DNA of 64,000 bases from Asanoa sp. WMMD1127 (lineage in GTDB: Bacteria; Actinomycetota; Actinomycetes; Mycobacteriales; Micromonosporaceae). The stretch spans positions 186,001 through 250,000 of the forward strand of contig NZ_JARUBP010000001.1 in NCBI RefSeq assembly GCF_029626225.1, written 5' to 3'. Below, in pieces: positions 1-64,000 of the stretch. The position numbers were made by a program, and so were the translations under genes. Below the pieces are notes generated by a model. That model saw only the letters and a program-made list of their open reading frames with translations. It did not search any database and was not told the origin of the DNA. Numbering within the stretch: position 1 is the stretch's first letter; every line of letters starts with the position of its first letter.

Positions 1-421
1 CGTCGTCGCGGGCCTCGGCCTCGTCGACCACGCCGTCACCGTCGCGGTCCGCGGCGGGCGCCTCGGCGCTGTCGGCCACACCGTCACCGTCGCGGTCGGC
101 GTCGTCGCGCGCCTCGGCGCTGTCGACCACGCCGTCACCGTCGCGGTCCGCGTCGGCGCCCGTCACCACGTTGTCGTGGTAGCCGGCCTCCGGCGTGGTG
201 CTGTCGTGGTAGCCGGGCTCCGGCGTGGTGCTGTCGTGGTAGCCGTCGTCGACCACGTTGCCCTCGAAGTGGCCCCGCTCGGTCTCGTCGTAGCCGCCGT
301 CCACGGCGTCCGCGGTGCGGTCGGCGTCGTGCTCGTCGTCGGGCGCGGTCCGCTGCACCGGCACCGGGTCGGAACGCACTGCCTCGGGGTGTTCGTCGCT
401 GCGCTGGTCCTGGTAGCTCAT
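1..421 (-). CDS. Acidic DxDxDG-repeat protein, 3' end beyond window
   Basis: The frame opens at ATG 421 on the minus strand behind a GAGGAGAT ribosome site and stays open to the window edge, so the C-terminus is missing (about 140 codons visible). The visible protein is very acidic. It holds a three-fold repeat of the form GYHD-STTPE-(P/A) around residues 62-90 and then at least three copies of DRDGDGVVD/DRDGDGVAD followed by SAEA or EAEA. DxDxDG is the calcium loop of thrombospondin type-3 and dockerin/EF-hand-like repeats, so calcium binding is likely. There is no signal peptide at the N-terminus. It lies 17 bp after the membrane protein gene at 439-1014 and is probably co-transcribed with it. 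Function unknown. Confidence 0.75.
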   Translation of the reverse strand, partial: MSYQDQRSDEHPEAVRSDPVPVQRTAPDDEHDADRTADAVDGGYDETERGHFEGNVVDDGYHDSTTPEPGYHDSTTPEAGYHDNVVTGADADRDGDGVVDSAEARDDADRDGDGVADSAEAPAADRDGDGVVDEAEARDD

Positions 422-438
422 GGGGGATCTCCTCGAAG

Positions 439-1014
439 TTAGCGGGCGTCGGTGACCGGGCCGTCGTGGCGCGGGGTGTGCACGGGCTCGTCACCGAGCA
501 GCTCCGCGACCAGGGAGCGGTAGTGGACGACGGCCTGGCGCAGCTGCTCGGTGCTGGCCTCGCCGCGCTCGTTGGCGAGATGGATGTCGTGCGCCTCGCG
601 GTAGTTGCCGAGCGTGCGGGCGTGTTCGACGGAGAGGTGGGCGAGCTGGTCGTCGTAGTTGTCGGTGGGGTAGCCGCGCTCGGCGATCAGCCGGGTGACC
701 AGCTCGTCGGCGGCGCCGACCGCGCGGGCGGGGTCGTCGACGAAGAGGACCTGCAGCTCCTCCCAGGCCTGGGCGTAGCGGGCCCGCGACTCCTCGGTCA
801 ACGGCGTGAGCGTCAGCTCGGCGTGCCGGCGCTCCCGCTCGCGCAGTTCGCGCTCCGCGGCGGTCCGGCTCTCCTGTTCTTCGACGACCCGGTCGTACTC
901 CGGGCCGAACTTGCTCTGCAGTGCCCGACGACGCATCGCCTGCCACGCGAATATGCCGACCGCGACGAGCACCACGATGACGATGACGAGAACGACGATC
1001 CCTGTGGACGACAT
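439..1014 (-). CDS. Small single-pass membrane protein with charged cytoplasmic domain, unknown function
   Basis: Start ATG 1014 is fixed by an AAGGAGG site 7 nt upstream; longer in-frame extensions lack a ribosome site. The 191-residue product begins with one transmembrane helix (about residues 6-27, rich in V/I/L) followed by QAMRRR, which suggests a cytoplasmic C-terminal part. Residues 35-75 are E/R-rich and likely helical or coiled coil (EEQESRTAAERELRERERRHAE). The rest looks like a helical bundle. I do not recognise a named family with certainty; similar 'membrane anchor plus helical domain' proteins are common in actinomycetes. It is head-to-head with cvnA (1250) and followed by the calcium-repeat gene, so a shared envelope role is possible but unproven. 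Confidence 0.8.
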   Translation of the reverse strand: MSSTGIVVLVIVIVVLVAVGIFAWQAMRRRALQSKFGPEYDRVVEEQESRTAAERELRERERRHAELTLTPLTEESRARYAQAWEELQVLFVDDPARAVGAADELVTRLIAERGYPTDNYDDQLAHLSVEHARTLGNYREAHDIHLANERGEASTEQLRQAVVHYRSLVAELLGDEPVHTPRHDGPVTDAR

Positions 1015-1249
1015 GGCGTTCCTCCTTCGGCCACTTATTTCCCAGATGGCAAAGGTCGCCAACCCTGCTGGACGAAACTTGTTTCGCACGCGTACGCCCA
1101 GCGACCGGGACATCGACGTCCGGCTGTAGTGTCGCCGGGCCCGGTTGCGTATCCTGCCCAAGGCGCATGCGTCACCGGCGGTGTCGGCTTTCTGGCGGGA
1201 GCGGGCAGGACGTGTGTCGTCGATCCTGCCAACCCTCGGGCGAGGACTG

Positions 1250-3982
1250 ATGAATACGCGCAGCTGGTCGATCCGTTCGAAGATCATCTCCCTGGTCGCC
1301 GTGCCGATCGCGGCACTCACGGCATTGTGGATCTTCGCGACCACGTTGACGCTGGGTCCCGCGCTCAGCCTGCTGTCGGCGCAGGGGCTGCTCGACGACG
1401 TCGGCCGCCCCGGCGAGAACGTCGTCGCCGAGCTGCAGCAGGAACGCCGACTGTCCCTTGTCTACCTCGCCGGCCGGACGAGCCCGGAACGCCTGGCCGC
1501 CGCCCGGGTCGAGACCGACAACGCGATCGCCGAGTTCCGCCGCCGGTCCGCCGACGCCGACACCAGCGACGCGCTCGCCGAGCGGCTGGGCCAGCTCGAC
1601 CAGGCGTTCGCCGTGCTGCCCTCGGGTCGGGACTTCATCGACCGCCGCGACATGGACAAGGCCGGCGCGCTCGGGCTCTACAACGGCGTGATCGACTCCG
1701 CCTTCCGGGCGTTCGCGGTGCTGGTCGCGTTGCCCGACGAGCAGCTGGCCCGCGACGCCCGCGCGATCACGTCCCTCGGCCGGGCCCGCGAGGTGCTCGC
1801 CCGCGCCGACGCCCTGCTGGCCGGGGTGTTCGCGGGCGGCCGGTTCGCCGCCGACGAGCACAGCCAGCTGGTGCAGATCGTCGGCACCGAGCGCTACCTC
1901 TACGAGTCCGCGGTCGCCGACCTGCCGGACGCCGACCGGGCCGCGTACACCCAGCTCACCGAGGGCGCCGCGGCCACCCAGCTCAACGACATGCTCAACA
2001 CGCTGGTCAGCAAGGGCCGCACCAACGCGCCGCCGCCGATCGCCGCGACCGCCTGGCAGTCCGCCTACGACACGGTGCAGCACAACCTGCGCGAGTTCGA
2101 GCTCGCCGCCTCCGACCGGCTCGCCGACCGGTCCATCCCGGTCGCCACGGGCATCCTGGTCCGGCTCGGCCTGGCCGGCATCCTCGGGCTGATCGCCGTC
2201 GGTGTCGCCCTCTACATCTCGATCGGCGTGGGCCGCGGGCTGATCCGCCGCCTCGACGGCCTGCGGGCCGCCGCGCTCGAACTGGCCGACGAGCGGCTGC
2301 CCGCCCTGATCGGCCGGCTGCGGCGCGGCCAGGAGGTCGACGTCGCGGCCGAGTCGCCCCCGCTGGAGTTCGGCAACGACGAGCTGGGGCAGGTCGGGCA
2401 GGCGTTCGCGGCCGTCCAGCGCACCGCGGTCGCGTCCGCCGTCGACGAGGCCACCCTGCGCCGCGGCCTCAGCGACGTCTTCCTCAACATCGCCCGGCGC
2501 AGCCAGACGCTGCTGCACCGGCAGCTGGCGCTGCTCGACAAGATGGAGCGGCGCACCACCGACCCCGACGAGCTGGGCGACCTGTTCCGGGTCGACCACC
2601 TCGCCACCCGCATGCGCCGCCACGCCGAGGACCTCGTCGTGCTCGCCGGCGCCGCGCCGGGCCGGGGCTGGCGCACGCCGGTCCCGATGATCGACGTGAT
2701 CCGTGGCGCGGTGTCCGAGGTGGAGGACTACCCGCGGGTCAACATCATGGCCATCGAGCCGGCCGCCGTCGCCGGTCGCGCCGTCGCCGACGTCATCCAC
2801 CTGCTGGCCGAGCTGATCGAGAACGCGACCTCGTTCTCGCCGCCGCACACCAAGGTGCACGTCGCCGGCCAGAGCGTGCCCAACGGCTACGCCATCGAGA
2901 TCGAGGACCGCGGCCTCGGCATGTCGCCCGAGGCGATCGACGAGGCCAACCAGCGCCTCTCCGAGCCGCCGGAGTTCGACCCGGCCAACTCCGCGCGCCT
3001 CGGCCTGTTCGTGGTGGCCCAGCTCGGCGCCCGGCACGGCGTACGCGTGCGGCTGCGCCCGTCCCCCTACGGCGGTGTGACCGCGGTGGCCCTGCTGCCG
3101 ACGGCGCTGATCGGCGCCGGCACCGGCGCGCTGGCCCTGCCCGGGCGCGCGCCGGCCGAGGTCGAGGCGCCCGCCGACCTGGCCCTGCCGGCCGGCGAGG
3201 CGCAAGCGGTGCTGGTCCCCGCCGACGAGACGCCGATGTGGACGGTGCCGGCCTCGTCGGAGAACACGTCCACGGGCGCCTGGGCATCCTCGCCCGGCGC
3301 CAACTGGCCCACCGCACTCTCGGGCGGGCTGACCACGCCTCCCCCGTCCCCCGCCGATGCGTTGGCGGAGCCGACTCCGGTGCTGGGCCTGCCGGTGCAG
3401 CGGCGCCGGCGTCCGCCGGAGGAGGCGACCGCCGAGCTCGTGATCGGCGACGACGGCCTGCCCCGCCGCAACCGGCAACGGCACCTGGCGCCACAGCTGC
3501 GCCGGCCGGTCGACGAGCCGTCCGGCGGCTTCGCGACCCGGCCGTCCTCGGCCCCACCGGCGCCGCTCGACCCCGACGAGGTGCGGGCCCGGATGTCGGC
3601 CCTGCAGGCCGGCACCAACCGCGGCCGCCGCGAAAGCGCCAACCTGACCCCGGCGCCACCGGCCGCCGACGGCGGGTCGAAACCGATGTGGACACCGCCG
3701 CCACCCGCGGGCGACGACACCAGGGCGTTGCGGATCACCCGCTACACCTCGCCGACGACATCGGCGCCGGCCGACGGCGCGAGCACCGACGGCAACGGGG
3801 CCAACGGCAGCACCGGGCCGCACGACGGCGGTGCGGCCACCGAGGACGACGCGTCGGGTCAACTTCCCGACTCGACCGAGGGAACCGGGTCCACGACGCC
3901 GCCCGTACCCTCTGATCAACCACCGGCACCCGCTGCCGAGGGCGCGTCGCAGGTCAAGGATCCATCCGGAAAGGACGCGTAA
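1250..3982 (+). CDS. cvnA: Conservon sensor histidine-kinase-like protein CvnA (copy 1)
   Basis: The 910-residue protein starts at ATG 1250 after a GAGGA-like site. Order of parts: basic N-terminus and TM1 (about 15-38), an extracytoplasmic helical region of the nitrate/nitrite-sensing (NIT) type (about 50-290), TM2 (about 297-322), HAMP-like linker (about 325-400), a helical dimerisation region containing ARRSQTLLHRQLALLDKMER, and a GHKL ATPase domain with N box LIENATSFSPP, G1-like EDRGLGM and G2-like LGLFVVAQL (about 500-620). The last 290 residues are a disordered P/A/T-rich tail. In Streptomyces conservons CvnA sits at the membrane and assembles with CvnB-D. The stop codon directly abuts the GTG of cvnB, so the four genes form one operon. 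Whether it autophosphorylates cannot be told; the usual H-box is not clear. Confidence 0.92.
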   Translation: MNTRSWSIRSKIISLVAVPIAALTALWIFATTLTLGPALSLLSAQGLLDDVGRPGENVVAELQQERRLSLVYLAGRTSPERLAAARVETDNAIAEFRRRSADADTSDALAERLGQLDQAFAVLPSGRDFIDRRDMDKAGALGLYNGVIDSAFRAFAVLVALPDEQLARDARAITSLGRAREVLARADALLAGVFAGGRFAADEHSQLVQIVGTERYLYESAVADLPDADRAAYTQLTEGAAATQLNDMLNTLVSKGRTNAPPPIAATAWQSAYDTVQHNLREFELAASDRLADRSIPVATGILVRLGLAGILGLIAVGVALYISIGVGRGLIRRLDGLRAAALELADERLPALIGRLRRGQEVDVAAESPPLEFGNDELGQVGQAFAAVQRTAVASAVDEATLRRGLSDVFLNIARRSQTLLHRQLALLDKMERRTTDPDELGDLFRVDHLATRMRRHAEDLVVLAGAAPGRGWRTPVPMIDVIRGAVSEVEDYPRVNIMAIEPAAVAGRAVADVIHLLAELIENATSFSPPHTKVHVAGQSVPNGYAIEIEDRGLGMSPEAIDEANQRLSEPPEFDPANSARLGLFVVAQLGARHGVRVRLRPSPYGGVTAVALLPTALIGAGTGALALPGRAPAEVEAPADLALPAGEAQAVLVPADETPMWTVPASSENTSTGAWASSPGANWPTALSGGLTTPPPSPADALAEPTPVLGLPVQRRRRPPEEATAELVIGDDGLPRRNRQRHLAPQLRRPVDEPSGGFATRPSSAPPAPLDPDEVRARMSALQAGTNRGRRESANLTPAPPAADGGSKPMWTPPPPAGDDTRALRITRYTSPTTSAPADGASTDGNGANGSTGPHDGGAATEDDASGQLPDSTEGTGSTTPPVPSDQPPAPAAEGASQVKDPSGKDA

Positions 3983-4417
3983 GTGACGCAGACGACCAGG
4001 CCGCAGACCAACCTCGACTGGCTGCTCGAAGACCTCGTCGCCCGCGTGCCCGGGGCGGAGCAGGCGATCGTGCTCTCGGCCGACGGGCTGCTGATGGGTT
4101 CGACCCGCGGGTTGGAGCGCGACGACGCCGAGCACCTGGCCGCGATGGCCGCCGGCTTCCAGAGCCTCGCCAAGGGCGCGAGCCGGCACTTCGACGCCGG
4201 GCCCGTGCGCCAGACGATGGTGGAGATGGAGCAGGCCTACCTCTTCGTGACCGCCGCCGGGCAGGGCGCCTGCCTCGCGCTGCTGGCCACGTCGGAGACC
4301 GACATCGGGCTGGCCGCGTACGAGATGGCCATGCTCGTCACCCGGGTCGGCCAGACGCTGACCGCGCCGGCCCGGATCCCGCCGACCGCCCCGCCGGAGA
4401 GCGCCGATGGTGGCTGA
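3983..4417 (+). CDS. cvnB: Roadblock/LC7 family protein CvnB (copy 1)
   Basis: The GTG at 3983 follows the cvnA stop TAA without a gap. The 144-residue product has the roadblock/LC7 fold signature: NLDWLLEDLVARVPGAEQAIVLSADGLLMGSTRGL, then LAAMAAGFQSLAKGA and TMVEMEQAYLFVTAAGQGACLALLA. Roadblock proteins of the MglB type act as partners or activating proteins of small Ras-like GTPases; here the GTPase is encoded two genes downstream (4771). The 3' end overlaps cvnC by 11 bp, which suggests translational coupling. Cytosolic, without signal or membrane segments. Confidence 0.93.
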   Translation: MTQTTRPQTNLDWLLEDLVARVPGAEQAIVLSADGLLMGSTRGLERDDAEHLAAMAAGFQSLAKGASRHFDAGPVRQTMVEMEQAYLFVTAAGQGACLALLATSETDIGLAAYEMAMLVTRVGQTLTAPARIPPTAPPESADGG

Positions 4418-4790
4418 TCCCCGCACGCCCGGGCCCGACTGGCTCGACATGGAAGCCGGGCCGGTCGTCCGCCCGTACACGGTGACCGGCGGTCGGGTCC
4501 GCCCGGCGACTGGCTTCGACCTGGTGGCGTTCGTGGTGGCGGCGCCGCTCGACCGGGTCGACCTGGCGCCCCTGCAACCCGAGCACCGCGCGATCATCGA
4601 GGTCGCGCAGCGCCCGGTGGCCGTGGCCGAGCTCGCCGCCCGGGTCGACCTCGCGCTCGGCGTCGTCCGGGTGCTGCTCGGCGACCTGCTCACCGCGGGC
4701 CTCGTGGCGTCCTACGAGCCGCAGCCCGCGGCCTCCCTGCCCGACAACGACATACTCCAGGCGGTGGTCAATGGACTCCGTGCACTCTGA
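4407..4790 (+). CDS. cvnC: DUF742 protein CvnC (copy 1)
   Basis: The 127-residue protein begins inside the end of cvnB and ends 20 bp inside cvnD. It carries the DUF742 signature: RPYTVTGGRVRPATGFDLVAFV near residues 20-45 and a winged-helix-like second half (EHRAIIEVAQRPVAVAELAARVDLALGVVRVLLGDLLTAGLV, 52-95). DUF742 proteins are always found in conservons between the roadblock protein and the GTPase. The winged-helix half may bind DNA or proteins; its exact role is not known. Overlaps on both sides point to coupled translation and fixed stoichiometry. Confidence 0.92.
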   Translation: MVADPRTPGPDWLDMEAGPVVRPYTVTGGRVRPATGFDLVAFVVAAPLDRVDLAPLQPEHRAIIEVAQRPVAVAELAARVDLALGVVRVLLGDLLTAGLVASYEPQPAASLPDNDILQAVVNGLRAL

Positions 4791-5373
4791 CCGCTCCGGG
4801 GGCCCCGGGGAGGGGCAACACATCCCGATCGCCCTCAAGATCCTGATTGCGGGCGGTTTCGGAGTCGGCAAGACCACGCTGGTCGGCGCGGTGAGCGAGA
4901 TCCGCCCGCTGCAGACCGAAGAGGTGCTCAGCTCGGCGAGCGAGGAGACCGACGACGTCTCCGGCGTCGAGGGCAAGAACACGACCACGGTCGCCATGGA
5001 CTTCGGCCGGATCACGATCAACAAGGACCTGCAGGTCTATCTGTTCGGTACGCCCGGCCAGGACCGCTTCTGGTTCCTCTGGGACGAGCTGGCCTTCGGC
5101 GCCCTCGGCGCGGTCGTGCTGGCCGACACGCGGCGGCTGGCGGACTGTTTCCCGTCGGTGGACTACTTCGAGACCCGCAACACGCCGTTCGTGGTGGGCG
5201 TCAACTGCTTCGACGGCATCCAGAAGCACAGCGCCGACTCCGTCCGCAACGCCCTCGACCTCGACCCGGGCGTCCCGGTGCTGCTCTGCGACGCCCGCGA
5301 CCGGCAGTCCGGCAAGGCGCTGCTGATCGCCCTGGTCGAGCACGTGGCGAGCCGGCGGGTGCCGACGGGCTGA
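4771..5373 (+). CDS. cvnD: Small Ras-like ATP/GTP-binding protein CvnD (copy 1)
   Basis: The 200-residue GTPase starts at ATG 4771, 20 bp inside cvnC. The P-loop GGFGVGKTT lies at about residues 27-35, the switch I region has TTTVAMDFGRI (about 70-80), the G3-like motif is FGTPGQDRF (about 91-99) and the base-recognition loop is NCFDG rather than the usual NKxD (about 148-152), as is typical for this MglA-like actinobacterial group. It is expected to cycle between nucleotide states on the membrane-associated conservon complex, with CvnB as its roadblock partner. It is the last gene of the operon; 25 bp separate it from the next gene. Confidence 0.94.
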   Translation: MDSVHSDRSGGPGEGQHIPIALKILIAGGFGVGKTTLVGAVSEIRPLQTEEVLSSASEETDDVSGVEGKNTTTVAMDFGRITINKDLQVYLFGTPGQDRFWFLWDELAFGALGAVVLADTRRLADCFPSVDYFETRNTPFVVGVNCFDGIQKHSADSVRNALDLDPGVPVLLCDARDRQSGKALLIALVEHVASRRVPTG

Positions 5374-5398
5374 TTTCCTGTCATACCCGGGGTCGAAC

Positions 5399-5860
5399 AT
5401 GGACCCCATGACCACACGGATGCAGATCACCATCGATTGCGCGGAGCCGACCGCCCTGGCCCGCTTCTGGGCCACGGCACTGCACTACGACCCCGCTCCG
5501 CCGCCGTCAGGCTTCGCGAGCTGGCACGCGTGGTACCGCAGCGTCGGCGTGCCCGAGGAGGAGCTCGCGGGCCAGCCCGACGAGCCCGACCGCATCGTCG
5601 ACCCGGCCGGCGTGGGGCCGAAGTTCTGGTTCCAGCGGGTCCCTGAGCCCAAGACGGTGAAAAACCGGGTCCACCTCGACCTCGACGTCAGCAAGGGCCG
5701 CGGCCAGCCGCTCGAGGAGCGACGCGCCGTGGTCGAGTCGGAGGTCGAGCGACTCCGCGCCGCCGGAGCGTCCGTGTTCCGCGTCCTCGACGATCCGGCC
5801 AACAGCTACTTCGCGGTGGTTCTGCAGGACCCGGAAGGCAACGAATTCTGCGTGTGCTGA
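5399..5860 (+). CDS. VOC superfamily (glyoxalase-like domain) protein
   Basis: The 153-residue protein has two short beta-alpha-beta units typical of single-chain glyoxalase-like proteins of actinomycetes: QITIDCAEPTALARFWATALHY at the start, KFWFQRVPEPKTVKNRVHLDLDV in the middle and DPEGNEFCVC at the end. The motif H(L)DLDV and the final E of GNEF are common metal-binding positions in the superfamily. The substrate is unknown. ATG 5399 and ATG 5408 are both possible starts. No ribosome site is seen, so the transcript may be leaderless. It stands alone after conservon 1. Confidence 0.85.
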   Translation: MDPMTTRMQITIDCAEPTALARFWATALHYDPAPPPSGFASWHAWYRSVGVPEEELAGQPDEPDRIVDPAGVGPKFWFQRVPEPKTVKNRVHLDLDVSKGRGQPLEERRAVVESEVERLRAAGASVFRVLDDPANSYFAVVLQDPEGNEFCVC

Positions 5861-5938
5861 GACCACCGGCGTCGCCGATCGCGGTCGGACGGATAGGGCC
5901 ACACCTCGCTTTCCGACGCGAACCCCTATCGTTCCAGC

Positions 5939-6416
5939 ATGCTGGATCCGAGCAACGTGGACCTGGATGAGATCGTCGACGCGCTCCAGGATCAAACCGC
6001 CGACGAGCACCGCTGGCTGATCAACCCGGCGACGGGCGAGATCGTCTTCTGGACGACGGACGGCGGCATCGACGGGACACGCCGATGGACCTCGACGACC
6101 TCGACGGCCTCGACCTGGTCGCGATCGACCCGCTACCGTCCCGCGTCTGGCACCGGGACATGGCCGACTTCGCCGAGGCAATCAGTGACGCCGTCGCCGG
6201 CCAGAGACTCGCACGGGCCATCCAGGGCCGTGGTGCGTTCCGTCGGTTCAAAACGAGCTCTACGAGGAGTACCCACACCTCCTACCCGCATGGCACGCCT
6301 TCCACGACGCACGCGCGCGGCGCCGGGCCATCGCCTGGCTGATCGACAACTCCCTGGTCGAGGCGGAGTCGGGTGAGCGCCTCGCGGCCCAACACCCTGA
6401 TCCCGAACTCCCCTGA
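5939..6416 (+). pseudogene. UPF0158 family protein, broken by two frameshifts
   Basis: Three reading frames must be joined to recover one UPF0158-like protein. Frame A from ATG 5939 gives LDEIVDALQDQTADEHRWLINPATGEIVFWT; it shifts near 6075 to frame B (PMDLDDLDGLDLVAIDPLPS, HRDMADFAEAISDAVAGQRL, RAIQGRGAFRRFK), and near 6252 to frame C (ELYEEYPHLLPAWHAFHDAR, RRRAIAWLIDNSLVEAESG) ending at TGA 6414. Each junction is explained by one missing base, at GGGACA and CAAAACG. The joined product would have the family's usual length of about 160 residues. The gene is either decayed or the two sites are sequence errors in homopolymer-like runs. A TATCGT box at 5927-5932 just before the ATG suggests a leaderless promoter. 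Confidence 0.8.
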
Positions 6417-6712
6417 CCTCTCCGGCCGCAGCTGCCATCATCGGACGCCGGGCCGCGGGTTGAGGGTTGGCAGTCACCGGTCGGTCGGCCCGGGCACTCA
6501 GCGCAGCGGCGAGCCCAGAGCCGCCGCAACGTTCGCGCACGCTGCCCGTTGGGCACGCACGAAATGCGGTCCGACGGACGGGTCCCTGCTGCTTGCCGAC
6601 TCGGCCAGACAAGCGGCGATCCCGAACCCACCGCCGCTTCAGCGCGATGTGACCCCGTCACCTGGACGGAGTTTCATGTCCGATCACCTAAGCTGACGGC
6701 CATTCGCCGGCA
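6417..6712. other. Intergenic stretch before the IS element, no gene seen
   Basis: About 300 bp between the UPF0158 pseudogene and the IS256 target duplication. Short open frames in it lack ribosome sites and family resemblance. A small GTGAC-N3-GTCAC palindrome is seen at about 6649-6659. Nothing else can be supported. Confidence 0.5.
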
Positions 6713-6745
6713 TCCGCGGAGGGTTGCGTCCACGGGCGTGGTGTA

Positions 6746-6779
6746 TGACTCGCCCACTTTGGGCGAGATGACGGGGATG
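6746..6779 (+). repeat. 34-bp hairpin insert splitting the left terminal repeat of the IS256 element
   Basis: Compared with the right end, the left end contains 34 extra bases. They include a perfect 7-bp stem, CTCGCCC (6749-6755) and GGGCGAG (6761-6767), with the loop ACTTT. Because it lies upstream of the transposase start it could act as a barrier to read-through transcription or translation, a known device in other IS elements; this is inference. Confidence 0.6.
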
Positions 6780-6837
6780 GGAACGGCCATCGCTTGATCC
6801 TTCGAAACGGCTAAGTCAACGAAGGAGAGATCAAGCG

Positions 6838-8076
6838 ATGGCCGCACCTGTGAGTGTGGATGGTGCCGCGTTTCTACGCGAGCACATCGAGTCCGCGTCA
6901 CCCGATCTGTTGCGGGCGATGGTCAAGACGTTCGCGGAGGCGTTGATGTCGGCGGAGGCTGACGCGGTCTGCGGCGCTGAGTACGGCGAACGCTGCCAGG
7001 ATCGGGTGAACTCCCGCAACGGTTACCGGCGTCGGGAGTGGGATACCCGGGCTGGCAGCGTGGAGTTGGCGATCCCGAAGCTGCGTCACGGCTCGTATTT
7101 CCCGGAGTGGCTGTTGCAGCACCGCCGGCGTGCGGAGCAGGCCCTGGTGTCGGTGGTGGCCACGGCGTATCTGCTCGGGGTCTCGACCCGGCGGGTGGAG
7201 AAACTGGTCGAGCAGCTCGGCATCGCCTCGTTGTCCAAGAGCCAGGTCTCGGAGATGGCCGCGCACCTGGACACGCAGGTCGACGCGTTCCGTAACCGGC
7301 CGTTGGACGCGGCGCATTACACGTTCGTGTGGATGGACGCCCTGGTGGTCAAGGTGCGTGAGCACGGCCGGATCGTGAACGTCCACGCCCTGGTCGCGGT
7401 CGGGGTCAACGCCGACGGGCAGCGTGAGGTCCTCGGGCTGGACGTCTGCTCGGACGAGGAGGGCTGGTTGGCGTTCCTGCGGTCGCTGACCGCGCGGGGC
7501 TTGTCCGGGGTCCGGCTGGTCGTCTCCGACGCCCACCGGGGCCTGGTCGCGGCGATCGGTGCCGCGCTGCCCGGCGCCGGTTGGCAGCGCTGCCGCACCC
7601 ACTACCTGCGCAACCTGCTGACCAAGGTCCCGAAGTCGGCGCAGCCGTGGGTCGCCACCTTGGTCCGCACCGTCTTCGACCAGCCCGATCCTGACAGTGT
7701 CCGAGCGCAGTACGACCGCGCCGTGACCGCGATCGCCGAACGGTTCCCAGCCGCTGCCGAGCACCTCGACGACGCCCGCGGCGAGCTCCTGGCGTTCACC
7801 GCGTTCCCGCGAGAGGTTTGGCGCCAGATCTGGTCGAACAATCCCCAGGAACGGTTGAACAAGGAAATCCGCCGCCGCACCGACGTGGTCGGGATCTTCC
7901 CGAACCGGGCCGCGATCATCCGCCTGGTCGGCGCGGTCCTGGCCGAACAGACCGACGAATGGATCGAGGGGCGCCGCTACATGGGCCTCGAGATCCTCGC
8001 CAAAGCCCGACTAACCGTGATCACGACCGAGGGAACCGACCACGCCACAGCCGCCACGGAGCTAGCAGCCGCCTAA
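6838..8076 (+). CDS. IS256-family (Mutator-like) transposase
   Basis: The 412-residue protein has the usual IS256 length. The N-terminal part (1-130) contains the DNA-binding region and the motif NSRNGYRRREWDTRAGSVEL. The DDE catalytic core follows: first Asp in VWMDALVVKV (about 163), second Asp in LVVSDAHRGL (about 231) with the family mark WQRCRTHYLRNLL downstream, and the catalytic Glu in NNPQERLNKEIRRR (about 342). An AAGGAGAG site lies 9 nt before ATG 6838. The reading frame is intact, so the element may still move. Confidence 0.95.
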   Translation: MAAPVSVDGAAFLREHIESASPDLLRAMVKTFAEALMSAEADAVCGAEYGERCQDRVNSRNGYRRREWDTRAGSVELAIPKLRHGSYFPEWLLQHRRRAEQALVSVVATAYLLGVSTRRVEKLVEQLGIASLSKSQVSEMAAHLDTQVDAFRNRPLDAAHYTFVWMDALVVKVREHGRIVNVHALVAVGVNADGQREVLGLDVCSDEEGWLAFLRSLTARGLSGVRLVVSDAHRGLVAAIGAALPGAGWQRCRTHYLRNLLTKVPKSAQPWVATLVRTVFDQPDPDSVRAQYDRAVTAIAERFPAAAEHLDDARGELLAFTAFPREVWRQIWSNNPQERLNKEIRRRTDVVGIFPNRAAIIRLVGAVLAEQTDEWIEGRRYMGLEILAKARLTVITTEGTDHATAATELAAA

Positions 8077-8236
8077 CATCAACCCAACTGGATCAAACGC
8101 TGGCCGTTCCTACACCACGCCAGCGGACGCGACCTCCGCGGAGCGTTGCCCGGTCGCCTTTCCCGTTCTTCGAAATTGGCATTCTTGATTCGCCCGCCAG
8201 GACCCCCGGAGCGCTGAGTTCGAGGATAATGGACAC

Positions 8237-10159
8237 ATGCGGCAGCTCCAGATGTTCACCAGCCGTGAATTGGCTGCCATGCGCGACCGGACCAGATCTC
8301 GTAACTATTCGCAAGAGGCAGACGAATTCCGTCGCGCACATCAACGCCATCGGGCTTGGGGATTGGCGCAGCGCCACGCCGAAAAGCTACGCCGTGCCAG
8401 CAACTCGTGGTCCGACCGGAGGCCGGCCCCAACTGCACCGCAGAGCGAGACCGGCCGTTTGGAGCCTCGCGGCTACGCGTCAGGCGCTAGCGAACCGACC
8501 CACCGCGAACCCCTGCCCGGCAGGCCCGAGCCGCCGGCTCTCAGGCGAGAGCCGAACCCGACCCCAGGCTCCAGGCCACTCGAGGTAACCGACCCCAGCC
8601 CAACCTCGTCGGTCGGGCCGCGCCCCGCCGGAACCGGCCGGCGCAAGCGCGTCCAGCCCGAGAGCGAGGCGGTCCGAGCGCAACGGTCCACCCAGCCATC
8701 TCCGCGACAGAACCGACCCACCTCAACGCAAGCGCGACCAACCACCAAGGCGGTCCGAACGCAACGGTCCACCCAGCCCATCTCCGCGACAGAACCGACC
8801 CACCTCAACGCAAGCGCGACCAACCACCAAGGCGGTCCGAACGCAACGGTCCACCCAAACCACCTCCGCAACAGAACCGACCCACCTCAACGCAAGCGCG
8901 ACCAACCACCGAGGCGATCCGAGCGCAACGGTCCACCCAGCCCACCTCTACGACAGAACCGACCCACCTCAGCGCAAGCGCGACCAACCACCGAGGCGAT
9001 CCGAGCGCAACGGTCCACCCAGCCCACCTCCGCGACAGAACCGACCCACCTCAACGCAAGCGCGACCAACCGCCCAGGCGATCCGAGCGCAACGGTCCAC
9101 CCAGCCCACCTCCGCGACAGAACCGACCCACCTCAACGCAAGCGCGACCAACCACCAAGGCGGTCCGAACGCAACGGTCCACCCAGCCCATCTCCGCGAC
9201 AGAACCGACCCACCTCAACGCAAGCGCGACCAACCACCAAGGCGGTCCGAACGCAACGGTCCACCCAAACCACCTCCGCAACAGAACCGACCCACCTCAA
9301 CGCAAGCGCGACCAACCACCGAGGCGATCCGAGCGCAACGGTCCACCCAGCCCACCTCTACGACAGAACCGACCCACCTCAGCGCAAGCGCGACCAACCA
9401 CCGAGGCGATCCGAGCGCAACGGTCCACCCAGCCCACCTCCGCGACAGAACCGACCCACCTCAACGCAAGCGCGACCAACCGCCCAGGCGATCCGAGCGC
9501 AACGGTCCACCCAGCCCACCTCCGCGACAGAACCGACCCACCTCAACGCAAGCGCGACCAACCGCCCAGGCGATCCGAGCGCAACGGTCCACCCAGCCCA
9601 TCTCCGCGACAGAACCGACCCACCTCAGCGCAAGCGCGACCAACCGCCCAGGCGATCCCGCGCCGCCGGCCTCAGCTCAGCCCCACAGCGCAGTGGACGC
9701 GAACCCGGCGGGCGGTCAGGAAAAACAGCCGAGGTTGGCTGGCCGGCGACCTGGCGATTCGGCCCGGCACGACCGGCCTGGCCTGGCTGCGGCCATGCGC
9801 ATTGGGTCTTGGCCGCCGAGCACAGGCAACGCTGGGCGGGCCAGCACGGCAACGAAAATCGCGACCACTCAGATCTCCCGGCGAACAAGGCCGATGCGGT
9901 AAGGCAAAGGGCAAGTGACCGAATAGGCGACCCACCAACAAAACGACGAGCCGAGCAGCCGGCTAAGTTGGCGCGCGATTTACCACATGGCGCAGCCACC
10001 GCTCCACAGCGTCGTAATAGTAAATTCGCGACAATCGCATTTGTGCGCCAGCTGTCCCGCAACGCGACTGCTGTGCCGGTGGTGCCTTCCGTCATGCCGC
10101 AAAGCGCCGAGACGGGATGGGTTCTCGAGTCCCTCAGCCGATGGGGCGGGCGTGGGTAA
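8237..10159 (+). CDS. Conserved N-terminus fused to a three-phase tandem-repeat tail, function unknown
   Basis: A 640-codon open frame starts at ATG 8237, preceded by GATAAT at 8225-8230, the right place for a leaderless promoter. Residues 1-60 (MRQLQMFTSRELAAMRDRTRSR, SQEADEFRRAHQRHRAWGL, QRHAEKLRR) are charged, helical and look like a real small actinobacterial protein. From about residue 70 the sequence is R/P/T/Q-rich. Residues 145-475 are encoded by an 82-bp tandem array, so the peptide repeats only every 82 residues, passing through three different 27-residue readings (for example RAQRSTQP, NASATN, RNGPPSP). The last 165 residues look random. The repeat part may be a fortuitous extension of a short gene. 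No function is assigned. Confidence 0.45.
   Translation: MRQLQMFTSRELAAMRDRTRSRNYSQEADEFRRAHQRHRAWGLAQRHAEKLRRASNSWSDRRPAPTAPQSETGRLEPRGYASGASEPTHREPLPGRPEPPALRREPNPTPGSRPLEVTDPSPTSSVGPRPAGTGRRKRVQPESEAVRAQRSTQPSPRQNRPTSTQARPTTKAVRTQRSTQPISATEPTHLNASATNHQGGPNATVHPNHLRNRTDPPQRKRDQPPRRSERNGPPSPPLRQNRPTSAQARPTTEAIRAQRSTQPTSATEPTHLNASATNRPGDPSATVHPAHLRDRTDPPQRKRDQPPRRSERNGPPSPSPRQNRPTSTQARPTTKAVRTQRSTQTTSATEPTHLNASATNHRGDPSATVHPAHLYDRTDPPQRKRDQPPRRSERNGPPSPPPRQNRPTSTQARPTAQAIRAQRSTQPTSATEPTHLNASATNRPGDPSATVHPAHLRDRTDPPQRKRDQPPRRSRAAGLSSAPQRSGREPGGRSGKTAEVGWPATWRFGPARPAWPGCGHAHWVLAAEHRQRWAGQHGNENRDHSDLPANKADAVRQRASDRIGDPPTKRRAEQPAKLARDLPHGAATAPQRRNSKFATIAFVRQLSRNATAVPVVPSVMPQSAETGWVLESLSRWGGRG
8670..9652. 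repeat. 82-bp tandem repeat array, about 12 copies
   Basis: Unit starts (CGGTCC or CGATCC) fall at 8670, 8751, 8833, 8915, 8997, 9079, 9161, 9243, 9325, 9407, 9489 and 9571, with a truncated copy from 9653. The first unit is 81 bp, the others 82. Copies differ by a few substitutions (cggtccgaac versus cgatccgagc, ctccgcgac versus ctctacgac, ccaccaagg versus ccgcccagg). There are no unique spacers, so it is not a CRISPR array. Confidence 0.95.
8751..9570. repeat. 410-bp higher-order duplication inside the 82-bp array
   Basis: Units 2-6 (8751-9160) recur almost exactly as units 7-11 (9161-9570): the same variant bases appear in the same order, for example the AAACCACCTCCGCAAC variant in units 3 and 8 and CTCTACGAC in units 4 and 9. 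This shows a recent block duplication of five units. Confidence 0.85.
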
Positions 10160-10463
10160 CCAGCCGGATCAACGCTATGAGAATCGAGCGTCGAAGCGCC
10201 GGTCACGGAAATAACACGCCAACGTGCGGGCGAGCTCCGCCGCCTCCGCCCGAGCAAACGGCCGACAGGCCAGTCGACACCTAGTTCAGAAGCGACGTCG
10301 GGGAACGCACGCGGACAAAAAACCCTATACGGGACCGCAGGCACGGGTGCCGCCATCCCCCCACACCGAGCAAGGCCCGTTCTGGGCGCATCGGTGGTCG
10401 GGGTGGGCCCGGCGTGTCAGTCTTACGGTGCGGGTCGACCCGGTTTCTGACGGGGGTGGATCA
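10160..10463. other. Intergenic region after the repeat gene, no gene seen
   Basis: About 300 bp with somewhat lower GC than neighbouring genes. Open frames here lack ribosome sites and do not resemble proteins. It must contain the promoter of the AAA ATPase gene, but no clear box is seen. Confidence 0.45.
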
Positions 10464-12038
10464 ATGTCGGATGGAGCCTCTAGCGGGCCGCGGCGCGGCG
10501 CCGAGACCGTCGAGGTGCTCGGTGGCCGGCTGGTGATCAACGATGGTCCGGCGATCATCGCGGCGGCGAGAGAAGATCGCGTGCGGCTGCTCGGGGGTGG
10601 CTACTTCCCGCCGCCCGTGCAGGACGTGCGCTACTGGCTGGACACCGCGACCGTCGACGGCGCCGCCATGCACCAGATGTCCGCCGACGTGAGCGTGCGC
10701 GGCGGGCCGACCGCCCGCACGATGTTCGACGCCGCCATGCTCGGGGCCGCCGCGCCGCTCGGCGCCATGCTGGCCCGGCGGTTCGGCAACGACGGGCCCG
10801 TGGCCAGCCGCATCGCCCAGGGCGCCGAGGTCATCGCGACCGTGCCCAGCCGGCTGGTCCGCACCATCTGGCCGCCCGACGACTACGGCGAGAAGGTCGA
10901 CCCGCTGGCCGCCGCCAACGCGGCCGGGCTCAAGGCGACGATCACCTACCCCGGGCCGCCGGCCAGCGCCAAGCCCGGCAACGGCAACCCGTTCTCGGCG
11001 GAGGGGCCGCTGCGCAGCGGCCCACGTACGATCGCGATCCGGGCCGCCGTGCCCAGCGCCGAGATGACCACCGACCTGCTGCGCGAGATGACCCTGCTGG
11101 TCCTGCGCGTGGTCGGCGAGTTCGCGGGCGGCGAGGCGCCGCTGCGCGGGCGCACCTACGTGATCGGCCGCCGCGAGACCACCCAGCCGCCGCCCAACAC
11201 CGCCAACCCGAGTGCCGCGTCGCCGGGGCCGACGCGCACCGAGAACGTCACGCTCGACCAGGTCGGCGGGCTCGACAAGATCGTCGGGCAGTTCCGCGAG
11301 ATCGCGGTCAGCTTCCGCCACCCCGACATCATGGCCCGCTGGGGCGCGCGCCGGCCGCAGGGCATCCTGCTCTACGGGCCGCCCGGCACCGGCAAGACCA
11401 TGCTGGCCCGGGCGCTGGCCAACGAGATCGGCGCGACGTTCCGCGAGATCCGCACGCCGGAGATCCTCGACAAGTGGCTCGGCGGCTCCGAACGCAACAT
11501 CAAGACGATCTTCCAGGAGGCGCGGCGCTACCGGCACCCGACGGTGATGCTCTTCGACGAGTTCGACAGCATCATCAGCTACGCGGGTTCGGGCGGCGAC
11601 GCGGCCAGCCAGGCCGTCAACGCCGTGGCCGGCATCTTCAAGCAGGAGATGAACAACCTGATCGAGGACAACCAGAACGTGATCGTGGTGGCGACGACCA
11701 ACTTCCCGCACCGGGTCGACGACTCCCTGATCCGCTCCGGCCGCTTCGACGTCAAGCTGTCCATCCCGCTGCCCGACCCGAAGGGCCGCGAGGAGATCTT
11801 CAAGATGAAGATCCGCGACCTGGCCGAGCGCCACGAGTACACGGGCTTCACGATGTTCGCCGACGACGTCGACCCGGCCGAGCTCGCGGCGCACAGCCAC
11901 GGCTTCAGCGGCGCCGACGTCGGCGAGGTGCTGCGCCGCGCCCAGCTGGCCAAGGCGATGCAGGAGGCCCGCGGCGGCAAGGGCGAGCCGATCACCCAGG
12001 CCGACCTCATGCAGATCACCACGACGCTGCGGCACTAG
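10464..12038 (+). CDS. AAA+ family ATPase (CDC48/SpoVK-like)
   Basis: The 524-residue protein starts at ATG 10464 after GGGGGTGGA. The first 250 residues are a poorly known domain. The AAA+ module follows: Walker A GPPGTGKT (about 306-313), Walker B VMLFDEFDSI (about 362-371), sensor 1 VVATTNF (about 408-414), arginine finger RSGRFD (about 422-427) and a helical lid ending in HGFSGADVGEVLRRAQLAKAM. It probably works as an oligomeric remodelling or unfolding ATPase on an unknown client. No transmembrane segment is evident; residues 90-110 (MLGAAAPLGAMLA) are only moderately hydrophobic. It is 11 bp before the DDAH gene, perhaps by chance. Confidence 0.88.
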   Translation: MSDGASSGPRRGAETVEVLGGRLVINDGPAIIAAAREDRVRLLGGGYFPPPVQDVRYWLDTATVDGAAMHQMSADVSVRGGPTARTMFDAAMLGAAAPLGAMLARRFGNDGPVASRIAQGAEVIATVPSRLVRTIWPPDDYGEKVDPLAAANAAGLKATITYPGPPASAKPGNGNPFSAEGPLRSGPRTIAIRAAVPSAEMTTDLLREMTLLVLRVVGEFAGGEAPLRGRTYVIGRRETTQPPPNTANPSAASPGPTRTENVTLDQVGGLDKIVGQFREIAVSFRHPDIMARWGARRPQGILLYGPPGTGKTMLARALANEIGATFREIRTPEILDKWLGGSERNIKTIFQEARRYRHPTVMLFDEFDSIISYAGSGGDAASQAVNAVAGIFKQEMNNLIEDNQNVIVVATTNFPHRVDDSLIRSGRFDVKLSIPLPDPKGREEIFKMKIRDLAERHEYTGFTMFADDVDPAELAAHSHGFSGADVGEVLRRAQLAKAMQEARGGKGEPITQADLMQITTTLRH

Positions 12039-12049
12039 TCTCAAGAGCC

Positions 12050-12820
12050 ATGAGCACGGGTACGGCGCTGGTCCGCGCGCCGAGTTCACGGCTGGCCGAG
12101 GGCATCGTCACGCACATCGCGCGTACGCCCGTCGACGTCGACCTGGCCCGGCGGCAGCATGACGCCTACCGCGCGGCGCTGGCCGACGCGGGCTGGTCCA
12201 CCGTCGACGTGCCGCCGGCCGACGACTGCCCGGACAGCGTGTTCGTCGAGGACACGCTCGTCGTCTGCGGCGACCTCGCGATCGTGACCCGCCCCGGCGC
12301 GCCCGAACGCCGCGGCGAGATCCCCGGCGCCCGGGCCGCGGCCGAGTCCCTCCTGCTCGACGTGGTCGAGATCGAGGCGCCCGGCACCCTCGACGGCGGC
12401 GACGTGCTGCAGGTCGGCGACCGCGTCTACGTCGGCGTCGGCGGCCGCACCAACCAGGCCGGCTTCGACCAGCTCGCGACCCACCTGGCCGGCCGCGGCC
12501 GCACCGCGACGCCGGTCGCCCTGCATGGCGTGCTCCACCTCAAGTCGGCCGTCACCGCGCTGCCCGACGGCACCCTGGTCGCGCTGCCCAACCTCGTCGA
12601 CATCCAGGCGCTGCCACAGCTCCTGCCGGTCGAGGAGGAAGGCGGCGCGCACGTGGTGCTGCTCGGCGAGGAGCGGGTGCTGATCGCCGCGTCGGCGCCG
12701 CGCACCGCCGACCTGATCCACCGGCTCGGGTTCGCGCCGGTCGTCGTCGACATCAGCGAGTACGAGAAGCTCGAAGGTTGCGTAACCTGCCTCAGCGTGC
12801 TGGTGCCGCCCATAAGCTGA
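12050..12820 (+). CDS. Dimethylargininase (DDAH), amidinotransferase superfamily
   Basis: The 256-residue enzyme is the normal DDAH length. Visible catalytic elements: CPDSVFVEDTLVV (acidic substrate-binding segment, about 62-74), GTLDGGDVLQVG, the His of HLKSAVTALPDGTL (about 162) and the nucleophilic Cys in KLEGCVTCLSVL near the C-terminus (about 244-250). DDAH hydrolyses N-omega-methylated arginines to citrulline and methylamines; related enzymes act on arginine itself, so exact substrate is less certain than family. Start ATG 12050 lies 11 bp after the ATPase stop. Cytosolic. Confidence 0.9.
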   Translation: MSTGTALVRAPSSRLAEGIVTHIARTPVDVDLARRQHDAYRAALADAGWSTVDVPPADDCPDSVFVEDTLVVCGDLAIVTRPGAPERRGEIPGARAAAESLLLDVVEIEAPGTLDGGDVLQVGDRVYVGVGGRTNQAGFDQLATHLAGRGRTATPVALHGVLHLKSAVTALPDGTLVALPNLVDIQALPQLLPVEEEGGAHVVLLGEERVLIAASAPRTADLIHRLGFAPVVVDISEYEKLEGCVTCLSVLVPPIS

Positions 12821-12850
12821 GAACTCGGGCGGGCGTACGGGGGTGCGCGG

Positions 12851-14902
12851 GTGACGGTCATGACCACGGCAGAGGGCGACGACGTCCGGCCTCGTGAGCT
12901 GTCCCGGCGGCAGATCAACGTCATCTACGGCACGGTCGCGCTCGGCCTGCTGCTCGCCGCGATGGACCAGACGGTGGTGGCCACCGCGCTGCCCACGATC
13001 GTCGGCGACCTGGGCGGTGCCAACCATCTGTCCTGGGTGGTCACCGCGTACCTGCTCACCCAGACCATCGCCGCCGCCCTCGCCGGCAAGTTCGGTGACC
13101 AGTTCGGCCGGAAGCGGATCTTCCAGGTCAGCGCCCTCGTCTTCATCGTCGGCTCGCTGCTCTGCGGCGCCGCGCAGAGCCTGATCTGGCTGGTGTGCTC
13201 GCGCGCCGTGCAGGGCATCGGCGCCGGCGGCCTGCTGGTCACCGCGACCGCGCTGATCGGCGACGTGATCCCGCTCCGCGACCGCGGCCGCTACCAGGGC
13301 GGCCTCGGCGCCGTGTTCGGCTTGTCCACGGTGGTCGGCCCGCTGATCGGCGGCCTGTTCACCGACAGCGGCCTGGGCTGGCGCTGGGTCTTCTACATCA
13401 ACGTCCCGCTGGCGGTCCTCGTCATCCTGGTCGCCGCCCGGACCATCCCGGCGATCACGAGCCGCGGCAAGCCGATCATCGACTACCTCGGCATCGTGCT
13501 GATCGGCGCCGGCGCGGCCGGCCTCACGCTGGCGACGAGCTGGGGCGGCACGGAGTACGCGTGGACCTCCCCCGTGATCATCGGCCTGTTCGCGGTGTCG
13601 GTGGTGCTGCTGGTCGCGTTCGGCTTCGCCGAGCGCCGGGCCCGCGAGCCGGTGCTGCCGATCCGGCTGTTCCAGTCGCGCGTGTTCGTGGTCTCGTCGG
13701 CGCTCAGCTTCGTCGTCGGCTTCACCCTGCTCGGCGCGCTCACCTTCCTGCCCACGTACCTGCAATGGGTTCAAGGTGTGTCGGCCACGGTCTCGGGCGT
13801 ACGCACCCTGCCGCTCGTGATCGGCCTGCTCGTCACCGCCGTCCTGGCCGGCAACACGGTCAGCCGCACCGGCCGCTACAAGGCCTTCCCGATCGCCGGC
13901 GGCCTCGTCATGGCGCTCGGCCTCTATCTGCTGTCGCGGATGGGCAGTGACACGTCCACGCTGCTCACGTCGGTCTACATGTTCGTCTTCGGCGTCGGCA
14001 TCGGCCTGTCCATGCAGATCCTGATCATCATCGTGCAGAACACGGTCGCCTACCGCGACCTCGGCGTCGCCACCTCGGGCGTCACGTTCCTGCGCACCCT
14101 CGGCAGCTCCTTCGGCGCGGCGGTGTTCGGCACGATCTTCGCGAACCAGCTCCAGCACCACCTGACCGACGCGTTGCGCCAGACCGGCGTGATCCCACCG
14201 CAGGTGCTCGGCCTCCCGACCGCGGTGCACGACCTGCCACCGGCCCAGTCAGGACCCATCATCGAGGCGTACGCCCAGTCGGTGCACAGCCTGTTCCTCT
14301 ACGCCGTGCCGGTGCCGCTGGTGGCGTTCGCGCTGGCCTGGTTCCTCAAGGAGGTGCCGCTGCGCGACATGGCCCGCGCGGCCGCGCCCGACCTGGGCGA
14401 GGGCTTCGGCATGCCGGACGCCCAGAGCTCCGACGGCGAGCTCGAGCGCGCGATCTCCCGGGTCTTCCGCAGCGAGGGCCCGGCCGCGGCGCCGTCGGTG
14501 CTGGCCGCCTCGGGCACCAACCTGGGCGCCGCCGACGCGTGGTGCCTGGCCCAAATCCACCTGCGGACCCGTTATGCGGGCCCGATCGACCTGGCCGGCG
14601 TGGGCCGCGCCTACCACCTCCCAGGGGCGGTCCTCCGCCCCGCCTTCGCCGCCGCGGCGTGGCGGGGCCTGGTGGCGATCGACGACGACGAGTGCCTGAG
14701 CCTGACGGGACCGGGCGAGGAGGCCTACGGCAAGCTCGCCGAGGCCTGGAAGACCTGGCTGCTGACCAAGCTCCCGGAACGCGACGGCCAACGCCCGACC
14801 CGGGCCGATCTGGATGCCGCCCTCAGCCGGATCGCCACCCGCCTGGCCGACACGGAGAACACCCAACCCCCGGCCGCGGCCGCCCTCCACCCGGCCGGTT
14901 AG
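12851..14902 (+). CDS. DHA2-type 14-helix MFS drug efflux transporter with C-terminal extension
   Basis: The 683-residue protein begins at GTG 12851 (or ATG 12860). It has the DHA2 marks: MDQTVVATALPTIVGDLGG in TM1, the loop motif GKFGDQFGRKRIFQ, RAVQGIGAGGL and the motif C region GPLIGGLFTDSGLGWRWVFYINVPLA. About 14 hydrophobic segments fill residues 25-500. The last 170 residues (from RDMARAAAPDLGEGFGMPD) are soluble and include a winged-helix-like stretch (LAQIHLRTRYAGPIDLAGVG, GLVAIDDDECLSLTGPGEEA), which ordinary DHA2 pumps lack. Proton-driven export of drugs is expected. It converges on the SDR gene with a 4-bp overlap of the stop codons. Confidence 0.92.
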   Translation: MTVMTTAEGDDVRPRELSRRQINVIYGTVALGLLLAAMDQTVVATALPTIVGDLGGANHLSWVVTAYLLTQTIAAALAGKFGDQFGRKRIFQVSALVFIVGSLLCGAAQSLIWLVCSRAVQGIGAGGLLVTATALIGDVIPLRDRGRYQGGLGAVFGLSTVVGPLIGGLFTDSGLGWRWVFYINVPLAVLVILVAARTIPAITSRGKPIIDYLGIVLIGAGAAGLTLATSWGGTEYAWTSPVIIGLFAVSVVLLVAFGFAERRAREPVLPIRLFQSRVFVVSSALSFVVGFTLLGALTFLPTYLQWVQGVSATVSGVRTLPLVIGLLVTAVLAGNTVSRTGRYKAFPIAGGLVMALGLYLLSRMGSDTSTLLTSVYMFVFGVGIGLSMQILIIIVQNTVAYRDLGVATSGVTFLRTLGSSFGAAVFGTIFANQLQHHLTDALRQTGVIPPQVLGLPTAVHDLPPAQSGPIIEAYAQSVHSLFLYAVPVPLVAFALAWFLKEVPLRDMARAAAPDLGEGFGMPDAQSSDGELERAISRVFRSEGPAAAPSVLAASGTNLGAADAWCLAQIHLRTRYAGPIDLAGVGRAYHLPGAVLRPAFAAAAWRGLVAIDDDECLSLTGPGEEAYGKLAEAWKTWLLTKLPERDGQRPTRADLDAALSRIATRLADTENTQPPAAAALHPAG

Positions 14903-15867
14903 GGCACGGCCACGCTGGTCAGCGCGTGGCTGTCGGTCCACAGGTCGTCCGCGCGCACGGTGTCGTAGGACTCGTCCGACGAGCGGACGGCCGTACGCCC
15001 GTCGAAGTACCGACCCGTGGTGGTCGCCAGTTCCGGCGCGGTCGCGAGCCAGGCGAGCGCGCTGCCCGACTCGTGCGCGGAGTGGATGTTCGGCGTCACC
15101 ACCCGGCGCAGAAGCCACGTCAGGTGAGGCAGGACGTGCCGGGAGACGAACCGCACGGGGGCCGGCAGCGAGCGTCCCAGACTCGTGCCCAGGACCATGC
15201 CAGGGTTGAAGGCGTTGGCGGTGATGCCATCCGGCAGGCGGCGGGCCAGGGCGTAGGTGAAGTAGACGTTGGCCAGTTTCGACGTGCTGTAGCGGCGCTG
15301 ACCGGCGACGAATGCGTTGTCGCCGGCGGCCGACGGCGCGAGGGTGCCGCGGGAGAGGGCATCCGCGTTGCTCCACGCGGGGGCCGGGCCGAGCTCCAAG
15401 GCCGGGTCGTGGGTGTCGCTCGCGACCACGACGACGCGGGCGGGCGCCCGGAGCACCGGCAGCAGCTCATTGACCAGCACGAAGTGGCCCAGGTGGTTCA
15501 CGCCGAAGGCGGTCTCGAAGCCGTCGGCGGTGTGGGTCAGGCGGGTCCCGGTCTGCACACCGGCGTTGCACACCAGAGCATGCACATGGGGGATCTCGCC
15601 CGACTCCACGCGGGCGGTCAGCCCACTGGCGAACGCCCTGACGGACGCGAGCGACGACAGATCCATCGTCATCGCCTCGACCGTGTTGCCTGGTGCGGCG
15701 CGGGCGGTCAGCGCTTCGACGGCGAGTTGGCCCCGGCCCGAGTCACGTACCGGCAACACGAGGTGCCACGGGCCGTTCTCCGACCCCAGGATCGCGGCGG
15801 CGGCTGCGAACCCGATGCCGCTGTTTCCGCCGGTGAGGACGATGGTTCGGGATGCGTTCTTGGACAT
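14899..15867 (-). CDS. Short-chain dehydrogenase/reductase (protochlorophyllide-reductase-like SDR)
   Basis: The 322-residue protein has the Rossmann glycine motif TGGNSGIGFAAA (about 12-23), CNAGV in place of NNAG (about 103-107), the active-site motif YSTSKLAN (Tyr and Lys about 203 and 207) and an NPG turn (FNPGMVLGTSLG). The extended length and the NHLGHFVLVNELLP segment fit the retinol/protochlorophyllide-reductase-like group. The substrate is unknown; NADP is likely because of the arginine after the second strand (VRDSGRG). It is divergent from the AraC regulator at 15941, which may control it, with only 73 bp between starts. Confidence 0.9.
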   Translation of the reverse strand: MSKNASRTIVLTGGNSGIGFAAAAAILGSENGPWHLVLPVRDSGRGQLAVEALTARAAPGNTVEAMTMDLSSLASVRAFASGLTARVESGEIPHVHALVCNAGVQTGTRLTHTADGFETAFGVNHLGHFVLVNELLPVLRAPARVVVVASDTHDPALELGPAPAWSNADALSRGTLAPSAAGDNAFVAGQRRYSTSKLANVYFTYALARRLPDGITANAFNPGMVLGTSLGRSLPAPVRFVSRHVLPHLTWLLRRVVTPNIHSAHESGSALAWLATAPELATTTGRYFDGRTAVRSSDESYDTVRADDLWTDSHALTSVAVP

Positions 15868-15940
15868 AGTTCGAGGTTGTCACCGCAGATCTGGACGCTG
15901 AATAATTGTCGGTCCGCGTTTTTTGCGCGAGAGTGTCAAC

Positions 15941-16933
15941 ATGCGCAGTGACCAGCTGTCCGAGGTGTTCGAACTCGTCGAGATTCGAGGTGTCGTGGCC
16001 GGCGGGTTCGCCGCGCGTGGCCCCTGGGTGGCGCGGTCGCCCTGCCGGGATTCGCTGAAGCTCGTCGCCATGGTCTCCGGCCACGGCCGGCTGCTCACCG
16101 ACGGCCTCGACGAGCCCGTCGAGCTCGCGCCGGGCGACGTCGCCATCCTCACCAACCGGTCATGGCTGCAGCACGAGGGCGGCAGCGGCACGGGACCACG
16201 CCGCCAGATCGGGCCCGAGGAGAACTTCACCGGCCTCACCGACGCCGACCGCAGCACCGACGACATCGTCCTCGGCACCGCCGTGGACATCAACCCGGCG
16301 GGCCGTGAGCTGCTGTTGCGGGCGATGCCACCCGTGGGACACGTCCGGGCGTCGGCCGCGACCAACCTGCGTAGCCTCCTGAACCAGCTGTTCGAGGAGG
16401 TCGCCGGCCAGCGCACCGGCTCCACGTTCGCGATCCGGCAGTACGCGCAGCTCCTCGTGCTCCACGCCCTCCGCGCCTACCTCGACCAGGCCGACGTGCC
16501 ACCCGGATGGCTCCGCGTGCTGACCGACGAACGGCTGCGCCCCGCCTTGGAACTCATGCACTCCGAGCCCGGAAAGCCGTGGGGCCTGGCGGATCTGGCG
16601 GGTGCCGCCGCGATGTCACGGTCCTCGTTCGCCCGGCATTTCCGAGATGTGGCCGGTGTCCCACCGTTGACCTACCTCAGCCGCTACCGGATGCTCCTCG
16701 CGCAGCGCGCCCTGCGCGGCCAGGACGTACGCGTCGGTGCGCTCGCGGTCGAGCTGGGCTACGGCTCCGAGGCCGCCTTCAGCAACGCGTTCAAGCGAGA
16801 GGTCGGAGAGTCGCCCCTGCGTTACCGACATCGCGCCCGCAACGAGCGCCAGATACTCGGTGAGGTGTTTCCGGCCAACGCGCCAACCTCGAACGCGCCT
16901 GCGGGCGCGGTGGAAGGATGGGGTCATGACTGA
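15941..16933 (+). CDS. AraC-family transcriptional regulator with cupin ligand domain
   Basis: The 330-residue protein starts at ATG 15941 (a TTG 18 bp upstream is less likely). Residues 1-190 form an AraC_binding_2/cupin-type sensor domain (DSLKLVAMVSGHGRLLTDGLD, ELAPGDVAILTN). The C-terminal 100 residues hold two helix-turn-helix motifs: WGLADLAGAAAMSRSSFARHF and VGALAVELGYGSEAAFSNAFKREVGESPLRYR. It is divergent from the SDR gene, the usual layout for an AraC regulator and its target. The last 8 bp overlap the next gene. Confidence 0.9.
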   Translation: MRSDQLSEVFELVEIRGVVAGGFAARGPWVARSPCRDSLKLVAMVSGHGRLLTDGLDEPVELAPGDVAILTNRSWLQHEGGSGTGPRRQIGPEENFTGLTDADRSTDDIVLGTAVDINPAGRELLLRAMPPVGHVRASAATNLRSLLNQLFEEVAGQRTGSTFAIRQYAQLLVLHALRAYLDQADVPPGWLRVLTDERLRPALELMHSEPGKPWGLADLAGAAAMSRSSFARHFRDVAGVPPLTYLSRYRMLLAQRALRGQDVRVGALAVELGYGSEAAFSNAFKREVGESPLRYRHRARNERQILGEVFPANAPTSNAPAGAVEGWGHD

Positions 16934-17828
16934 GGCGACGCGGGTGGCGGTCATCGGCACCGGCAACATGGGTGGCGCGATGGTCGGGCGGTTGCGGGCC
17001 GCCGGCTTCCCCGTGACCGCGTGGAACCGCACCCGGGAGCGGGCCGACGACGTCGCGGCCCGAAGCGGAGCGACCGTCGCCGGCACACCGCGGGAGGCCA
17101 CCGGCACCTCCGACGTCGTGATCGTGTCGCTCTCCAACGACGAGGCCGACCTGGCCGCCCACGAAGGGCGCGACGGCATCGTCGCCGGGCTGAGGCGCGG
17201 GACCGTCGTCGTCGACACGAGCACCATCGACCCGCGCACCACCCTGCGGCTGGCCGAGATGGTGCGCGGCGCCGGCGGCGTACACGTCGACTGCCCTGTC
17301 TCCGGCAGCGTCAGCAGCGTCGAGGCCGGCACCCTGACCGCGCTGGCCGCCGGCGACGCCGGAGACGTCGACCGGGTCCGACCCGTCCTCGAACATCTGA
17401 GCGGCAAGATCTTCCACATCGGACCGACCGGCACCGGCGCCACCATGAAGGTCGCGATCAACACCTTGCTGATCGCGATCAACCAGGGGCTTTCCGAGGC
17501 GTACGTGCTGGCCGAGGCGGCCGGGATCGACCGGGGCACCGCGTACGACGTGTTCGAGGCCGGTGCGACCGGCGCGCCGTTCCTGAAATACAAGCGGGGC
17601 GTGTTCGAGCATCCCGACGACACGCCGGTCGCGTTCACGCTGGGGCTGGTCAACAAGGATGCCGACCTGGTGCTGGCGCTGGCCGAGCGGGTCGGCGTGC
17701 CGGTGACGCAGGCGCAGGCCAACAAGGCGGCGATCGCGGCGGCACTGGACGACGGCTACGCCGAGCGGGACATCAGCACGATGGCCAAGCACCTGCGCGA
17801 GCTACGGAGCCGCTCCAGCCGCGGCTAG
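16926..17828 (+). CDS. NAD(P)-dependent beta-hydroxyacid dehydrogenase family oxidoreductase
   Basis: The 300-residue protein shows the 3-hydroxyisobutyrate dehydrogenase family pattern: dinucleotide motif VAVIGTGNMGGAMVGRLRAAG (about 6-26), substrate-binding DCPVSGSVSSVEAGTLTALAAG (about 118-139), the catalytic lysine region TGATMKVAINTLLI (Lys about 174) and NKDADLVLALAERVGVP. It may reduce small 3-hydroxyacids, aldehydes or imines; the specificity loop does not settle this. Its start overlaps the araC stop by 8 bp, so it is likely co-expressed. Confidence 0.9.
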   Translation: MTEATRVAVIGTGNMGGAMVGRLRAAGFPVTAWNRTRERADDVAARSGATVAGTPREATGTSDVVIVSLSNDEADLAAHEGRDGIVAGLRRGTVVVDTSTIDPRTTLRLAEMVRGAGGVHVDCPVSGSVSSVEAGTLTALAAGDAGDVDRVRPVLEHLSGKIFHIGPTGTGATMKVAINTLLIAINQGLSEAYVLAEAAGIDRGTAYDVFEAGATGAPFLKYKRGVFEHPDDTPVAFTLGLVNKDADLVLALAERVGVPVTQAQANKAAIAAALDDGYAERDISTMAKHLRELRSRSSRG

Positions 17829-17838
17829 GTTGAGGCCC

Positions 17839-18231
17839 ATGACCACGGTTAAGCAGATGCGACTCGTCGTCCAGGTCGACGACTACGACGCCGCGGTGGC
17901 GTTCTTCCGCGACACGCTGGGGCTCACCGAGGAGGCGGCGTTCAGCGGCGGTGACGACGCCCGGGTGATCATCCTCGAGGCCGGCCGGGCCACGCTCGAG
18001 CTGGCCAACCCGGCGCACCACCGCTACATCGACGAGGTCGAGGTCGGCCGGCCCGTCGCGCCCCGGTTCCGCCTCGCGTTCGAGGTCGACGACACGGAGG
18101 CGACCACGGAGGCGATCAAGACGGCGGCCGCGCCGGTCGCGCCGCCGACGGAGACGCCCTGGCGGTCGCTGAACGCCCGCTTCGACGCCCCCGGCGACCT
18201 GCACATCACCCTGTTCCAGGAGCTGGACTAA
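17839..18231 (+). CDS. VOC/glyoxalase-bleomycin resistance family protein
   Basis: The 130-residue protein is a compact two-module VOC domain: KQMRLVVQVDDYDAAVAFFRD at the start, ARVIILEAGRATLELANP in the centre and DAPGDLHITLFQELD at the end. Metal ligands expected at H/E positions are only partly kept (E in ATLELA, H in LHITLF). ATG 17839 is 10 bp after the previous stop. Substrate unknown. Confidence 0.87.
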   Translation: MTTVKQMRLVVQVDDYDAAVAFFRDTLGLTEEAAFSGGDDARVIILEAGRATLELANPAHHRYIDEVEVGRPVAPRFRLAFEVDDTEATTEAIKTAAAPVAPPTETPWRSLNARFDAPGDLHITLFQELD

Positions 18232-18247
18232 GAAATCTCCGCCGCGA

Positions 18248-18273
18248 TGTCGATTGCGGCCGAGTCGATCGTC
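18248..18273 (+). promoter_or_regulatory. Candidate ECF42-type promoter TGTCGA-N16-CGTC
   Basis: TGTCGA (18248-18253), a 16-bp spacer and CGTC (18270-18273) stand 54 bp upstream of the YCII gene. This matches the -35 TGTCGA and -10 CG(A/T)C-type boxes reported for autoregulated ECF42 sigma factors, and the sigma gene downstream is of that group. Confidence 0.7.
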
Positions 18274-18326
18274 GTGAGGATGAGAGGTGGTCACCGACCA
18301 CCGCCTGTCTGAGGGAGTAACACACC

Positions 18327-18677
18327 ATGCGCTACCTGCTGCTCATCTACAGCGAGGAAACTCCGGGCGCCCCCGACCCCGCCGAGGCGGAGAAGGTGAT
18401 GAACGAGTACTGGGCGTACTCCGACGCTGTCCAGAAGGCCGGGGTCAGCAACGCGAGCGACGCCCTGCAGGAGTCCTCGACCGCGACGACGGTGCGGGTC
18501 CGCGACGGCCAGCGGACGGTCACCGACGGCCCGTTCGCCGAGACCCGCGAGGTGCTCGGCGGCTTCTACGCGATCGACGTGCCCGACCTGGACGCCGCGA
18601 TCGAGTGGGCCGAGCGCTGCCCCGGCGCCAAGTACGGGTCGATCGAGATCCGGCCCGTCATGGAGTTCGGCGACTAG
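18327..18677 (+). CDS. YCII-related (DGPF-type) protein linked to ECF42 sigma factor
   Basis: The 116-residue protein begins MRYLLLIYSEE and carries the DGPF motif in VTDGPFAETREVLGGFYAIDVPDLD, with AIEWAERCPGAKYGSIEIRPV near the end. YCII/DGPF proteins are small dimeric ferredoxin-like folds that are almost always next to ECF42 sigma genes; whether they act as partner, target or regulator is not settled. GAGGGAG lies before ATG 18327. It is 3 bp before the sigma factor gene and certainly shares its transcript. Confidence 0.92.
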   Translation: MRYLLLIYSEETPGAPDPAEAEKVMNEYWAYSDAVQKAGVSNASDALQESSTATTVRVRDGQRTVTDGPFAETREVLGGFYAIDVPDLDAAIEWAERCPGAKYGSIEIRPVMEFGD

Positions 18678-18680
18678 CTC

Positions 18681-19937
18681 GTGCGTACGGGCGCCGCCTC
18701 CGTCGAGGCCGTCTTCCGCGAGGAGTGGGGACGGCTGCTGGCGACGCTCGTCCGTAGCCTGGGCGACCTCGACCTGGCCGAGGAGGTCGCGGCCGACGCG
18801 GTCGCCTCCGCCGTCGCCCGCTGGCCGAAAGACGGTGTCCCCGACCGCCCGGGGGCGTGGCTGCTCACTGTGGCCCGCCACCGGGCGGTCGACCTGCTCC
18901 GCCGCGACAAGGTGTTCGCCGCCAAGCTCGCGCTGCTCCAGGTCGAGGCCGACCGCCGCGACAGCCCGCCGCCGCTCGACCCGGTGTGGAGCGACGACGC
19001 GCCCGACGAGCGCCTGCGGCTCTTCTTCACCTGCTGCCACCCGTCCCTCGCGCCCGACGCCCAGCTCGCGCTCACCCTCACCTGCCTGGCCGGGCTGACC
19101 ACGCCGGAGGCGGCGCGGGCCGTGCTGGTGCCGCCGGCCACGATGGCGCAGCGGGTGGTGCGGGCGAAACGCAAGATCCGCGAGGCCCGGATCCCGTTCC
19201 GCGTGCCGGACGCCGCCCAGCTACCCGACCGGCTGCCGGCGGTGCTGCGGGTGATCTACGTGATCTTCACCGAGGGGTACGCCGCCACGGCCGGCCCGCA
19301 GCTCGTCCGGGCCGACCTGGCCGAGGAGGCCATCCGTCTCGCCCGGATCCTGCACCGCCTGCTGCCGGCCGAGCGCGAGGTCGCCGGCCTGCTGGCGCTG
19401 ATGCTGCAGGTCGACGCCCGCCGCCCGGCCCGGGTCGACGCGGCCGGCGACATGGTGCTGCTGGAGGACCAGGACCGCTCACTGTGGACGATCGACAAGA
19501 TCGTCGAAGGGCGCCGGCTCGTGATCGAGGCGCTGACCGGCGGCCCGCCCGGCCCGTACGCCCTGCAGGCCGCCATCGCCGCGGTGCACAACGAGGCCGC
19601 CTCGGTGTCGACCACCGACTGGCCGCAGGTCGTCGCCCTCTACGACGTACTCCGCACGGTCGCGCCCTCGCCCCTCGTCGACCTGAATCGGGCCGTGGCG
19701 GTGGCGATGACGGACGGTCCGGCCGCGGGCCTCGCGCTGCTCGACGAGCTCGCCGAGGACCGGCACCTGGCCGCCTACCACCTGCTGCCCGCGGCCCGGG
19801 CCGACCTGCTGCGCCGGTTGGGCCGCACCGGTGAGGCGGCCGACGCCTACCGGGCCGCGCTGGCGTTGGTCGGCAACGAGCCCGAGCGCGCGTACCTCAC
19901 CCGCCGCCTCGAATCGCTACGATCCCCGGATGTTTGA
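18681..19937 (+). CDS. ECF42-group RNA polymerase sigma factor with C-terminal TPR-like extension
   Basis: The 418-residue protein starts at GTG 18681. Region sigma2 is at about residues 5-75 ([33 protein letters not shown], ending [19 protein letters not shown]). Sigma4 is at about 115-165 ([38 protein letters not shown]). The remaining 240 residues are a helical extension with DUF6596/TPR-like segments ([52 protein letters not shown]), the mark of ECF42. No anti-sigma gene is nearby, as usual for this group; the extension is thought to control activity. Its end overlaps the next gene by 8 bp. Confidence 0.93.
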
Positions 19938-20334
19938 GATCTCCCCGGTCGGGGCCGTCTCGTCCCCGCTCACCGACCGCGCGAGCGCGCCGAAGCAGGG
20001 CGACGAGGGCGCGCCGGACGCGTGGCTGGTCTTCGAGCCCGCCGTCGCCGACGCCCTGGCCGACCTCGCGCCCGGCCAGGAGGTGCTGCTGCTCACCTGG
20101 TTCGACCGGGCAGCCCGGGACGTGCTGGCCGTGCGCCCGCGCGGCGCCGCCGACCGGCCGCTGACCGGCGTGTTCAGCACCCGCTCCCCCGACCGGCCCA
20201 ACCCGATCGGCCTGCACCGCGTCACCGTGCTCGAGGTCGACGGGCTCCGGGTCAAGGTCTCCGGCCTCGAGGCGCTCGACGGCACGCCGATCGTCGACGT
20301 GAAGCCCGTGCTCGGCGGCGTCTCCGAGCGTTGA
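19930..20334 (+). CDS. TrmO-like tRNA (t6A37-N6) methyltransferase, UPF0066 family
   Basis: The 134-residue protein starts at ATG 19930, overlapping the sigma factor stop. It has the TsaA/TrmO signature [21 protein letters not shown] (about 79-99) and [11 protein letters not shown] near the end. TrmO uses S-adenosylmethionine to methylate threonylcarbamoyladenosine-37 of some tRNAs; it is a beta-barrel enzyme unlike Rossmann methyltransferases. Short actinobacterial forms like this lack the C-terminal domain of the E. coli protein, so the tRNA activity is inferred from family. Confidence 0.85.
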
Positions 20335-20361
20335 CCTCAACCGCGGTTGAGGTGTGATCCT
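20331..20361 (+). promoter_or_regulatory. MerR-type promoter with 20-bp spacer palindrome
   Basis: TTGACC (20331-20336) is followed by 19 bp and GATCCT (20356-20361). The spacer region holds the perfect palindrome ACCTCAACCGCGGTTGAGGT (20334-20353). Over-long spacers with a dyad are typical of MerR-family activated promoters (for example SoxR). A start about 7 bp after the -10 would fall at the ATG 20369, giving a leaderless mRNA. The TGA of trmO lies within the -35 box. Confidence 0.72.
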
Positions 20362-20368
20362 TCCGCGT

Positions 20369-21313
20369 ATGCGAGTTGTCTGGTTGACGCGGTTCGGTGA
20401 CCCGTCGGTGCTGACACCCGGCGAGGCGCCCGACCCGGTGCCCGGCCCCGGTCAGGCGCTGGTCGAGGTGGCCTTCGCCAACATCACCTTCATCGAGACC
20501 ATGTTCCGCGCGACCGGTTTCGGCCCGTTCCAGGGCGCCCTCCCGATGGTGCCCGGCAACGGCGTCGGCGGCGTCGTCACCGCGGTCGGGGCGGGGGTCG
20601 ACCCGGCGCTGGTCGGCACGCGGGTCGTGACCTCGACCGGCGGTTCCGGCGGGTACGCGTCGCAGGTGGCCGTCGACGCCACCGCCCTCGTGCCGGTGCC
20701 CGACGGTCTGGGCTTGGCCGACGCGGTGGCCCTCCTCGCCGACGGTCGCACCGCCCTGCTGCTCCTGCGCGCGGCCGCCCCCGGGCCCGGCGAGCGGGTC
20801 CTCGTCGAGGCGGCCGCCGGCGGCGTCGGCACGCTGCTCGTCCAGCTCGCGAAGGCGGCCGGCGCCACGGTCGTCGGTGCGGCCGGCCCCGGCAAGCTCG
20901 ACCTCGTCCGCGACCTCGGCGCCGACCGACCGGTCGACTACACCGTCGCGGGCTGGGCCGCCACCGCCGGACCGGTCGACGTCGTGTTCGACGGCGTGGG
21001 CGGCGCGGTGGCCCGGCAGGCGTTCGATCTGCTCGAGCGCGGGGGTCGGATGGTCAGCTACGGCCTCTCCAGCGGCGCCTGGTCCGACGTCACCGACGAC
21101 GAGGCCGCCGCCCGCGGCGTGACCCTGCTCCGCGGCGTCACGGGCCCGCCGGAGGAGCTGCGGGCGCTGACCGCCGAGGCGCTCGCCCGCGCCGCCGCCG
21201 GCGAGCTCCGCCCGGTGATCGGCCAGCGCTTCCCGCTGGAGGCGGCCGCCGACGCCCACGCGGCGATCGAGGCCCGCTCCACCGTGGGCAAGACCCTGCT
21301 GGTGGTGGCCTAG
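20369..21313 (+). CDS. Zinc-type alcohol dehydrogenase-like quinone oxidoreductase (MDR superfamily)
   Basis: The 314-residue protein has the MDR layout: GroES-like N-terminal domain (MRVVWLTRFGDPSVL, PMVPGNGVGGVVTAVGAGVD), then the nucleotide-binding motif VLVEAAAGGVGTLLVQLAKAAGATVVG (about 149-175) and FDGVGGAVARQAFDLLERGG. Zinc ligands are absent, as in the NADPH:quinone reductase branch. It probably reduces quinones or electrophilic enones. The start at ATG 20369 agrees with the MerR-type promoter directly upstream, which suggests induction by redox-active or toxic compounds; SoxR controls a comparable reductase in Streptomyces. Confidence 0.9.
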   Translation: MRVVWLTRFGDPSVLTPGEAPDPVPGPGQALVEVAFANITFIETMFRATGFGPFQGALPMVPGNGVGGVVTAVGAGVDPALVGTRVVTSTGGSGGYASQVAVDATALVPVPDGLGLADAVALLADGRTALLLLRAAAPGPGERVLVEAAAGGVGTLLVQLAKAAGATVVGAAGPGKLDLVRDLGADRPVDYTVAGWAATAGPVDVVFDGVGGAVARQAFDLLERGGRMVSYGLSSGAWSDVTDDEAAARGVTLLRGVTGPPEELRALTAEALARAAAGELRPVIGQRFPLEAAADAHAAIEARSTVGKTLLVVA

Positions 21314-21375
21314 TGGCTGTCCCGAAGTCATGGCCGGAGCGGGGCAAGGCGTCGGCTGGGTCCGGCGCGGCCCGG

Positions 21376-22155
21376 TCAGGACCTCGGGACGGACCCTAGC
21401 CACTCCGCGAAGGTCGGGCCGCGCAGCACCGCGCCGTCGCCCGGGAGCTGCTCCGGACCGTTCATCGCCCGCCCGGCCCGCCCGGGCAGGCGCACCGGGA
21501 CGACCGTGCGGCGCTGGCCCCGATGCCGCACCAGCTGCCGGGCCAGGTCGGGCAGGCGCTCGACCCGCGGGCCGCCGATGTCCGGCACTCGACCGGCCGG
21601 GCCGGCATCGACCACCTCGGCCAGCGCCTCGCCGACCTCGCCGGCCGCGATCGGCTGGGTGATCATCGCCGGCACCAACGCGAACCGGCCGACCGTCATC
21701 CGCTCCATCATCTGGCCGGCGAACTCGTGGAACTGGGTGGCCCGCAGCACCGTCGCCGGCACCGGACCGGTCAGCACGGCGTCCTCCTGCGCCAGCTTCG
21801 CGGTGTAGTAGCCGTAGGGCACCTTGTCGATGCCCACGATGCTCAGCACGACGTGGTGCGTGGCGCCCGCGTCGGCCGCGAGACGCCCGAGCCGCGTGGT
21901 GGTGTCGGTGAACCAGCGGACCGCCGTGCGGCGGGACATCGTCGTGATGTTGGCGCAGTCGACGACACAGTCCGCACCGGCCAGCGCCCGGTCGAGCCCC
22001 GCGCCGGTGGTGAGGTCGCCCTGGAACGCCTCGGTGCCGGCCGGCCCGGCGGTCCCCTGCCGGCTGAGCAGCGCGACCCGGTGGCCGCGCCGGACGAGTG
22101 CGCTCACGGTGGGTCGCCCGACCACGCCCGAGCCTCCGATGACTAGTACGCGCAT
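21376..22155 (-). CDS. NAD(P)H-binding atypical SDR (NmrA/YwnB-like)
   Basis: The 259-residue protein begins MRVLVIGGSGVVGRPTVSALVRRGHRV, an atypical-SDR dinucleotide motif (GGSGVVG). It continues with GADCVVDCANI, HHVVLSIVGIDKVPYGYYTAKLAQEDAV (YxxxK with Tyr and Lys kept) and TVLRATQFHEFAGQMM. The group binds NADPH and includes sensors and small reductases; the role is unknown. Start ATG 22155 is chosen because the glycine motif follows at once. It converges with the quinone reductase gene (62 bp between stops). Confidence 0.87.
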   Translation of the reverse strand: MRVLVIGGSGVVGRPTVSALVRRGHRVALLSRQGTAGPAGTEAFQGDLTTGAGLDRALAGADCVVDCANITTMSRRTAVRWFTDTTTRLGRLAADAGATHHVVLSIVGIDKVPYGYYTAKLAQEDAVLTGPVPATVLRATQFHEFAGQMMERMTVGRFALVPAMITQPIAAGEVGEALAEVVDAGPAGRVPDIGGPRVERLPDLARQLVRHRGQRRTVVPVRLPGRAGRAMNGPEQLPGDGAVLRGPTFAEWLGSVPRS

Positions 22156-22259
22156 ACCGTGACGACGAGACGGCCACCCGGAAACGTGACGGGCGTGTCC
22201 GGCGTCACCGTGGAACCGGGCGGCCCGCGCGCGGCTCGTCACCAGCGGAGGTGGCGAAC

Positions 22260-22952
22260 ATGTCGAAAATCCTGCGCCACGTGCTGGCGGCGGCCCTGCT
22301 CGCGGTGGCCGTCGGTGCGATCGCCGCGCCCGGCCCGGCCCGCGCCGGTGGTTGGGCGTCGGCCGTCCTGGAGCCGATGCCGGCGCAACTGCGGCCCCAC
22401 CAGACCTACACGGTCGGGCTGTGGGTGCTGCAGCACGGCTTCCATCCCTACGAGGGCGAGCTGGACAAGGTCGCCCTGCGGCTGGTCGACAGCAGGGGCA
22501 CGGTCACGACGTACGACGCGGTGAAGCTTCCTGAGCCGGGCCACTACGCGGTGTCGATCGTGCTGCCGCACGAGGGCGCGTTCGCGGTCACCGGCATCCA
22601 GGGCTGGTTCCCGGAGTACGAGATCGGCACGATCAGCACCGACGGCGGCCTGCGCCAGTTGCCCACCGTCGCCGCGCCGACCGAGCAGCATCTGGCGGAG
22701 TACTGGCCGGGCGCGGTCAAGCCGCCGGTCCTGCCCGTCGACCAGAACCGTGACCCGTTCCGGCCCGCGGCCCCGCCACCGGCGGCGCCGGCCGCCTTCG
22801 ACCCCGCACCGGCCGCCGCGACCGAGCCCGCGCCGGCGTCTTCCTCGCCCTCGCCGTGGCTGGCCGTGCTGGCCGGCGTCGCGGCGCTGTTCCTGGCCGG
22901 CTCGGTCCTCTTCGGACGACGGCGGTTCGCGCTGTCCCGCCGCCACCCGTAG
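22260..22952 (+). CDS. Secreted membrane-anchored protein, possible Ig-like/YtkA-like domain
   Basis: ATG 22260 follows GGAGG by 8 nt. The 230-residue product has a signal peptide (VLAAALLAVAVGAIAAPGPARA), an extracellular beta-rich domain (residues 32-140: LRPHQTYTVGLWVLQHGFHPYEGEL, VKLPEPGHYAVSIVLPHEGAFAV), a P/A linker and a C-terminal transmembrane helix with GRRRFALSRRH. The layout resembles FixH/YtkA-like envelope proteins, but I cannot confirm the family. It would sit on the outer face of the membrane. A strong hairpin follows the gene. Confidence 0.75.
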   Translation: MSKILRHVLAAALLAVAVGAIAAPGPARAGGWASAVLEPMPAQLRPHQTYTVGLWVLQHGFHPYEGELDKVALRLVDSRGTVTTYDAVKLPEPGHYAVSIVLPHEGAFAVTGIQGWFPEYEIGTISTDGGLRQLPTVAAPTEQHLAEYWPGAVKPPVLPVDQNRDPFRPAAPPPAAPAAFDPAPAAATEPAPASSSPSPWLAVLAGVAALFLAGSVLFGRRRFALSRRHP

Positions 22953-22964
22953 CCGGCCGCCGGC

Positions 22965-22994
22965 CCCGTGGGGGATCATGAAGTCCCCCACGGG
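22965..22994 (+). terminator. 11-bp perfect hairpin between two genes, abutting the next ribosome site
   Basis: CCCGTGGGGGA (22965-22975) pairs fully with TCCCCCACGGG (22984-22994) around an 8-nt loop. It lies 13 bp after the preceding stop and its 3' arm runs into the GGGAAGGA site of the phosphatase gene. It may end transcription (no U-run is present) or limit translation of the next gene. Confidence 0.7.
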
Positions 22995-23006
22995 AAGGAC
23001 CGTCGC

Positions 23007-23615
23007 GTGATCCTCGACTGGCCGGACTGCACCAACGTGCGCGACCTCGGCGGCCTCGCCACCGCCGACGGCCGGCGGATCCGGGCCGACGCACTGCTCC
23101 GCTCCGACAGCCACCACCTGTTGACCGCGGCCGCTGTCGAGGCGATCCGGTCCGGCGGCGTCCGGCGGATCGTCGACCTGCGCTGGCCTGCCGAGTGCGT
23201 CCTGCGGCCGAGCCCGTTCGCGCAGGACCCGCTCTACGTCAACGTGCCGCTGCTGGGCGAGGCGGATTACGCGTGGGTCCCGGAGAACTATGCCGGGATG
23301 CTGGAGTGCAACCGCCCGCAGATCGGCGCCGCGTTCCGGGCCGTCGCGGAGGCGCCGGCGGGCGGCGTCGTGGTGCACTGCCACGCGGGCCAGGACCGCA
23401 CGGGCGTGCTGGTCGCGCTGGCGCTGCTGGTCGCCGGGGTGGCCGAGGACGACATCGCCGACGACTACGCGCTGACCGCCGAGGCCAGCCGGGACGTCAT
23501 GGTCAACACCCTCGACCACCTGCGCGAGGCGTACGGCGACGTCACGAAGTACCTGGCCGACTGCGGGGTCGACGCCACCCACGTGGCAGCGATGCGCTCG
23601 CGCCTCGTCGAGTAG
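23007..23615 (+). CDS. Tyrosine-protein phosphatase (Y_phosphatase3/LipA-like)
   Basis: The 202-residue enzyme starts at GTG 23007 after AAGGA. It contains the N-terminal mark CTNVRDLGGLATADGRRIRADALLRSDSHHL and the P-loop HCHAGQDRTGV (Cys and Arg of CX5R at about residues 129-135), the catalytic core of tyrosine and dual-specificity phosphatases. Mycobacterial PtpB-like proteins share this arrangement and may also act on phosphoinositides. No signal peptide is seen, though PtpB-type enzymes can be exported. Confidence 0.92.
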   Translation: MILDWPDCTNVRDLGGLATADGRRIRADALLRSDSHHLLTAAAVEAIRSGGVRRIVDLRWPAECVLRPSPFAQDPLYVNVPLLGEADYAWVPENYAGMLECNRPQIGAAFRAVAEAPAGGVVVHCHAGQDRTGVLVALALLVAGVAEDDIADDYALTAEASRDVMVNTLDHLREAYGDVTKYLADCGVDATHVAAMRSRLVE

Positions 23616-23651
23616 CCGGTGGGGCGGCCACCGGGCCGGTAGCGTGGCGGC

Positions 23652-24149
23652 ATGGAGACCGCGGCGATGACCAGTGCGTTCCTCGTCGGTGTGGCCGCCG
23701 GCGGCCGCAGCATGACCGGCCTGGCGGCGATCGCCCTGACCACCCGGCCGGGCACCGGTTATGCCGTGCTGGACCGTGCGGCCAGCACCCCGGGACGCGC
23801 CGCGCTGACCGCGAGCGCCGCCGTCGAGCTCGGCGCCGACAAGCTGCCCCGCACTCCGAGCCGCCTCTCGACGGCCGGGCTGACCAGCCGCATCGCGTCC
23901 GGGGCGGCCGGCGGCGCGGCGCTGGCCCTGCGGGCGCGCCGCAACCCGCTGCTAGGTGCGGCGGTCGGCGCGGCGGGCGCGGTGGCGGGCAGCTACGCCG
24001 GCGCCTACTGGCGGCGCTGGATCGGCCGGGAGCAGGTCGCGGCCTTCGTCGCCGCGGTCGCCGAGGACTGCCTCACGGCCGCCACCGCCCTGGCCGCCTG
24101 CACCCTGGCCCCGCAACGCAACCCCACCGCGGGCGGCAGGCACGCGTGA
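23652..24149 (+). CDS. DUF4126 family membrane protein
   Basis: The 165-residue protein has DUF4126 features: small-residue-rich hydrophobic helices (SAFLVGVAAGGRSMTGLAAIAL; GAAVGAAGAVAGSYAGAYW), the motif ELGADKLPRTPSR and SRIASGAAGGAALA. It is probably an integral membrane protein of unknown role. The 3' end with the stop codon lies in a direct repeat that recurs 77 bp downstream, so the last residues (ACTLAPQRNPTAGGRHA) may be a late addition to the normal C-terminus. Confidence 0.82.
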   Translation: METAAMTSAFLVGVAAGGRSMTGLAAIALTTRPGTGYAVLDRAASTPGRAALTASAAVELGADKLPRTPSRLSTAGLTSRIASGAAGGAALALRARRNPLLGAAVGAAGAVAGSYAGAYWRRWIGREQVAAFVAAVAEDCLTAATALAACTLAPQRNPTAGGRHA

Positions 24150-24241
24150 CGGCCGGCCGGCACGGCCCTGACGCCTGCACCCTGGCCCCGCAACGCAACC
24201 CCACCACGGGCGGCAGGCACCCATGACGGCCGGCCGCCACG
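24096..24241. repeat. 69-bp direct repeat at the 3' end of the DUF4126 gene
   Basis: The segment from GCCTGCACCCTGGCC at 24096 recurs at 24173 with a few differences, including the coding end and the stop codon TGA. Offset 77 bp. Shorter 24-bp repeats of GCCACGCCGAC(A/G)CCCGC follow at about 24237-24285. Confidence 0.85.
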
Positions 24242-24467
24242 CCGACACCCGCAGTCCGGCGCCACGCCGACGCCCGCGGTCGGCTCCGTTGCGATAGACG
24301 CGACCTCGGGTGCCAGAACGTCCTACTAGGGCGCCGGCCGCGCGACTCCGGTGACGCGATCTTGCGCCGCGGGCCTGGCAGGGTCGGGCCCCCAGGGCCC
24401 GGCCCGGTGTCCGGCGGGAGCGACGGTCGTGCCCCCGGCGGACCCGGGACAGCCTGCCCTTGATCGC
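24150..24467. other. Repeat-rich intergenic region before the snapalysin stop codon
   Basis: About 320 bp without a supported gene. It contains the second copy of the DUF4126 3' end, short GCCGACGCCCGCG repeats, and from 24364 the dispersed repeat shared with 60417-60510. Confidence 0.7.
24364..24460 (-). repeat. Dispersed intergenic repeat, copy A
   Basis: About 95 bp, beginning GCGCCGCGGGCCTGGCAGGG and containing CCGGCGGGAGCGACGGTC and ACCCGGGAC, match 60417-60510 with few mismatches. In both places the repeat lies on the 3' side, within about 10 bp of the stop codon of a minus-strand gene for an exported protein. Its GGGCCC-rich core can form hairpins. Confidence 0.8.
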
Positions 24468-25007
24468 TCAGGCAGCCGGTTGCCAGACGAACTCGCGCGT
24501 CGGGACGCTGGTCAGCGACCCGAACCTGTTGTTGACCTCGGCGGCCTCGCGGGCGTTGGGGAACGCGTTGGTGCAGGAGACCGGCGCGCTGCTGCCTGAC
24601 ATCAGGTCGCTGCACAGGCCCGTGCGGCGGTCAGGCAGGCCGAGCAGGTGGCCGAACTCGTGGGTCGAGATGCGCGGCTGGTAGTAGCCCTGGTTGACGG
24701 CCTGGCGGCCCATGATCCAGTAGCCGTTGCCGAGTGACTGCGTGTAGGCGCGGGGCCAGCCGTTGTCGGCGTAGACGCGGATGTTGGGCGTGCGGCCGGC
24801 CGGGACCGGTTCGAGCCGGACGTTGGTCACGCGGCTGTTCCAGTTGGACGCGCCCTGGCGGGCCACCGACACGAACTCCTGTGCCTGGCTGGTGTCGTAG
24901 TAGAGCACCCGGACCGCGGCCTGCGCGACGCCGACGCCGGCCAGTTGGACGCCGACCAGGGCGGCGGCGACGAGGAAGAGAGTGGACAGTCTGCGACGTA
25001 GGGCCAT
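24468..25007 (-). CDS. snpA: Snapalysin-type small neutral metalloprotease (family M7), secreted
   Basis: ATG 25007 is set by AGGAGG 6 nt upstream. The 179-residue protein has a signal peptide (LSTLFLVAAALVGVQLAGVGVAQA) and a catalytic domain with the M7 zinc motif HEFGHLLGLPD (HExxHxxGxxD, about 114-124), followed by LCSDLMSGSSAPVSC, where the Met-turn and the disulfide cysteines are seen. Snapalysins are secreted casein-degrading proteases of actinomycetes. The mature domain follows the signal almost directly, so the pro-segment is short or absent. The LysR regulator that adjoins snpA in Streptomyces is not present. Confidence 0.93.
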   Translation of the reverse strand: MALRRRLSTLFLVAAALVGVQLAGVGVAQAAVRVLYYDTSQAQEFVSVARQGASNWNSRVTNVRLEPVPAGRTPNIRVYADNGWPRAYTQSLGNGYWIMGRQAVNQGYYQPRISTHEFGHLLGLPDRRTGLCSDLMSGSSAPVSCTNAFPNAREAAEVNNRFGSLTSVPTREFVWQPAA

Positions 25008-25031
25008 TGGGAGCCTCCTCATGGGAGCGAA

Positions 25032-25045
25032 GGAACTTCGGTTCC
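25032..25045 (-). promoter_or_regulatory. Small stem-loop in the snapalysin leader
   Basis: GGAAC and GTTCC pair around a 4-nt loop (TTCG on the plus strand, CGAA on the minus strand), 25 bp upstream of the snapalysin ATG. It may stabilise the leader mRNA. Confidence 0.4.
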
Positions 25046-25120
25046 GTCACCCTATCGAGCTGCATCGATGAATGGCCATCCCGGCGGGCTCCTACCGCGG
25101 CGCGATGGTAGGGCTGGCGC

Positions 25121-25137
25121 TACCCCGGGTTGGGGTA
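25121..25137. promoter_or_regulatory. TACCCC-N5-GGGGTA inverted repeat
   Basis: A perfect 6-bp dyad in the shared upstream region of snapalysin (25007, minus) and the small membrane protein (25207, plus). It is a possible regulator site; no regulator is assigned. Confidence 0.4.
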
Positions 25138-25206
25138 CCTGCGGCAGTGACCCGAACCCTGTCCGGCCGGAAGAGTGGGGTCAACGGTGACCCAGGGGGA
25201 GCGGTG

Positions 25207-25362
25207 ATGGGCGGACGATCCACAGTGGGCATGCGGATGGCGGGGTTGCTGCTGCTGGCCCTGATCGGCATGACGATCGGTGGGGTGCTGGGGCGGCTGC
25301 CGGCGGTCGCGGACTACACGTCGGTGTCGGTCGTCGAGTGGATGGTGGGCGCGGCCTGGTGA
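25207..25362 (+). CDS. Small membrane peptide, 51 residues
   Basis: ATG 25207 (or GTG 25204) follows GGGGGAG by 6 nt. The peptide has one hydrophobic helix (MAGLLLLALIGMTIGGVLG, about residues 10-28) and a short polar tail ending VSVVEWMVGAAW. Function unknown. It stands alone between divergent snapalysin and a hydrolase gene. Confidence 0.55.
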   Translation: MGGRSTVGMRMAGLLLLALIGMTIGGVLGRLPAVADYTSVSVVEWMVGAAW

Positions 25363-25450
25363 GGCCGGGCGCGGGTTCCGTGACATTTAGGGCATAAGCC
25401 GCGTTATTGAATGCGGGCCCATGCCCTGACTGGAACCCACGGAGGCTTTG

Positions 25451-26263
25451 GTGAAGAGAATTTTGGTCGCGCTGGCCGCGCTCGCCCTGCTCGCGGTGCC
25501 GTCGGCGGTGGCCGCCGCCGGGCCCGCGCCGGCCGAGGACGCCTATCCCGTCAAGCCGACGGTCGTGCTGGTGCACGGCGCCTGGGCCGACGGCTCGTCC
25601 TGGAGCGCGGTGACGCGACGGCTGCGGGAGGCCGGCTACCCGGTGCGCGTGCCGCCGAACCCGTTGCGCGACCTGGCCGGCGACAGCGCCACCATCGCCG
25701 ACTTCCTCTCGACCATCTCGGGCCCGATCGTCCTGGTCGGACACTCGTACGGCGGCGCCGTCATCACCAACGTCGTCAGCGCCAAGGTGCGGGCGCTGGT
25801 CTATGTGGACGCGTTCGTGCCCGACGAAGGCGAGACCGTGGCGCCGCTGGTCGGCGACGACTCGATCCTGGCCGGCGATCCGGGGCAGGTGTTCGACTTC
25901 GTGCCCTACCCGGGCGCGGCGGAGGACGACGCCGACCTCTACCTGAAGGAGCCGGTGTTCGTCACGGGCTTCGCCAGCGGCGTCCCGGCCGACGAGGCCC
26001 GCGCCCTGTGGGCGAGCCAGCGACCGCTCGCCGCCCGCGCGAGCAACCAGCCGTCCGGGCCCGCGGCGTGGCGGAGCCTGCCCTCCTGGTACGTGGTCGG
26101 CACGCAGGACCAGGTGATCCCCGAGGCGCGGCAGGTCGCGATGGCCGAGCGCGCGGACGCGGCGATCACCAAGGTCGAGGCGGGCCACCTGGCGCCGATC
26201 ACCGCGCCCGACGAGGTGACGTCGGCGATCCTGGCCGCCGTCAAGAACGTCTCGGCCAACTGA
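25451..26263 (+). CDS. Secreted alpha/beta-hydrolase
   Basis: GTG 25451 follows GGAGG by 5 nt. The 270-residue protein has a signal peptide (ILVALAALALLAVPSAVAAAGPAPAE), the oxyanion strand VVLVHGAWADGSSWSAV, the nucleophile elbow GHSYGG (Ser about 101), VGTQDQVIP (acid) and GHLAPITAPDEV (His about 245). This is the EstA/MhpC-like family seen with 'VHGAWADGSSW', which includes esterases of unknown natural substrate. It is likely exported. Confidence 0.9.
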   Translation: MKRILVALAALALLAVPSAVAAAGPAPAEDAYPVKPTVVLVHGAWADGSSWSAVTRRLREAGYPVRVPPNPLRDLAGDSATIADFLSTISGPIVLVGHSYGGAVITNVVSAKVRALVYVDAFVPDEGETVAPLVGDDSILAGDPGQVFDFVPYPGAAEDDADLYLKEPVFVTGFASGVPADEARALWASQRPLAARASNQPSGPAAWRSLPSWYVVGTQDQVIPEARQVAMAERADAAITKVEAGHLAPITAPDEVTSAILAAVKNVSAN

Positions 26264-26280
26264 GGTCGGCCGCGGCGCGC

Positions 26281-26733
26281 TCAGTGCGTGGCCGCGGCCT
26301 CCCGGGCCTCGCGCAGGCCGCGGTTGGCCAACCGGTCGGCGCGCTCGTTCTCGGGGTGCCCCGAGTGCCCCTTGACCCAGTGCCAGCTCACCTCGTGCGG
26401 CGTCAGCGCCGCCTCCAGGCGTTGCCACAGGTCGACGTTCTTCACCGGCGTCTTCGCGGCCGTCTGCCAACCGTTGGCCTTCCACCGGGGCAGCCACTTG
26501 GTGATGCCGTCGCGCACGTAGACGCTGTCGGTGTGCAGCCGGACCACCACCGGCCGGGTGAGACTCTCCAGCGCGCTGATCGGCGCCATGAGCTCCATCC
26601 GGTTGTTGGTGGTCGGCGTGGCCTCGCCGCCGCACATCTCCTTCTCGACCGTGCCGTAGCGCAGCACCGCGCCCCAACCGCCCGGCCCAGGGTTGCCGCT
26701 GCAGGCGCCGTCCGTCCAGATGTCCACGGTCAT
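26281..26733 (-). CDS. rnhA: Ribonuclease HI
   Basis: The 150-residue enzyme is full length. The catalytic carboxylates are present: Asp in [17 protein letters not shown] (about 8), Glu in [10 protein letters not shown] (about 47), Asp in [12 protein letters not shown] (about 69) and Asp in [10 protein letters not shown] (about 131), with the flexible-loop His in [10 protein letters not shown]. It removes RNA from RNA-DNA hybrids such as R-loops and replication primers. ATG 26733 is the only start that keeps the normal N-terminus MTVDIWTDG. Divergent from the SRPBCC gene. Confidence 0.96.
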
Positions 26734-26755
26734 GGTCGGCACCCTATCGCCTGTA

Positions 26756-26771
26756 CCATTTGGTACATGAT
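26756..26771 (+). promoter_or_regulatory. TetR-type operator overlapping the SRPBCC start codon
   Basis: TGTACCA-TT-TGGTACA is a perfect 7-bp dyad with a 2-bp centre, lying across the ATG of the SRPBCC gene. The operon also encodes a TetR regulator, so autorepression is likely. Confidence 0.65.
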
Positions 26772-27198
26772 GCTGACCACGAGCACCGAGGCCCGCGCCG
26801 ACCTGGCCTCGACCTGGGCCGCGTTGCGTGACGTGACCGACTGGCCACGCTGGACGAGGTCCATGACGTCGGTGGAGCGGCTCGACGACGGCCCGCTGCG
26901 GTTGGGCAGTCGCGCGCGGGTCAAACAGCCGGGCATGCAACCGCTGGTGTGGGAGGTCACCACGTTCGCCGACGAGGCCGAGTTCTCGTGGACGAACCAC
27001 TCCCCCGGCGTACGCACGATCGGCCGTCACCTGATCTCGCCCACCGCCGGCGGCGGCACGACGATCACGCTCGAGCTTGCGCAGACCGGCCCGCTGGCCG
27101 GGCTCCTCGGCCTGCTGTTCGGCCGGCGCAACCGGCGCTACCTGGCGATGGAGGTGGCGGGCCTGGCAGCCGCGAGCGAAGCCGCCGCCGGCCGGTGA
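26767..27198 (+). CDS. SRPBCC (polyketide cyclase/START-like) ligand-binding protein
   Basis: The 143-residue protein shows the SRPBCC pattern: [28 protein letters not shown] at the start, [30 protein letters not shown] in the middle strands and a long C-terminal helix ([27 protein letters not shown]). These proteins bind hydrophobic small molecules. Start ATG 26767 or 26770. The start is embedded in an operator-like palindrome and the gene overlaps the TetR gene by 4 bp, so the two form a small regulated operon. Confidence 0.87.
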
Positions 27199-27749
27199 GC
27201 GCCGCCCGGGAGGCGCTGCTCGACCGGTGCTTCGAGGTGGTCCGCCGCCACGGCTTCAGCCACCTGAGCCTGCGCGAGATCGCCGCCGAGGCCGGCACCA
27301 GCCATCGGATGCTGATCTATCACTTCGGCTCCCGCGACGGGCTGCTGGCCGAGGTGGTGGCCCGGATGGAGGCGGCGCAGCGGGCGTTGCTGGCCGACCT
27401 GGTCACCGACGAGGCCGACATCTTCGCCGTCTCGGCGACGTTCTGGGCGCAGCTGACGAGCCCCGAGGTGCTGCCGGCCCAGCGGCTGTTCTTCGAGATC
27501 TACGTGCAGGCGTTGTACGGGCGCGACTGGACCGCGGCCTTCCGCGAGTCGGTGATCCGGGCGTGGGAGGAGCCGCTGGCGGAGCTGTTCCGCCGCGCCG
27601 GGGTGCCGGATTCACGGGCCCGGGCGTACGCGCGGCTCGGTCTCGCGGTCACCCGCGGGCTCGGGCTCGACCTGCTGATGACCGGCGCCCGGGACGACGT
27701 CGACGCCGCGATGGAGCTGTTCGGGGAGCTGGTCCGCGCCGACGTCTGA
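27195..27749 (+). CDS. TetR/AcrR family transcriptional regulator
   Basis: The 184-residue protein starts at GTG 27195, sharing GTGA with the upstream stop. The helix-turn-helix is [30 protein letters not shown] (about 25-54). The C-terminal domain (60-184) is helical and probably binds a hydrophobic ligand. It most likely represses its own operon through the palindrome at 26756-26771. The last 138 bp overlap the 3' end of the convergent MFS gene. Confidence 0.9.
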
Positions 27750-28982
27750 CCGCGCCGGCGCCGGCCGGCCCAGCGCCGCCGGGCCCCGGCCGGCCAGCGC
27801 GCGGAAGCTCAGCCCGGCCACGATGCACCCGACACCCTGGACGGTGAGCAGGGTGACCACGTCGTAGCGGTCGCCGAGCGCGCCCGCGATCCCGGCGCCG
27901 ACGACCGAGGCGATCGACGCGCCCATCCAGATCGCCGAGAACGCGCGGCCGCGCAGCCGGTCCGGCGTCTCCGTCTGGAACAGCGTCCAGATCGCGCCGA
28001 CGTGGATGCCGACCGGCACGCCGACCGCCACGAACAGGGCGAAGACCGGCCAGAACGAGGTGTCCCAGCGGGGATAGTTGAAGATCACCACGTCGATCAC
28101 GCCGAACGTGGTCCAGCTCGTGGTGATCAGCGGGACGGGGCGGAAGCGGGCGGCCAGCCGGGTCGCGAACAGGCTGCCGATGATGCCGCCGACCGCCTGG
28201 GCCGACATCAACCAGCCGAACTCGCGGCCGCCGGCGTCGAGGGCCCGGGTCACGTACACCGCGAACAGGGTGCCCATCATTCCCTCACCGACCGACGAGA
28301 CGCCGATGATCACGAAGATCGCCCGGACGATCCGGTTGTGCGCGACGGCGCGGAAGCCCTCGACGAGCTCGCGCCCGAGGTGGCGGTCCGGCGCCCCGTC
28401 CGGTGTGGCGCGGTGGGCGCCGCGGATCAGCCCGCACAACGCGGCGGCGACCGCGAACGTCGCCGCGTCGAAGATCGCCGCGCCGGCCAGCCCGCCGGTC
28501 ACCGCGATGATGCCGCCCACCGCCGGGCCGACCAGCCGGGCGACGTTGTTGTTGAGCGAGTTGAGGGCGTTGGCCGCCGGCAGCTTCTCCGTGGTGACGA
28601 GCTGCGGCAGCAGGGCGTTCTCCGCCGGCTGGAAGAACTGCGCGAGCACCTGCGTCGCGAACGCGACCACCACCACGAGCCAGACCTGGTCCTCGGTGCG
28701 CACCAGCAGCAACGGGAGCAGCGCGAAGACCTGGAGGACGTTGACGACCACGACGACCCTGCGCCGGTCCCACCGGTCGACGTAGACCCCGGCCACCGCG
28801 CTGGCGGCGATGGTGCCGAGCAGCGACGCGGCCACGACGGCGGAGACGGCGGCCGGCGAGCCGGTCAGCCCGAGCACCGCCACGGGCAGGGCGACGTTGA
28901 GCACCCAGTTGCCGGTCAGCGAGATCAACCCGGCGGTGAAGAGCAGCGCGAAGTCCCGCTGCCGCAACGGGGTGAGGTCCAT
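27612..28982 (-). CDS. MFS transporter (enterobactin-exporter/EntS-like)
   Basis: The 456-residue protein starts at ATG 28982 (MDLTPLRQRDFALLFTAGLISLTGNWVLNVALPVAVL). It has 12 predicted helices and the MFS loop motif VAGVYVDRWDRRRVVVV, then FFQPAENALLPQLVTTEKLPAANALNSLNNNVARLVGP, typical for the MFS_3/EntS group. Export of siderophores or drugs is expected. The last 45 residues are hydrophilic and antisense to the TetR gene; the functional protein probably ends near LAGRGPAALGRPAPA. It is divergent from the monooxygenase gene across twin palindromes. Confidence 0.88.
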   Translation of the reverse strand: MDLTPLRQRDFALLFTAGLISLTGNWVLNVALPVAVLGLTGSPAAVSAVVAASLLGTIAASAVAGVYVDRWDRRRVVVVVNVLQVFALLPLLLVRTEDQVWLVVVVAFATQVLAQFFQPAENALLPQLVTTEKLPAANALNSLNNNVARLVGPAVGGIIAVTGGLAGAAIFDAATFAVAAALCGLIRGAHRATPDGAPDRHLGRELVEGFRAVAHNRIVRAIFVIIGVSSVGEGMMGTLFAVYVTRALDAGGREFGWLMSAQAVGGIIGSLFATRLAARFRPVPLITTSWTTFGVIDVVIFNYPRWDTSFWPVFALFVAVGVPVGIHVGAIWTLFQTETPDRLRGRAFSAIWMGASIASVVGAGIAGALGDRYDVVTLLTVQGVGCIVAGLSFRALAGRGPAALGRPAPARSDVGADQLPEQLHRGVDVVPGAGHQQVEPEPAGDRETEPRVRPGP

Positions 28983-29017
28983 CGGCCGACTATTCCAGGC
29001 TTGACGCCGGCCGTTTG

Positions 29018-29051
29018 CTGAATCTATATTCAGTGAATGAGTGTTCACTCA
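29018..29051. promoter_or_regulatory. Two adjacent palindromic operators between MFS and monooxygenase genes
   Basis: CTGAAT-N4-ATTCAG (29018-29033) and TGAGTG-TT-CACTCA (29038-29051) are both perfect dyads, 4 bp apart, in an 83-bp divergent promoter region with low GC. The second has the form of a TetR-family operator. They could control both genes together. Confidence 0.65.
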
Positions 29052-29065
29052 ATCGGGGGTACGCG

Positions 29066-30259
29066 ATGCGGGTCGTGGTGATCGGCGGTGGTGTGGCGGG
29101 CGTCGTGAGCGCGCTCGCGCTGCGGCGGCGCGGGGCCGAGGTGACGGTCTACGAGGCGCATCCGGATCCGGCCGGCGAGGTCGGGTCGTTCGTGAGCCTG
29201 GCGGTCAACGGGCTGCGCGGGCTGGCCGCGGTCGACTGTCTGGAGCGGGTCCAGGCGCGCGGGCTGCCGATCGCCCGCCTGCGCATGTGGTCGGCCAAGG
29301 GCCACCGGCTCGCCGACGTGCCGCGCGGCCGCCGGGGCGACGACCCGCTGCACAGCGTGACGCTGATGCGCGGGCACCTGGTCGCCGAGCTGCGGGCGGC
29401 AGCGGCGGAGGCGGGCGTGGAGCTGGTCACGGGCGAGCGACTCACCACGGTGGACGCCGACGGCACGGCGCACTTCGCCGGCGGTCTCGAGGCGGCGGGC
29501 GACCTGCTGGTCGGCGCGGACGGCCTCCGGTCGGTGGTCCGCGGCGCGCTCGATCGCACGGCGCCGACGCCGCGCTATGCCGGCGTCTGGGTGATCTCGG
29601 GCCGCTCGCCGGGTGACGCGGTGGCCGCCGAAGGCACGTCCACCATGAGGGTCCCGGGCCACTCGCCGGGCGGCACCGCCGACGCCGACGGCACCTTCAA
29701 CATGACCGTCGGCGCACACGGCGCGTTCATCCACGTCGTGCCACCCGGTGGCGGGGAGGTCTGGTGGCAGGCACAGGTCAACGGCCCGGTGCCGGCGGAC
29801 CTTTCCGGCATCGGGCTGGACCGGCTCGACGACCTCTTCGCCGGTGAGCCGGTGGCCCGCGAGATCATCGCCGCCACGACGCGGCTGCACCGCCCGAGCG
29901 TCAACCACGTGCTCGACTCCGTGCGGGTGTGGCACGCCGGGAGGACCGTGCTGGTCGGCGACGCGGCGCACCCGGTCGGCGCGGGCCAGGGCGCCTCGAT
30001 GGCGATCGAGGACGGCGTCGCCCTGGCCGCGACGCTCGACGGCGCCGCGTCGATCGCGGAAGGGCTCGCCCGCTACGAGGCGGTCCGCCGTCCGCGCGTC
30101 GACCGGGTCCTGCGAGCGGCCGACGACAACCGGGAGGTCAAGCAGGCGGGCCCGCTCCGCCGCCGCCTCACGGAGGTCGGCATGTCACTGTTCATGCCCC
30201 GCTTCTACGAGCGCGCGACCGGGTGGCTCTACGACTACGACCCGGTGCCTAAGCCCTGA
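29066..30259 (+). CDS. FAD-dependent monooxygenase (PHBH/aromatic hydroxylase fold)
   Basis: The 397-residue flavoprotein has the GxGxxG motif VVVIGGGVAGVVSALALRRRG (about 3-23), the DG motif LLVGADGLRSVVRGAL (about 152-167) and the GD motif TVLVGDAAHPVGAGQGASMAIEDGVALA (about 295-322). It should use NAD(P)H and O2 to hydroxylate or epoxidise an aromatic or polyketide substrate. ATG 29066 precedes the FAD motif directly. A regulator site pair lies in the upstream divergent region. Confidence 0.92.
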   Translation: MRVVVIGGGVAGVVSALALRRRGAEVTVYEAHPDPAGEVGSFVSLAVNGLRGLAAVDCLERVQARGLPIARLRMWSAKGHRLADVPRGRRGDDPLHSVTLMRGHLVAELRAAAAEAGVELVTGERLTTVDADGTAHFAGGLEAAGDLLVGADGLRSVVRGALDRTAPTPRYAGVWVISGRSPGDAVAAEGTSTMRVPGHSPGGTADADGTFNMTVGAHGAFIHVVPPGGGEVWWQAQVNGPVPADLSGIGLDRLDDLFAGEPVAREIIAATTRLHRPSVNHVLDSVRVWHAGRTVLVGDAAHPVGAGQGASMAIEDGVALAATLDGAASIAEGLARYEAVRRPRVDRVLRAADDNREVKQAGPLRRRLTEVGMSLFMPRFYERATGWLYDYDPVPKP

Positions 30260-30501
30260 CGAACGCACCTCGCGCCCCACCAAACCACGATGTTCGGAGC
30301 TTCCCGCGGCCGACAGCGCCGCGAAGCACCGTCCCGCTTGCGACGCGGTTGCCGCGGCCCTACGACCCAGACGAAATGGTGAGCCGCAGTCAGCGGCAGA
30401 CAGCGCGGCGCGGGCTTGACCGAGGAGGAGGAGGAGGCGGCGGCGGCGACGGTCGGTCACGCGGTTTCCGAGCCGGCTGGTTGCAGGCAGCCGCAGCAGG
30501 C
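30260..30501. other. Intergenic region, no gene seen
   Basis: About 240 bp between two convergent genes, with GGA/GGC triplet runs at 30420-30450. No supported ORF, RNA or strong terminator. Confidence 0.4.
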
Positions 30502-31758
30502 TCAGACTGTTCGCGACGAACCCGGCCCGACCCCTCGGAACGCGGCGGCGATGTCCTTGACCGACGCGAGTCGGGTGGAGAAGGCAGGGTCGATCAACAT
30601 CATCACACTTGCGAATGCCCACAGGCCCGCGATGGTGATAGCGCCGGTATCAAGAGGGGAAGGCAGTTTGATGCCCCGCCATTGCAACACCAGCACCGAG
30701 GCCAACGGCAACAGTCCGACCAGCAGCGCACGCGTCGCGTCGATGATCGACCGCGCGCGATGGGGTCGGCTCAACCGCAGTGTCGGATCAGCGGGTAGGG
30801 ACGCCATTTCGCGTAGTGCAATCGCGCCGTATATACGGGCCAACGCACCCAGCAGATCATTTCGGGTGTTCGAACCAGGTGTCATGATCCAGATCTGATA
30901 CTCGCGAACATGTTGTCCGACGTTCCGGAAATATTCACGTAGTGCGGCGTTGCTGGAGGCTGCCGGGAGCCACAGAATCCTCGGGAACGCATGTTCGATG
31001 ATGTCGGCGGCCACTTCCAGGTGGGCCGACGCGTGCCGACGGGACGCGTGGTCGCGATGATGAAGATCGCTTCTTCTCAACCAGGCGATCACCCGCGCCA
31101 CACGGATTGCGACGACGTCGTCGATAGATTTCAGGAGCAGCAACCTACGAACGGCGCTAAAGCCGAGGACCAAGAACAGGAGAACTGCCGTGGACGCCAG
31201 GCTTCCGGTAATACCGGCAGCGATTTGGATCGCGTGTCCCGCCGGACGAGGCTGGCCGAGGTCGACGTACCGGGGGTAGAAGTCGCCACTCGCATGAGCG
31301 CCGCCAACGCTCCAGGTGATGACGAGAAGAGACGTGAGAGCCAGTATGTTCAACTGAAACCAGGAGGTGCGCCATTGCATCTTGCTTCGCAGTCGCGGCA
31401 CCATCAGGGAAAGGATGAAGGTGACGATGTAGGCGGCCGCCGCAGATCCCGCCGGACTGCCACCACTTAAAAACGAGGTCGTCGCAATGCCGGATACGGC
31501 AGTCGTGGCCGCAGCCACATAGGCCCATATCGCGAGTGCTTGACGCACCCGCAATTCCCGCTTCGCCAGGACGGCGAACCGTCCACGCACGCAGACTCGG
31601 AGTCCTTGGAAGTCCTGCCAGTCCAAGCGTTCCCTCAGGGCCGCATTTGCTTCTTTCTCCAGAGCCCTGAATTGTTTGATCGAGTTTCGAAGAAACTGCC
31701 GCGACTCTTTATCGGAGAATAGGCTCAATGGCGATTGCTGCGCTCGTTTAGGCGCCAC
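30502..31758 (-). CDS. Unknown multi-pass membrane protein, lower GC
   Basis: A 418-residue protein from GTG 31758 (site GCGGGGGAAA) is the best reading; an upstream in-frame extension lacks start signals. The N-terminal 80 residues are charged and helical (KESRQFLRNSIKQFRALEKEANAALRERL). About six hydrophobic segments follow, for example AIWAYVAAATTAVSGIATTSF, YIVTFILSLMV, NILALTSLLVITWSV, ITGSLASTAVLLFLVLGF and, near the end, ALLVGLLPLASVLVL and ITIAGLWAFASVMML. Residues 235-330 are soluble. I do not recognise the family. Third-position GC is visibly lower than in neighbours, which suggests recent acquisition. Confidence 0.68.
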   Translation of the reverse strand: MAPKRAQQSPLSLFSDKESRQFLRNSIKQFRALEKEANAALRERLDWQDFQGLRVCVRGRFAVLAKRELRVRQALAIWAYVAAATTAVSGIATTSFLSGGSPAGSAAAAYIVTFILSLMVPRLRSKMQWRTSWFQLNILALTSLLVITWSVGGAHASGDFYPRYVDLGQPRPAGHAIQIAAGITGSLASTAVLLFLVLGFSAVRRLLLLKSIDDVVAIRVARVIAWLRRSDLHHRDHASRRHASAHLEVAADIIEHAFPRILWLPAASSNAALREYFRNVGQHVREYQIWIMTPGSNTRNDLLGALARIYGAIALREMASLPADPTLRLSRPHRARSIIDATRALLVGLLPLASVLVLQWRGIKLPSPLDTGAITIAGLWAFASVMMLIDPAFSTRLASVKDIAAAFRGVGPGSSRTV

Positions 31759-31992
31759 TTTCCCCCGCTCACTCGCATATGAGAATCGTGCGAAACCGCA
31801 GCTTAGCCGAGGTGAAAGAAATATTCTTCCCTTGTAACTCCGACGGGTGACTCCGCCGGCGCAGCTCATGGGACGACGAGCTCGATTGAGCCGGGGACAG
31901 CCGTAGCGGCCTGCGCGCAGGGGGAGGCATGCACCAATCCGCCAGGGGTCCAGCGGCACTCATCGCGATGCACGTGGCACCTCGGTGCCTGG
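31759..31992. other. AT-richer intergenic region
   Basis: About 230 bp, including TATGAGAATC and a GAAAGAAATATTC stretch, probably the promoter region of the minus-strand membrane protein gene. No gene or clear repeat is seen. Confidence 0.4.
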
Positions 31993-32760
31993 TTAAACCG
32001 GCGCGGACTCCCGGCGCATCAGGAGCTCATGCAGTTCGGCGCGGGCCGTGGCGACCTGGTCCAGGTGGGCCGTGCGGCCGAGCGACCGCGGGCGTGGGAT
32101 GTCGATGTCGAGGATCTCGACGATCCGGCCCGGGCGCGGGCTGAGGACGACCACCCGGTCCGCCAGCAGGACGGCCTCGTCGATGGCGTGCGTGACGAAC
32201 ATGATGGTGGCGCGGGTCTCCATGTGGATGCGCTGCAACTCGGTGGACAGGTCCTCGCGGGTCAGCGCGTCCAGGGCCGCGAACGGCTCGTCCATCAGCA
32301 GCACGCGGGGCCGGGCCAGCAGCGAACGGCACAGTGCCACCCGCTGTTGCATGCCGCCCGACAGCTCGTGCGGCAGCCGCTTCTCGAAACCGCCCAGGCC
32401 GACCATCTCCAGCAGGTCGGCGGCCCGCGCCCGGACCGCCGACCGGTCGAGCTTGAAGATCTCCGCCGGCAGCAGGACGTTGTCGAGGACCGTGCGCCAC
32501 GGCAGCAGCGCCGGGCGTTGGAACAGCATCGCGATGTCGCGGCGGGGTCGGGTGACCCGCTCGTCGCCCACCTGGATCTCGCCCTCGGTCGGCGGGATCA
32601 GCCCGGCCACGAGGCGCAGCAGCGTCGACTTGCCACAGCCGGACCGGCCGACCACGGCCACGAACTCGCCTTCGGCGATCTTCAGGTCGATGTCGCGCAA
32701 CGCCTCCACCGAGCCGGCCCGGCCGGCGAACACCTGCGACACCCCGAACAGCTGGATCAT
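31993..32760 (-). CDS. ABC transporter ATP-binding protein (SsuB/TauB type)
   Basis: The 255-residue ATPase has Walker A GRSGCGKSTLL (about 38-48), Q-loop LFQRPALLPWRTVLDNV, signature LSGGMQQRVALCRSLL (about 137-152), Walker B RVLLMDEPFAALD (about 157-169) and the H-loop VTHAIDEA. It belongs to the nitrate/sulfonate/taurine importer branch. Its ATG overlaps the stop of the LLM gene by 4 bp. The matching permease (34901) and binding protein (33810) are on the other strand, so the transporter is split over two divergent operons. Confidence 0.93.
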   Translation of the reverse strand: MIQLFGVSQVFAGRAGSVEALRDIDLKIAEGEFVAVVGRSGCGKSTLLRLVAGLIPPTEGEIQVGDERVTRPRRDIAMLFQRPALLPWRTVLDNVLLPAEIFKLDRSAVRARAADLLEMVGLGGFEKRLPHELSGGMQQRVALCRSLLARPRVLLMDEPFAALDALTREDLSTELQRIHMETRATIMFVTHAIDEAVLLADRVVVLSPRPGRIVEILDIDIPRPRSLGRTAHLDQVATARAELHELLMRRESAPV

Positions 32761-33668
32761 CGCGCCACCTGCGGCAGGACCTCGGCGGCGAGCAGGTCCA
32801 GGTGGTCGAGGTCGGCCAGATCGGCGATCCGCAGGTACGCGCACCCGGCGCCGATCGCCGCGAACTGGCCGAGATGGTCGACGACCTCGTCGACCGAGCC
32901 GTAACAGCCGGACCCCGCCCCGCGTACGGGTGGCCGCAGCACCGCCGCCCGCCGCTCCACCGTGGCGGCGTCGCGGCCGACGGCCACCGACACGCACACG
33001 GAACGCCGCACCGGCGGTCGCCCCAGCCGGTCGCATTCGGCCTCGACGCGGCCGAACAACTCCTTGGTGTCGACGGGGCTGGCGAACTGCACGTTGTATT
33101 CGTCGGCGAACCGGGCGGCCAGCCGCGGCGTGCGCCGTGGCCCCTTGCCACCGACGATGATCGGCGGGTGGGGCCGCTGGGTGGTCCGCAATCCCGGCGC
33201 GCCGCTCAGCTGATAGTGCGCGCCGGCGTGGTCGAAGCGGTCCTCCGTCCACAGTCCCCGCACGATGGACAGTTGCTCGGCCAACCGATCGAACCGCTCG
33301 CCCAGCGGCGGCAGGGGGATGCCGAACGCCGCGTGCTCAGGCTCGTACCACCCGGTGCCGAGACCGAGCTCCACGCGCCCGCCGCTCATGTCGTCGACCT
33401 GGCTGACGGCGACCGCGAGCGCTCCCGGCGACCGGAACGTCGCCGCGCTCATCAGCGAGCCGATCCGGATCCGGCTGGTGTCGCGGGCCAGCCCGGCCAG
33501 CGTCGTCCACACGTCGGTCGGCGTGTGGTCGGGCGGGCCGCCCAACGGCAGGTAGTGGTCGGGTCGGAAGAACCCGTCGAAGCCGCAGGTCTCGGCATGC
33601 CGGGCCAGCCCGGCGATGTCGGCGTAGCTCGTGCCGCCCTTGGTGGAGGCGAAGATCCGCAGATGCAT
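32757..33668 (-). CDS. LLM-class (F420-dependent or flavin) oxidoreductase
   Basis: The 303-residue protein has the luciferase-like TIM-barrel pattern: MHLRIFASTKGG, GFDGFFRPDHYLPLGG, RIRIGSLMSAATFRSPGALAVAVSQVDDMSGGRVELGLGTGWYEPEHAAFGIPLPP and HPPIIVGGKGPRRTPRLAARFADEYN. Many actinobacterial members use F420; flavin-dependent alkanesulfonate monooxygenases (SsuD) are related. Linked to a sulfonate-type ABC transporter, an oxidative role in using the imported compound is reasonable but unproven. Divergent from the binding-protein gene. Confidence 0.9.
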   Translation of the reverse strand: MHLRIFASTKGGTSYADIAGLARHAETCGFDGFFRPDHYLPLGGPPDHTPTDVWTTLAGLARDTSRIRIGSLMSAATFRSPGALAVAVSQVDDMSGGRVELGLGTGWYEPEHAAFGIPLPPLGERFDRLAEQLSIVRGLWTEDRFDHAGAHYQLSGAPGLRTTQRPHPPIIVGGKGPRRTPRLAARFADEYNVQFASPVDTKELFGRVEAECDRLGRPPVRRSVCVSVAVGRDAATVERRAAVLRPPVRGAGSGCYGSVDEVVDHLGQFAAIGAGCAYLRIADLADLDHLDLLAAEVLPQVAR

Positions 33669-33740
33669 CGACGCCAGGTTATCCCTTTCCTGCCCGGATC
33701 GGATAGGTGTGCGGGCTGTGCCAATCGCCGGGTTTCCCCT

Positions 33741-33763
33741 AGGGTGGTGCGTCGTCCCACCCT
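33741..33763 (+). promoter_or_regulatory. Hairpin AGGGTGG/CCACCCT in the leader of the binding-protein gene
   Basis: A perfect 7-bp stem with a 9-nt loop, 46 bp upstream of ATG 33810. It may be an operator dyad or a leader stem. The motifs of known TPP, SAM or FMN riboswitches are not seen. Confidence 0.4.
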
Positions 33764-33809
33764 CCCAATGAGTGTCAATACCTCGATGCCACGAAAGGGA
33801 CTCCGCGTT

Positions 33810-34847
33810 ATGAGAACCCTCCGCGCAGTAGTCGCCGTGGGCGCCGCAGCTCTGCTGCTGGCCACGACGGCCTGCTCCGGCTCCGACGACAAGGCGCCCG
33901 CCGGCAACACCCAGAACGCCGCCTCCGGTCCACTGGAGAAGGTCACCTACATGAGCGGCTTCGGCCTGTTCGGCCGCGAGTCCTATGTGTACGCCGCCAT
34001 CGACAAGGGATACTTCCGGGAGGCCGGCCTCGAGGTCGAGGTCAAGCCGGGCCTGGGCACCAACCCGAACCTCAAGGCGCTGAGCTCCGGCACCGTCCAG
34101 TACGCGTCGATCGACCTCACCGGCGCGTTCCTCGAATACGGCCGGCAAGGTGGCATCAAGGACTTCACCATCGTCGGCGCGGTGCAGCAGCGCTCGCTGA
34201 CCGCGCTGATGGCGCTCGAGGAGAGTGGCATCAGCACGCCGCGCGACCTGGAGAACAAGACGATCGGCGCCCAGCCGGGCTCGGTCAACCAGGTGCTGTT
34301 CCCGACCTACGCGCGACTCGCCGGCATCGACGCGGCCAAGGTGAAGTTCCAGAACGTCGCGCCGCAGCAGCAGCCGCAGCTCCTCGCGTCCAAGAAGGTC
34401 GACGTCATCACCCAGTTCCCCGTCGGCAAGCCCGGCGTCGAGCGGGCGGCCGGCGGCCGGAAGGCGGTCGTGCTGCCGTACACCGACGTGATCACCGACC
34501 TGTTCGGCGGCGCCATCGGCGTTTCCAAGCAGACGGCGCAGGAGAAGCCGGACCAGGTCAAGCGGTTCATGACGGCGCTGCTCAAGGGGCTCTCCGACAC
34601 GATCAACAACCCGCAGGAAGCGGGCCAGATCTACGCCAAGTTCGAGAAGACGCAGCCGCCACCGGTCGCGTCGGCCGAGATGACGCTGATGCGGCCGTAC
34701 GTCGACCTCGGCGCCGGCCTCGGCCAGATCGACCAGGCCCGGGCCGCCCGCAGCATCGCGATCCTGCAGGGCGCGGGCGCGATCCCGGACGGCCTCAAGC
34801 CGGAGGACGTCATCTCGTTCGACCTGATTCCCAAGCCGTCCGCCTGA
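33810..34847 (+). CDS. ABC solute-binding lipoprotein (NMT1/THI5/SsuA-like)
   Basis: The 345-residue protein starts at ATG 33810 (AAGGGA 9 nt upstream). A lipoprotein-type signal (VVAVGAAALLLATTAC) is followed by GSDDKAPAG. The mature part has SsuA/NMT1-like features: YVYAAIDKGYFREAGLEVEVKPG, LKALSSGTVQYASIDLTGAFL, DLENKTIGAQPGSVNQVLFP and KKVDVITQFPV. The substrate may be a sulfonate, nitrile-type or pyrimidine-like compound. The lipobox is slightly unusual (T-T-A-C). First gene of an operon with the permease. Confidence 0.9.
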   Translation: MRTLRAVVAVGAAALLLATTACSGSDDKAPAGNTQNAASGPLEKVTYMSGFGLFGRESYVYAAIDKGYFREAGLEVEVKPGLGTNPNLKALSSGTVQYASIDLTGAFLEYGRQGGIKDFTIVGAVQQRSLTALMALEESGISTPRDLENKTIGAQPGSVNQVLFPTYARLAGIDAAKVKFQNVAPQQQPQLLASKKVDVITQFPVGKPGVERAAGGRKAVVLPYTDVITDLFGGAIGVSKQTAQEKPDQVKRFMTALLKGLSDTINNPQEAGQIYAKFEKTQPPPVASAEMTLMRPYVDLGAGLGQIDQARAARSIAILQGAGAIPDGLKPEDVISFDLIPKPSA

Positions 34848-34852
34848 CCCGC

Positions 34853-34884
34853 GTCGGGGGCGGTGGCCCACGCCGCCCCCCGAC
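34853..34884 (+). terminator. Strong intercistronic hairpin between binding protein and permease genes
   Basis: GTCGGGGGCGG (34853-34863) pairs with CCGCCCCCCGAC (34873-34884) with one bulged base. No U-run follows, so it probably acts as an attenuator or mRNA-stabilising element that gives more binding protein than permease. Confidence 0.65.
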
Positions 34885-34900
34885 CCAGCCTGGAGGATCG

Positions 34901-35659
34901 ATGCACCGGGTCTACGCGATCGGCCTGCCGGTGGCCGGCACCGTGGCCGCCGTCGCGCTCTGGTGGTTGGCCGTCGTCGCGTTCGAGATCGAGCCCTACC
35001 TGGTGCCGACCCCGCCCGAGGTGCTGCGGGTGTTCGCCGACATGCCCGGTGACCTGTTCGCCGAGGCTCGGGTGACGCTGTGGGAAACCTTGGCCGGGTA
35101 CGGCATCTCGGTGGTCGCCGGGGTGCTGATCGGCGCCCTGATCGCGGGCTCGCGCACGGTCGAGCGGGCCGTCTATCCCATGCTGGTCGCGCTCAACGCG
35201 GCGCCCAAGGTGGCGATCGTCCCCCTGCTGATCGTCTGGTTCGGGTTCGACAGCGCGCCGAAGATCGTGATGGCCGTGCTGTTCTGCTTCTTCCCCATCA
35301 CCCTGGCCACGGCGGCCGGGCTGAGCAGCACGCCGGCCGAGCTCGTCGAGCTGACCCGGTCGCTGGACGCGTCGCGGCTGCAGACGTTCGCGAAGATCCG
35401 GTTTCCGGCCGCGCTGCCCCAGATCTTCGTCGGGCTCAAGGTGGCGCTGCCGCTCGCGGTGGTCGGCGCGGTCGTCGGCGAGCTGTTCGCGTCCGACGCC
35501 GGCCTGGGCTATCTGATCACCTCGTCCGGCGGCAGCGGCAACACCGCCCTGGCGTTCGCCTGCGTCGTGCTGCTGTCCGCGATGAGCATCGTGCTGTTCT
35601 ACGCGCTCGCCTCGGTCGAGCGGCTGGTGCTGCCCTGGGTGCGCGGCACCACAGCCTGA
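34901..35659 (+). CDS. ABC transporter permease (SsuC/TauC type)
   Basis: The 252-residue protein has about six membrane helices and the EAA loop ELTRSLDASRLQTFAKIRFPAALPQIFVGLK (about 147-177) that contacts the ATPase. GGAGG lies 5 nt before ATG 34901. It is the transmembrane subunit for the ATPase at 31993 and the binding protein at 33810. It ends 7 bp before the convergent stop of the next gene. Confidence 0.93.
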   Translation: MHRVYAIGLPVAGTVAAVALWWLAVVAFEIEPYLVPTPPEVLRVFADMPGDLFAEARVTLWETLAGYGISVVAGVLIGALIAGSRTVERAVYPMLVALNAAPKVAIVPLLIVWFGFDSAPKIVMAVLFCFFPITLATAAGLSSTPAELVELTRSLDASRLQTFAKIRFPAALPQIFVGLKVALPLAVVGAVVGELFASDAGLGYLITSSGGSGNTALAFACVVLLSAMSIVLFYALASVERLVLPWVRGTTA

Positions 35660-35666
35660 CTGCCCG

Positions 35667-36857
35667 TCAGCCGGCCAGGCGCCAGCGGCCGCCGCGGGCG
35701 ACCAGCATCGTGAGCGACTGGCGCATGAGGCCGGAGTGGTTGTCGGGAGTCAGCCGGATCGCGCCGGAGAGACCGTCCATTTGCGACGTCTCGATCTGGT
35801 CCCGGATCGCGGCCCGGTCCGGCGCCTCCGGGTCGGCGTCGACCCGCACGGCCGCGTCGGTCACCAGCTGCAGCGCGTCGGCCGCGAACGACGCGATGCC
35901 GTGGTAGCTGCCGAACCGGGCCGTGTAGTCGCGGAACCACTGCTTGCGGGCGGCCTTCGCGGGCGTCGTCGCGATCACGTCGTCGATCACCATGGTCTGC
36001 GTGAACACCATCGTGGTGCCGTCGGGAGTGTTGCCGGCGTCGCCGGCGAGGAACAGGTCGCCGGCCGCGCCGGCGTCGAAGTAGAGCCGGCCGCGGTAGT
36101 CGTCCTCGGCCAGCGCGGCGCTGGCCTGGGCGGCCTGCTCGGCGCCCGTCCAGACGAGGATCCCGTCGGGCGCCTTGTCGGCGAGCGAGGCGACGCGCTC
36201 GTCGAGGTCGTCGTCGGTCGGCTTGACGGCCGTCTTGGCCGCCAGTTTCAGGCCGACCTTGCCCAGCTCCCGGTCGAGCGCCTCGACGCCCTCCGCACCG
36301 TAGCCGTCGCGGGTGTGCAGCAGGCCGAGCTTGCGCAACCCGGGCGTGCGGCTCAGCTCGGCGGCGAGCGCGGCGGCGTTGTCGTTGGCGTTGGGACCCA
36401 CCTTGAACAGGAAGCGGCGCTCGGCGACCGGGCTGGCCACGGCGCCGGCGGCGGCCAGCGAGATCGCCGGGATGCCCTGGTCGTTGAGGGTCTTCGCGGC
36501 GTTGACCGCGCACAGGTCGCAGGAGCCGAGGATGATCGCGCTGACCGCCCGGTTCCTGCTGAAGTCGGCGAGGTTCCGCTGGCTCTCCGCCGGATCGGAC
36601 CGGTTGTCCTTGACCTCCAGCCGGACCGTCCGGCCGCCGGTGAGGCCGGACCCGTTGAGCTGGTCGACCCGCAGCTCGAGCGCGCGCTGGAAGGCCCGGC
36701 CCTCGGCCGCGTCGGCGCCCGACAGCTCGAGGTCGGCGGCCACCACGATCGGGCCGCGGACGGTGCCCGCGACCGGGTCGCCACCACCGCAGCCGGCGGC
36801 GGTGACCACGAGCGCGGTCGCCACGAACGCGCGGGCCATCGAATTGACGAGCGTCAC
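35667..36857 (-). CDS. Substrate-binding lipoprotein (Leu/Ile/Val-type, periplasmic-binding fold I)
   Basis: GTG 36857 follows GGAGG by 6 nt. The 396-residue protein has a lipoprotein signal (FVATALVVTAAGC) and a type-I binding domain: GPIVVAADLELSGADAAEGRAFQRALEL, NRSDPAESQRNLADFSRN, AIILGSCDLCAVNAAKTLNDQGIPAISL, LGLLHTRDGYGAEGVEALDREL and YHGIASFAADALQLVTDA. This is the LivJ/urea-type ABC binding family. No permease or ATPase of this type is adjacent, so it may act as an orphan receptor. Divergent from conservon 2 with a 398-bp gap. Confidence 0.88.
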   Translation of the reverse strand: MTLVNSMARAFVATALVVTAAGCGGGDPVAGTVRGPIVVAADLELSGADAAEGRAFQRALELRVDQLNGSGLTGGRTVRLEVKDNRSDPAESQRNLADFSRNRAVSAIILGSCDLCAVNAAKTLNDQGIPAISLAAAGAVASPVAERRFLFKVGPNANDNAAALAAELSRTPGLRKLGLLHTRDGYGAEGVEALDRELGKVGLKLAAKTAVKPTDDDLDERVASLADKAPDGILVWTGAEQAAQASAALAEDDYRGRLYFDAGAAGDLFLAGDAGNTPDGTTMVFTQTMVIDDVIATTPAKAARKQWFRDYTARFGSYHGIASFAADALQLVTDAAVRVDADPEAPDRAAIRDQIETSQMDGLSGAIRLTPDNHSGLMRQSLTMLVARGGRWRLAG

Positions 36858-37255
36858 GGGATGCCTCCTGACCGGAGTTCCTCAGTGGAGAGACGACGAC
36901 CGGGTGCGGCCCGGCAAGCGTTGAGAAACCTTGCCAAGCTCGCTCACTCCGGTCAAGCGCGAGAAATCCACGCATCTGAGTGTCTCGAATCATGGGAATC
37001 AAGTCCGATTGGTGGACATTACTTTGCGTGCGTGGGCGAACACGGAGATCGAGACCCGGCAGCTCAGCGCGTTGTCCGAATGGCCAGGTTGCGGCACCGA
37101 CTGACCGATCCGCACTTGACGACCGTTTACTGCCCGTCTCCCCCTTCCGTACATCGTCAGACTCTGATGAAATCGCCGCCGTGCCGCGTGAGCCGCGGGG
37201 GCGCCGTGACGACCGGTGGCGGACCCGCCACGTAACCCACCACGGAGGCGATGGC
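36858..37255. other. 398-bp divergent promoter region between the binding protein and conservon 2
   Basis: No gene is supported here. The stretch 36920-37150 has lower GC than coding DNA and should hold the promoters for both operons. GGAGG at 37244-37248 is the cvnA2 ribosome site. No palindrome or riboswitch stands out. Confidence 0.5.
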
Positions 37256-40174
37256 GTGAGCACCGGACGGATGACGCTGTCCAACCGCCGCCCGGCAGCC
37301 GCCGGGCTGGAGCGCCGCGGGTTCCCGCGGCTCGCCGACGCGCGCATCCGGTCCAAGCTCGGCCTGCTGCTGCTGGTGCCGCTGATCGCCGTCGTCGCGC
37401 TCGCCGCGGTCCGGCTGGTCGACGTGTCCCGCCAGGCGTCCGACGCGACGCTCATCCGCTCCCTCAGCGAGCTGTCGATCGACGTATCGGCGTTGACGCA
37501 GAACCTGCACAAGGAGCGGATGGCCGCCGCCGCGTTCCTGGCCACGCCGGAGGCCAGGACCGACGCCTACAACCTGCGCGTGCGCGGCACGGACGAGCTG
37601 GTGGTGACCTACCGCGCCCGCCGGGCCAACCTGCCCGACCTCCCGGACACGGTCCGCGACCGGCTCGCCGCGATCGACGGCCACCTGGCCGGGCTCGCCG
37701 GCATCCGCGAGGAGACGCTGGCCCGCGGGCAGATGTCGGTCGCCGAGGCGGTGCTGCGCTATGGGGTGGTCCTCAACGACCTCGTGGCGTACGGCGAGGC
37801 GCTCGGTCAGGTGTCCGGCGAGGGCGACCTCGCGGAGAGCCTGCGGGCCATGGCCGCATTCGCCCGCGCCAAGGTCGCCACCGCCGAGGAGGAGGCGGTC
37901 GTCTTCGTCGCGCTGACCTCCGGCGGCCTGAGCGAGGAGCAGTTCTCCGCCTTCGTCGCGACGCTGACGAGCCAGCAGGAGGCGTTCGTCGCGTTCGCCG
38001 GCTCGGCGTCGGCCGCGCAGCGGGCGGCGGTCGACCGGACCGTGACCGGCGACGCGTCCCTGCTGGCCGACCAGGTCTCCGCCCAGCTGACCCGCTCGGT
38101 CGGCGAGCCGGCGCCGTTCCCGGCCGCGGTCGGCAGCCCCGCGATCGGCGCGGTCACCGACCTGATGCGCTACGCCGAGACCAACCTCGAACGCGACCTG
38201 CTCGGCCAGGCCGACGACGCCCGCTCCGCCGCCGTGCGGCAGGCCACCGTCGAGGGCACGCTCGTGCTCACCGTGCTGCTGATCGCGGTGCTGCTGGCGA
38301 TCGTCATCGCCCGGTCGCTCAACCGCTCGCTGTTCCGCCTGCGCGACGGCGCGCTGACCGTGGCCAACCACAGCCTGCCCGAGAGCGTCGCCCGGCTGCG
38401 CGAGCTCGAGAAGGTCGGCGAGGGGGGCGTCGAGGAGATCGTCAGCGAGGTACGCGACCCGATCCAGCTGACCAACCGCGACGAGGTGGGCGAGGTCGCC
38501 GTCGCCTTCAACGTGGTGCACCGCGAGGCGGTGCGGATCGCGGCCGAACAGGCGGCGCTGCGCACCAGCGTCTCCGCGATGTTCCTGACGCTCGCCCGGC
38601 GCAGCCAGACGCTGGTCGACCGGATCATCGGCGAGCTCGACTCGATCGAGCGCGGCGAGGAGGACCCGAAGCGGCTGGCCAAGCTGTTCGTCCTCGACCA
38701 CCTGGCGACCCGGATGCGCCGCAACGACGAGAATCTCCTCGTGCTGGCCGGCGCCGACACCGCGCCGCCGCGCCGCGAGGACGCGCTGCTGATCGACGCG
38801 CTGCGCGCCGCACAGTCCGAAGTGGAGTTCTACAACCGGATCGAGTTCGGCACCGTCGACCCCGACATCTCCGTGTCGGCGCACGCCGTCAACGACGTCG
38901 TGCGGATCCTCTCCGAGCTGCTCGACAACGCCACCCGGTTCTCGCCGCCCAACACGGTGGTGGTGGCCGACGCCCGGCGGATCCGGGACTACGTCGTCGT
39001 GCAGGTCGAGGACCGCGGCCTCGGCCTCGACGACGACCAGCTCGAGGTGCTCAACCACCGCCTGCGGTCGCCGTCGCCGGTCGACGTCTCCGCGTTCCGG
39101 TTGATGGGCCTGGCCGTGGTGTCCCGGCTCGCGGCCCGCTACCGCATCCTGGTCGAACTGCGCCGCACCCTCGACCAGGGCACGGTCGCGCTGGTCACGC
39201 TGCCCGCCGAGATCGTGGTGCTGCCGCAGGCGGGCCGGCCGCCGACGCTGCTGCCCCGCAAGCGGGTGCCGGCCGGGGCGGAGGTCGGCGGCGCGGCCGC
39301 CAGCAACGGCCATGTGCCCGGTGGCAGCGCCTGGGCCAACCGCGCGTCGGCCACCACCCTGGCGGAGCCGCCGCCCACGCCGGCGCAGTGGGACGTGCCC
39401 CTGCCGCAGCGCCCCGGCTTCGCCACCGACCCACTGCCACCCGCCGCGACGCCGATGGCCGGCGGTGGTTTCCCACGGCCACCCGTCGCGGGTGGCGACT
39501 CAGCCCTGCTCGCCGAGCCCAACCGGGAGGCGACCACCGAAATGCCGATCTTCCGGGAGATGGAAGCCGTCTGGTTCCAGTCCCACGGCCACAGCTCGAC
39601 CCAGATCCTCAACCTCCCGGGCGACGCCTTGCCCCCGCCACGCCCGACCGCCGCTCCGGTTCCGCCGGGCGCCGGGTCCGTCCCGCCGATGGCCGCACCG
39701 GTTCCGCCGGGCGCCGGGTCCGTCCCGCCGATGGCCGCACCGGGTCGCGGGCCGCTCTTGCCGGGCGCCGAGCCGGTGGTGCTCGCTCCTGCCGCCGCAC
39801 CATCGCCGGCGCCCATGCCACCACCCGTACCGCCGCCCGTTCCGCCCACCGTCCCGCCCCAGCGGACCGCCCCCGTCGGGGACCGGTCGGCGGGCGGCGA
39901 CGATCTCTGGCGTACCGCTGCCGATGAGGGTTGGGACCGGGCGACCAAGGCCGCGAGCCCCTTGGCCGGCGGCACCACCCGCTCCGGCCTGCCGAAGCGG
40001 GTGCCGCAGGCCCAGCTCGTCCCCGGCGGCGTGGAGACCCGGCCGAGCCAGGGCGTCAAACGGGCGCCGGAAGAGGTCCGCGGGCTGCTCTCCGCCTACC
40101 ACCGCGGCGTGCAACGCGGCCGGGTCGCCGGCGCCGAGCTCGACAACACCCCACCGAGCAAGGAGAACCGATGA
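37256..40174 (+). CDS. cvnA: Conservon sensor histidine-kinase-like protein CvnA (copy 2)
   Basis: The 972-residue protein starts at GTG 37256, 7 nt after GGAGG. TM1 is at about 36-56 ([21 protein letters not shown]), an extracytoplasmic NIT-type helical domain at 60-330, TM2 at about 336-358 ([20 protein letters not shown]), HAMP at 360-440, a dimerisation helix with [21 protein letters not shown], and a GHKL ATPase domain with [23 protein letters not shown] and [14 protein letters not shown] (about 540-670). The last 300 residues are P/A/G-rich and disordered, with a 14-residue tandem duplication. It is a paralogue of the protein at 1250-3982 with different sensor and tail sequences. The stop overlaps the cvnB start (ATGA). 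Confidence 0.93.
39653..39736 (+). repeat. 42-bp tandem duplication in cvnA2
   Basis: Two near-identical 42-bp units encode [14 protein letters not shown] twice within the proline-rich tail. The frame is kept. It looks like a recent slippage event in a low-complexity linker. Confidence 0.9.
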
Positions 40175-40587
40175 ACAGGGCACCGACCATGGGCGACATG
40201 GCCTGGCTGCTGAGCAACTTCGCCGACAGCGTGGCCGGCATCGCCCACGTGGTCGCGGTATCGGCCGACGGTCTCCTGCTCGCCTCCTCCCGGGACCTGC
40301 CGGCCGACCGGGCCGACCAGCTCGCCGCGATCACGTCCGGCGTGGTGAGCCTGACCAGCGGCGCCGCCCGGATGTTCGACGGCGGCAACGTGCTGCAAAC
40401 CGTTATCGAGATGCACAGTGGATACCTGTTCCTGATGTCCATCAGCGACGGTTCGTCGATGGCCGTGCTGGCCGCCCGCAACAGCGACGTCGGCCAGGTC
40501 GGCTACGAGATGGCCCTGCTGGTCGAGCGCGTCGGCAAGGCCCTGTCGCCGGAGCGCCGCGAAGCCGCGATCGGCCGCCGGTCCTAG
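40171..40587 (+). CDS. cvnB: Roadblock/LC7 family protein CvnB (copy 2)
   Basis: The 138-residue protein starts at ATG 40171, overlapping the cvnA2 stop by 4 bp, after AAGGAG. It has the roadblock signature [103 protein letters not shown]. It is the expected partner of the CvnD GTPase encoded at 40987. Cytosolic. Confidence 0.94.
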
Positions 40588-40640
40588 CGCCATGCACAGT
40601 GAAGTGCCGCCCCCGCACAGCAGTGAGGAGGTAACCGCGC

Positions 40641-41006
40641 ATGGAACCGCCGCACGGCGATCCCCGCGGCGCGCTGGTGCGCCCGTACGCGGTTACCCGC
40701 GGCCGAACCGAGCCGTCCCGGCACATCGCGCTGGAAGCGGTGCTCTCGGCCAGCGAGCGGGCGGTGGTCGAGGCCCGGTTCGCGGGGCACGACAAGTACC
40801 GCATCGCGCAGATCTGCCAGTCGACGCCCCAGTCGCTGGCGGAGATCGCCGCGTACACCCGGCTTCCGCTCGGTGTCGCCCGGGTGATCGTCGCCGACAT
40901 GGTCGCCGAGGGCCTGCTGACGCTGCACAGCGCCGCACCCGCGCAACGGTATGAGGAGCGGATGGAAGTGTTGGAGAGGGTGCTAAGTGGACTACGCAGG
41001 CTCTGA
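40641..41006 (+). CDS. cvnC: DUF742 protein CvnC (copy 2)
   Basis: The 121-residue protein begins at ATG 40641 with its own GAGGAGG site, 53 bp after cvnB; in copy 1 these genes overlap. It contains LVRPYAVTRGRTEPSRHIALEAVL and the winged-helix-like DKYRIAQICQSTPQSLAEIAAYTRLPLGVARVIVADMVAEGLL. The end overlaps the cvnD start by 20 bp, exactly as in copy 1. Confidence 0.93.
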   Translation: MEPPHGDPRGALVRPYAVTRGRTEPSRHIALEAVLSASERAVVEARFAGHDKYRIAQICQSTPQSLAEIAAYTRLPLGVARVIVADMVAEGLLTLHSAAPAQRYEERMEVLERVLSGLRRL

Positions 41007-41601
41007 CCGCGGCCACGGGCCGGGCATCATCTCGGCGAAGATCGTGATCGCCGGGGGCTTCGGCGTGGGCAAGACCACGATGGTCGGCGCCGTCTCCGAG
41101 ATCACCCCGTTGACCACCGAGGCGCTGCTGACCCAGGCCGGCGAGGGGATCGACGACCGCTCGAAGGTGCCCGGCAAGGAGACCACGACCGTCGCGATGG
41201 ACTTCGGCCGGATCACCATGGCCGACGACCTCATCCTCTATCTGTTCGGCACGCCCGGCCAGACCCGGTTCTGGTTCATGTGGGACGAGATCATCCGCGG
41301 CGCGGTCGGCGCGGTGGTGCTCGTCGACACCCGGCGGATCAGCGACGCGTTCGCGCCCCTCGACTATTTCGAGAACCAGAACCTGCCGTACATGGTGGCG
41401 CTCAACTGTTTCGACGGCGCGCCCGTCTACGAGGTCGACGAGGTGCGCGAGGCGCTCGCCATCTCCCCCAGGGTGCCGCTGGTGCTGACCGACGCGCGCC
41501 GGCGGGCGGCCGTCAAGGAGACGCTGATCGCGGTCGTGCAGCACGCGATGCAGGCGCTGCGCGAGGAGTTCGGCCGCGGCACGCCGACGCCGGTCGGCTA
41601 G
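40987..41601 (+). CDS. cvnD: Small Ras-like ATP/GTP-binding protein CvnD (copy 2)
   Basis: The 204-residue GTPase starts at GTG 40987. It has P-loop GGFGVGKTT (about 22-30), TTTVAMDFGRI (about 65-75), FGTPGQTRFWFMWDE (about 86-100) and the base-recognition loop NCFDG (about 143-147). It differs from copy 1 by T for D after GTPGQ and in the C-terminal helices. It is expected to work with CvnA-C of copy 2; cross-talk with copy 1 is possible given the similarity. Confidence 0.95.
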   Translation: MDYAGSDRGHGPGIISAKIVIAGGFGVGKTTMVGAVSEITPLTTEALLTQAGEGIDDRSKVPGKETTTVAMDFGRITMADDLILYLFGTPGQTRFWFMWDEIIRGAVGAVVLVDTRRISDAFAPLDYFENQNLPYMVALNCFDGAPVYEVDEVREALAISPRVPLVLTDARRRAAVKETLIAVVQHAMQALREEFGRGTPTPVG

Positions 41602-41623
41602 CCGCGGCCGAACCCGGCGAGAG

Positions 41624-42610
41624 CTAGAAGCGCAGGTTGGCCAGGTAGTTGTAGCCCACCCGGGCCGTGTCGATCGCCTGGGCCGGCTGGCGCGGGTCGG
41701 TGCCCGCGTCGTCCCGCTCGATGATGAACTCGTCGATGCCCGCCTCGCGCCCGTGCCGGAAGATCCGGGCGAAGTCGATCAGGCCCTGACCGGCGTCCTC
41801 GAACGAGCCGTCGGCGTTCATGTCCTTGACGTGGAACTGCTTGATCCGACCGCGGTTCTCGTGGATGACGTCGACCGGGTCGTGCGCGCCCCGGGTGACC
41901 CAGAACAGGTCGACCTCGAGGTGCACCAGGTCGGGGTCGGTCTCCTGGGTGATGATGTCGAAGCCGGTGGTGGTGCCACCGTCGAGGCGGAAGAACTCGA
42001 AGTGGTGGTTGTGGTAGCCGAAGCGCAGCCCGGCACGCCTGGCCAGCGCGCCGGCCTTGTTGAGGTCGCGGGCGAACGCCCGGTAGGTCGCCGAGTCGCG
42101 GATGACGCCGTTGGCGCCCACGCCGAAGAACGGGTGGACGATGTAGCGCTGGCCCAACAGCTTGGCGTCGGCCAACGCGGCCTGCCACGTCGCGGCGTCG
42201 AACGGCTGCGGGATGCCGACGTGACCGGAGGTCGCCCGCAGCCCGGCGGCGTCGAGTTCGGCCTTGAACTGCGCGGCGGTGCGGCCGACGAAGCCGGCGT
42301 GCTCGACCCGGGTGTAGCCGATGTCGGCCAGCGCCCGCAGCGTGCCCGGCAGGTCGGCGGCCAGCTGGTCGCGCAGGGTGTAGAGCTGCACGCTGATGTG
42401 GTCGCGGGGCACCCGGCCGCGGCCGCTGCCGCCGCGCTCGCCCGCGCTGGCCGGGGTGGCGCCGGCGGCCAGCCCGCCCACGGCGCCGACGGCCCCCGCC
42501 GCCGCGGCGACGGTCGCGGCCCGCAGCGCGCCGCGCCGGGTCAGGGTGTGCAGCTGCTCCTCCGCCAACGGCGGGACGCTCTGGTGTGCTTCGTTACCGG
42601 TGACGCACAT
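41624..42610 (-). CDS. Tat-exported sugar phosphate isomerase/epimerase-like (AP endonuclease 2 fold) protein
   Basis: The 328-residue protein starts at ATG 42610 (AGGAGG 10 nt upstream). The N-terminus has a twin-arginine signal (TLTRRGALRAATVAAAAGAVGAVGGLAAGATPASA). The mature part is a xylose-isomerase-like TIM barrel: ISVQLYTLRDQLAADLPGTLRALADIGYTRVEHAG, FGYHNHHFEFF, HLEVDLFWVTRGAHDPVDVI, IKQFHVKDM and DEFIIERDDAG. Metal ligands E/H/D are visible at HNHHFEF, EVDLFW and HVKDM. Such secreted enzymes act on unknown sugars or cyclitols. Divergent from the thiol transferase gene. Confidence 0.9.
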   Translation of the reverse strand: MCVTGNEAHQSVPPLAEEQLHTLTRRGALRAATVAAAAGAVGAVGGLAAGATPASAGERGGSGRGRVPRDHISVQLYTLRDQLAADLPGTLRALADIGYTRVEHAGFVGRTAAQFKAELDAAGLRATSGHVGIPQPFDAATWQAALADAKLLGQRYIVHPFFGVGANGVIRDSATYRAFARDLNKAGALARRAGLRFGYHNHHFEFFRLDGGTTTGFDIITQETDPDLVHLEVDLFWVTRGAHDPVDVIHENRGRIKQFHVKDMNADGSFEDAGQGLIDFARIFRHGREAGIDEFIIERDDAGTDPRQPAQAIDTARVGYNYLANLRF

Positions 42611-42650
42611 GGATGGATGCCTCCTGGCGTTCGGGACGGGAAACTCGACC

Positions 42651-42662
42651 AGCATCGATGCT
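42651..42662. promoter_or_regulatory. AGCATCGATGCT palindrome
   Basis: A perfect 12-bp palindrome 41 bp upstream of the isomerase-like gene start. It shares GCATCGA with the larger inverted repeat at 42717-42742, so both may bind the same regulator. Confidence 0.55.
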
Positions 42663-42716
42663 CGGTCAAGCTACCGCGCTCCGCCACTCGAGAGGAAGAT
42701 CTGGATGACCGGAAGG

Positions 42717-42742
42717 CTTGTCGATGCGGCAGCATCGACAAG
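42717..42742. promoter_or_regulatory. 26-bp inverted repeat CTTGTCGATGC-N4-GCATCGACAAG
   Basis: Perfect 11-bp arms with the centre GGCA, 60 bp before the thiol transferase start. Size and symmetry fit a repressor operator; it may instead form an RNA hairpin. No regulator gene lies next to it. Confidence 0.65.
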
Positions 42743-42801
42743 GCTGAGGACGGGCGGGGCTGGCACTGCGGTCCGGCGGTTGGCGAGGCAGTATGGGACG
42801 C

Positions 42802-43839
42802 ATGTCGGAAACCGCGACCGAGCAGGGCGTCTACGTCAACCCCTCCGGTGAGTTCACCCGCGACCAGCGCTACATCGCCACCCGGATCACCCGCGACGGG
42901 CGCGACGGCTACCCGGTGGAGCCCGGCCGCTACCGGCTCGTGGTCAGCCGGGCCTGCCCCTGGGCCAGCCGGGCGGTGATCGTCCGCCGCCTGCTCGGGC
43001 TGGAGGACGCGATCTCGATGGCCATCGCCGGCCCGACCCACGACAAGCGGAGCTGGACGTTCGACCTGGCCCCGGGCGGCCGCGACCCGGTGCTCGGCTA
43101 CGAGCGCCTCCAGGAGGCGTTCTTCAAGCGCTTCCCCGGGTACGAGCGCGGCATCACCGTGCCGGCCGTCGTCGACGTGACCACCGGCGAGGTGGTGACC
43201 AACGACTATCCGCAGATCACCATCGACATGTCGCTGGAGTGGCGCGAGTTCCAGCGTGACGGCGCACCGGAGCTCTACCCGGAGGCGCTGCGCGAGGAGA
43301 TCGACGCGGTCAACCAGGTGGTCTTCAAGGACGTCAACAACGGCGTCTACCGGGCCGGCTTCGCAGGGACACAGGAGGCGTACGAAAAGGCGTACACCCG
43401 GCTCTTCGATCGGCTCGACTGGTTGTCGGAGCGGCTGGCCGGCCAGCGCTATCTCGTCGGCGACACGATCACCGAGGCCGATGTGCGGCTGTTCACCACG
43501 CTGGTCCGGTTCGACCCGGTCTATCACGGCCACTTCAAGTGCAACCGGCAGAAGCTGACCGAGCTGCCGGTGCTCTGGGCGTACGCGCGGGACCTGTTCA
43601 CGACTCCCGGCTTCGGCGACACCGTCGACTTCGACCACATCAAGCGCCACTACTACGAGGTGCACCGCGACATCAACCCGACCGGCATCGTGCCGGCAGG
43701 TCCCGACCTCGCCGGCTGGCTGACCCCGCACGGCCGCGAGGAGCTGGGCGGCCGGCCGTTCGGCGACGGCACCCCGCCCGGTCCCGTGCGGCCCGACGAG
43801 GTGGTCCCCGCGGAGCACACGCCGCTGAAACTCGGTTGA
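42802..43839 (+). CDS. Glutathionyl-hydroquinone-reductase-like thiol transferase (ECM4/YqjG type)
   Basis: The 345-residue protein has the family motif SRACPWASRAVIVRRLLGLE with catalytic Cys in CPWA (about 52), followed by KRSWTFDLAPGGRDPVLGYE, VPAVVDVTTGEVVTNDYPQI and the GST C-terminal domain (YLVGDTITEADVRLFTTLVRFDPVYHGHFKCN). These enzymes reduce glutathionyl-hydroquinones; actinomycetes use mycothiol instead, so mycothiol conjugates are the likely substrates. ATG 42802 is preferred over 42793 because the upstream TAT box suggests a leaderless start. Confidence 0.9.
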   Translation: MSETATEQGVYVNPSGEFTRDQRYIATRITRDGRDGYPVEPGRYRLVVSRACPWASRAVIVRRLLGLEDAISMAIAGPTHDKRSWTFDLAPGGRDPVLGYERLQEAFFKRFPGYERGITVPAVVDVTTGEVVTNDYPQITIDMSLEWREFQRDGAPELYPEALREEIDAVNQVVFKDVNNGVYRAGFAGTQEAYEKAYTRLFDRLDWLSERLAGQRYLVGDTITEADVRLFTTLVRFDPVYHGHFKCNRQKLTELPVLWAYARDLFTTPGFGDTVDFDHIKRHYYEVHRDINPTGIVPAGPDLAGWLTPHGREELGGRPFGDGTPPGPVRPDEVVPAEHTPLKLG

Positions 43840-43866
43840 CCTGAAGCGGGCTTCAAGTCGGATCAT
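43836..43866 (+). promoter_or_regulatory. Second MerR-type promoter, TTGACC-N19-GATCAT
   Basis: TTGACC (43836-43841), a 19-bp spacer carrying the dyad TGAAGC-GG-GCTTCA (43842-43855), then GATCAT (43861-43866). The predicted start falls at or next to GTG 43873, so the MFS gene would be leaderless. The layout copies that at 20331-20361. The preceding gene's TGA again lies in the -35 box. Confidence 0.7.
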
Positions 43867-43872
43867 CGTGCG

Positions 43873-45216
43873 GTGACCGCCACCGCCACCGCGCCCTCCG
43901 CCACCCTCTTCGACCGCCGCCACGCGCTGGCCACGACCGGCGCGACCAGCCTGGTCTTCCTGGCCGCGTTCGAGGCGTTGGCGGTCACCACGGTGATGCC
44001 GGCGATCACGGACGACCTCGACGGACGCTCGCTCTACGCGCTGGCGTTCGTGGCCACCACCGCGGCCAACGTGGTCGGCAGCGTCGCGGCCGGCGCCTGG
44101 GCCGACCGCCGCGGGCCGCGCCGGGCGCTGCTGGTGGCGATCGCCGTCTTCGCGCTCGGCCTGGCCGTGGCGGGCACGGCCACCAGCATGACGGTCTTCG
44201 TGGTGGGCCGGTTGCTGCAGGGGTTGGGCGCCGGCGGCATCACGGTCGCGCTGTACGTGGTCGTCGCCGGGCTCTTCCCGGCCGCGCTGCACCCGCGGAT
44301 CTTCGGGCTGTTCGCCGCGGCCTGGGTGGTGCCGTCGATGGTCGGCCCGTTCGTGGCCGGTCTGGTGGCCGACGCGTGGAGCTGGCACTGGGTGTTCCTC
44401 GGCGTGCTGGTGCTGGTCGCGGTCGCGACGCTGGTGATCCTGCCCGTGCTGCGGGTCGCCGTCGCGCCGTCGGGCGACGGCTCGCCCCGGGCCGGCCGGC
44501 GGATCGCCGCGGCGGCCGTGGTCGCCGTCGCCGCCGTGGTCGCGGGCGTGTCGAGCGAGCTGCCGGACGCCCGGGGCTGGCTGTTGCTGGCGGTCGCCGG
44601 CGCGGTCGTGGTCGCCACCGTCCGCGCGCTGCTGCCGCCCGGCACCCTGCGGGCCCGGCCCGGTCTGCCCGGCGCGGTGCTGCTCAGCGCCGCCGCCGGC
44701 GCCACCTTCTTCAGCACCGAGGTCTATCTGCCGCTGCTGCTGCACGACCGCTACGGGTTGCCGAGCTGGCTGTCCGGCTTCACGCTGACCGTCGGCGCGA
44801 TCGCCTGGGCGACCGGCTCCCACGTGCAGGGCCGGCTCGGTTGGCCCGCGCAGCGCGTGCTCCGGCTCGGCGCCCTGCTCCTGGCCACCGGCGCCGCCGC
44901 CGAGCTCGCCACCGCCCTGATCACGCCGCACTGGGTGTTCGTCGGCGCCGGCTGGCTGCTGGCCGGCGGCGGGATGGGCCTGATGTATCCCCGCGTCTCG
45001 ACCCTGGTGCTGGCCGCCTCGGCGCCGGGCACCCAGGGTTTCAACACAGCCGCCAAGAGCATCGCCGACGTGGTGGGCGCCAGCCTGGCGCTCGCGCTGA
45101 CGGGCCTGCTCTTCCAGTCACTGGCCGGCGTCGGCGCCTGGTGGTCCTTCGCCGGCACCCTCACCCTCTCGACGCTCTTCGGCGCGGCCGCCGTCACCGT
45201 CGCCCGCCGCGTCTAG
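43873..45216 (+). CDS. MFS multidrug efflux transporter
   Basis: The 447-residue protein starts at GTG 43873. It has about 12-14 membrane helices and MFS motifs VTTVMPAITDDLDG, GAWADRRGPRRALLVAIAVFALGLAVAG, GRLLQGLGAGGITVALYVVVAGLFPAALHPR and VPSMVGPFVAGLVADAWSWHWVFLGV. It is a drug:proton antiporter by family. The MerR-type promoter upstream suggests induction by its substrate. The stop overlaps that of the convergent gene by 4 bp. Confidence 0.9.
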   Translation: MTATATAPSATLFDRRHALATTGATSLVFLAAFEALAVTTVMPAITDDLDGRSLYALAFVATTAANVVGSVAAGAWADRRGPRRALLVAIAVFALGLAVAGTATSMTVFVVGRLLQGLGAGGITVALYVVVAGLFPAALHPRIFGLFAAAWVVPSMVGPFVAGLVADAWSWHWVFLGVLVLVAVATLVILPVLRVAVAPSGDGSPRAGRRIAAAAVVAVAAVVAGVSSELPDARGWLLLAVAGAVVVATVRALLPPGTLRARPGLPGAVLLSAAAGATFFSTEVYLPLLLHDRYGLPSWLSGFTLTVGAIAWATGSHVQGRLGWPAQRVLRLGALLLATGAAAELATALITPHWVFVGAGWLLAGGGMGLMYPRVSTLVLAASAPGTQGFNTAAKSIADVVGASLALALTGLLFQSLAGVGAWWSFAGTLTLSTLFGAAAVTVARRV

Positions 45217-45671
45217 GACGCGCGGGACCGGTAGGACTCGAGGACGGCTGTCCAGCCGCCGTCGGCGGCGAAGCGGGCGTGGTCGGCGGTCTGGTCCGCG
45301 TGCCAGCCGCTGTGTTCGAGGCGCACGTCGGTGGCCGAGCCGTCCGGGGTGAAGCTCACGTCGACCAGGGTCGCGCCCGGGGTACGCAGTCCGTGCGTCC
45401 AGCTCAGCGCCACCCGGGCCGACAGCTCCCAGATGCCGACCTCGCCCCAGCCGTGCTCGGCGCCGTCCCGCGCCCGCTCGTAGATCCGACCGCCGACCCG
45501 GGACTCGAGCACCACGGCGGCCAGCGCGTCGCCGCTCGCCGTGAACGCGGGCGGCCACCAGTCGCCGATCTTGGCCGTGAACAGGTCGAACGCCTCCGTC
45601 GGCCCGACCGGCACGACCAGCTCGCGGACGATCGGCGGCAGCGCCGAATCCTCGTACCCCCGGCTCGTCAT
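45213..45671 (-). CDS. SRPBCC/AHSA1-type activator-of-Hsp90 homology domain protein
   Basis: The 152-residue protein has the SRPBCC/AHSA1 pattern: IVRELVVPVGPTEAFDLFTAKIGDWWP, ESRVGGRIYERARDGAEHGWGEVGIWELSARVALSWTH and TDVRLEHSGWHADQTADHARFAADGGWTAVLESYR. These small cytosolic proteins bind hydrophobic ligands; the function here is unknown. Confidence 0.88.
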   Translation of the reverse strand: MTSRGYEDSALPPIVRELVVPVGPTEAFDLFTAKIGDWWPPAFTASGDALAAVVLESRVGGRIYERARDGAEHGWGEVGIWELSARVALSWTHGLRTPGATLVDVSFTPDGSATDVRLEHSGWHADQTADHARFAADGGWTAVLESYRSRAS

Positions 45672-45768
45672 GATCCGTTTCTCCCCTGCTTTCGGCTTTC
45701 ACCAGACTGCCAGTCCGGGGCGTGCGACGCTGGCCAGAGCCAGAGGCCAGCCCCAGGTGGAGGTTCCG

Positions 45769-46998
45769 ATGACCAGAATCGGCGCCAAGGACGAGCTGTT
45801 CGGCGCGCACACGCTGCGAACCATGGGGCACGCCCCCTACGGCGGTGCCGACATCGGTGAATGTCTGGCCACGCTGGCCCGGGTCCAGGGCACCGACCTC
45901 TCCAGTTGGTACGGCGAGTGGACGCTGACCGCCAACCGCGTGCAGGCGCTGGCCGAGGCGGAGGAGACCGCCGGGCACGTGGAGAGCGCGCGGCTGGCCT
46001 ACTGGCGGGCGTCGAACTACTTCCGCAACGCCGGGACGATGCTGCTCGGGGCCCCGCTCGACCGGCGGGCCGTCGAGGCCAACCTGCGGCAGACCGATGC
46101 CTTCCGGCGCGGCGCCCAGCTGATGCCCTCGCCGCCGCGGCAGGTGGAGATCCCGTGCGGCGACACCACTTTGCCCGGTTACCTGTTCCGGAGCGAGGGC
46201 CCGGCGGGCGACCGGCCGATGCTGATCGCGCTCGGCGGCTACGACGGCACGGCCGAGGAGAACTACTTCTTCAACGGGGCGGCCGCGCTGGCCCGCGGCT
46301 ACGACGTGCTGACCTTCGACGGGCCCGGGCAGGGCGCGGCGCTGCTGCAGCGCGGCATGGTCATGCGGCCGGACTACGAGAACGTGATCACCCCGGTGGT
46401 CGACTTCGTGCTGCAGCAGACGGGGGTCGACCCCAACCGGATCGCCCTGGTGGGCCTGAGTCTCGGTGGCTATCTCGCGCCGCGGGCGGCCAGCGGCGAG
46501 CACCGGCTGGCGGCGTGCATCGCCGACGGGGGCCAGTACGACCTGTTCGACGCCGTGCTGCAGCGGATGCCGGCTCCGGTCGCGCGCGGGTTCGCCGAGG
46601 GACGCTCGTCGTCGGCGGCGATGCTCCGCCGGGTGCTGCGCGGGATGGAGCGGCGGCCGACGGCGGGCTGGTCGCTGCGCCGCGGCCAGCTCGTGCACGG
46701 CGCGGCCGACTCGGTGACCTACCTCGACATGCTGCGCGACTACACGCTCAAGGGCCGGGCCGGGCGGATCACCTGCCCGACGCTGGTCTGCCACGCCGAG
46801 TCCGACCCGCTGGGCGCCCAGGCCCCGGAGCTCTACGACGCGCTGACCGGTCGCAAGGAGCTGATCACCTTCACGGTGGCGGAGGGCGCGGGCGACCACT
46901 GCGAGGCGGGCGCTCGTACGCTCTTCCACGCGCGCGCCTTCGGCTGGCTCGACTCGATCCTGCGCCCGGCCCAGGTGCTGAGCGGCAGCGGCTACTAG
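45769..46998 (+). CDS. Alpha/beta-hydrolase (FrsA/DUF1100-like, 2,6-dihydropseudooxynicotine-hydrolase type)
   Basis: The 409-residue protein starts at ATG 45769 (GGAGG 5 nt upstream). Residues 1-130 form a helical cap typical of this group ([16 protein letters not shown]). The hydrolase core has [28 protein letters not shown], the nucleophile elbow GLSLGG (Ser about 230), [11 protein letters not shown] (acid) and [11 protein letters not shown] (His about 376). Relatives cleave C-C or ester bonds in diverse compounds. The TAG stop is shared with the target site of the IS5 element: an element base now supplies the final G, so the protein is unchanged. Confidence 0.88.
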
Positions 46999-47909
46999 GC
47001 CGTGTTTCGTAGGGCTCGGAGCCATTGGTTGATGGCCGCGATGGTCAGGGTGGCTTCGTAGCGCACGGCGAGTTTGTCGTACCTGGTGGCCATGGCGCGG
47101 TGGTGTTTGAGCTGGTTGATGCCGCACTCGACGGCGTGACGCGCCCGGTAGAGGTTGGGGTCGAAGGCGGGCGGACGGCCGCCCTTGGAGCCCTTGGCCT
47201 TACGGTGTTCGTCTTGGTCGGTCTTGCTCGGGATGCAGGCTCGGATGCCGCGGCGGCGCAGGTGGGCGCGGTTGGCTGCGGAGGTGTACGCCTTGTCTGC
47301 CAGGACGGTGTCCGGGCGGGTCCGGGGCCGGCCGCCATCGGCGCGCGTGACACGCACTTTGGCCAGCACGGGGATGAACTGAGGGCTGTCGCCGCGTTGG
47401 CCGGCGGTGACTATCGCGGCCATTAGTTTGCGGCCCTGCTCGCAGGCCAGATGGGTCTTGGTGGTCCAGCCGCCCCGGGACCGGCCGAGCGCGTGATCTG
47501 CCGGCTCGCTCTGCGTTCCGCCGGGCGGCTCCTTCTGCCCGTCACCGTCGCGGCGGGCGCCCGCGGCGTGCTGATGGGCGCGGCTGATGGTGGAGTCCAC
47601 GCTCACCGTCCAGCCGATCAACCCGGCCGCGTCCGCCCGGGCCTGCAACACCGCCAGAATCTGCGCCCAGACCCCGTCGCGCTGCCAACGGCGGAACCAT
47701 CGATACAGCGTCTGCCACGGCGGATACACCGCCGGAACGTCTCGCCACGGCGAGCCGGTCCGGACCCGCCACCGGATCCCGTCGATGATCATCCTCATGG
47801 TCCATTTGCGGGGCTGATCACGACCGGTTCCCGCCGGCAACGGCGGTTCGAGCACCGCCCACTGCACGTCGGTCAGGTCATGTCGCCTCACTGCCGCTAC
47901 GCTCGGCAC
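46995..47909 (-). CDS. IS5-family transposase, single intact frame
   Basis: The 304-residue DDE transposase starts at GTG 47909 after GGAG. Motifs: [16 protein letters not shown] and [32 protein letters not shown] in the N-terminal part, first Asp in [17 protein letters not shown] (about 104), second Asp in [20 protein letters not shown] (about 203) and Glu in [32 protein letters not shown] (about 261). Many relatives need a frameshift between two frames; here it is one frame. The stop TAG is made from the target TA plus the flanking C, so the element does not carry its own stop. Confidence 0.95.
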
Positions 47910-48018
47910 GAGGTCTCCGGTGTGAAGTTCTAGCTTGGTCGCTGAACCAACTACCGGAGACCTCTTCAGTTATCGATCACCGACACGCCGCAGCATCGAC
48001 GCCCTACGAAACACGACC
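46998..48018 (-). mobile_element. IS5-family (IS427-like) insertion sequence
   Basis: The ends are an 18-bp inverted repeat with one mismatch: GGCCGTGTTTCGTAGGGC at 46998-47015 and, on the minus strand, GGTCGTGTTTCGTAGGGC at 48018-48001. TA (46996-46997 and 48019-48020) is the direct target repeat, within CTAG on both sides, as expected for this IS group. One transposase gene fills the element. Removing the element and one TA rejoins GGCTACTAGCCCGG, in which the stop codons of the two flanking convergent genes overlap. Confidence 0.92.
47911..47963 (-). promoter_or_regulatory. Inverted repeat that covers the transposase ribosome site
   Basis: AGGTCTCCGGT (47911-47921) and ACCGGAGACCT (47953-47963) form a perfect 11-bp stem around 31 nt. 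The arm next to the gene contains the GGAG site, 1 nt from the GTG. An RNA started outside the element would include both arms and hide the site; one started in the loop would not. Confidence 0.7.
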
Positions 48019-48437
48019 TAGCCCGGCCCGGCCTCGTGGCCGCGGCGGCCCTTGGTGCGCCGGCGCTCCTTCATCTCCGCCTCGAAGATGTGCTTCCGCC
48101 CGTCCGCCAGCTGGTCGCGGGCCCGGGCCTCGAGGTCGCGGAACGTCGCGTAGTAGCCCTCGTCGTAGTCCTCGACGATCTGGTAGGTCCACCGGCCCTC
48201 GATGACGTTGCGCCCGATCAGCTCGTCGCGGACGGCGTCGGCGAGCGCGTCGTGGCCCGCCTTGCGCAGCAGGTCGACGGCCTCGTCGAGCATCAGGTCG
48301 GCGTGGCCGGTGAGCTGGTGCAGGGAGTAGAGATGGCCGCGGACCCGCTCGACCGTCTCCAGCGCCTCGCTGAGCTTGCCGAGGGCGGCCACGGTGTCGT
48401 CGTCGAGTCCGGGCGGACGTTGATGCCGGTCGGTCAC
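48018..48437 (-). CDS. Conserved actinobacterial helical protein, unknown function
   Basis: From GTG 48437 the product has 139 residues, mostly helical and charged: LDDDTVAALGKLSEALETVERVRGHLYSLHQLTGHADLMLDEAVDLLRKAG, RDELIGRNVIEGRWTYQIVEDYDEGYYATFRDLEARARDQLADGRKHIFEAEMKERRR. The RWTYQIVEDYDEGYY segment looks strongly conserved. I recognise it as a hypothetical type found in many actinomycetes but know no function. Cytosolic. Its TAG stop lies in the right CTAG of the IS5 insertion and remains intact. Confidence 0.8.
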   Translation of the reverse strand: MTDRHQRPPGLDDDTVAALGKLSEALETVERVRGHLYSLHQLTGHADLMLDEAVDLLRKAGHDALADAVRDELIGRNVIEGRWTYQIVEDYDEGYYATFRDLEARARDQLADGRKHIFEAEMKERRRTKGRRGHEAGPG

Positions 48438-48522
48438 GATCTCGTTCCTACCCCACCGAGGCGCCGACAATGCCGGCGGTGGAGCCGCCCGTCGGGGCGA
48501 CTCCACCTCGGCTGACGCTGGG

Positions 48523-49212
48523 TCAGGCCGCGTGCTTGCCGCGGCGACGGACACGGGTGGCCGCGACCACCACGGCGCCCCCGGCGAGCAGCACCAGGCC
48601 GCCCGCGACGACCGGGACCGGGTCGGGACCCGGGGTGACCGGCAGCTGGCCGCCGGGCACGGTCAGGTTGTCGACCGACGCCACGTCGTTGCCGGCGCCG
48701 GGCATGCTCTGCTCCGCGACGATCTTGTAGCGGCCGGGCCGCAGGGCCGGCGAGATCTGGCACGACCACCAGCCGTTCTGGGCCACGGTCGTGGTGCAGC
48801 GGCCGGCCGGGCTGGCGTCGCTCTCCGGCTGCTTGTTGTTCCAGTTGCCGTTGTTGGCGGGTCCGTTGCCGGGCCCGTTGCTCGGACCGTTGCCCGGGCC
48901 GTTGTTGGCGGGCCCGTTGCCCGGACCGTTGTTGGCCGGGCCGTTGTTGGCCGGGCCGTTGCCGGGACCGTTGTCCCCCGGGCGGCCGTTCCAGTGGTGG
49001 TTGCCGTTGTTGCCCTGACTGATCGCCTCGACCGCGACCCGGGCACCCGGCCGGCCCAGGCCCTTGACGGTCGGCGAGTTCGAGATGGTCGCGCCGCTCT
49101 GCGGACTGGTGATCTGGAACCCAGTGCCGTCCGCGAAGGCCGGCGCACCCAGCACCAGCCCGACTCCGACCACAGCCGCGCCCAAGCCCACCCTCGTGCG
49201 CAGTTTCCCCAT
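48523..49212 (-). CDS. Secreted surface protein with Asn/Gly/Pro repeats and C-terminal membrane anchor
   Basis: The 229-residue protein has a signal peptide (VGLGAAVVGVGLVLGAPAFA), a short beta domain (GFQITSPQSGATISNSPTVKGLGRPGARVAVEA), then about 50 residues of GPGNGPANN-type repeats, a second beta domain with two cysteines (GRCTTTVAQNGWWSCQISPALRPGRYKIVAEQ) and a C-terminal helix ending RVRRRGKH. The tail resembles a wall-anchoring signal, but the usual LPxTG-type motif is replaced by LPVTPGP, so sortase anchoring is doubtful. The repeat is likely a flexible spacer through the wall. Confidence 0.83.
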   Translation of the reverse strand: MGKLRTRVGLGAAVVGVGLVLGAPAFADGTGFQITSPQSGATISNSPTVKGLGRPGARVAVEAISQGNNGNHHWNGRPGDNGPGNGPANNGPANNGPGNGPANNGPGNGPSNGPGNGPANNGNWNNKQPESDASPAGRCTTTVAQNGWWSCQISPALRPGRYKIVAEQSMPGAGNDVASVDNLTVPGGQLPVTPGPDPVPVVAGGLVLLAGGAVVVAATRVRRRGKHAA

Positions 49213-49352
49213 TGGTTTCTCCCTTCACAACACTCCCAGGGCCGAATATATGCAGAGAAACTTCGCATAAGTGGGCAAACGCGGAACTTGCCCGAATCGC
49301 GGCGGTCCGCCCGGCGTGTCGGGCTTAGCGTTCTAAGCAGGAGGTGATCGCG
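49213..49352. promoter_or_regulatory. Divergent promoter region with TATGC-N10-GCATA dyad
   Basis: A 140-bp AT-richer region between the repeat-surface protein and the DinB-like gene. TATGC and GCATA around 49251-49270 form a 5-bp dyad. Both genes have good ribosome sites (GGGAG, AGGAGGTGATC). Confidence 0.4.
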
Positions 49353-50120
49353 ATGGTGACCGACACCCGGCCCCACGCGCTGACGCGGCGCCAGGCGGCC
49401 GACATCGCCGCGACCGAGCTGCGGGCGTTCGGCGCCGCGATGGCCTCCCTCGACGACACCGACTGGGTGCGGGCCACGGACTGCTCCGAGTGGACGGTCA
49501 AGGACGTCGTGGCACACGTCTGCGGCCAGTACGAGGAGATCGCCAAGCCGACCGTCCTGCTGCGCCGGCTGCGCGTCGCGAAGCGGCGCTACCCCGACCG
49601 GACCGCGCTCGACGGCCACAACCAGGTGCAGCTCGACGACCTGGGCAAGCTGTCCCCACGCGCCCTCTTCGACCGGCTGGCCCGCCTCGGCCCGGTGGCG
49701 ATCCGCCGGGCCCGGCTGATGCCCGGCCTGTTCCGCCGGATCTCGACGGACCGGTTCTTCCCCGACGGACCGACGATGGTCGAGGCCAACCTCGGCTACC
49801 TGGTCGACGTGATCCTGCCGCGGGACACCTGGATGCACCGACTCGAGCTGGCCCGCGCGACCGGACGCGTGTTCGACGTGGACGACCACGACTACGAGAT
49901 CGTCGGCCAGGTGGTCCGCGACCTCGACCGGGCCTGGCAACGCCCGCCCCTGCGGCTGGAGCTGACCGGACCGGCCGGCGGCCTCTGGGAGCTCGGCGAC
50001 GGCCCACCGGTCGAGTCGGTCACCGCCGACACGATGGCGATGATGCTGCACCTCTCCGGCCGCGACGGCGTCGACCTGCCGAAGGACAGCCCCCTCGAAG
50101 CCGCGCGCGTGGTGTTCTAG
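49353..50120 (+). CDS. Maleylpyruvate-isomerase/DinB-like (TIGR03083-type) mycothiol-related protein
   Basis: ATG 49353 lies 8 nt after AGGAGG. The 255-residue protein has the DinB/MDMPI N-terminal bundle: TRRQAADIAATELRAFGAAMASLDDTDWVRATDCSEWTVKDVVAHVCGQYEEI (His about 56), and PRDTWMHRLELARATG (His about 168), the usual metal-site region. The C-terminal part (RPPLRLELTGPAGGLWELG, DTMAMMLHLSGRDGVD) is an SCP2-like lid seen in this family. Mycothiol-dependent chemistry is common in the family but the substrate is unknown. Confidence 0.88.
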   Translation: MVTDTRPHALTRRQAADIAATELRAFGAAMASLDDTDWVRATDCSEWTVKDVVAHVCGQYEEIAKPTVLLRRLRVAKRRYPDRTALDGHNQVQLDDLGKLSPRALFDRLARLGPVAIRRARLMPGLFRRISTDRFFPDGPTMVEANLGYLVDVILPRDTWMHRLELARATGRVFDVDDHDYEIVGQVVRDLDRAWQRPPLRLELTGPAGGLWELGDGPPVESVTADTMAMMLHLSGRDGVDLPKDSPLEAARVVF

Positions 50121-50665
50121 GCGATCATCCGCAGGAGCTTCTGGATCTGGGCGCGCACGGTCTCGTCCGTACGCGTGGCCAGCTCCTTGGTGTCCGGGTC
50201 CAGGCCGCCCGCGGTCTCCATCCGGGCCAGCTCCACCGCGCCGTGCTGATGGCCGACCAGCATGGTCAGGAACGTGCTGTCGAACTCGGCGCCCGACAGG
50301 CCCGCCAGCCGCAGCAGTTCGGCGTCGTCGAGCAGCGGCAGCCCGCCGTGCTCCTCGTGCGCGCCCGCGTGGGCGGTGGAGACCAGCGGTTGCCCCCAGG
50401 CCGTGAGCCGCTCGCGGATCGTGTCGGTCTCGCTCGCCTGGCCGGCCGCGAGCTCGCCGGCGACCGCCCGTACCTCCGGTCGGGTCCCCTGCTTCTCCCC
50501 CAGGGCCAGCAGCTTCGCCGCCGGTTCGTGGTGGGCGAGCAGCATCTGCAGGAACATCACGTCGGTGTCGTTGTAGGCGGGTGCCGGCGCGGCAACGTGG
50601 TCCGGTCCACCACAAGCGGCAAGAAGCAGCGCGGGAAGCGCGAACATCATCTGTCGTCGCCGCAC
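50117..50665 (-). CDS. DUF305 lipoprotein
   Basis: GTG 50665 is chosen because GGAGG is 7 nt upstream and it leaves a normal lipoprotein signal MRRRQMMFALPALLLAACGG. The 182-residue protein is a DUF305 ferritin-like bundle: DVMFLQMLLAHHEPAAKLLALGEKQG and FDSTFLTMLVGHQHGAVELARMETAGG, each with the HH or HQH pair found in the family. DUF305 proteins are often linked with copper or envelope stress; the histidine and methionine content fits metal binding. Its stop overlaps that of the convergent gene. Confidence 0.88.
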   Translation of the reverse strand: MRRRQMMFALPALLLAACGGPDHVAAPAPAYNDTDVMFLQMLLAHHEPAAKLLALGEKQGTRPEVRAVAGELAAGQASETDTIRERLTAWGQPLVSTAHAGAHEEHGGLPLLDDAELLRLAGLSGAEFDSTFLTMLVGHQHGAVELARMETAGGLDPDTKELATRTDETVRAQIQKLLRMIA

Positions 50666-50689
50666 TCCGACACCTCCAGTTCGGCTCAC

Positions 50690-50753
50690 TTGCTCTGCAT
50701 CCATCTACGCATCGCCTCGGCGGCCGGCCGATTCCCCTATGGATGCAGAGCAA
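50690..50753. repeat. 15-bp perfect inverted repeat with 34-bp loop
   Basis: TTGCTCTGCATCCAT (50690-50704) and ATGGATGCAGAGCAA (50739-50753) are exact reverse complements. The pair lies between the LPMO stop (50817, minus) and the DUF305 start (50665, minus). It could be an operator pair, an LPMO terminator or the scar of a small mobile element. Confidence 0.8.
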
Positions 50754-50816
50754 ATGCGGGAAGCAGGGCCCGCCCCGCCGGTCCGAGCGATCGGGCGGCG
50801 CGGGCCCGTTCAGCGC

Positions 50817-51530
50817 CTACGAGCAGGCGCCCTGGTCGCGCCAGACGCCCCACTCGCCGGTGGTGCCGGGCGTCTCGCCCTGCGTCCACCACTGGGCCTG
50901 CCAGCGCCGGCCGTTGTGGGAGACGATCGCGCCGCCGTTGTAGACCGCGCTCGCGCTCCACGGCGTGCCGCACGACGTGGGCGGCGGCGGGGGCGGCGGG
51001 TTGGTCCCACCACCGCCACCGCTGCCGACCTGCAGGTCGACACAGGCGTAGAACGCGTTGTTGGTGTCGGCGACGTTCCAGCGGGCCAGCACGGTCAACC
51101 GGCCGGTGCGGCCGCCGAGGCCCACGTTGTGCGACTTGGTGGCGCCGGGCTGCGCGCCGCCGTCGTTGAAGACGGCGATGCGGCTGCCGCCGACGAAGTA
51201 CTCCCAGGTGCTGGTGGCGTGCCGGGCCGTGATGACCCAGTTGAACGTCACGCTCTGCCCGACCGACGTCGCGGGCCAGTTGCGGCTGTTGTCGTTGAGC
51301 ACCGAGAACCGGCTGCCGCCGCCGTTGCACTGCATCGAGCCCTTGGGCGCCTCGACGCTCTGCGGCTCGTAGACGATGTCGCCACAGTTGGCCACCCGGC
51401 CCTGCGCGCACATCGCCTGCCGGCTGGGCGGTGAGGAGATGTAGCCGTGCGCCTGCGCGGGCGCGGCCAGGAACATCGAGACCAGCACGGCGGCGACTGT
51501 CAGCACCGGAAGCATGAAGCGTCTACGCAT
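50817..51530 (-). CDS. Lytic polysaccharide monooxygenase (AA10) with CBM5/12 chitin-binding module
   Basis: The 237-residue secreted protein has a signal peptide cut at AQA-HGYI, leaving the N-terminal His of the copper brace. The AA10 domain continues with SPPSRQAMCAQGRVANCGDIVYEPQSVE, ARHATSTWEYFVGG (second brace His) and TNNAFYACVDLQV (axial aromatic). A Gly/Pro linker (residues 168-185) leads to a CBM5/12 module (CGTPWSASAVYNGGAIVSHNGRRWQAQWWTQGETPG, GEWGVWRDQGAC). It cleaves crystalline chitin or cellulose oxidatively; the CBM points to chitin. GGAGG lies before ATG 51530, and direct repeats are present in the promoter. Confidence 0.95.
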   Translation of the reverse strand: MRRRFMLPVLTVAAVLVSMFLAAPAQAHGYISSPPSRQAMCAQGRVANCGDIVYEPQSVEAPKGSMQCNGGGSRFSVLNDNSRNWPATSVGQSVTFNWVITARHATSTWEYFVGGSRIAVFNDGGAQPGATKSHNVGLGGRTGRLTVLARWNVADTNNAFYACVDLQVGSGGGGGTNPPPPPPPTSCGTPWSASAVYNGGAIVSHNGRRWQAQWWTQGETPGTTGEWGVWRDQGACS

Positions 51531-51584
51531 GAAGTCCTCCTCACTTCATAGAGAAACGCCGATCCGTTTGGTGGCCACCATAAG

Positions 51585-51615
51585 GTAAAGAAACCTAACA
51601 GTAAATAGACCTAAC
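51585..51615 (-). promoter_or_regulatory. Two 15-bp direct repeats in the LPMO promoter
   Basis: On the minus strand GTTAGGTCTATTTAC (51615-51601) is followed by GTTAGGTTTCTTTAC (51599-51585). They stand 55-85 bp upstream of the LPMO ATG in an AT-rich stretch. Tandem sites of this kind often bind carbohydrate regulators in actinomycetes. Confidence 0.6.
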
Positions 51616-51643
51616 GAAATTTCTCGATGTCTTCGTACGCACG

Positions 51644-51675
51644 ACAGCCCGCCCCCAGGCTCGGGAGCGGGCTGT
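51644..51675 (-). terminator. Terminator-like hairpin after ctaD
   Basis: ACAGCCCGC (51644-51652) pairs perfectly with GCGGGCTGT (51667-51675) around a 14-nt loop, 16 bp after the ctaD stop on the minus strand. No U-run is present, as is common in high-GC actinomycetes. Confidence 0.75.
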
Positions 51676-51690
51676 GGCAGCGGGTCAGGG

Positions 51691-53466
51691 TCAGCGCCGG
51701 GGTTTGTCCTCCGGATACGAGGCCCCACCGTCGGACTCGCGGGTGAACGGCTTGGCGCCACCCTCCGGCGGGCCGGCGATCGACTGGGAGCCCGCGGCCA
51801 GCTCCGGGAACTTGGCGTCGAAGGCGGGCCGCTCGGAGCGGATGCGCGGCATGCGGTCGAAGTTGCGCAGCGGCGGCGGCGACGAGGTCGCCCACTCCAG
51901 CGAGTTGCCGTGCCCCCACGGGTCGTCGGCCAACACCAGCGGACCGGCCTTGTACGCCTTCCACACGTTGTAGAGGAACGGCAGCGTCGAGGCGCCGAGG
52001 ATGAACGCGCCGATCGTCGAGATCTCGTTGAGCGTGGTGAACCCGTCGGTCGGCCGGTAGTCCGCGTAGCGCCGAGGCATTCCCTCGTTGCCCAGCCAGT
52101 GCTGCACCAGGAACGTGGTGTGGAAGCCGATGAACGTCATCCAGAAGTGGATCTTGCCCAGCCGGTCGTCGAGCATCCGCCCGAACATCTTCGGGAACCA
52201 GAAGTACACACCGGAGTAGACGGCGAACACGATGGTGCCGAAGAGCACGTAGTGGAAGTGCGCGACCACGAAGTACGAGTCGGAGACGTGCCAGTCCACC
52301 GGCGGGCTGGCCAGGAGCACGCCCGTCAGTCCACCCAGGAGGAACGTGACGAGGAAGCCCACCGCGAACAGCATCGGCGTCTCGAACGTGAGCTGGCCAC
52401 GCCACATCGTGCCGATCCAGTTGAAGAACTTCATGCCGGTCGGCACCGCGATCAGATAGCTGAGGAAGCTGAAGAACGGCAGCAGCACCTGGCCCGTGGC
52501 GAACATGTGGTGCGCCCACACGCTCATGGACAGCGCCGCGATCGCCACGGTGGCGCCGACGAGGCCCTTGTAACCGAACACCGGCTTGCGCGAGAAGACG
52601 GGGATGACCTCGGTGACGATGCCGAAGAACGGCAGCGCGACGATGTAGACCTCGGGATGGCCGAAGAACCAGAACAGGTGCTGCCACAGCAGGGGTCCGC
52701 CGGTCGACGGCTCGTACACCTTGGCATCGAGGATCCGGTCGGCGCCGAGCGCGAACAGCGTCGCGGCCAGCAGCGGGAACACGAAGATGACCAGCACGCT
52801 GGTGATCAGGATGTTCCAGGTGAAGATCGGCATCCGGAACATCGTCATGCCGGGCGCCCGCAGCGTGACGATGGTGGTGATCATGTTCACCGCGCCGAGG
52901 ATCGTGCCGAGGCCGGAGATGACCAGGCCGATCACCCACATGTTGGGGCCGACGCCGGGGGTGTTCTCGACGTCGCTCAGCGGCGTGTAGGCGAACCAGC
53001 CGAAGTCCGCGGCCCCGCTGGGCGTCGCGAAGCTGATCAGCACCATGGTGCCGCCGAACAGATAGAGCCAGTACGCGAACGCGTTGAGCCGTGGGAACGA
53101 CACGTCCGGCGCGCCGATCTGCAACGGCACCACGAAGTTCGCGAACGCGAACACGATCGGCGTGGCGAACAGCAGCAGCATGATCGTGCCGTGCATCGTG
53201 AACAGCTGGTTGTACTGCTCAGGCGAGAGGAACTGCATCCCCGGCCGGGCGAGCTCGGCGCGCATCAGCAGCGCCATGATGCCGCCGGCCACGAAGAACC
53301 CGAAGCTCGTCGTCAGGTAGAGGATCCCGATCTGCTTCGCGTCGGTGGTCCGGATCAGGCGGCTGAGCGCGTTGCCCTTCACCTGTTCCCGCACCGGCCA
53401 TGGACGCGTCACGATCGGCTTTGGAACTACGGACGTCAAAGCGGGCCCCCGGGGTTCGTCTGCCAA
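51691..53466 (-). CDS. ctaD: Cytochrome c oxidase subunit I
   Basis: The 591-residue protein has 12 predicted helices and all metal ligands: heme-a His in [12 protein letters not shown], CuB His in [14 protein letters not shown] with the cross-linked Tyr of HPEVY, the HH pair in [11 protein letters not shown], and heme ligands in [10 protein letters not shown]. It pumps protons while reducing O2 at the membrane. The longest frame starts at TTG 53466; the true start may lie a little downstream because homologous N-termini begin near [20 protein letters not shown]. No ctaC, ctaE or cytochrome bc genes are adjacent, so this may be an extra copy. Confidence 0.96.
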
Positions 53467-53531
53467 CCAGCCTTGGGCCTAACGACCCGGCAGGGCCGGC
53501 GGACGCGCCCCGATCGGGGGAACCCACGTCG

Positions 53532-54713
53532 TCACGGGTAGTCGGGCAGGTCGGCCGCGCTGGCCAGGGCGGTCGAACTGCTGACGAGCAGCCGGCGGAC
53601 GGCGGCGCGGCGGAACATCGTGTTGCGCAGCCACAGCCCCGTCCGGCTGGCCGGCGCCAGGAAATGACCCGGGCTCGCGCCCTTCTGCCAACGCCCGGCG
53701 TACGACCGCATCCGGTTCTCGTAGGCCGCGAATGCGGCTGGCACGTCGCCGCCGGTGCGGGCCAGCTCCCCGGCGAGCACATAGGCGCCGACCACGCCGG
53801 TGCCGACGCCCATGCCGCCGAGCGTGACGCCCCAGGCCGCGTCGCCGAGCAGCGCGATCCGTCCACTGTGCAAGGTGGGCACGGAGACCCGGCTGATCGC
53901 GTCGAAATAGAGGTCGGGGGCGGCGGTCAGCCCGTCCAGCAGCCTGGGCACGTGCCAGCCGAGGCCGGTGAAAGTGGCGGTGACCGCCTGTTTCTGGGCC
54001 GCGAGGTCCTGCCAGCCGACCCCGAGGGGGCCCGAGGACCAGACGAACAGCGCGCCGGCCAGCGTCGGGTCGCGGTCGTCGGCTGCCACGCTCGCCATCC
54101 GCCCGGGCACGTTGTACTGCTGGGCGACGGGGATCGCGCCGACGTCGTTGGGCATGTCCCAGCCGGCGATGTGATAGCCGAGGTGCTTGACGAACCGGTC
54201 CTCGGGACCCATGGCCAGGCGACGGACGGTCGAGTGGATGCCGTCGGCGCCCACCACCGCGTCGTACGTGCCTTCACCGCCGCCGCGGAACCGCACTTCG
54301 ACGCCGTCGCGGCCGTCGCGCAGCGCGGTGATCGAGTCGCCGAACAGGTAGCGGACCCGGTCGGCGGACCGCCGGTGCAGCACCGCGCTCAGGTCGCGGC
54401 GCCGGACCTCGACGTCACCACCGGCGAACTCGGCCGGCAACTCGAAGATCGTGCGCCCGTCGGCGTCGACGGTGCGCATCGCGCCGGCATGGGTCTGCAC
54501 CGCCTCGAGCTCGTCGAGGATGCCGAGCTTGGCCAGCACCTTCAGATGCGTCGGGCCGCGGAAGTCGACCGCGAAGCCGCTCTCCCGCAGCTTGGGGGCG
54601 ATCTCGACGACGGTGGTCTCGGCGCCCGCGTCGGCCAGCCGGCAGGCCAGCGCCGGCCCGGCCACCCCGGCGCCGGAGACCAGGACCCGAAACCCGCTCA
54701 GTTCGTTGCTCAT
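53532..54713 (-). CDS. FAD-dependent aromatic/tetracycline-type hydroxylase
   Basis: The 393-residue flavoprotein has VLVSGAGVAGPALACRLADAGAETTVVE (FAD motif, about 10-37), YDAVVGADGIHSTVRRLAM (DG motif) and SGRIALLGDAAWGVTLGGMGVGTGVVGAYVLAGEL (GD motif). It resembles the TetX/PHBH group that inactivates antibiotics or hydroxylates aromatic substrates. The divergent TetR gene at 54799 and an operator-like dyad between them suggest ligand-induced expression. Confidence 0.9.
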   Translation of the reverse strand: MSNELSGFRVLVSGAGVAGPALACRLADAGAETTVVEIAPKLRESGFAVDFRGPTHLKVLAKLGILDELEAVQTHAGAMRTVDADGRTIFELPAEFAGGDVEVRRRDLSAVLHRRSADRVRYLFGDSITALRDGRDGVEVRFRGGGEGTYDAVVGADGIHSTVRRLAMGPEDRFVKHLGYHIAGWDMPNDVGAIPVAQQYNVPGRMASVAADDRDPTLAGALFVWSSGPLGVGWQDLAAQKQAVTATFTGLGWHVPRLLDGLTAAPDLYFDAISRVSVPTLHSGRIALLGDAAWGVTLGGMGVGTGVVGAYVLAGELARTGGDVPAAFAAYENRMRSYAGRWQKGASPGHFLAPASRTGLWLRNTMFRRAAVRRLLVSSSTALASAADLPDYP

Positions 54714-54744
54714 CGACTCTTCCTTATCTGTGTCTCTTGGATGC

Positions 54745-54759
54745 TGTTTACGATAGACA
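54745..54759. promoter_or_regulatory. TetR-type operator between FAD hydroxylase and TetR genes
   Basis: TGTTTA-CGA-TAGACA is a near-perfect dyad (one mismatch per half). CTGTGTCT at 54728-54735 and AGACACAG at 54755-54762 form a further 8-bp inverted pair around it. Confidence 0.65.
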
Positions 54760-54798
54760 CAGTTTTGGCAAGCCGGCAAGCCCTTAAGGTGGCGGACG

Positions 54799-55503
54799 AT
54801 GGACAAGCTGTTGTGGGAACCACCGGCCAGGCCCCGGCGCGGCCCCCGGCCGGCGTTCACGCTGGACGACATCGCCCGGGCCGGCAGCGCGATCGCCGAC
54901 GCTGACGGGCTCGCGGCCGTGACCATGCAGCGGATCGCCGACCAGCTCGGCGTCACCAAGATGGCGCTGTACCGCTATGTGCCCGGCAAGGCGGAGCTGG
55001 TCGCGCTGATGCTCGACCGCGCGCTGGGCGGCCCGCCGGCCACCGGGGGGCGGGACTGGCGTTCCGCGCTGGATGCCTGGTCCCGCGCGCTCTTCGCGGC
55101 GTTCGCCGCACACCCGTGGGCGCTGGAGGCCGCGGTGGGCGCCCGGATGGTCGGACCCAATGAGGTGGCCTGGCTCGAGGAAGCGGTCGCGGCGCTCACC
55201 GGCACTGGGCTGCACGGCGCGGAGATGCTCGACGTGGCGGTGACGCTCGTCGGTCACGTGCGCAACCTGGCCCAGCAGACCGCGGGCGGCGACCTGGAGG
55301 TGGCGCTCGACGACACGCTCGCGGCGCTCGTCGAGGAGCGGGCGGACCGGTTCCCGGCGTTGCACTCCGCGCTGCGCACCGCGCGGGGCAGCGGCCAGCA
55401 GGACCAGGCGCTCGACTTCGGGCTCGCCCGGATCCTGGACGGCGTGGGGGTGCTGATCGCCGAACGCGCGTCCGGCGCCACATCCGCCCATCCCGTCCCG
55501 TAA
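54799..55503 (+). CDS. TetR family regulator with TetR_C_1-like domain
   Basis: The 234-residue protein has the helix-turn-helix ITMQRIADQLGVTKMALYRYV region (QRIADQLGVTKMALYRYVPGKAELVALML, about 45-73) preceded by RPAFTLDDIARAGSAIADADGLAAV, which fits the tetracycline-repressor-like subgroup. The C-terminal half is helical and probably binds a drug-like ligand. It most likely represses the divergent FAD hydroxylase gene and itself. Confidence 0.9.
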   Translation: MDKLLWEPPARPRRGPRPAFTLDDIARAGSAIADADGLAAVTMQRIADQLGVTKMALYRYVPGKAELVALMLDRALGGPPATGGRDWRSALDAWSRALFAAFAAHPWALEAAVGARMVGPNEVAWLEEAVAALTGTGLHGAEMLDVAVTLVGHVRNLAQQTAGGDLEVALDDTLAALVEERADRFPALHSALRTARGSGQQDQALDFGLARILDGVGVLIAERASGATSAHPVP

Positions 55504-55580
55504 CGCGGCGGTAGCTGGCCGGCTCCCGTACTCGGTGAAATAGTGGGAATTGCCCATGTTCTGCCGTTAAGGGGGTCGCG

Positions 55581-56282
55581 ATGACCGACCAGACACCGAA
55601 CCGGCCGATGGGTGGCCGGCCCGGAGACCCGCGCATGCCATCTCCTGAGCCGGCCTCCGCCGCGTCGGGCGTGCTGGGCGGTGTCGCCGATGCCACGCCG
55701 ATGGGGTTGGCGGCGTTCGCACTGTCCACATTCCTGCTTTCCGCGTTCAATGCGGGCTGGACCAACGGGACGACGGCCTGGCTGAGCTTCGGCTTCGTCG
55801 CCGGCGGTCTCGTGCAGCTGCTCGCGGGCATGTGGGCGTTCCGCAATCGCAACCTGTTCAACACCGTCGCCTTCTCGATGTACGGCGCGTTCTTCCTCGG
55901 CCTGGCGCTGTATTTCACCCTCGTCGCGCCTGGCGCCAGCGCGGCGGCACAGCGCAACGACCTGGCGTGGATCCTGCTCGCGTTCGCGCTGTTCAACTTC
56001 TATCTGGTGCTGTGGGCGACACAGGTCAACGAGACGCTGTTCGGGGTGTTCTTCTTCCTCGGCGTCACCGAGGTGCTGCTCTGCATCGGCTTCTTCGTCG
56101 ACAACGGCCAGGTGGTCCGGATCGGCGGCTATCTCGGGGTGCTGACGGCGCTGGTCGCCTGGTACGGGTCGTCCGGTGCGCTGATCAACGGGTTGCTGGG
56201 CCGGGAGGCGATCAGGTTGGGCGCGCCGCTGAAGCTCCGCGGTCTGGAGCAGCGGCTGACCCATCGGCCGGCCGCGCGCTGA
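55581..56282 (+). CDS. GPR1/FUN34/YaaH (acetate/succinate channel) family membrane protein
   Basis: The 233-residue protein has six hydrophobic helices. Its first motif, DATPMGLAAFALSTFLLSAFNAG, corresponds to the NPAPLGL signature of the family with changed residues, and it is followed by GFVAGGLVQLLAGMWAFRNRNLFNTVAFSMYGAFFLGLALYF. These proteins form hexameric channels for acetate or succinate. The altered signature may change selectivity. It stands as a single gene. Confidence 0.85.
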   Translation: MTDQTPNRPMGGRPGDPRMPSPEPASAASGVLGGVADATPMGLAAFALSTFLLSAFNAGWTNGTTAWLSFGFVAGGLVQLLAGMWAFRNRNLFNTVAFSMYGAFFLGLALYFTLVAPGASAAAQRNDLAWILLAFALFNFYLVLWATQVNETLFGVFFFLGVTEVLLCIGFFVDNGQVVRIGGYLGVLTALVAWYGSSGALINGLLGREAIRLGAPLKLRGLEQRLTHRPAAR

Positions 56283-56333
56283 GCTTTCCGAGCCGGTCTT
56301 TCGTGCCGGCGCTTCCTCGCCGAGAATGCCGGG

Positions 56334-57071
56334 ATGGGTGACGAACCGATCCGGGTGACCGTGTGGGGCGAGGGCCGCCACGAGAAGCGCGACGCGAACG
56401 TGGCCGAGCTCTATCCCGACGGCATGCACGAGACGATCGCCGACGGCATCCGGTCGCAGGCGCGGGCCGAGGTGACCGTGCGATGCGCCACTTTGGACTC
56501 ACCCGGCCAGGGCCTGCCGGACGAGGTGCTCGCCGGGACCGACGTGCTGACCTGGTGGGGGCACCTGGCCCACGACGAGGTCGCCGACGAGCTGGTCGAC
56601 CGGGTGCAGCGGCAGGTGCTCGCCGGCATGGGCCTGGTCGTGCTGCACTCGGGCCACTGGTCGAAGATCTTCAAGCGGTTGATGGGCACGAGCTGCGCGC
56701 TGCGCTGGCGCAACGGCGACGACCGGGAGCTGGTCTGGACGGTCGACCCGACCCACCCGGTCGCGGCCGGCGTGCCGAGCCCGCTGGTCATCGACCGCCA
56801 GGAGATGTACGGCGAGTTCTTCGACATCCCCGCGCCCGACGAGCTCGTGTTCGTCAGCTCGTTCAGCGGCGGTGAGGTGTTCCGCAGCGGCTGCGCGTGG
56901 CGCCGCGGCCGGGGCCGGGTCTTCTACTTCAGCCCGGGCGACCAGGACTACCCCGTCTACCACCACGCCGGCGTGCGGCAGGTCATCGCCAACGCGGCGG
57001 TCTGGGCGGCGCCGTCGGGACCACGGGAGCAGACCCCCATCGCGTACGCCGCCCCCGGCTGGTTCGAATGA
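56334..57071 (+). CDS. ThuA-like glutamine-amidotransferase-fold protein (sugar utilisation)
   Basis: The 245-residue protein is of the ThuA type: RVTVWGEGRHEKRDANVAELYPDGMHETIADGIRS, DVLTWWGHLAHDEVADELVDRVQRQVLAGMGLVVLHSGHWSKIFKRLMGTSCALRWRNGDDRELVW and GRGRVFYFSPGDQDYPVYHHAGVRQVIANAAVWA. ThuA proteins are linked with trehalose and other sugar catabolism, often as oxidised-sugar enzymes beside a dehydrogenase. It overlaps the Gfo/Idh gene by 4 bp (ATGA), so the two act together. Confidence 0.92.
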   Translation: MGDEPIRVTVWGEGRHEKRDANVAELYPDGMHETIADGIRSQARAEVTVRCATLDSPGQGLPDEVLAGTDVLTWWGHLAHDEVADELVDRVQRQVLAGMGLVVLHSGHWSKIFKRLMGTSCALRWRNGDDRELVWTVDPTHPVAAGVPSPLVIDRQEMYGEFFDIPAPDELVFVSSFSGGEVFRSGCAWRRGRGRVFYFSPGDQDYPVYHHAGVRQVIANAAVWAAPSGPREQTPIAYAAPGWFE

Positions 57072-58093
57072 TGCGCGCGGTCCTCGTCGGCGCCGGAGCG
57101 ATGGGGGCCGAGTGGCTCGCGGCGATCGCGGCGAGCCCGGACGTGTTGCTGGCCGCGGTGGTCGACCTCGACGAGGCCGCAGCGGCCCGCGCGGCCGCCG
57201 GCGCGGTGCCATCGGCGACGAGCCTGACCGCGGTGGCTGCCGGCGCGGACTTCGTCGTCGACGCGACGGTGCCGGCCGCCCACTTCGCGGTGACGACGGA
57301 GGCGTTGCGGCTCGGCCTGCCGGTGCTGGGCGAGAAGCCGCTCGCGGCGACGCTGCCGGAGGCCCTGACGCTGGCGGCGCTGTCGTCGCTGACGGGTACG
57401 CCGTTCGTGATCAGCCAGTCCCGCCGCTACGAGCGGTCGCTGGCGGATTTCAAGACCGAGGTCGACGCTCTCGGCACGGTGGGCGCGCTGCACACGTCGT
57501 TCTATCGCGCGCCGCACTTCGGCGGCTTCCGCGAGACGATGCCGCACCCGTTGCTGCTCGACATGGCCATCCACCCGTTCGACACGGCGCGCTATCTGCT
57601 GTCCGACGAGCCGGTGTCGGTCTTCTGCGACGCGTGGAACCCGCCGTGGAGCTGGTACGCCGGCGCCGCCTCGGCCAACGCCTTGTTCCGCTTCGCTTCG
57701 GGGGCGCGGTACTCGTACACGGCGTCGTGGTGTGCCGCTGGCCAGGAGACGTCGTGGAACGGCAGCTGGCGGGCCGTGGCGGAGGGCGGCACAGCGGTCT
57801 GGGACGGCGAGGGCGCTCCTTCGTCAACGCTGCTGGAGACCATCGGCGCTTCGCTGGCGTCGTTCGTCGAGGCGCTGGGGGCGGGCACCCGACCGGCCAC
57901 GTCGGTCCATCGCAACGTGCTGAGCCTCGCGATGGTCCTGTGCGCGGTCGAATCCGCGGACAGCGGCCGGGTCGTCGTCATCGACGAGACGTTGTCCCGC
58001 GCCCATGCGGACGCGGTCGCGGCCGCTCCGCCGGACGTGGCCGAGGTCCTCCGCTCCTGGCCCTCGGTGCGGGGCGCCCTGCTCGAGTCCTGA
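57068..58093 (+). CDS. Gfo/Idh/MocA family NAD(P)-dependent sugar dehydrogenase
   Basis: The 341-residue protein begins MMRAVLVGAGAMGAEWLAAIAA (Rossmann motif), then VLGEKPLAATLPEA with the catalytic Lys of EKP (about 96) and LLDMAIHPFDTARYLL with the D..H pair (about 165-175). It should oxidise a sugar or cyclitol with NAD(P). Its ATG overlaps the thuA stop. ThuA/ThuB-like pairs degrade 3-ketosugars after oxidation of disaccharides, which is a plausible role here. Confidence 0.92.
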   Translation: MMRAVLVGAGAMGAEWLAAIAASPDVLLAAVVDLDEAAAARAAAGAVPSATSLTAVAAGADFVVDATVPAAHFAVTTEALRLGLPVLGEKPLAATLPEALTLAALSSLTGTPFVISQSRRYERSLADFKTEVDALGTVGALHTSFYRAPHFGGFRETMPHPLLLDMAIHPFDTARYLLSDEPVSVFCDAWNPPWSWYAGAASANALFRFASGARYSYTASWCAAGQETSWNGSWRAVAEGGTAVWDGEGAPSSTLLETIGASLASFVEALGAGTRPATSVHRNVLSLAMVLCAVESADSGRVVVIDETLSRAHADAVAAAPPDVAEVLRSWPSVRGALLES

Positions 58094-58120
58094 GACGCCC
58101 GGGGCCCGGCGGGACGAGCT

Positions 58121-59263
58121 TCACACGAGCCGTAGTTCCGGGCGCCGGTCGGTCATGCCGAGTAGTTCGCGGACCCGGTGCAGTGGCCAAGCGAGTTGGA
58201 CGCCCAGGGCGGCCAACGTCAGGCCGTGCCCGGCGGCAACGTCGAAGGCGCGGGCCAGCAGGGCCGGCCGTTCGCCTTCGAAGCCGGAGATCGACTGGGC
58301 CGGAAAGGCGCCTTCCGCGCGCAGGCGGTCCAGGCGGCGGTAGCCGCGGGCGGCGGTCGAGTCGGAGTACAGGCCGAGCTCTCGGCAGCGGTAGAGCAGG
58401 CTGTTGATGGAGACGCCCCACACCTGCTGCAGGTCGGCGAGCGCCGTGAAGTTGAGGCGGGCGGGCAGGGCCGGGAGGATGCTGGCGCGCGGCGTGAGGA
58501 ACTCCGCGGCGAAGGCGTCGGCCGCCCGCTCCTGGGCGGTGTCGCCGGGGATCGCGTCACCGTGCATGACGATGTGGCCGAGCTCGTGCGCCACCGTGAA
58601 CCGGTGCCAGTAGACGTCGTCCGCCCGGTCGCGGGTGACCACCATCGTGGGGCGCGGCAGGTGTGAGGTCGAGAACGCGTCGACGGTGGCCACGTCGCCG
58701 TCGGCCAGCGGGGCCAGGGCGACGACGACGCCACGTGTCTCCAGGGTGCGCACCAGGTGCGGGATCGGGCCGGTGCCCAGGTTCCAGTGCCGACGCAGGG
58801 CCCGGGCCGCGTCCGCCGGCAGCTCCGCCTCGGTGCCGGTGGGCACGTCGACCTGCGGAAGGCGTACCCGCTGCTCCAAGGCGTGGGTCAGCTCCCAAAG
58901 CTGCTCCACCAGGGCGACGGCCTTCGCCCGCTGGTAGGAGCGCGTGGAGCGCAGGTGCCGGAAGTGCGCCGCGGACGCGTCGAGCTTGGCGTGCGGCCGT
59001 CCGGCCGCCAGGAACTGGATCGGCACGCCCAGGTAGCCGGCGAGCGGCTCGATGAGGTCGGGCCGGGGGCGGGTACCGGCCTCGTACTGACCGACGGCGG
59101 CCGGCGTCACCCCGATGGCGGCGGCGACCTCGCGCTTCGTGCGGCCGGCCAGGTGGCGGGCCTGGGTCAGCCGCGCCGGGTCGAAGATCTGCGCCACGGA
59201 CGCCGCCGTCCACGACCCGCGGGCGCCGCCGGCCGCGTAGGCGAGCCGGGCCCGCTCACTCAT
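58121..59263 (-). CDS. XRE-family HTH protein fused to ImmA/IrrE metallopeptidase domain
   Basis: The 380-residue protein has an N-terminal HTH of the Cro/CI type (ARHLAGRTKREVAAAIGVTPAAVGQYEAG, about 35-63), a middle region (RHLRSTRSYQRAKAVALVEQLWELTHALEQRV), the ImmA/IrrE zinc protease motif FTVAHELGHIVMHGD (HExxH at about 225-229) with the downstream QERAADAFAAEFLTP, and a C-terminal domain (LADLQQVWGVSINSLLYRCRELGLYS). Such fusions resemble ImmR/ImmA and IrrE/DdrO control pairs, where the protease cleaves a repressor. It overlaps the upstream gene at 59256 by 8 bp. Confidence 0.92.
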   Translation of the reverse strand: MSERARLAYAAGGARGSWTAASVAQIFDPARLTQARHLAGRTKREVAAAIGVTPAAVGQYEAGTRPRPDLIEPLAGYLGVPIQFLAAGRPHAKLDASAAHFRHLRSTRSYQRAKAVALVEQLWELTHALEQRVRLPQVDVPTGTEAELPADAARALRRHWNLGTGPIPHLVRTLETRGVVVALAPLADGDVATVDAFSTSHLPRPTMVVTRDRADDVYWHRFTVAHELGHIVMHGDAIPGDTAQERAADAFAAEFLTPRASILPALPARLNFTALADLQQVWGVSINSLLYRCRELGLYSDSTAARGYRRLDRLRAEGAFPAQSISGFEGERPALLARAFDVAAGHGLTLAALGVQLAWPLHRVRELLGMTDRRPELRLV

Positions 59264-59960
59264 CCGCGGTGCGCGGCAGCGGAACCGGGTCGAGCGACGG
59301 GATCGGCAGCGGCGCGTCGTCGAATCGGGCCATCCGCGGAGCCTCGCCGACGGCGACGGGCTTCTCGTCGCCGGGCAGTGGCAGCCATTCGACGTGGCGC
59401 CAGAGCAGCTCGCCCTCGGCCAGCGCGGCGTCGGCCAGACCGACCTTCAGGAGGCCCGACTGCTCGTTGGCCGCGAACACGACGAGCACGATGGCGGCCG
59501 GCTCGGCGTCGCCGAGCAGCCGCGGCTCCGCTTCCCCGGCCGCCGCCGGGGGAAACAGCACGTCGGACAGCGTCGGCTGAGCGGGCCCGGCGTCGGAGCC
59601 GAACTGGCCGAGCAGCTCCCGCCGCGTCTTGTTGAGCTTCCGGGCGACGCGCGGGTCGGTCAGGCTCGACGAATCCTCGGCGTAGCGGAACGGCACGAGC
59701 AGACAGCCGTTGAGCAGCACGAGGTGCATGGCGGACCCACGCGGATGAACGATCTCGGCGCCGTCGAGCGGCGCCAGGCGCCGAACGAGCTCCTCGTGCT
59801 GCGCGGGCCACGCGCCGCCGAAGGCGTGCAGGGTGTGCAGACCCGCGGCCGCATGCGCGTCCATCTGGCGAACCACCGCGGCCGCGATCGCCGCCGGCAC
59901 CTCACGCACCACCGCCTCGGCATGCGACCCGAAGCGGTCCGCCAACCAGCTCGATGTCAT
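59256..59960 (-). CDS. Unknown partner gene of the ImmA/IrrE protein
   Basis: From ATG 59960 (site GGGGGA) the product has 234 residues. N-terminal helices (SWLADRFGSHAEAVVREVPAAIAAAVVRQMDAH) lead into a mixed alpha/beta part (IVHPRGSAMHLVLLNGCLLVPFRYAEDSS) and a strand-rich C-terminus (AAIVLVVFAANEQSGLLKVGLADAALAEGELLWRHVEWLPLPG). Cytosolic, no catalytic motif recognised. The 8-bp overlap with the protease gene and strict order suggest a two-gene module: sensor or target upstream, protease downstream. Function unknown. Confidence 0.8.
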   Translation of the reverse strand: MTSSWLADRFGSHAEAVVREVPAAIAAAVVRQMDAHAAAGLHTLHAFGGAWPAQHEELVRRLAPLDGAEIVHPRGSAMHLVLLNGCLLVPFRYAEDSSSLTDPRVARKLNKTRRELLGQFGSDAGPAQPTLSDVLFPPAAAGEAEPRLLGDAEPAAIVLVVFAANEQSGLLKVGLADAALAEGELLWRHVEWLPLPGDEKPVAVGEAPRMARFDDAPLPIPSLDPVPLPRTADE

Positions 59961-60042
59961 GGGTCCCCCGCCCTTTCGCCCAGAACCGCAACCTAACACC
60001 GACGCTTTACTTTCACGCACCTACGCCGCGCCAAACGACCCG

Positions 60043-60365
60043 GCGCAGCCCGGCGCAGGCCGCCCGCCGCCACGAACCGGCACGCCCGGCCCAAGGCCGA
60101 CGCGGCAAGACATCAGCGTGCCACCGCGGACCAGCGCGGACTGGGCACGCCTGCCAGGCTCGACGTGGCAGGCATCAGCGCGCGTCGCCGCGGACTGACA
60201 CGGACCGGGCACGCCCTGACGCGGCAAGACGTCAGGGTGTTTCCCGCGGACCGGCACGCTGGCCCGAGGCCCGACACGGCAAGACGTCAGGGCGTGCCAC
60301 CGCGGACCGGCACGTCCACCCAAGGCCCGACGCGCCAATACGTCAGGGCCCCCCGCGGACCGCGG
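60043..60365. repeat. Degenerate tandem array, period about 56 bp
   Basis: Unit starts at GACGCGGCAAGAC-like sequence fall at 60099, 60162, 60218, 60273 and 60329 (spacings 63, 56, 55, 56), with a partial unit before. Shared cores are CGGCAAGACGTCAGGG and CCGCGGACCGGCACG. Units vary throughout, so no repeat-spacer structure is present. Confidence 0.82.
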
Positions 60366-60416
60366 ATTTTGACACAGACGGCCGAAGGCCGACGCAAGCA
60401 AAGATCTAAGAGCGCA

Positions 60417-60510
60417 GCACCGCGAGCCTGGCAGGGTCGGCCCCCCAGGGCCGGCCCGGTCCCCGGCGGGAGCGACGGTCCGGACCACCGCGAACCCGGG
60501 ACCGGCCTTG
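60417..60510 (-). repeat. Dispersed intergenic repeat, copy B
   Basis: GCACCGCGAGCCTGGCAGGG onward matches 24364-24460 over about 95 bp, including CCGGCGGGAGCGACGGTC. It ends about 10 bp before the stop codon (minus strand) of the Ldt gene at 60520, the same place as copy A relative to snapalysin. Confidence 0.8.
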
Positions 60511-60519
60511 GAGGTTGCT

Positions 60520-61755
60520 CTATTGGTCGGAAAGGGGAATCGCGCTCAGTTCGGCGTATTCGGCGAACGACATGTTCCAGTCGGTCCAGCCGTTGCCGTT
60601 CTGGAGTTTGCGTTCCGTGCCTTTGACGGTGATCGGGTCGCCGATGCGGGTCTGGCCGAAGAGCCATTCGCCGTCTTTCATCGAGACGTTGACGCAGCCG
60701 TGTGAGACGTTGACCGAGCCCTGTTGGCCCTCGGACCACGGCGCCGCGTGGATGAACTCGCCGCCCCAGGTCAGGCGTTGCGCGAAGTCGATGTCGGTGC
60801 GGTAGCCCTCTTCCGGGCCGAGCTCCTCGAACGTGTCGAAGACGGTTTCGCGCTTCTTCTCGATCACGATCATCGTGCCGCTCGACGACGGGGTGGCCTT
60901 CTTGCCGAGGCTGACCTTGATCGTACGGATGACCTTGCCGTCCTTGGTGACCGTCATCCGCTTGGTCCTGTTGTCGACCGTCATCACCAGCGCCGGGCCG
61001 ATCTTGAGGTCGACGGTGAGGTCGTTGCGCAGGTAGGAGCCGTTGCCCAGGGGCAGGCCGCCGGTCTGCAGCTTGTAGTGGACCTTGGTGTTGGCCTTCC
61101 AGAACTCCTTGGGCCGGAAGTGGATCTCGGTCGGGCTGATCCAGGCCCAGGTGCCCTCCTGCGCCGGCTCGGCGGTGACCTTCATCCGGCGCTGCACGTC
61201 GGCGCGGTCGCCCTGCGGGATCGCCTTGCCGAACTTGACGATCATCGGCATGCCGACGCCGACCACCGCGCCGTCGCCCAGGAAGCTGCTGACGGCGACG
61301 GTGTTGCCCGGCTTCTTCATCACCGTGAACGTGCTCTCGGCGGTGGCGGTCTTGCCGTCGTCGCCGGTCGCGCTCACCGTCGCCGTGTAGGTCTTGCCCC
61401 AGTCGAGCGCGCCGGTCGGCAGCCAGCTCTTCTTGTCGGCGGACAGGTTGCCCTCGACCTCTTCGCCGTCGGCCGACTTGACCTCGACGGCGGTCTCGAC
61501 CGCGTCGGTGGTCTCGAAGGCGATCGCGGTGGACGCGGGCACGTTGTTGGCGTCGGCCGCCGGCTCGCTGATCGTCGCCTTGGCCTTGGTGTCGGGCTCG
61601 GCCGGCTGGGACGAGCCGGGTTGGGCACCGTCCTGCCAGGAGCTGTCGTTGCCCTTGCTGCACGCGGCGGTCACAGACAGCAATGCGGCCATCACGGCGG
61701 CTGCCAGCACGACGGCGCGTCGGCGACCGGGGTGGTGCCCTCGGCTGCTCACCAT
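60520..61755 (-). CDS. L,D-transpeptidase lipoprotein (LdtA/B-type), copy 1
   Basis: The 411-residue protein starts at ATG 61755. It has a lipoprotein signal (VVLAAAVMAALLSVTAAC), two Ig-like domains (about 45-135 and 136-245) and a YkuD catalytic domain with GEFIHAAPWSEGQQGSVNVSHGCVNVSMKDGEWLF; Cys of SHGCVN (about 360) is the nucleophile. It makes 3-3 cross-links in peptidoglycan outside the membrane and is the likely target of carbapenems. The C-terminal region NGWTDWNMSFAEYAELS matches mycobacterial Ldt tails. It is a paralogue of the next gene. Confidence 0.95.
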   Translation of the reverse strand: MVSSRGHHPGRRRAVVLAAAVMAALLSVTAACSKGNDSSWQDGAQPGSSQPAEPDTKAKATISEPAADANNVPASTAIAFETTDAVETAVEVKSADGEEVEGNLSADKKSWLPTGALDWGKTYTATVSATGDDGKTATAESTFTVMKKPGNTVAVSSFLGDGAVVGVGMPMIVKFGKAIPQGDRADVQRRMKVTAEPAQEGTWAWISPTEIHFRPKEFWKANTKVHYKLQTGGLPLGNGSYLRNDLTVDLKIGPALVMTVDNRTKRMTVTKDGKVIRTIKVSLGKKATPSSSGTMIVIEKKRETVFDTFEELGPEEGYRTDIDFAQRLTWGGEFIHAAPWSEGQQGSVNVSHGCVNVSMKDGEWLFGQTRIGDPITVKGTERKLQNGNGWTDWNMSFAEYAELSAIPLSDQ

Positions 61756-61785
61756 GAGATCCCCTCATCAAGTCCGTGGTCCGCA

Positions 61786-61799
61786 GTCATGTTGCCCCA
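61786..61799 (-). promoter_or_regulatory. Shared Ldt leader motif, copy 1
   Basis: GTCATGTTGCCCCA on the plus strand (TGGGGCAACATGAC on the minus strand) lies 31 bp upstream of the Ldt ATG 61755. A matching motif lies 28 bp upstream of the second Ldt gene. Confidence 0.55.
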
Positions 61800-61898
61800 A
61801 AGACGCTTCGGGACACGTCACGGTTTCGTGCCGTGTGCGGGAACACGCCAGACGAGTGTACGAACGATCGGGCGCAGCAACGGTACCCGAAAAGGGCG

Positions 61899-63170
61899 TT
61901 AATCGGTGGCCGTCGGTGTCGGGGTGGCGGTGGCGGGCGAGCCCTTCAGGGCGGCGGGAACCGGCAGCGCGCTGCCCTTGATGTAGTCCGACCAGGACAG
62001 GTTCCAGGCTGTCCAGCCGTTGCCGGCCTCGAGCTTGCGCTCCGTGCCCTTGATCGTGATCGGGTCACCGACCTTCGTCTGGCCGAACAACCAGCTCGCG
62101 TTGCCGGGCGCGAGGTTGACGCAACCGTGGGAGACGTTGCGTACGCCCTGGTCGCCGACGGACCACGGGGCCGAGTGGATGAACTCGCCGCCCCAGGTGA
62201 GCCGCTGCGCGAAGTCGATCTCGGTGCGGTAGCCCTCCTCCGGGCCCAGCTCCGCGAACGTGTCGAAGATCGTGTGCTCCTGCTTGTCCATCACGATCAT
62301 CGTGCCGCTGGACGACGGGGTGCTCGGCTTGCCCAGGCTGACCGGGAACGTCTTGACCAGCTTGTCGTTCTTGAGGACCTGCATCTTCTTGGTCTTGTTG
62401 TCGACCTTCATGACGAACTTGTCGCCGATCTTGGCCGTCGCCTTGCGGTCCTGGTCGCCCACGCGTCCGTTGGACAGCGGGATGCCCTCGAGCGCCGCCC
62501 GCACCGTGATCTTCGTGCCGGCCTGCCAGTAGTCCGGCGCGCGGTAGTAGGCCTGCGTGCCGCTGCTGACCCAGTGCCAGACACCGGGCTGCGGCGGGTC
62601 GGTCTGCACGAAGAGCCGACGTTGTACGGCGGCCCGGTCCTTCTTCGGGATGCCAGGGCTGAACTCGACGACGACGGGCATGGCGACGCCGTACGTCTTG
62701 CCGTCGAAGAGGTAGAGGCCCGAGCCGATGTCGTTGCCGGACCGGCCGCGGGTCGAGAAGCTGATCTTCTTCGTCTCGGCCTGGCCGGCGGCGCTGGTGG
62801 CCACGACGGTCGCGGTGTAGCTCATGTCGTACTTCAGCGGCGCGCTCGGCACCCAGGACGACTTGTCGTCGCGCAGGTTGCCCTTGACCGACTTGCCGGA
62901 CTTGTCGGTCAGGGTGACGCTGGTGACCTCGCCGCCGCTTACCTTTGTGCCGATCTCGGTGCTGACCGGCAGGTCCTTCTTCTTGTCAGCCGGCGTGATC
63001 GAGAACTCGAACGGGATTGCCGGGGTGGTGGGCGACGGCGTCGCGTTGACCTTGGGCGCCACGAAGGCGGGCCCTTGCGTGTTGTCACCACCGCACGCGG
63101 AAAGGGCTAACGCCGCGACCGCGAGTGCGGCGGCGATCTTGGCTGCTCGACGTGTCACGAACCGGCTCAT
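61899..63170 (-). CDS. L,D-transpeptidase lipoprotein, copy 2
   Basis: The 423-residue protein starts at ATG 63170. Lipoprotein signal (AAALAVAALALSAC), Ig-like domains (about 45-150 and 151-265), then the YkuD domain with GEFIHSAPWSVGDQGVRNVSHGCVNLAPGNASWLFGQ; the SHGCVN Cys is at about 358. The catalytic domain closely resembles copy 1, while the N-terminal domain has diverged. It also carries a low-complexity tail (PATATPTPTATD). Two Ldts in tandem suggest different timing or sites of 3-3 cross-linking. The genes are 143 bp apart, each with its own leader, so they are probably separate units. Confidence 0.95.
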   Translation of the reverse strand: MSRFVTRRAAKIAAALAVAALALSACGGDNTQGPAFVAPKVNATPSPTTPAIPFEFSITPADKKKDLPVSTEIGTKVSGGEVTSVTLTDKSGKSVKGNLRDDKSSWVPSAPLKYDMSYTATVVATSAAGQAETKKISFSTRGRSGNDIGSGLYLFDGKTYGVAMPVVVEFSPGIPKKDRAAVQRRLFVQTDPPQPGVWHWVSSGTQAYYRAPDYWQAGTKITVRAALEGIPLSNGRVGDQDRKATAKIGDKFVMKVDNKTKKMQVLKNDKLVKTFPVSLGKPSTPSSSGTMIVMDKQEHTIFDTFAELGPEEGYRTEIDFAQRLTWGGEFIHSAPWSVGDQGVRNVSHGCVNLAPGNASWLFGQTKVGDPITIKGTERKLEAGNGWTAWNLSWSDYIKGSALPVPAALKGSPATATPTPTATD

Positions 63171-63499
63171 GATGTCCCCGTTCCTCGCAACCTTGGGGTC
63201 ATCGTGCCCCAGCCACACCCGCTATGTACCTCGATCCGGCAGGGTGCCAGATGCCGTCCATCCCCGCCTCAGCCACACGGCTATCCCTGAGTCCCGAACC
63301 GGTCGGAACCACCCAGTCGTGGCCATTTGTCCGAAGTAACCCCTGCTCAGCGGCCCTTTGGCACTCTGAGTGGAGGTTTGACGGCATTTCGGCGGAACGA
63401 CGACACTCTATCTGCTCGCGATGGACCACCGCAGACCCACCGCCACCAGTTGGAGGACGGGCGGAGGGGCGTGCTAACGTACCTCTCGTTGCCGATCGA
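63171..63499. promoter_or_regulatory. Promoter region between Ldt copy 2 and tRNA-Lys
   Basis: A 329-bp region without a gene. It holds the second shared Ldt leader motif (GTCATCGTGCCCCA, 63198-63211) for the minus-strand gene. For the tRNA, TTGGAG (63450-63455), a 19-bp gap and TGC-TAACGT (63472-63480, extended -10 form) make a good promoter. Confidence 0.6.
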
Positions 63500-63575
63500 G
63501 CGCCGCTAGCTCAACTGGCAGAGCAGCGGACTCTTAATCCGCGGGTTCGGGGTTCGAGTCCCTGGCGGCGCACCA
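63500..63575 (+). tRNA. tRNA-Lys (anticodon CTT)
   Basis: Cloverleaf: acceptor GCGCCGC (63500-63506) pairs with GCGGCGC (63565-63571), followed by discriminator A and an encoded CCA end. The D arm is GCTC-AACTGGCA-GAGC, the anticodon loop CTCTTAA reads CTT, and the T loop has TTCGAGT. 76 nt with CCA. Confidence 0.97.
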
Positions 63576-63585
63576 AAGCTTGTTT

Positions 63586-63621
63586 GGGCGGGCACCGGAA
63601 CGTTGAGTTTCGGTCCCCGCC
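63586..63621 (+). terminator. Terminator hairpin after tRNA-Lys
   Basis: GGGCGGG-CACCGGAA (63586-63600) pairs with TTTCGGTCCCCGCC (63608-63621) with small mismatches, followed by TCATTTGTTTG. It lies 11 bp after the tRNA. Confidence 0.8.
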
Positions 63622-63897
63622 TCATTTGTTTGCGCGGTGCTCAGCCGCAGACCGTCCGTGGGTCGCCATGCGACCAGACCGAGAAGCCGGCCGTCCGATG
63701 TGGTCAGGCAACGCGCCGGAAGCTGATTCGTCCCAATAGCGCCGATGGCCTGGCCGCCTTTTGCACAGATGCACAATGTCTAATGTCACGAGACGGTCTC
63801 GAGGAAATACCTGGTAGTGACAGCTATCGCTCCGCGAGCGAAAGATGCGTCACACGCCCCTGTGTCGCAGGGCGTTCTCCCCTCGGAGGAACCAGAC
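63622..63897. other. Leader region of the last gene, with short stem-loops
   Basis: No gene is supported. CGCTC-CGC-GAGCG (about 63827-63839) and CGCCCCTG/CAGGGCG (about 63856-63875) form stems 20-70 bp upstream of the secreted protein start, in an AT-richer promoter region. The known c-di-AMP riboswitch motifs are not seen. Confidence 0.45.
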
Positions 63898-64000
63898 GTG
63901 ACCAACCCCCAGAACCGGAGACGGCGCGTGGCTGCCGGTCTCCTCGCGACAGTCCTCATGACGGGCCTGTCGACGCTCGCCGTCGGCGTGCCGGCGGCCA
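63898..64000 (+). CDS. N-terminus of a secreted protein (partial)
   Basis: GTG 63898 follows GGAGGA by 6 nt. The 34 visible codons give a classical signal peptide: QNRRRR, a hydrophobic core (AAGLLATVLMTGLSTLAVG) and VPAA near a cleavage site. The rest lies beyond the window, so the function is unknown. A structured leader precedes it. Confidence 0.8.
   Translation, partial: MTNPQNRRRRVAAGLLATVLMTGLSTLAVGVPAA

Follow-up and report, generated by a model that had tools for sequence, protein, structure and literature searches.

An IS5-family element at a CTAG shared by the stop codons of two convergent genes

IS870 is an insertion sequence of Agrobacterium vitis. According to the title of the original work (Fournier, Paulus and Otten 1993, J. 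Bacteriol. 175:3151, cited in PMC6471742), the large ORF of this element needs its CTAG target for a stop codon. ISLxc2 and ISLxx4 of Leifsonia xyli, which belong to the IS481 family, are described in the relevant section of PMC2516522 as having their transposase stop in the NCTAGN host site. On the side of the host genes, PMC2174442 names, in its part on overlapping gene ends, four end tetramers that convergent genes can share, namely CTAA, TTAA, CTAG and TTAG. Here we describe an element that stands at such a tetramer, in a window of 64,000 nucleotides (the whole stretch of DNA that was analysed) from Asanoa sp. WMMD1127. The first-pass annotation of this locus had stated that target-derived stops are known for some IS5-group elements, in agreement with the 1993 work on IS870 as cited in PMC6471742.

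The element and the site before insertion

An IS5-family insertion sequence of 1021 bp spans positions 46998-48018, with a TA duplication on either side; the span of 46995-48021 given by the first-pass annotation comprises the element plus both CTAGs. The left boundary reads ...GGCTA C/TA/GGCCGTGTTTCGTAGGGC, the C of the CTAG being position 46995, and the right boundary reads GCCCTACGAAACACGACC/TA/G CCCGG..., with the flanking G at 48021. The terminal inverted repeats (GGCCGTGTTTCGTAGGGC and GGTCGTGTTTCGTAGGGC) are 18 bp long; including the CTAG they extend to 21 nt and are 95% complementary. The features of the locus are listed below, with the evidence in parentheses.

45541..46998, + strand: alpha/beta hydrolase gene, ending in the left CTAG (Pfam Abhydrolase_6; orthologues in 5/5 congeners)
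46995..46998, no strand: left CTAG, comprising the hydrolase TAG (+, 46996-46998) and the transposase TAG (-, 46997-46995) (sequence, ORF listing)
46996..46997, no strand: left copy of the TA target duplication (sequence; length of 2 bp backed by 28/91 insertions with unequal outer tetramers)
46998..48018, - strand (that of the transposase): IS5-family insertion sequence (inverted repeat ends; four near-identical genomic copies with the same limits)
46998..47015, + strand: terminal inverted repeat at the transposase 3' end, GGCCGTGTTTCGTAGGGC (sequence, repeat search)
46995..47909, - strand: transposase of 304 aa that starts with GTG and has a target-derived stop codon (ORF listing, profile matches)
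47910..47964, - strand: leader hairpin (perfect arms of 12 bp) adjoining the GTG start on its upstream side (repeat search, RNA folding)
48001..48018, - strand: terminal inverted repeat at the transposase 5' end, GGTCGTGTTTCGTAGGGC (sequence, repeat search)
48018..48021, no strand: right CTAG, comprising the TAG of the helical-protein gene (-, 48020-48018) (sequence, ORF listing)
48019..48020, no strand: right copy of the TA target duplication (sequence; length of 2 bp backed by the same 28/91 insertions)
48018..48554, - strand: conserved helical-protein gene, ending in the right CTAG (ORF listing; orthologues in 5/5 congeners)

Three open frames stop in a TAG at this site, i.e. 45541-46998 (+), 46995-47909 (-) and 48018-48554 (-). 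The hydrolase gene probably starts near 45769, counted from its translation, and the helical-protein gene at 48018-48554 has no Pfam or NCBIfam match at E 0.001. The transposase matches NF033580 (IS5 family transposase) with E 1.4e-75 and 254 bits against a cut-off of 110, and the Pfam models PF13340, PF01609 and PF13586 above their cut-offs. The IS5-family identity assigned at first reading is borne out by NF033580 together with the domains PF13340 and PF01609, and the element also shows the terminal inverted repeats and the short TA-centred target duplication of this family. Its transposase frame is open up to and including the final base of the element; the TAG then arises from the duplicated TA together with the C of the flank.

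Within IS5, the IS427-like group may be the closest to this element; the usual features of that group, namely DDE transposase domains, a TA-centred duplication and a YTAR target, are common to the element here. In the passage of PMC9241763 that touches on this group, two transposase frames are given as consistent with it. The transposase here, in contrast, is one continuous frame of 304 aa, and the group name therefore denotes a likeness only.

The hydrolase and helical-protein genes are adjacent in all five congener genomes examined, and the 1021-bp element is absent from this site in 5/5. Two of these genomes (G004 and G005) carry an empty CTAG, in which both TAG stops overlap by 4 bp. A third (G002) has CTAA at the empty site with both stops kept, as TAA and TAG, while G001 reads CTGA, the hydrolase ending in TGA and the other gene in TAA. 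In G003, a 39-bp palindrome with TA on either side occupies the same place, and the bases outside it are those of an earlier CTAA; the hydrolase stop is TAG now and, as the outer bases imply, would have been TAA before. The empty sites indicate that the convergent arrangement predates the insertion, and the same TA was probably struck at least two times in the genus, by unlike elements. Since all four near-identical copies in the host genome share their ends and the CTAG, and since an empty site exists in congeners, the site is no chance reading of the sequence.

With regard to the G003 palindrome (G003:C73:19221-19259; L244, also L175), a single occurrence was found in six genus genomes at up to three mismatches, and it is probably a shrunken MITE. 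Elsewhere in G003 there are a 72-bp palindrome with like ends in TTAG (L256) and a 92-bp palindrome lacking a clean TA pair.

Several claims of the first-pass annotation could thus be followed up directly. Exact insertion into a CTAG common to two convergent stops agrees with both the sequence and the empty site in congeners, which retain both stops at CTAG in 2/5 and at CTAA in one more. One 4-bp site supplying three TAG stops is seen in the sequence and the open frames, and the insertion is silent for both neighbours as far as their reading frames are concerned. We infer that effects on the neighbours beyond the reading frames are likewise absent.

Target, stop codon and leader among related insertions

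The host genome has four near-identical copies (98-100%) with the same limits; each of them lies in CTAG and has a transposase frame that ends in the flank with a target-made stop. This bears out the earlier expectation for other copies on both counts, 4/4 each. Two of these copies seem damaged elsewhere in the gene: in L003, which has one extra base, the match begins only at residue 29, and in L004, which is shorter by 13 bases, it falls into two pieces. The genome also has eight IS5-type copies that are more distant (49–55% protein identity); these lie in CTAG as well, but have an internal TGA.

For a wider set, 159 loci were assembled from the own genome (13), the genus (3), the family (27 new plus 40 more) and public genome contigs (76). 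A transposase match was present in 158/159 (L013 is the exception); 53/158 were without an inverted-repeat pair of the set quality, which left 105 loci, and 14/105 repeat the same insertion, giving 91 distinct insertions. The family search covered 300 genomes, with at most two candidates scored per genome and matches listed at E up to 1e-100; 30 matches were taken by default, 40 were added and weaker ones left out, so that the family loci form a selected pool, and the public-contig search reaches close relatives only. Transposase matches in 1378 plasmid records stand outside the insertion counts.

The target is YTAR in 91/91 distinct insertions (CTAG 76, CTAA 8, TTAG 7, TTAA 0), in a search that required only TA on both sides and did not impose the outer Y and R. 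A purine start and a pyrimidine end are likewise found in 91/91, as G...C in 72, A...T in 18 and G...T in one; the 18 A...T-ended elements would turn a TAG into TAA, with a stop still present. The outer tetramers are unequal between the two ends in 28/91 insertions. Therefore, the duplication is taken to be the TA (2 bp), as the first reading had it, because a duplication of 4 bp would need later mutation in these cases.

Stop classes were assigned with the element ends taken from the inverted repeats. On this basis, 21 of the 91 elements end in the target, i.e. have a target-derived stop of the IS870 type as do 4/4 own copies, 65 have an own stop within their last 60 bases and five stop earlier. 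The commonest own stop (23/65) is a TGA located 12 bases from the end, inside the terminal repeat, where the element described here has CGA. The assumption that copies lack an internal stop thus holds for this element (none of the four own copies has one) and fails for its relatives, among which 65/91 distinct insertions carry an own stop. Mapped onto a tree of 86 transposases, the label "target-made stop" requires seven changes, or at least five if only well-supported branches count; a target-made stop was accordingly gained or lost repeatedly among relatives, with at least five changes. Stricter use of CTAG by target-ending elements was not significant (20/21 vs 55/65, p 0.28). It is conceivable, if rather doubtful, that own versus target stop is a switch thrown at least five times, mostly by one terminal-repeat codon, while YTAR and the purine...pyrimidine ends were kept, and that the match of YTAR to the double-stop set is an adaptation. 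If true, target choice and element ends would together make insertion at gene ends translation-neutral on both strands.

The leader hairpin, formed by the arms GAGGTCTCCGGT and ACCGGAGACCTC, abuts the GTG start of the transposase, and the GGAG within its 3' arm is probably a Shine-Dalgarno sequence. A 129-nt stretch with the hairpin folds with an RNA z of -3.8. In 82/91 distinct elements, CTCCG occurs in an arm of the leader's longest perfect inverted repeat, such an arm being absent in the eight distant copies L005-L012 and in L025, and the hairpin arms hardly vary. The hairpin may keep translation of the transposase low or shield it from outside transcripts. Its loop contains a CTAG (47930-47933), absent in some relatives, e.g. 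L014 and L017, which is a possible self-target within the element.

We also considered the hairpin as an Actino-pnp RNA (RF01688), a candidate that was rejected: with the whole model it scores 23.4 bits (47909-47965, -) against a gathering cut-off of 47.7, and a search of the own genome at E up to 10 yielded seven places, none of them in the four own copies. At E up to 1, 2/14 loci match weakly, this copy (L001) not being among them; weak matches, below the same cut-off, are L089 2437-2492 (26.1 bits) and L051 927-982 (25.0 bits). The host's own RF01688 match reaches 56.3 bits, over the cut-off, precedes a frame that is pnp-like by sequence, and shares GGTC..CGGTAGT with the leader hairpin. 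Since 8/14 control genomes also give weak matches at E up to 10, the likeness is likely due to chance.

Frequency of shared stops and explanation of the site

The background was taken from the host genome, sampled as 60 stretches of 20 kb at even spacing (1.2 Mb in all; L184-L243). Genes were called there by a codon-usage script of our own (1176 genes, 90% coding); the count of double-stop sites is 20-21 over score cut-offs of 8-30. Of 194 convergent gene pairs in the 1.2 Mb, 32 overlap by exactly 4 bp. CTAG occurs 323 times versus 1173 expected from trinucleotides, i.e. it is 3.6 times rarer, and its density is 0.056 per kb inside genes versus 1.35 per kb between them, which makes it ~24 times rarer inside. 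Classification of 321 CTAGs gave 21 double convergent stops, 79 single stops, 60 sites inside genes and 161 intergenic sites. Two further CTAGs of the window (45213-45216 and 50117-50120) are double convergent TAG stops devoid of an insertion.

For the count of gene contexts, 4/91 insertions with less than 200 bases of flank on one side were dropped (three of them CTAG), leaving 87. The 73 CTAG insertions with enough flank comprise three double stops (L001, L031 and L141), 25 single stops, 10 sites inside genes and 35 intergenic sites. Compared with the genome-wide background, which comes from one genome while the insertions come from many, there was no excess of double stops (3/73 vs 21/321, odds ratio 0.61, p 0.59) and no significant difference for any stop (28/73 vs 100/321, p 0.27) or for sites inside genes (10/73 vs 60/321, p 0.40). 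The same was true of all YTAR insertions (3/87 double vs 32/706 background YTAR sites, p 1.0). A second control used the 170 CTAGs in the insertions' own flanks (one double, 15 single, 39 inside, 115 intergenic). Against these, any stop was commoner at insertions (28/73 vs 16/170, p 3e-7) and the double stop weakly commoner (3/73 vs 1/170, p 0.08). With about 0.2-2.5 kb on each side of the insertion, these flanks are short and often cut genes, for which reason this control probably undercounts stops, and we trust the genome-wide background more. The over-representation at convergent stops that the first-pass annotation had raised is thus not seen against the genome background (p 0.59), the own-flank CTAGs being in favour of it at p 0.08. 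Its emphasis on the double convergent stop as the notable part is not supported, as 21/321 background CTAGs are such sites, compared to 3/73 insertions. The convergent double-stop site mostly follows from the required four-base target rather than from a special choice.

We consider it likely, with a probability of about 0.85, that a DDE transposase put the element into a pre-existing CTAG formed by a 4-bp convergent overlap, and that the double stop is the outcome expected from gene-blind use of YTAR. The IS5-family enzyme, whose activity we infer, would have inserted the 1021-bp element into a CTAG at which the two convergent genes already overlapped. It would select YTAR, mostly CTAG, and duplicate the central TA. 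Purine start and pyrimidine end would make both flanks YTAR again, and for this reason the TAG or TAA of the target would be rebuilt on either strand; with a frame running to the last base of the element, YTAR would also provide the transposase with its TAG or TAA. If target choice is blind to genes, a double-stop CTAG would be struck in ~6 of 100 cases, since the genes of this genome contain very few CTAGs, whereas gene ends and intergenic regions have many. As YTAR equals the complete set of convergent-stop tetramers, every 4-bp convergent overlap is by its sequence a possible target, and the double-stop outcome needs no gene recognition.

Two other explanations have to be weighed against gene-blind insertion with a TA duplication. 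IS5 itself duplicates 4 bp, and the element here could accordingly measure 1019 bp and have duplicated the whole CTAG, the stops being copied together with the target. With CTAG and G...C ends the resulting sequence is the same either way, and 63/91 insertions, including the own four copies, fit both lengths. CTAG repeats of 4 bp are moreover described for ISMysh01 in the relevant part of PMC9241763, and a duplicated CTAG or YTAA for MITEPsy1 in that of PMC3189936. However, the 28/91 insertions with unequal outer tetramers speak against a duplication of this length; L129, for instance, has CTAG on the left and CTAA on the right, although another copy of that element in its genome, L130, is flanked by CTAG at either end. 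We therefore reject the 4-bp duplication as highly improbable. Alternatively, the element might prefer convergent or other stops, or selection might keep mainly copies at gene ends. In line with this are the present copy, the double-stop insertions L031 and L141 in other genomes, the 39-bp palindrome that G003 carries at this TA, and the excess of any stop over own-flank CTAGs (28/73 vs 16/170). Yet an excess is lacking against the genome-wide background for double stops, for any stop and for sites inside genes, and the two further double-stop CTAGs of the window (45213-45216 and 50117-50120) are empty, making such a preference or selection unlikely.

Comparison with described systems

In an actinobacterium of high GC content, IS5-type elements that target CTAG or YTAR may cause little damage, since CTAG is ~24 times rarer in genes, since 100/321 CTAGs hold at least one stop and since the element ends rebuild stops. 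Annotators should note that transposase genes of this kind lack an own stop, and that it is the flank which decides where the frame ends. Among the matches listed in a search of the open-licence literature by title and opening of the abstract, no paper on a convergent double-stop insertion was found.

Among the described systems, IS870 has a CTAG-made stop as does the element here, judging from the title of the 1993 work cited in PMC6471742, but is a different element in a different host. For ISLxc2 and ISLxx4, the account in the relevant section of PMC2516522 likewise places the transposase stop within the host insertion site; unlike the element here, they belong to the IS481 family and duplicate six bases, NCTAGN. 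ISMysh01 of Mycobacterium shottsii resembles the element here in its actinobacterial host, its IS5-family membership and the CTAG at either end, although the corresponding part of PMC9241763 describes it with 4-base repeats. The tetramers of 4-bp convergent overlaps given in PMC2174442 are the YTAR set and hence the same as the targets of the element, while the part of that paper dealing with them describes such overlaps without mobile elements. The principle is therefore known, and the case described here is a clean example of it.
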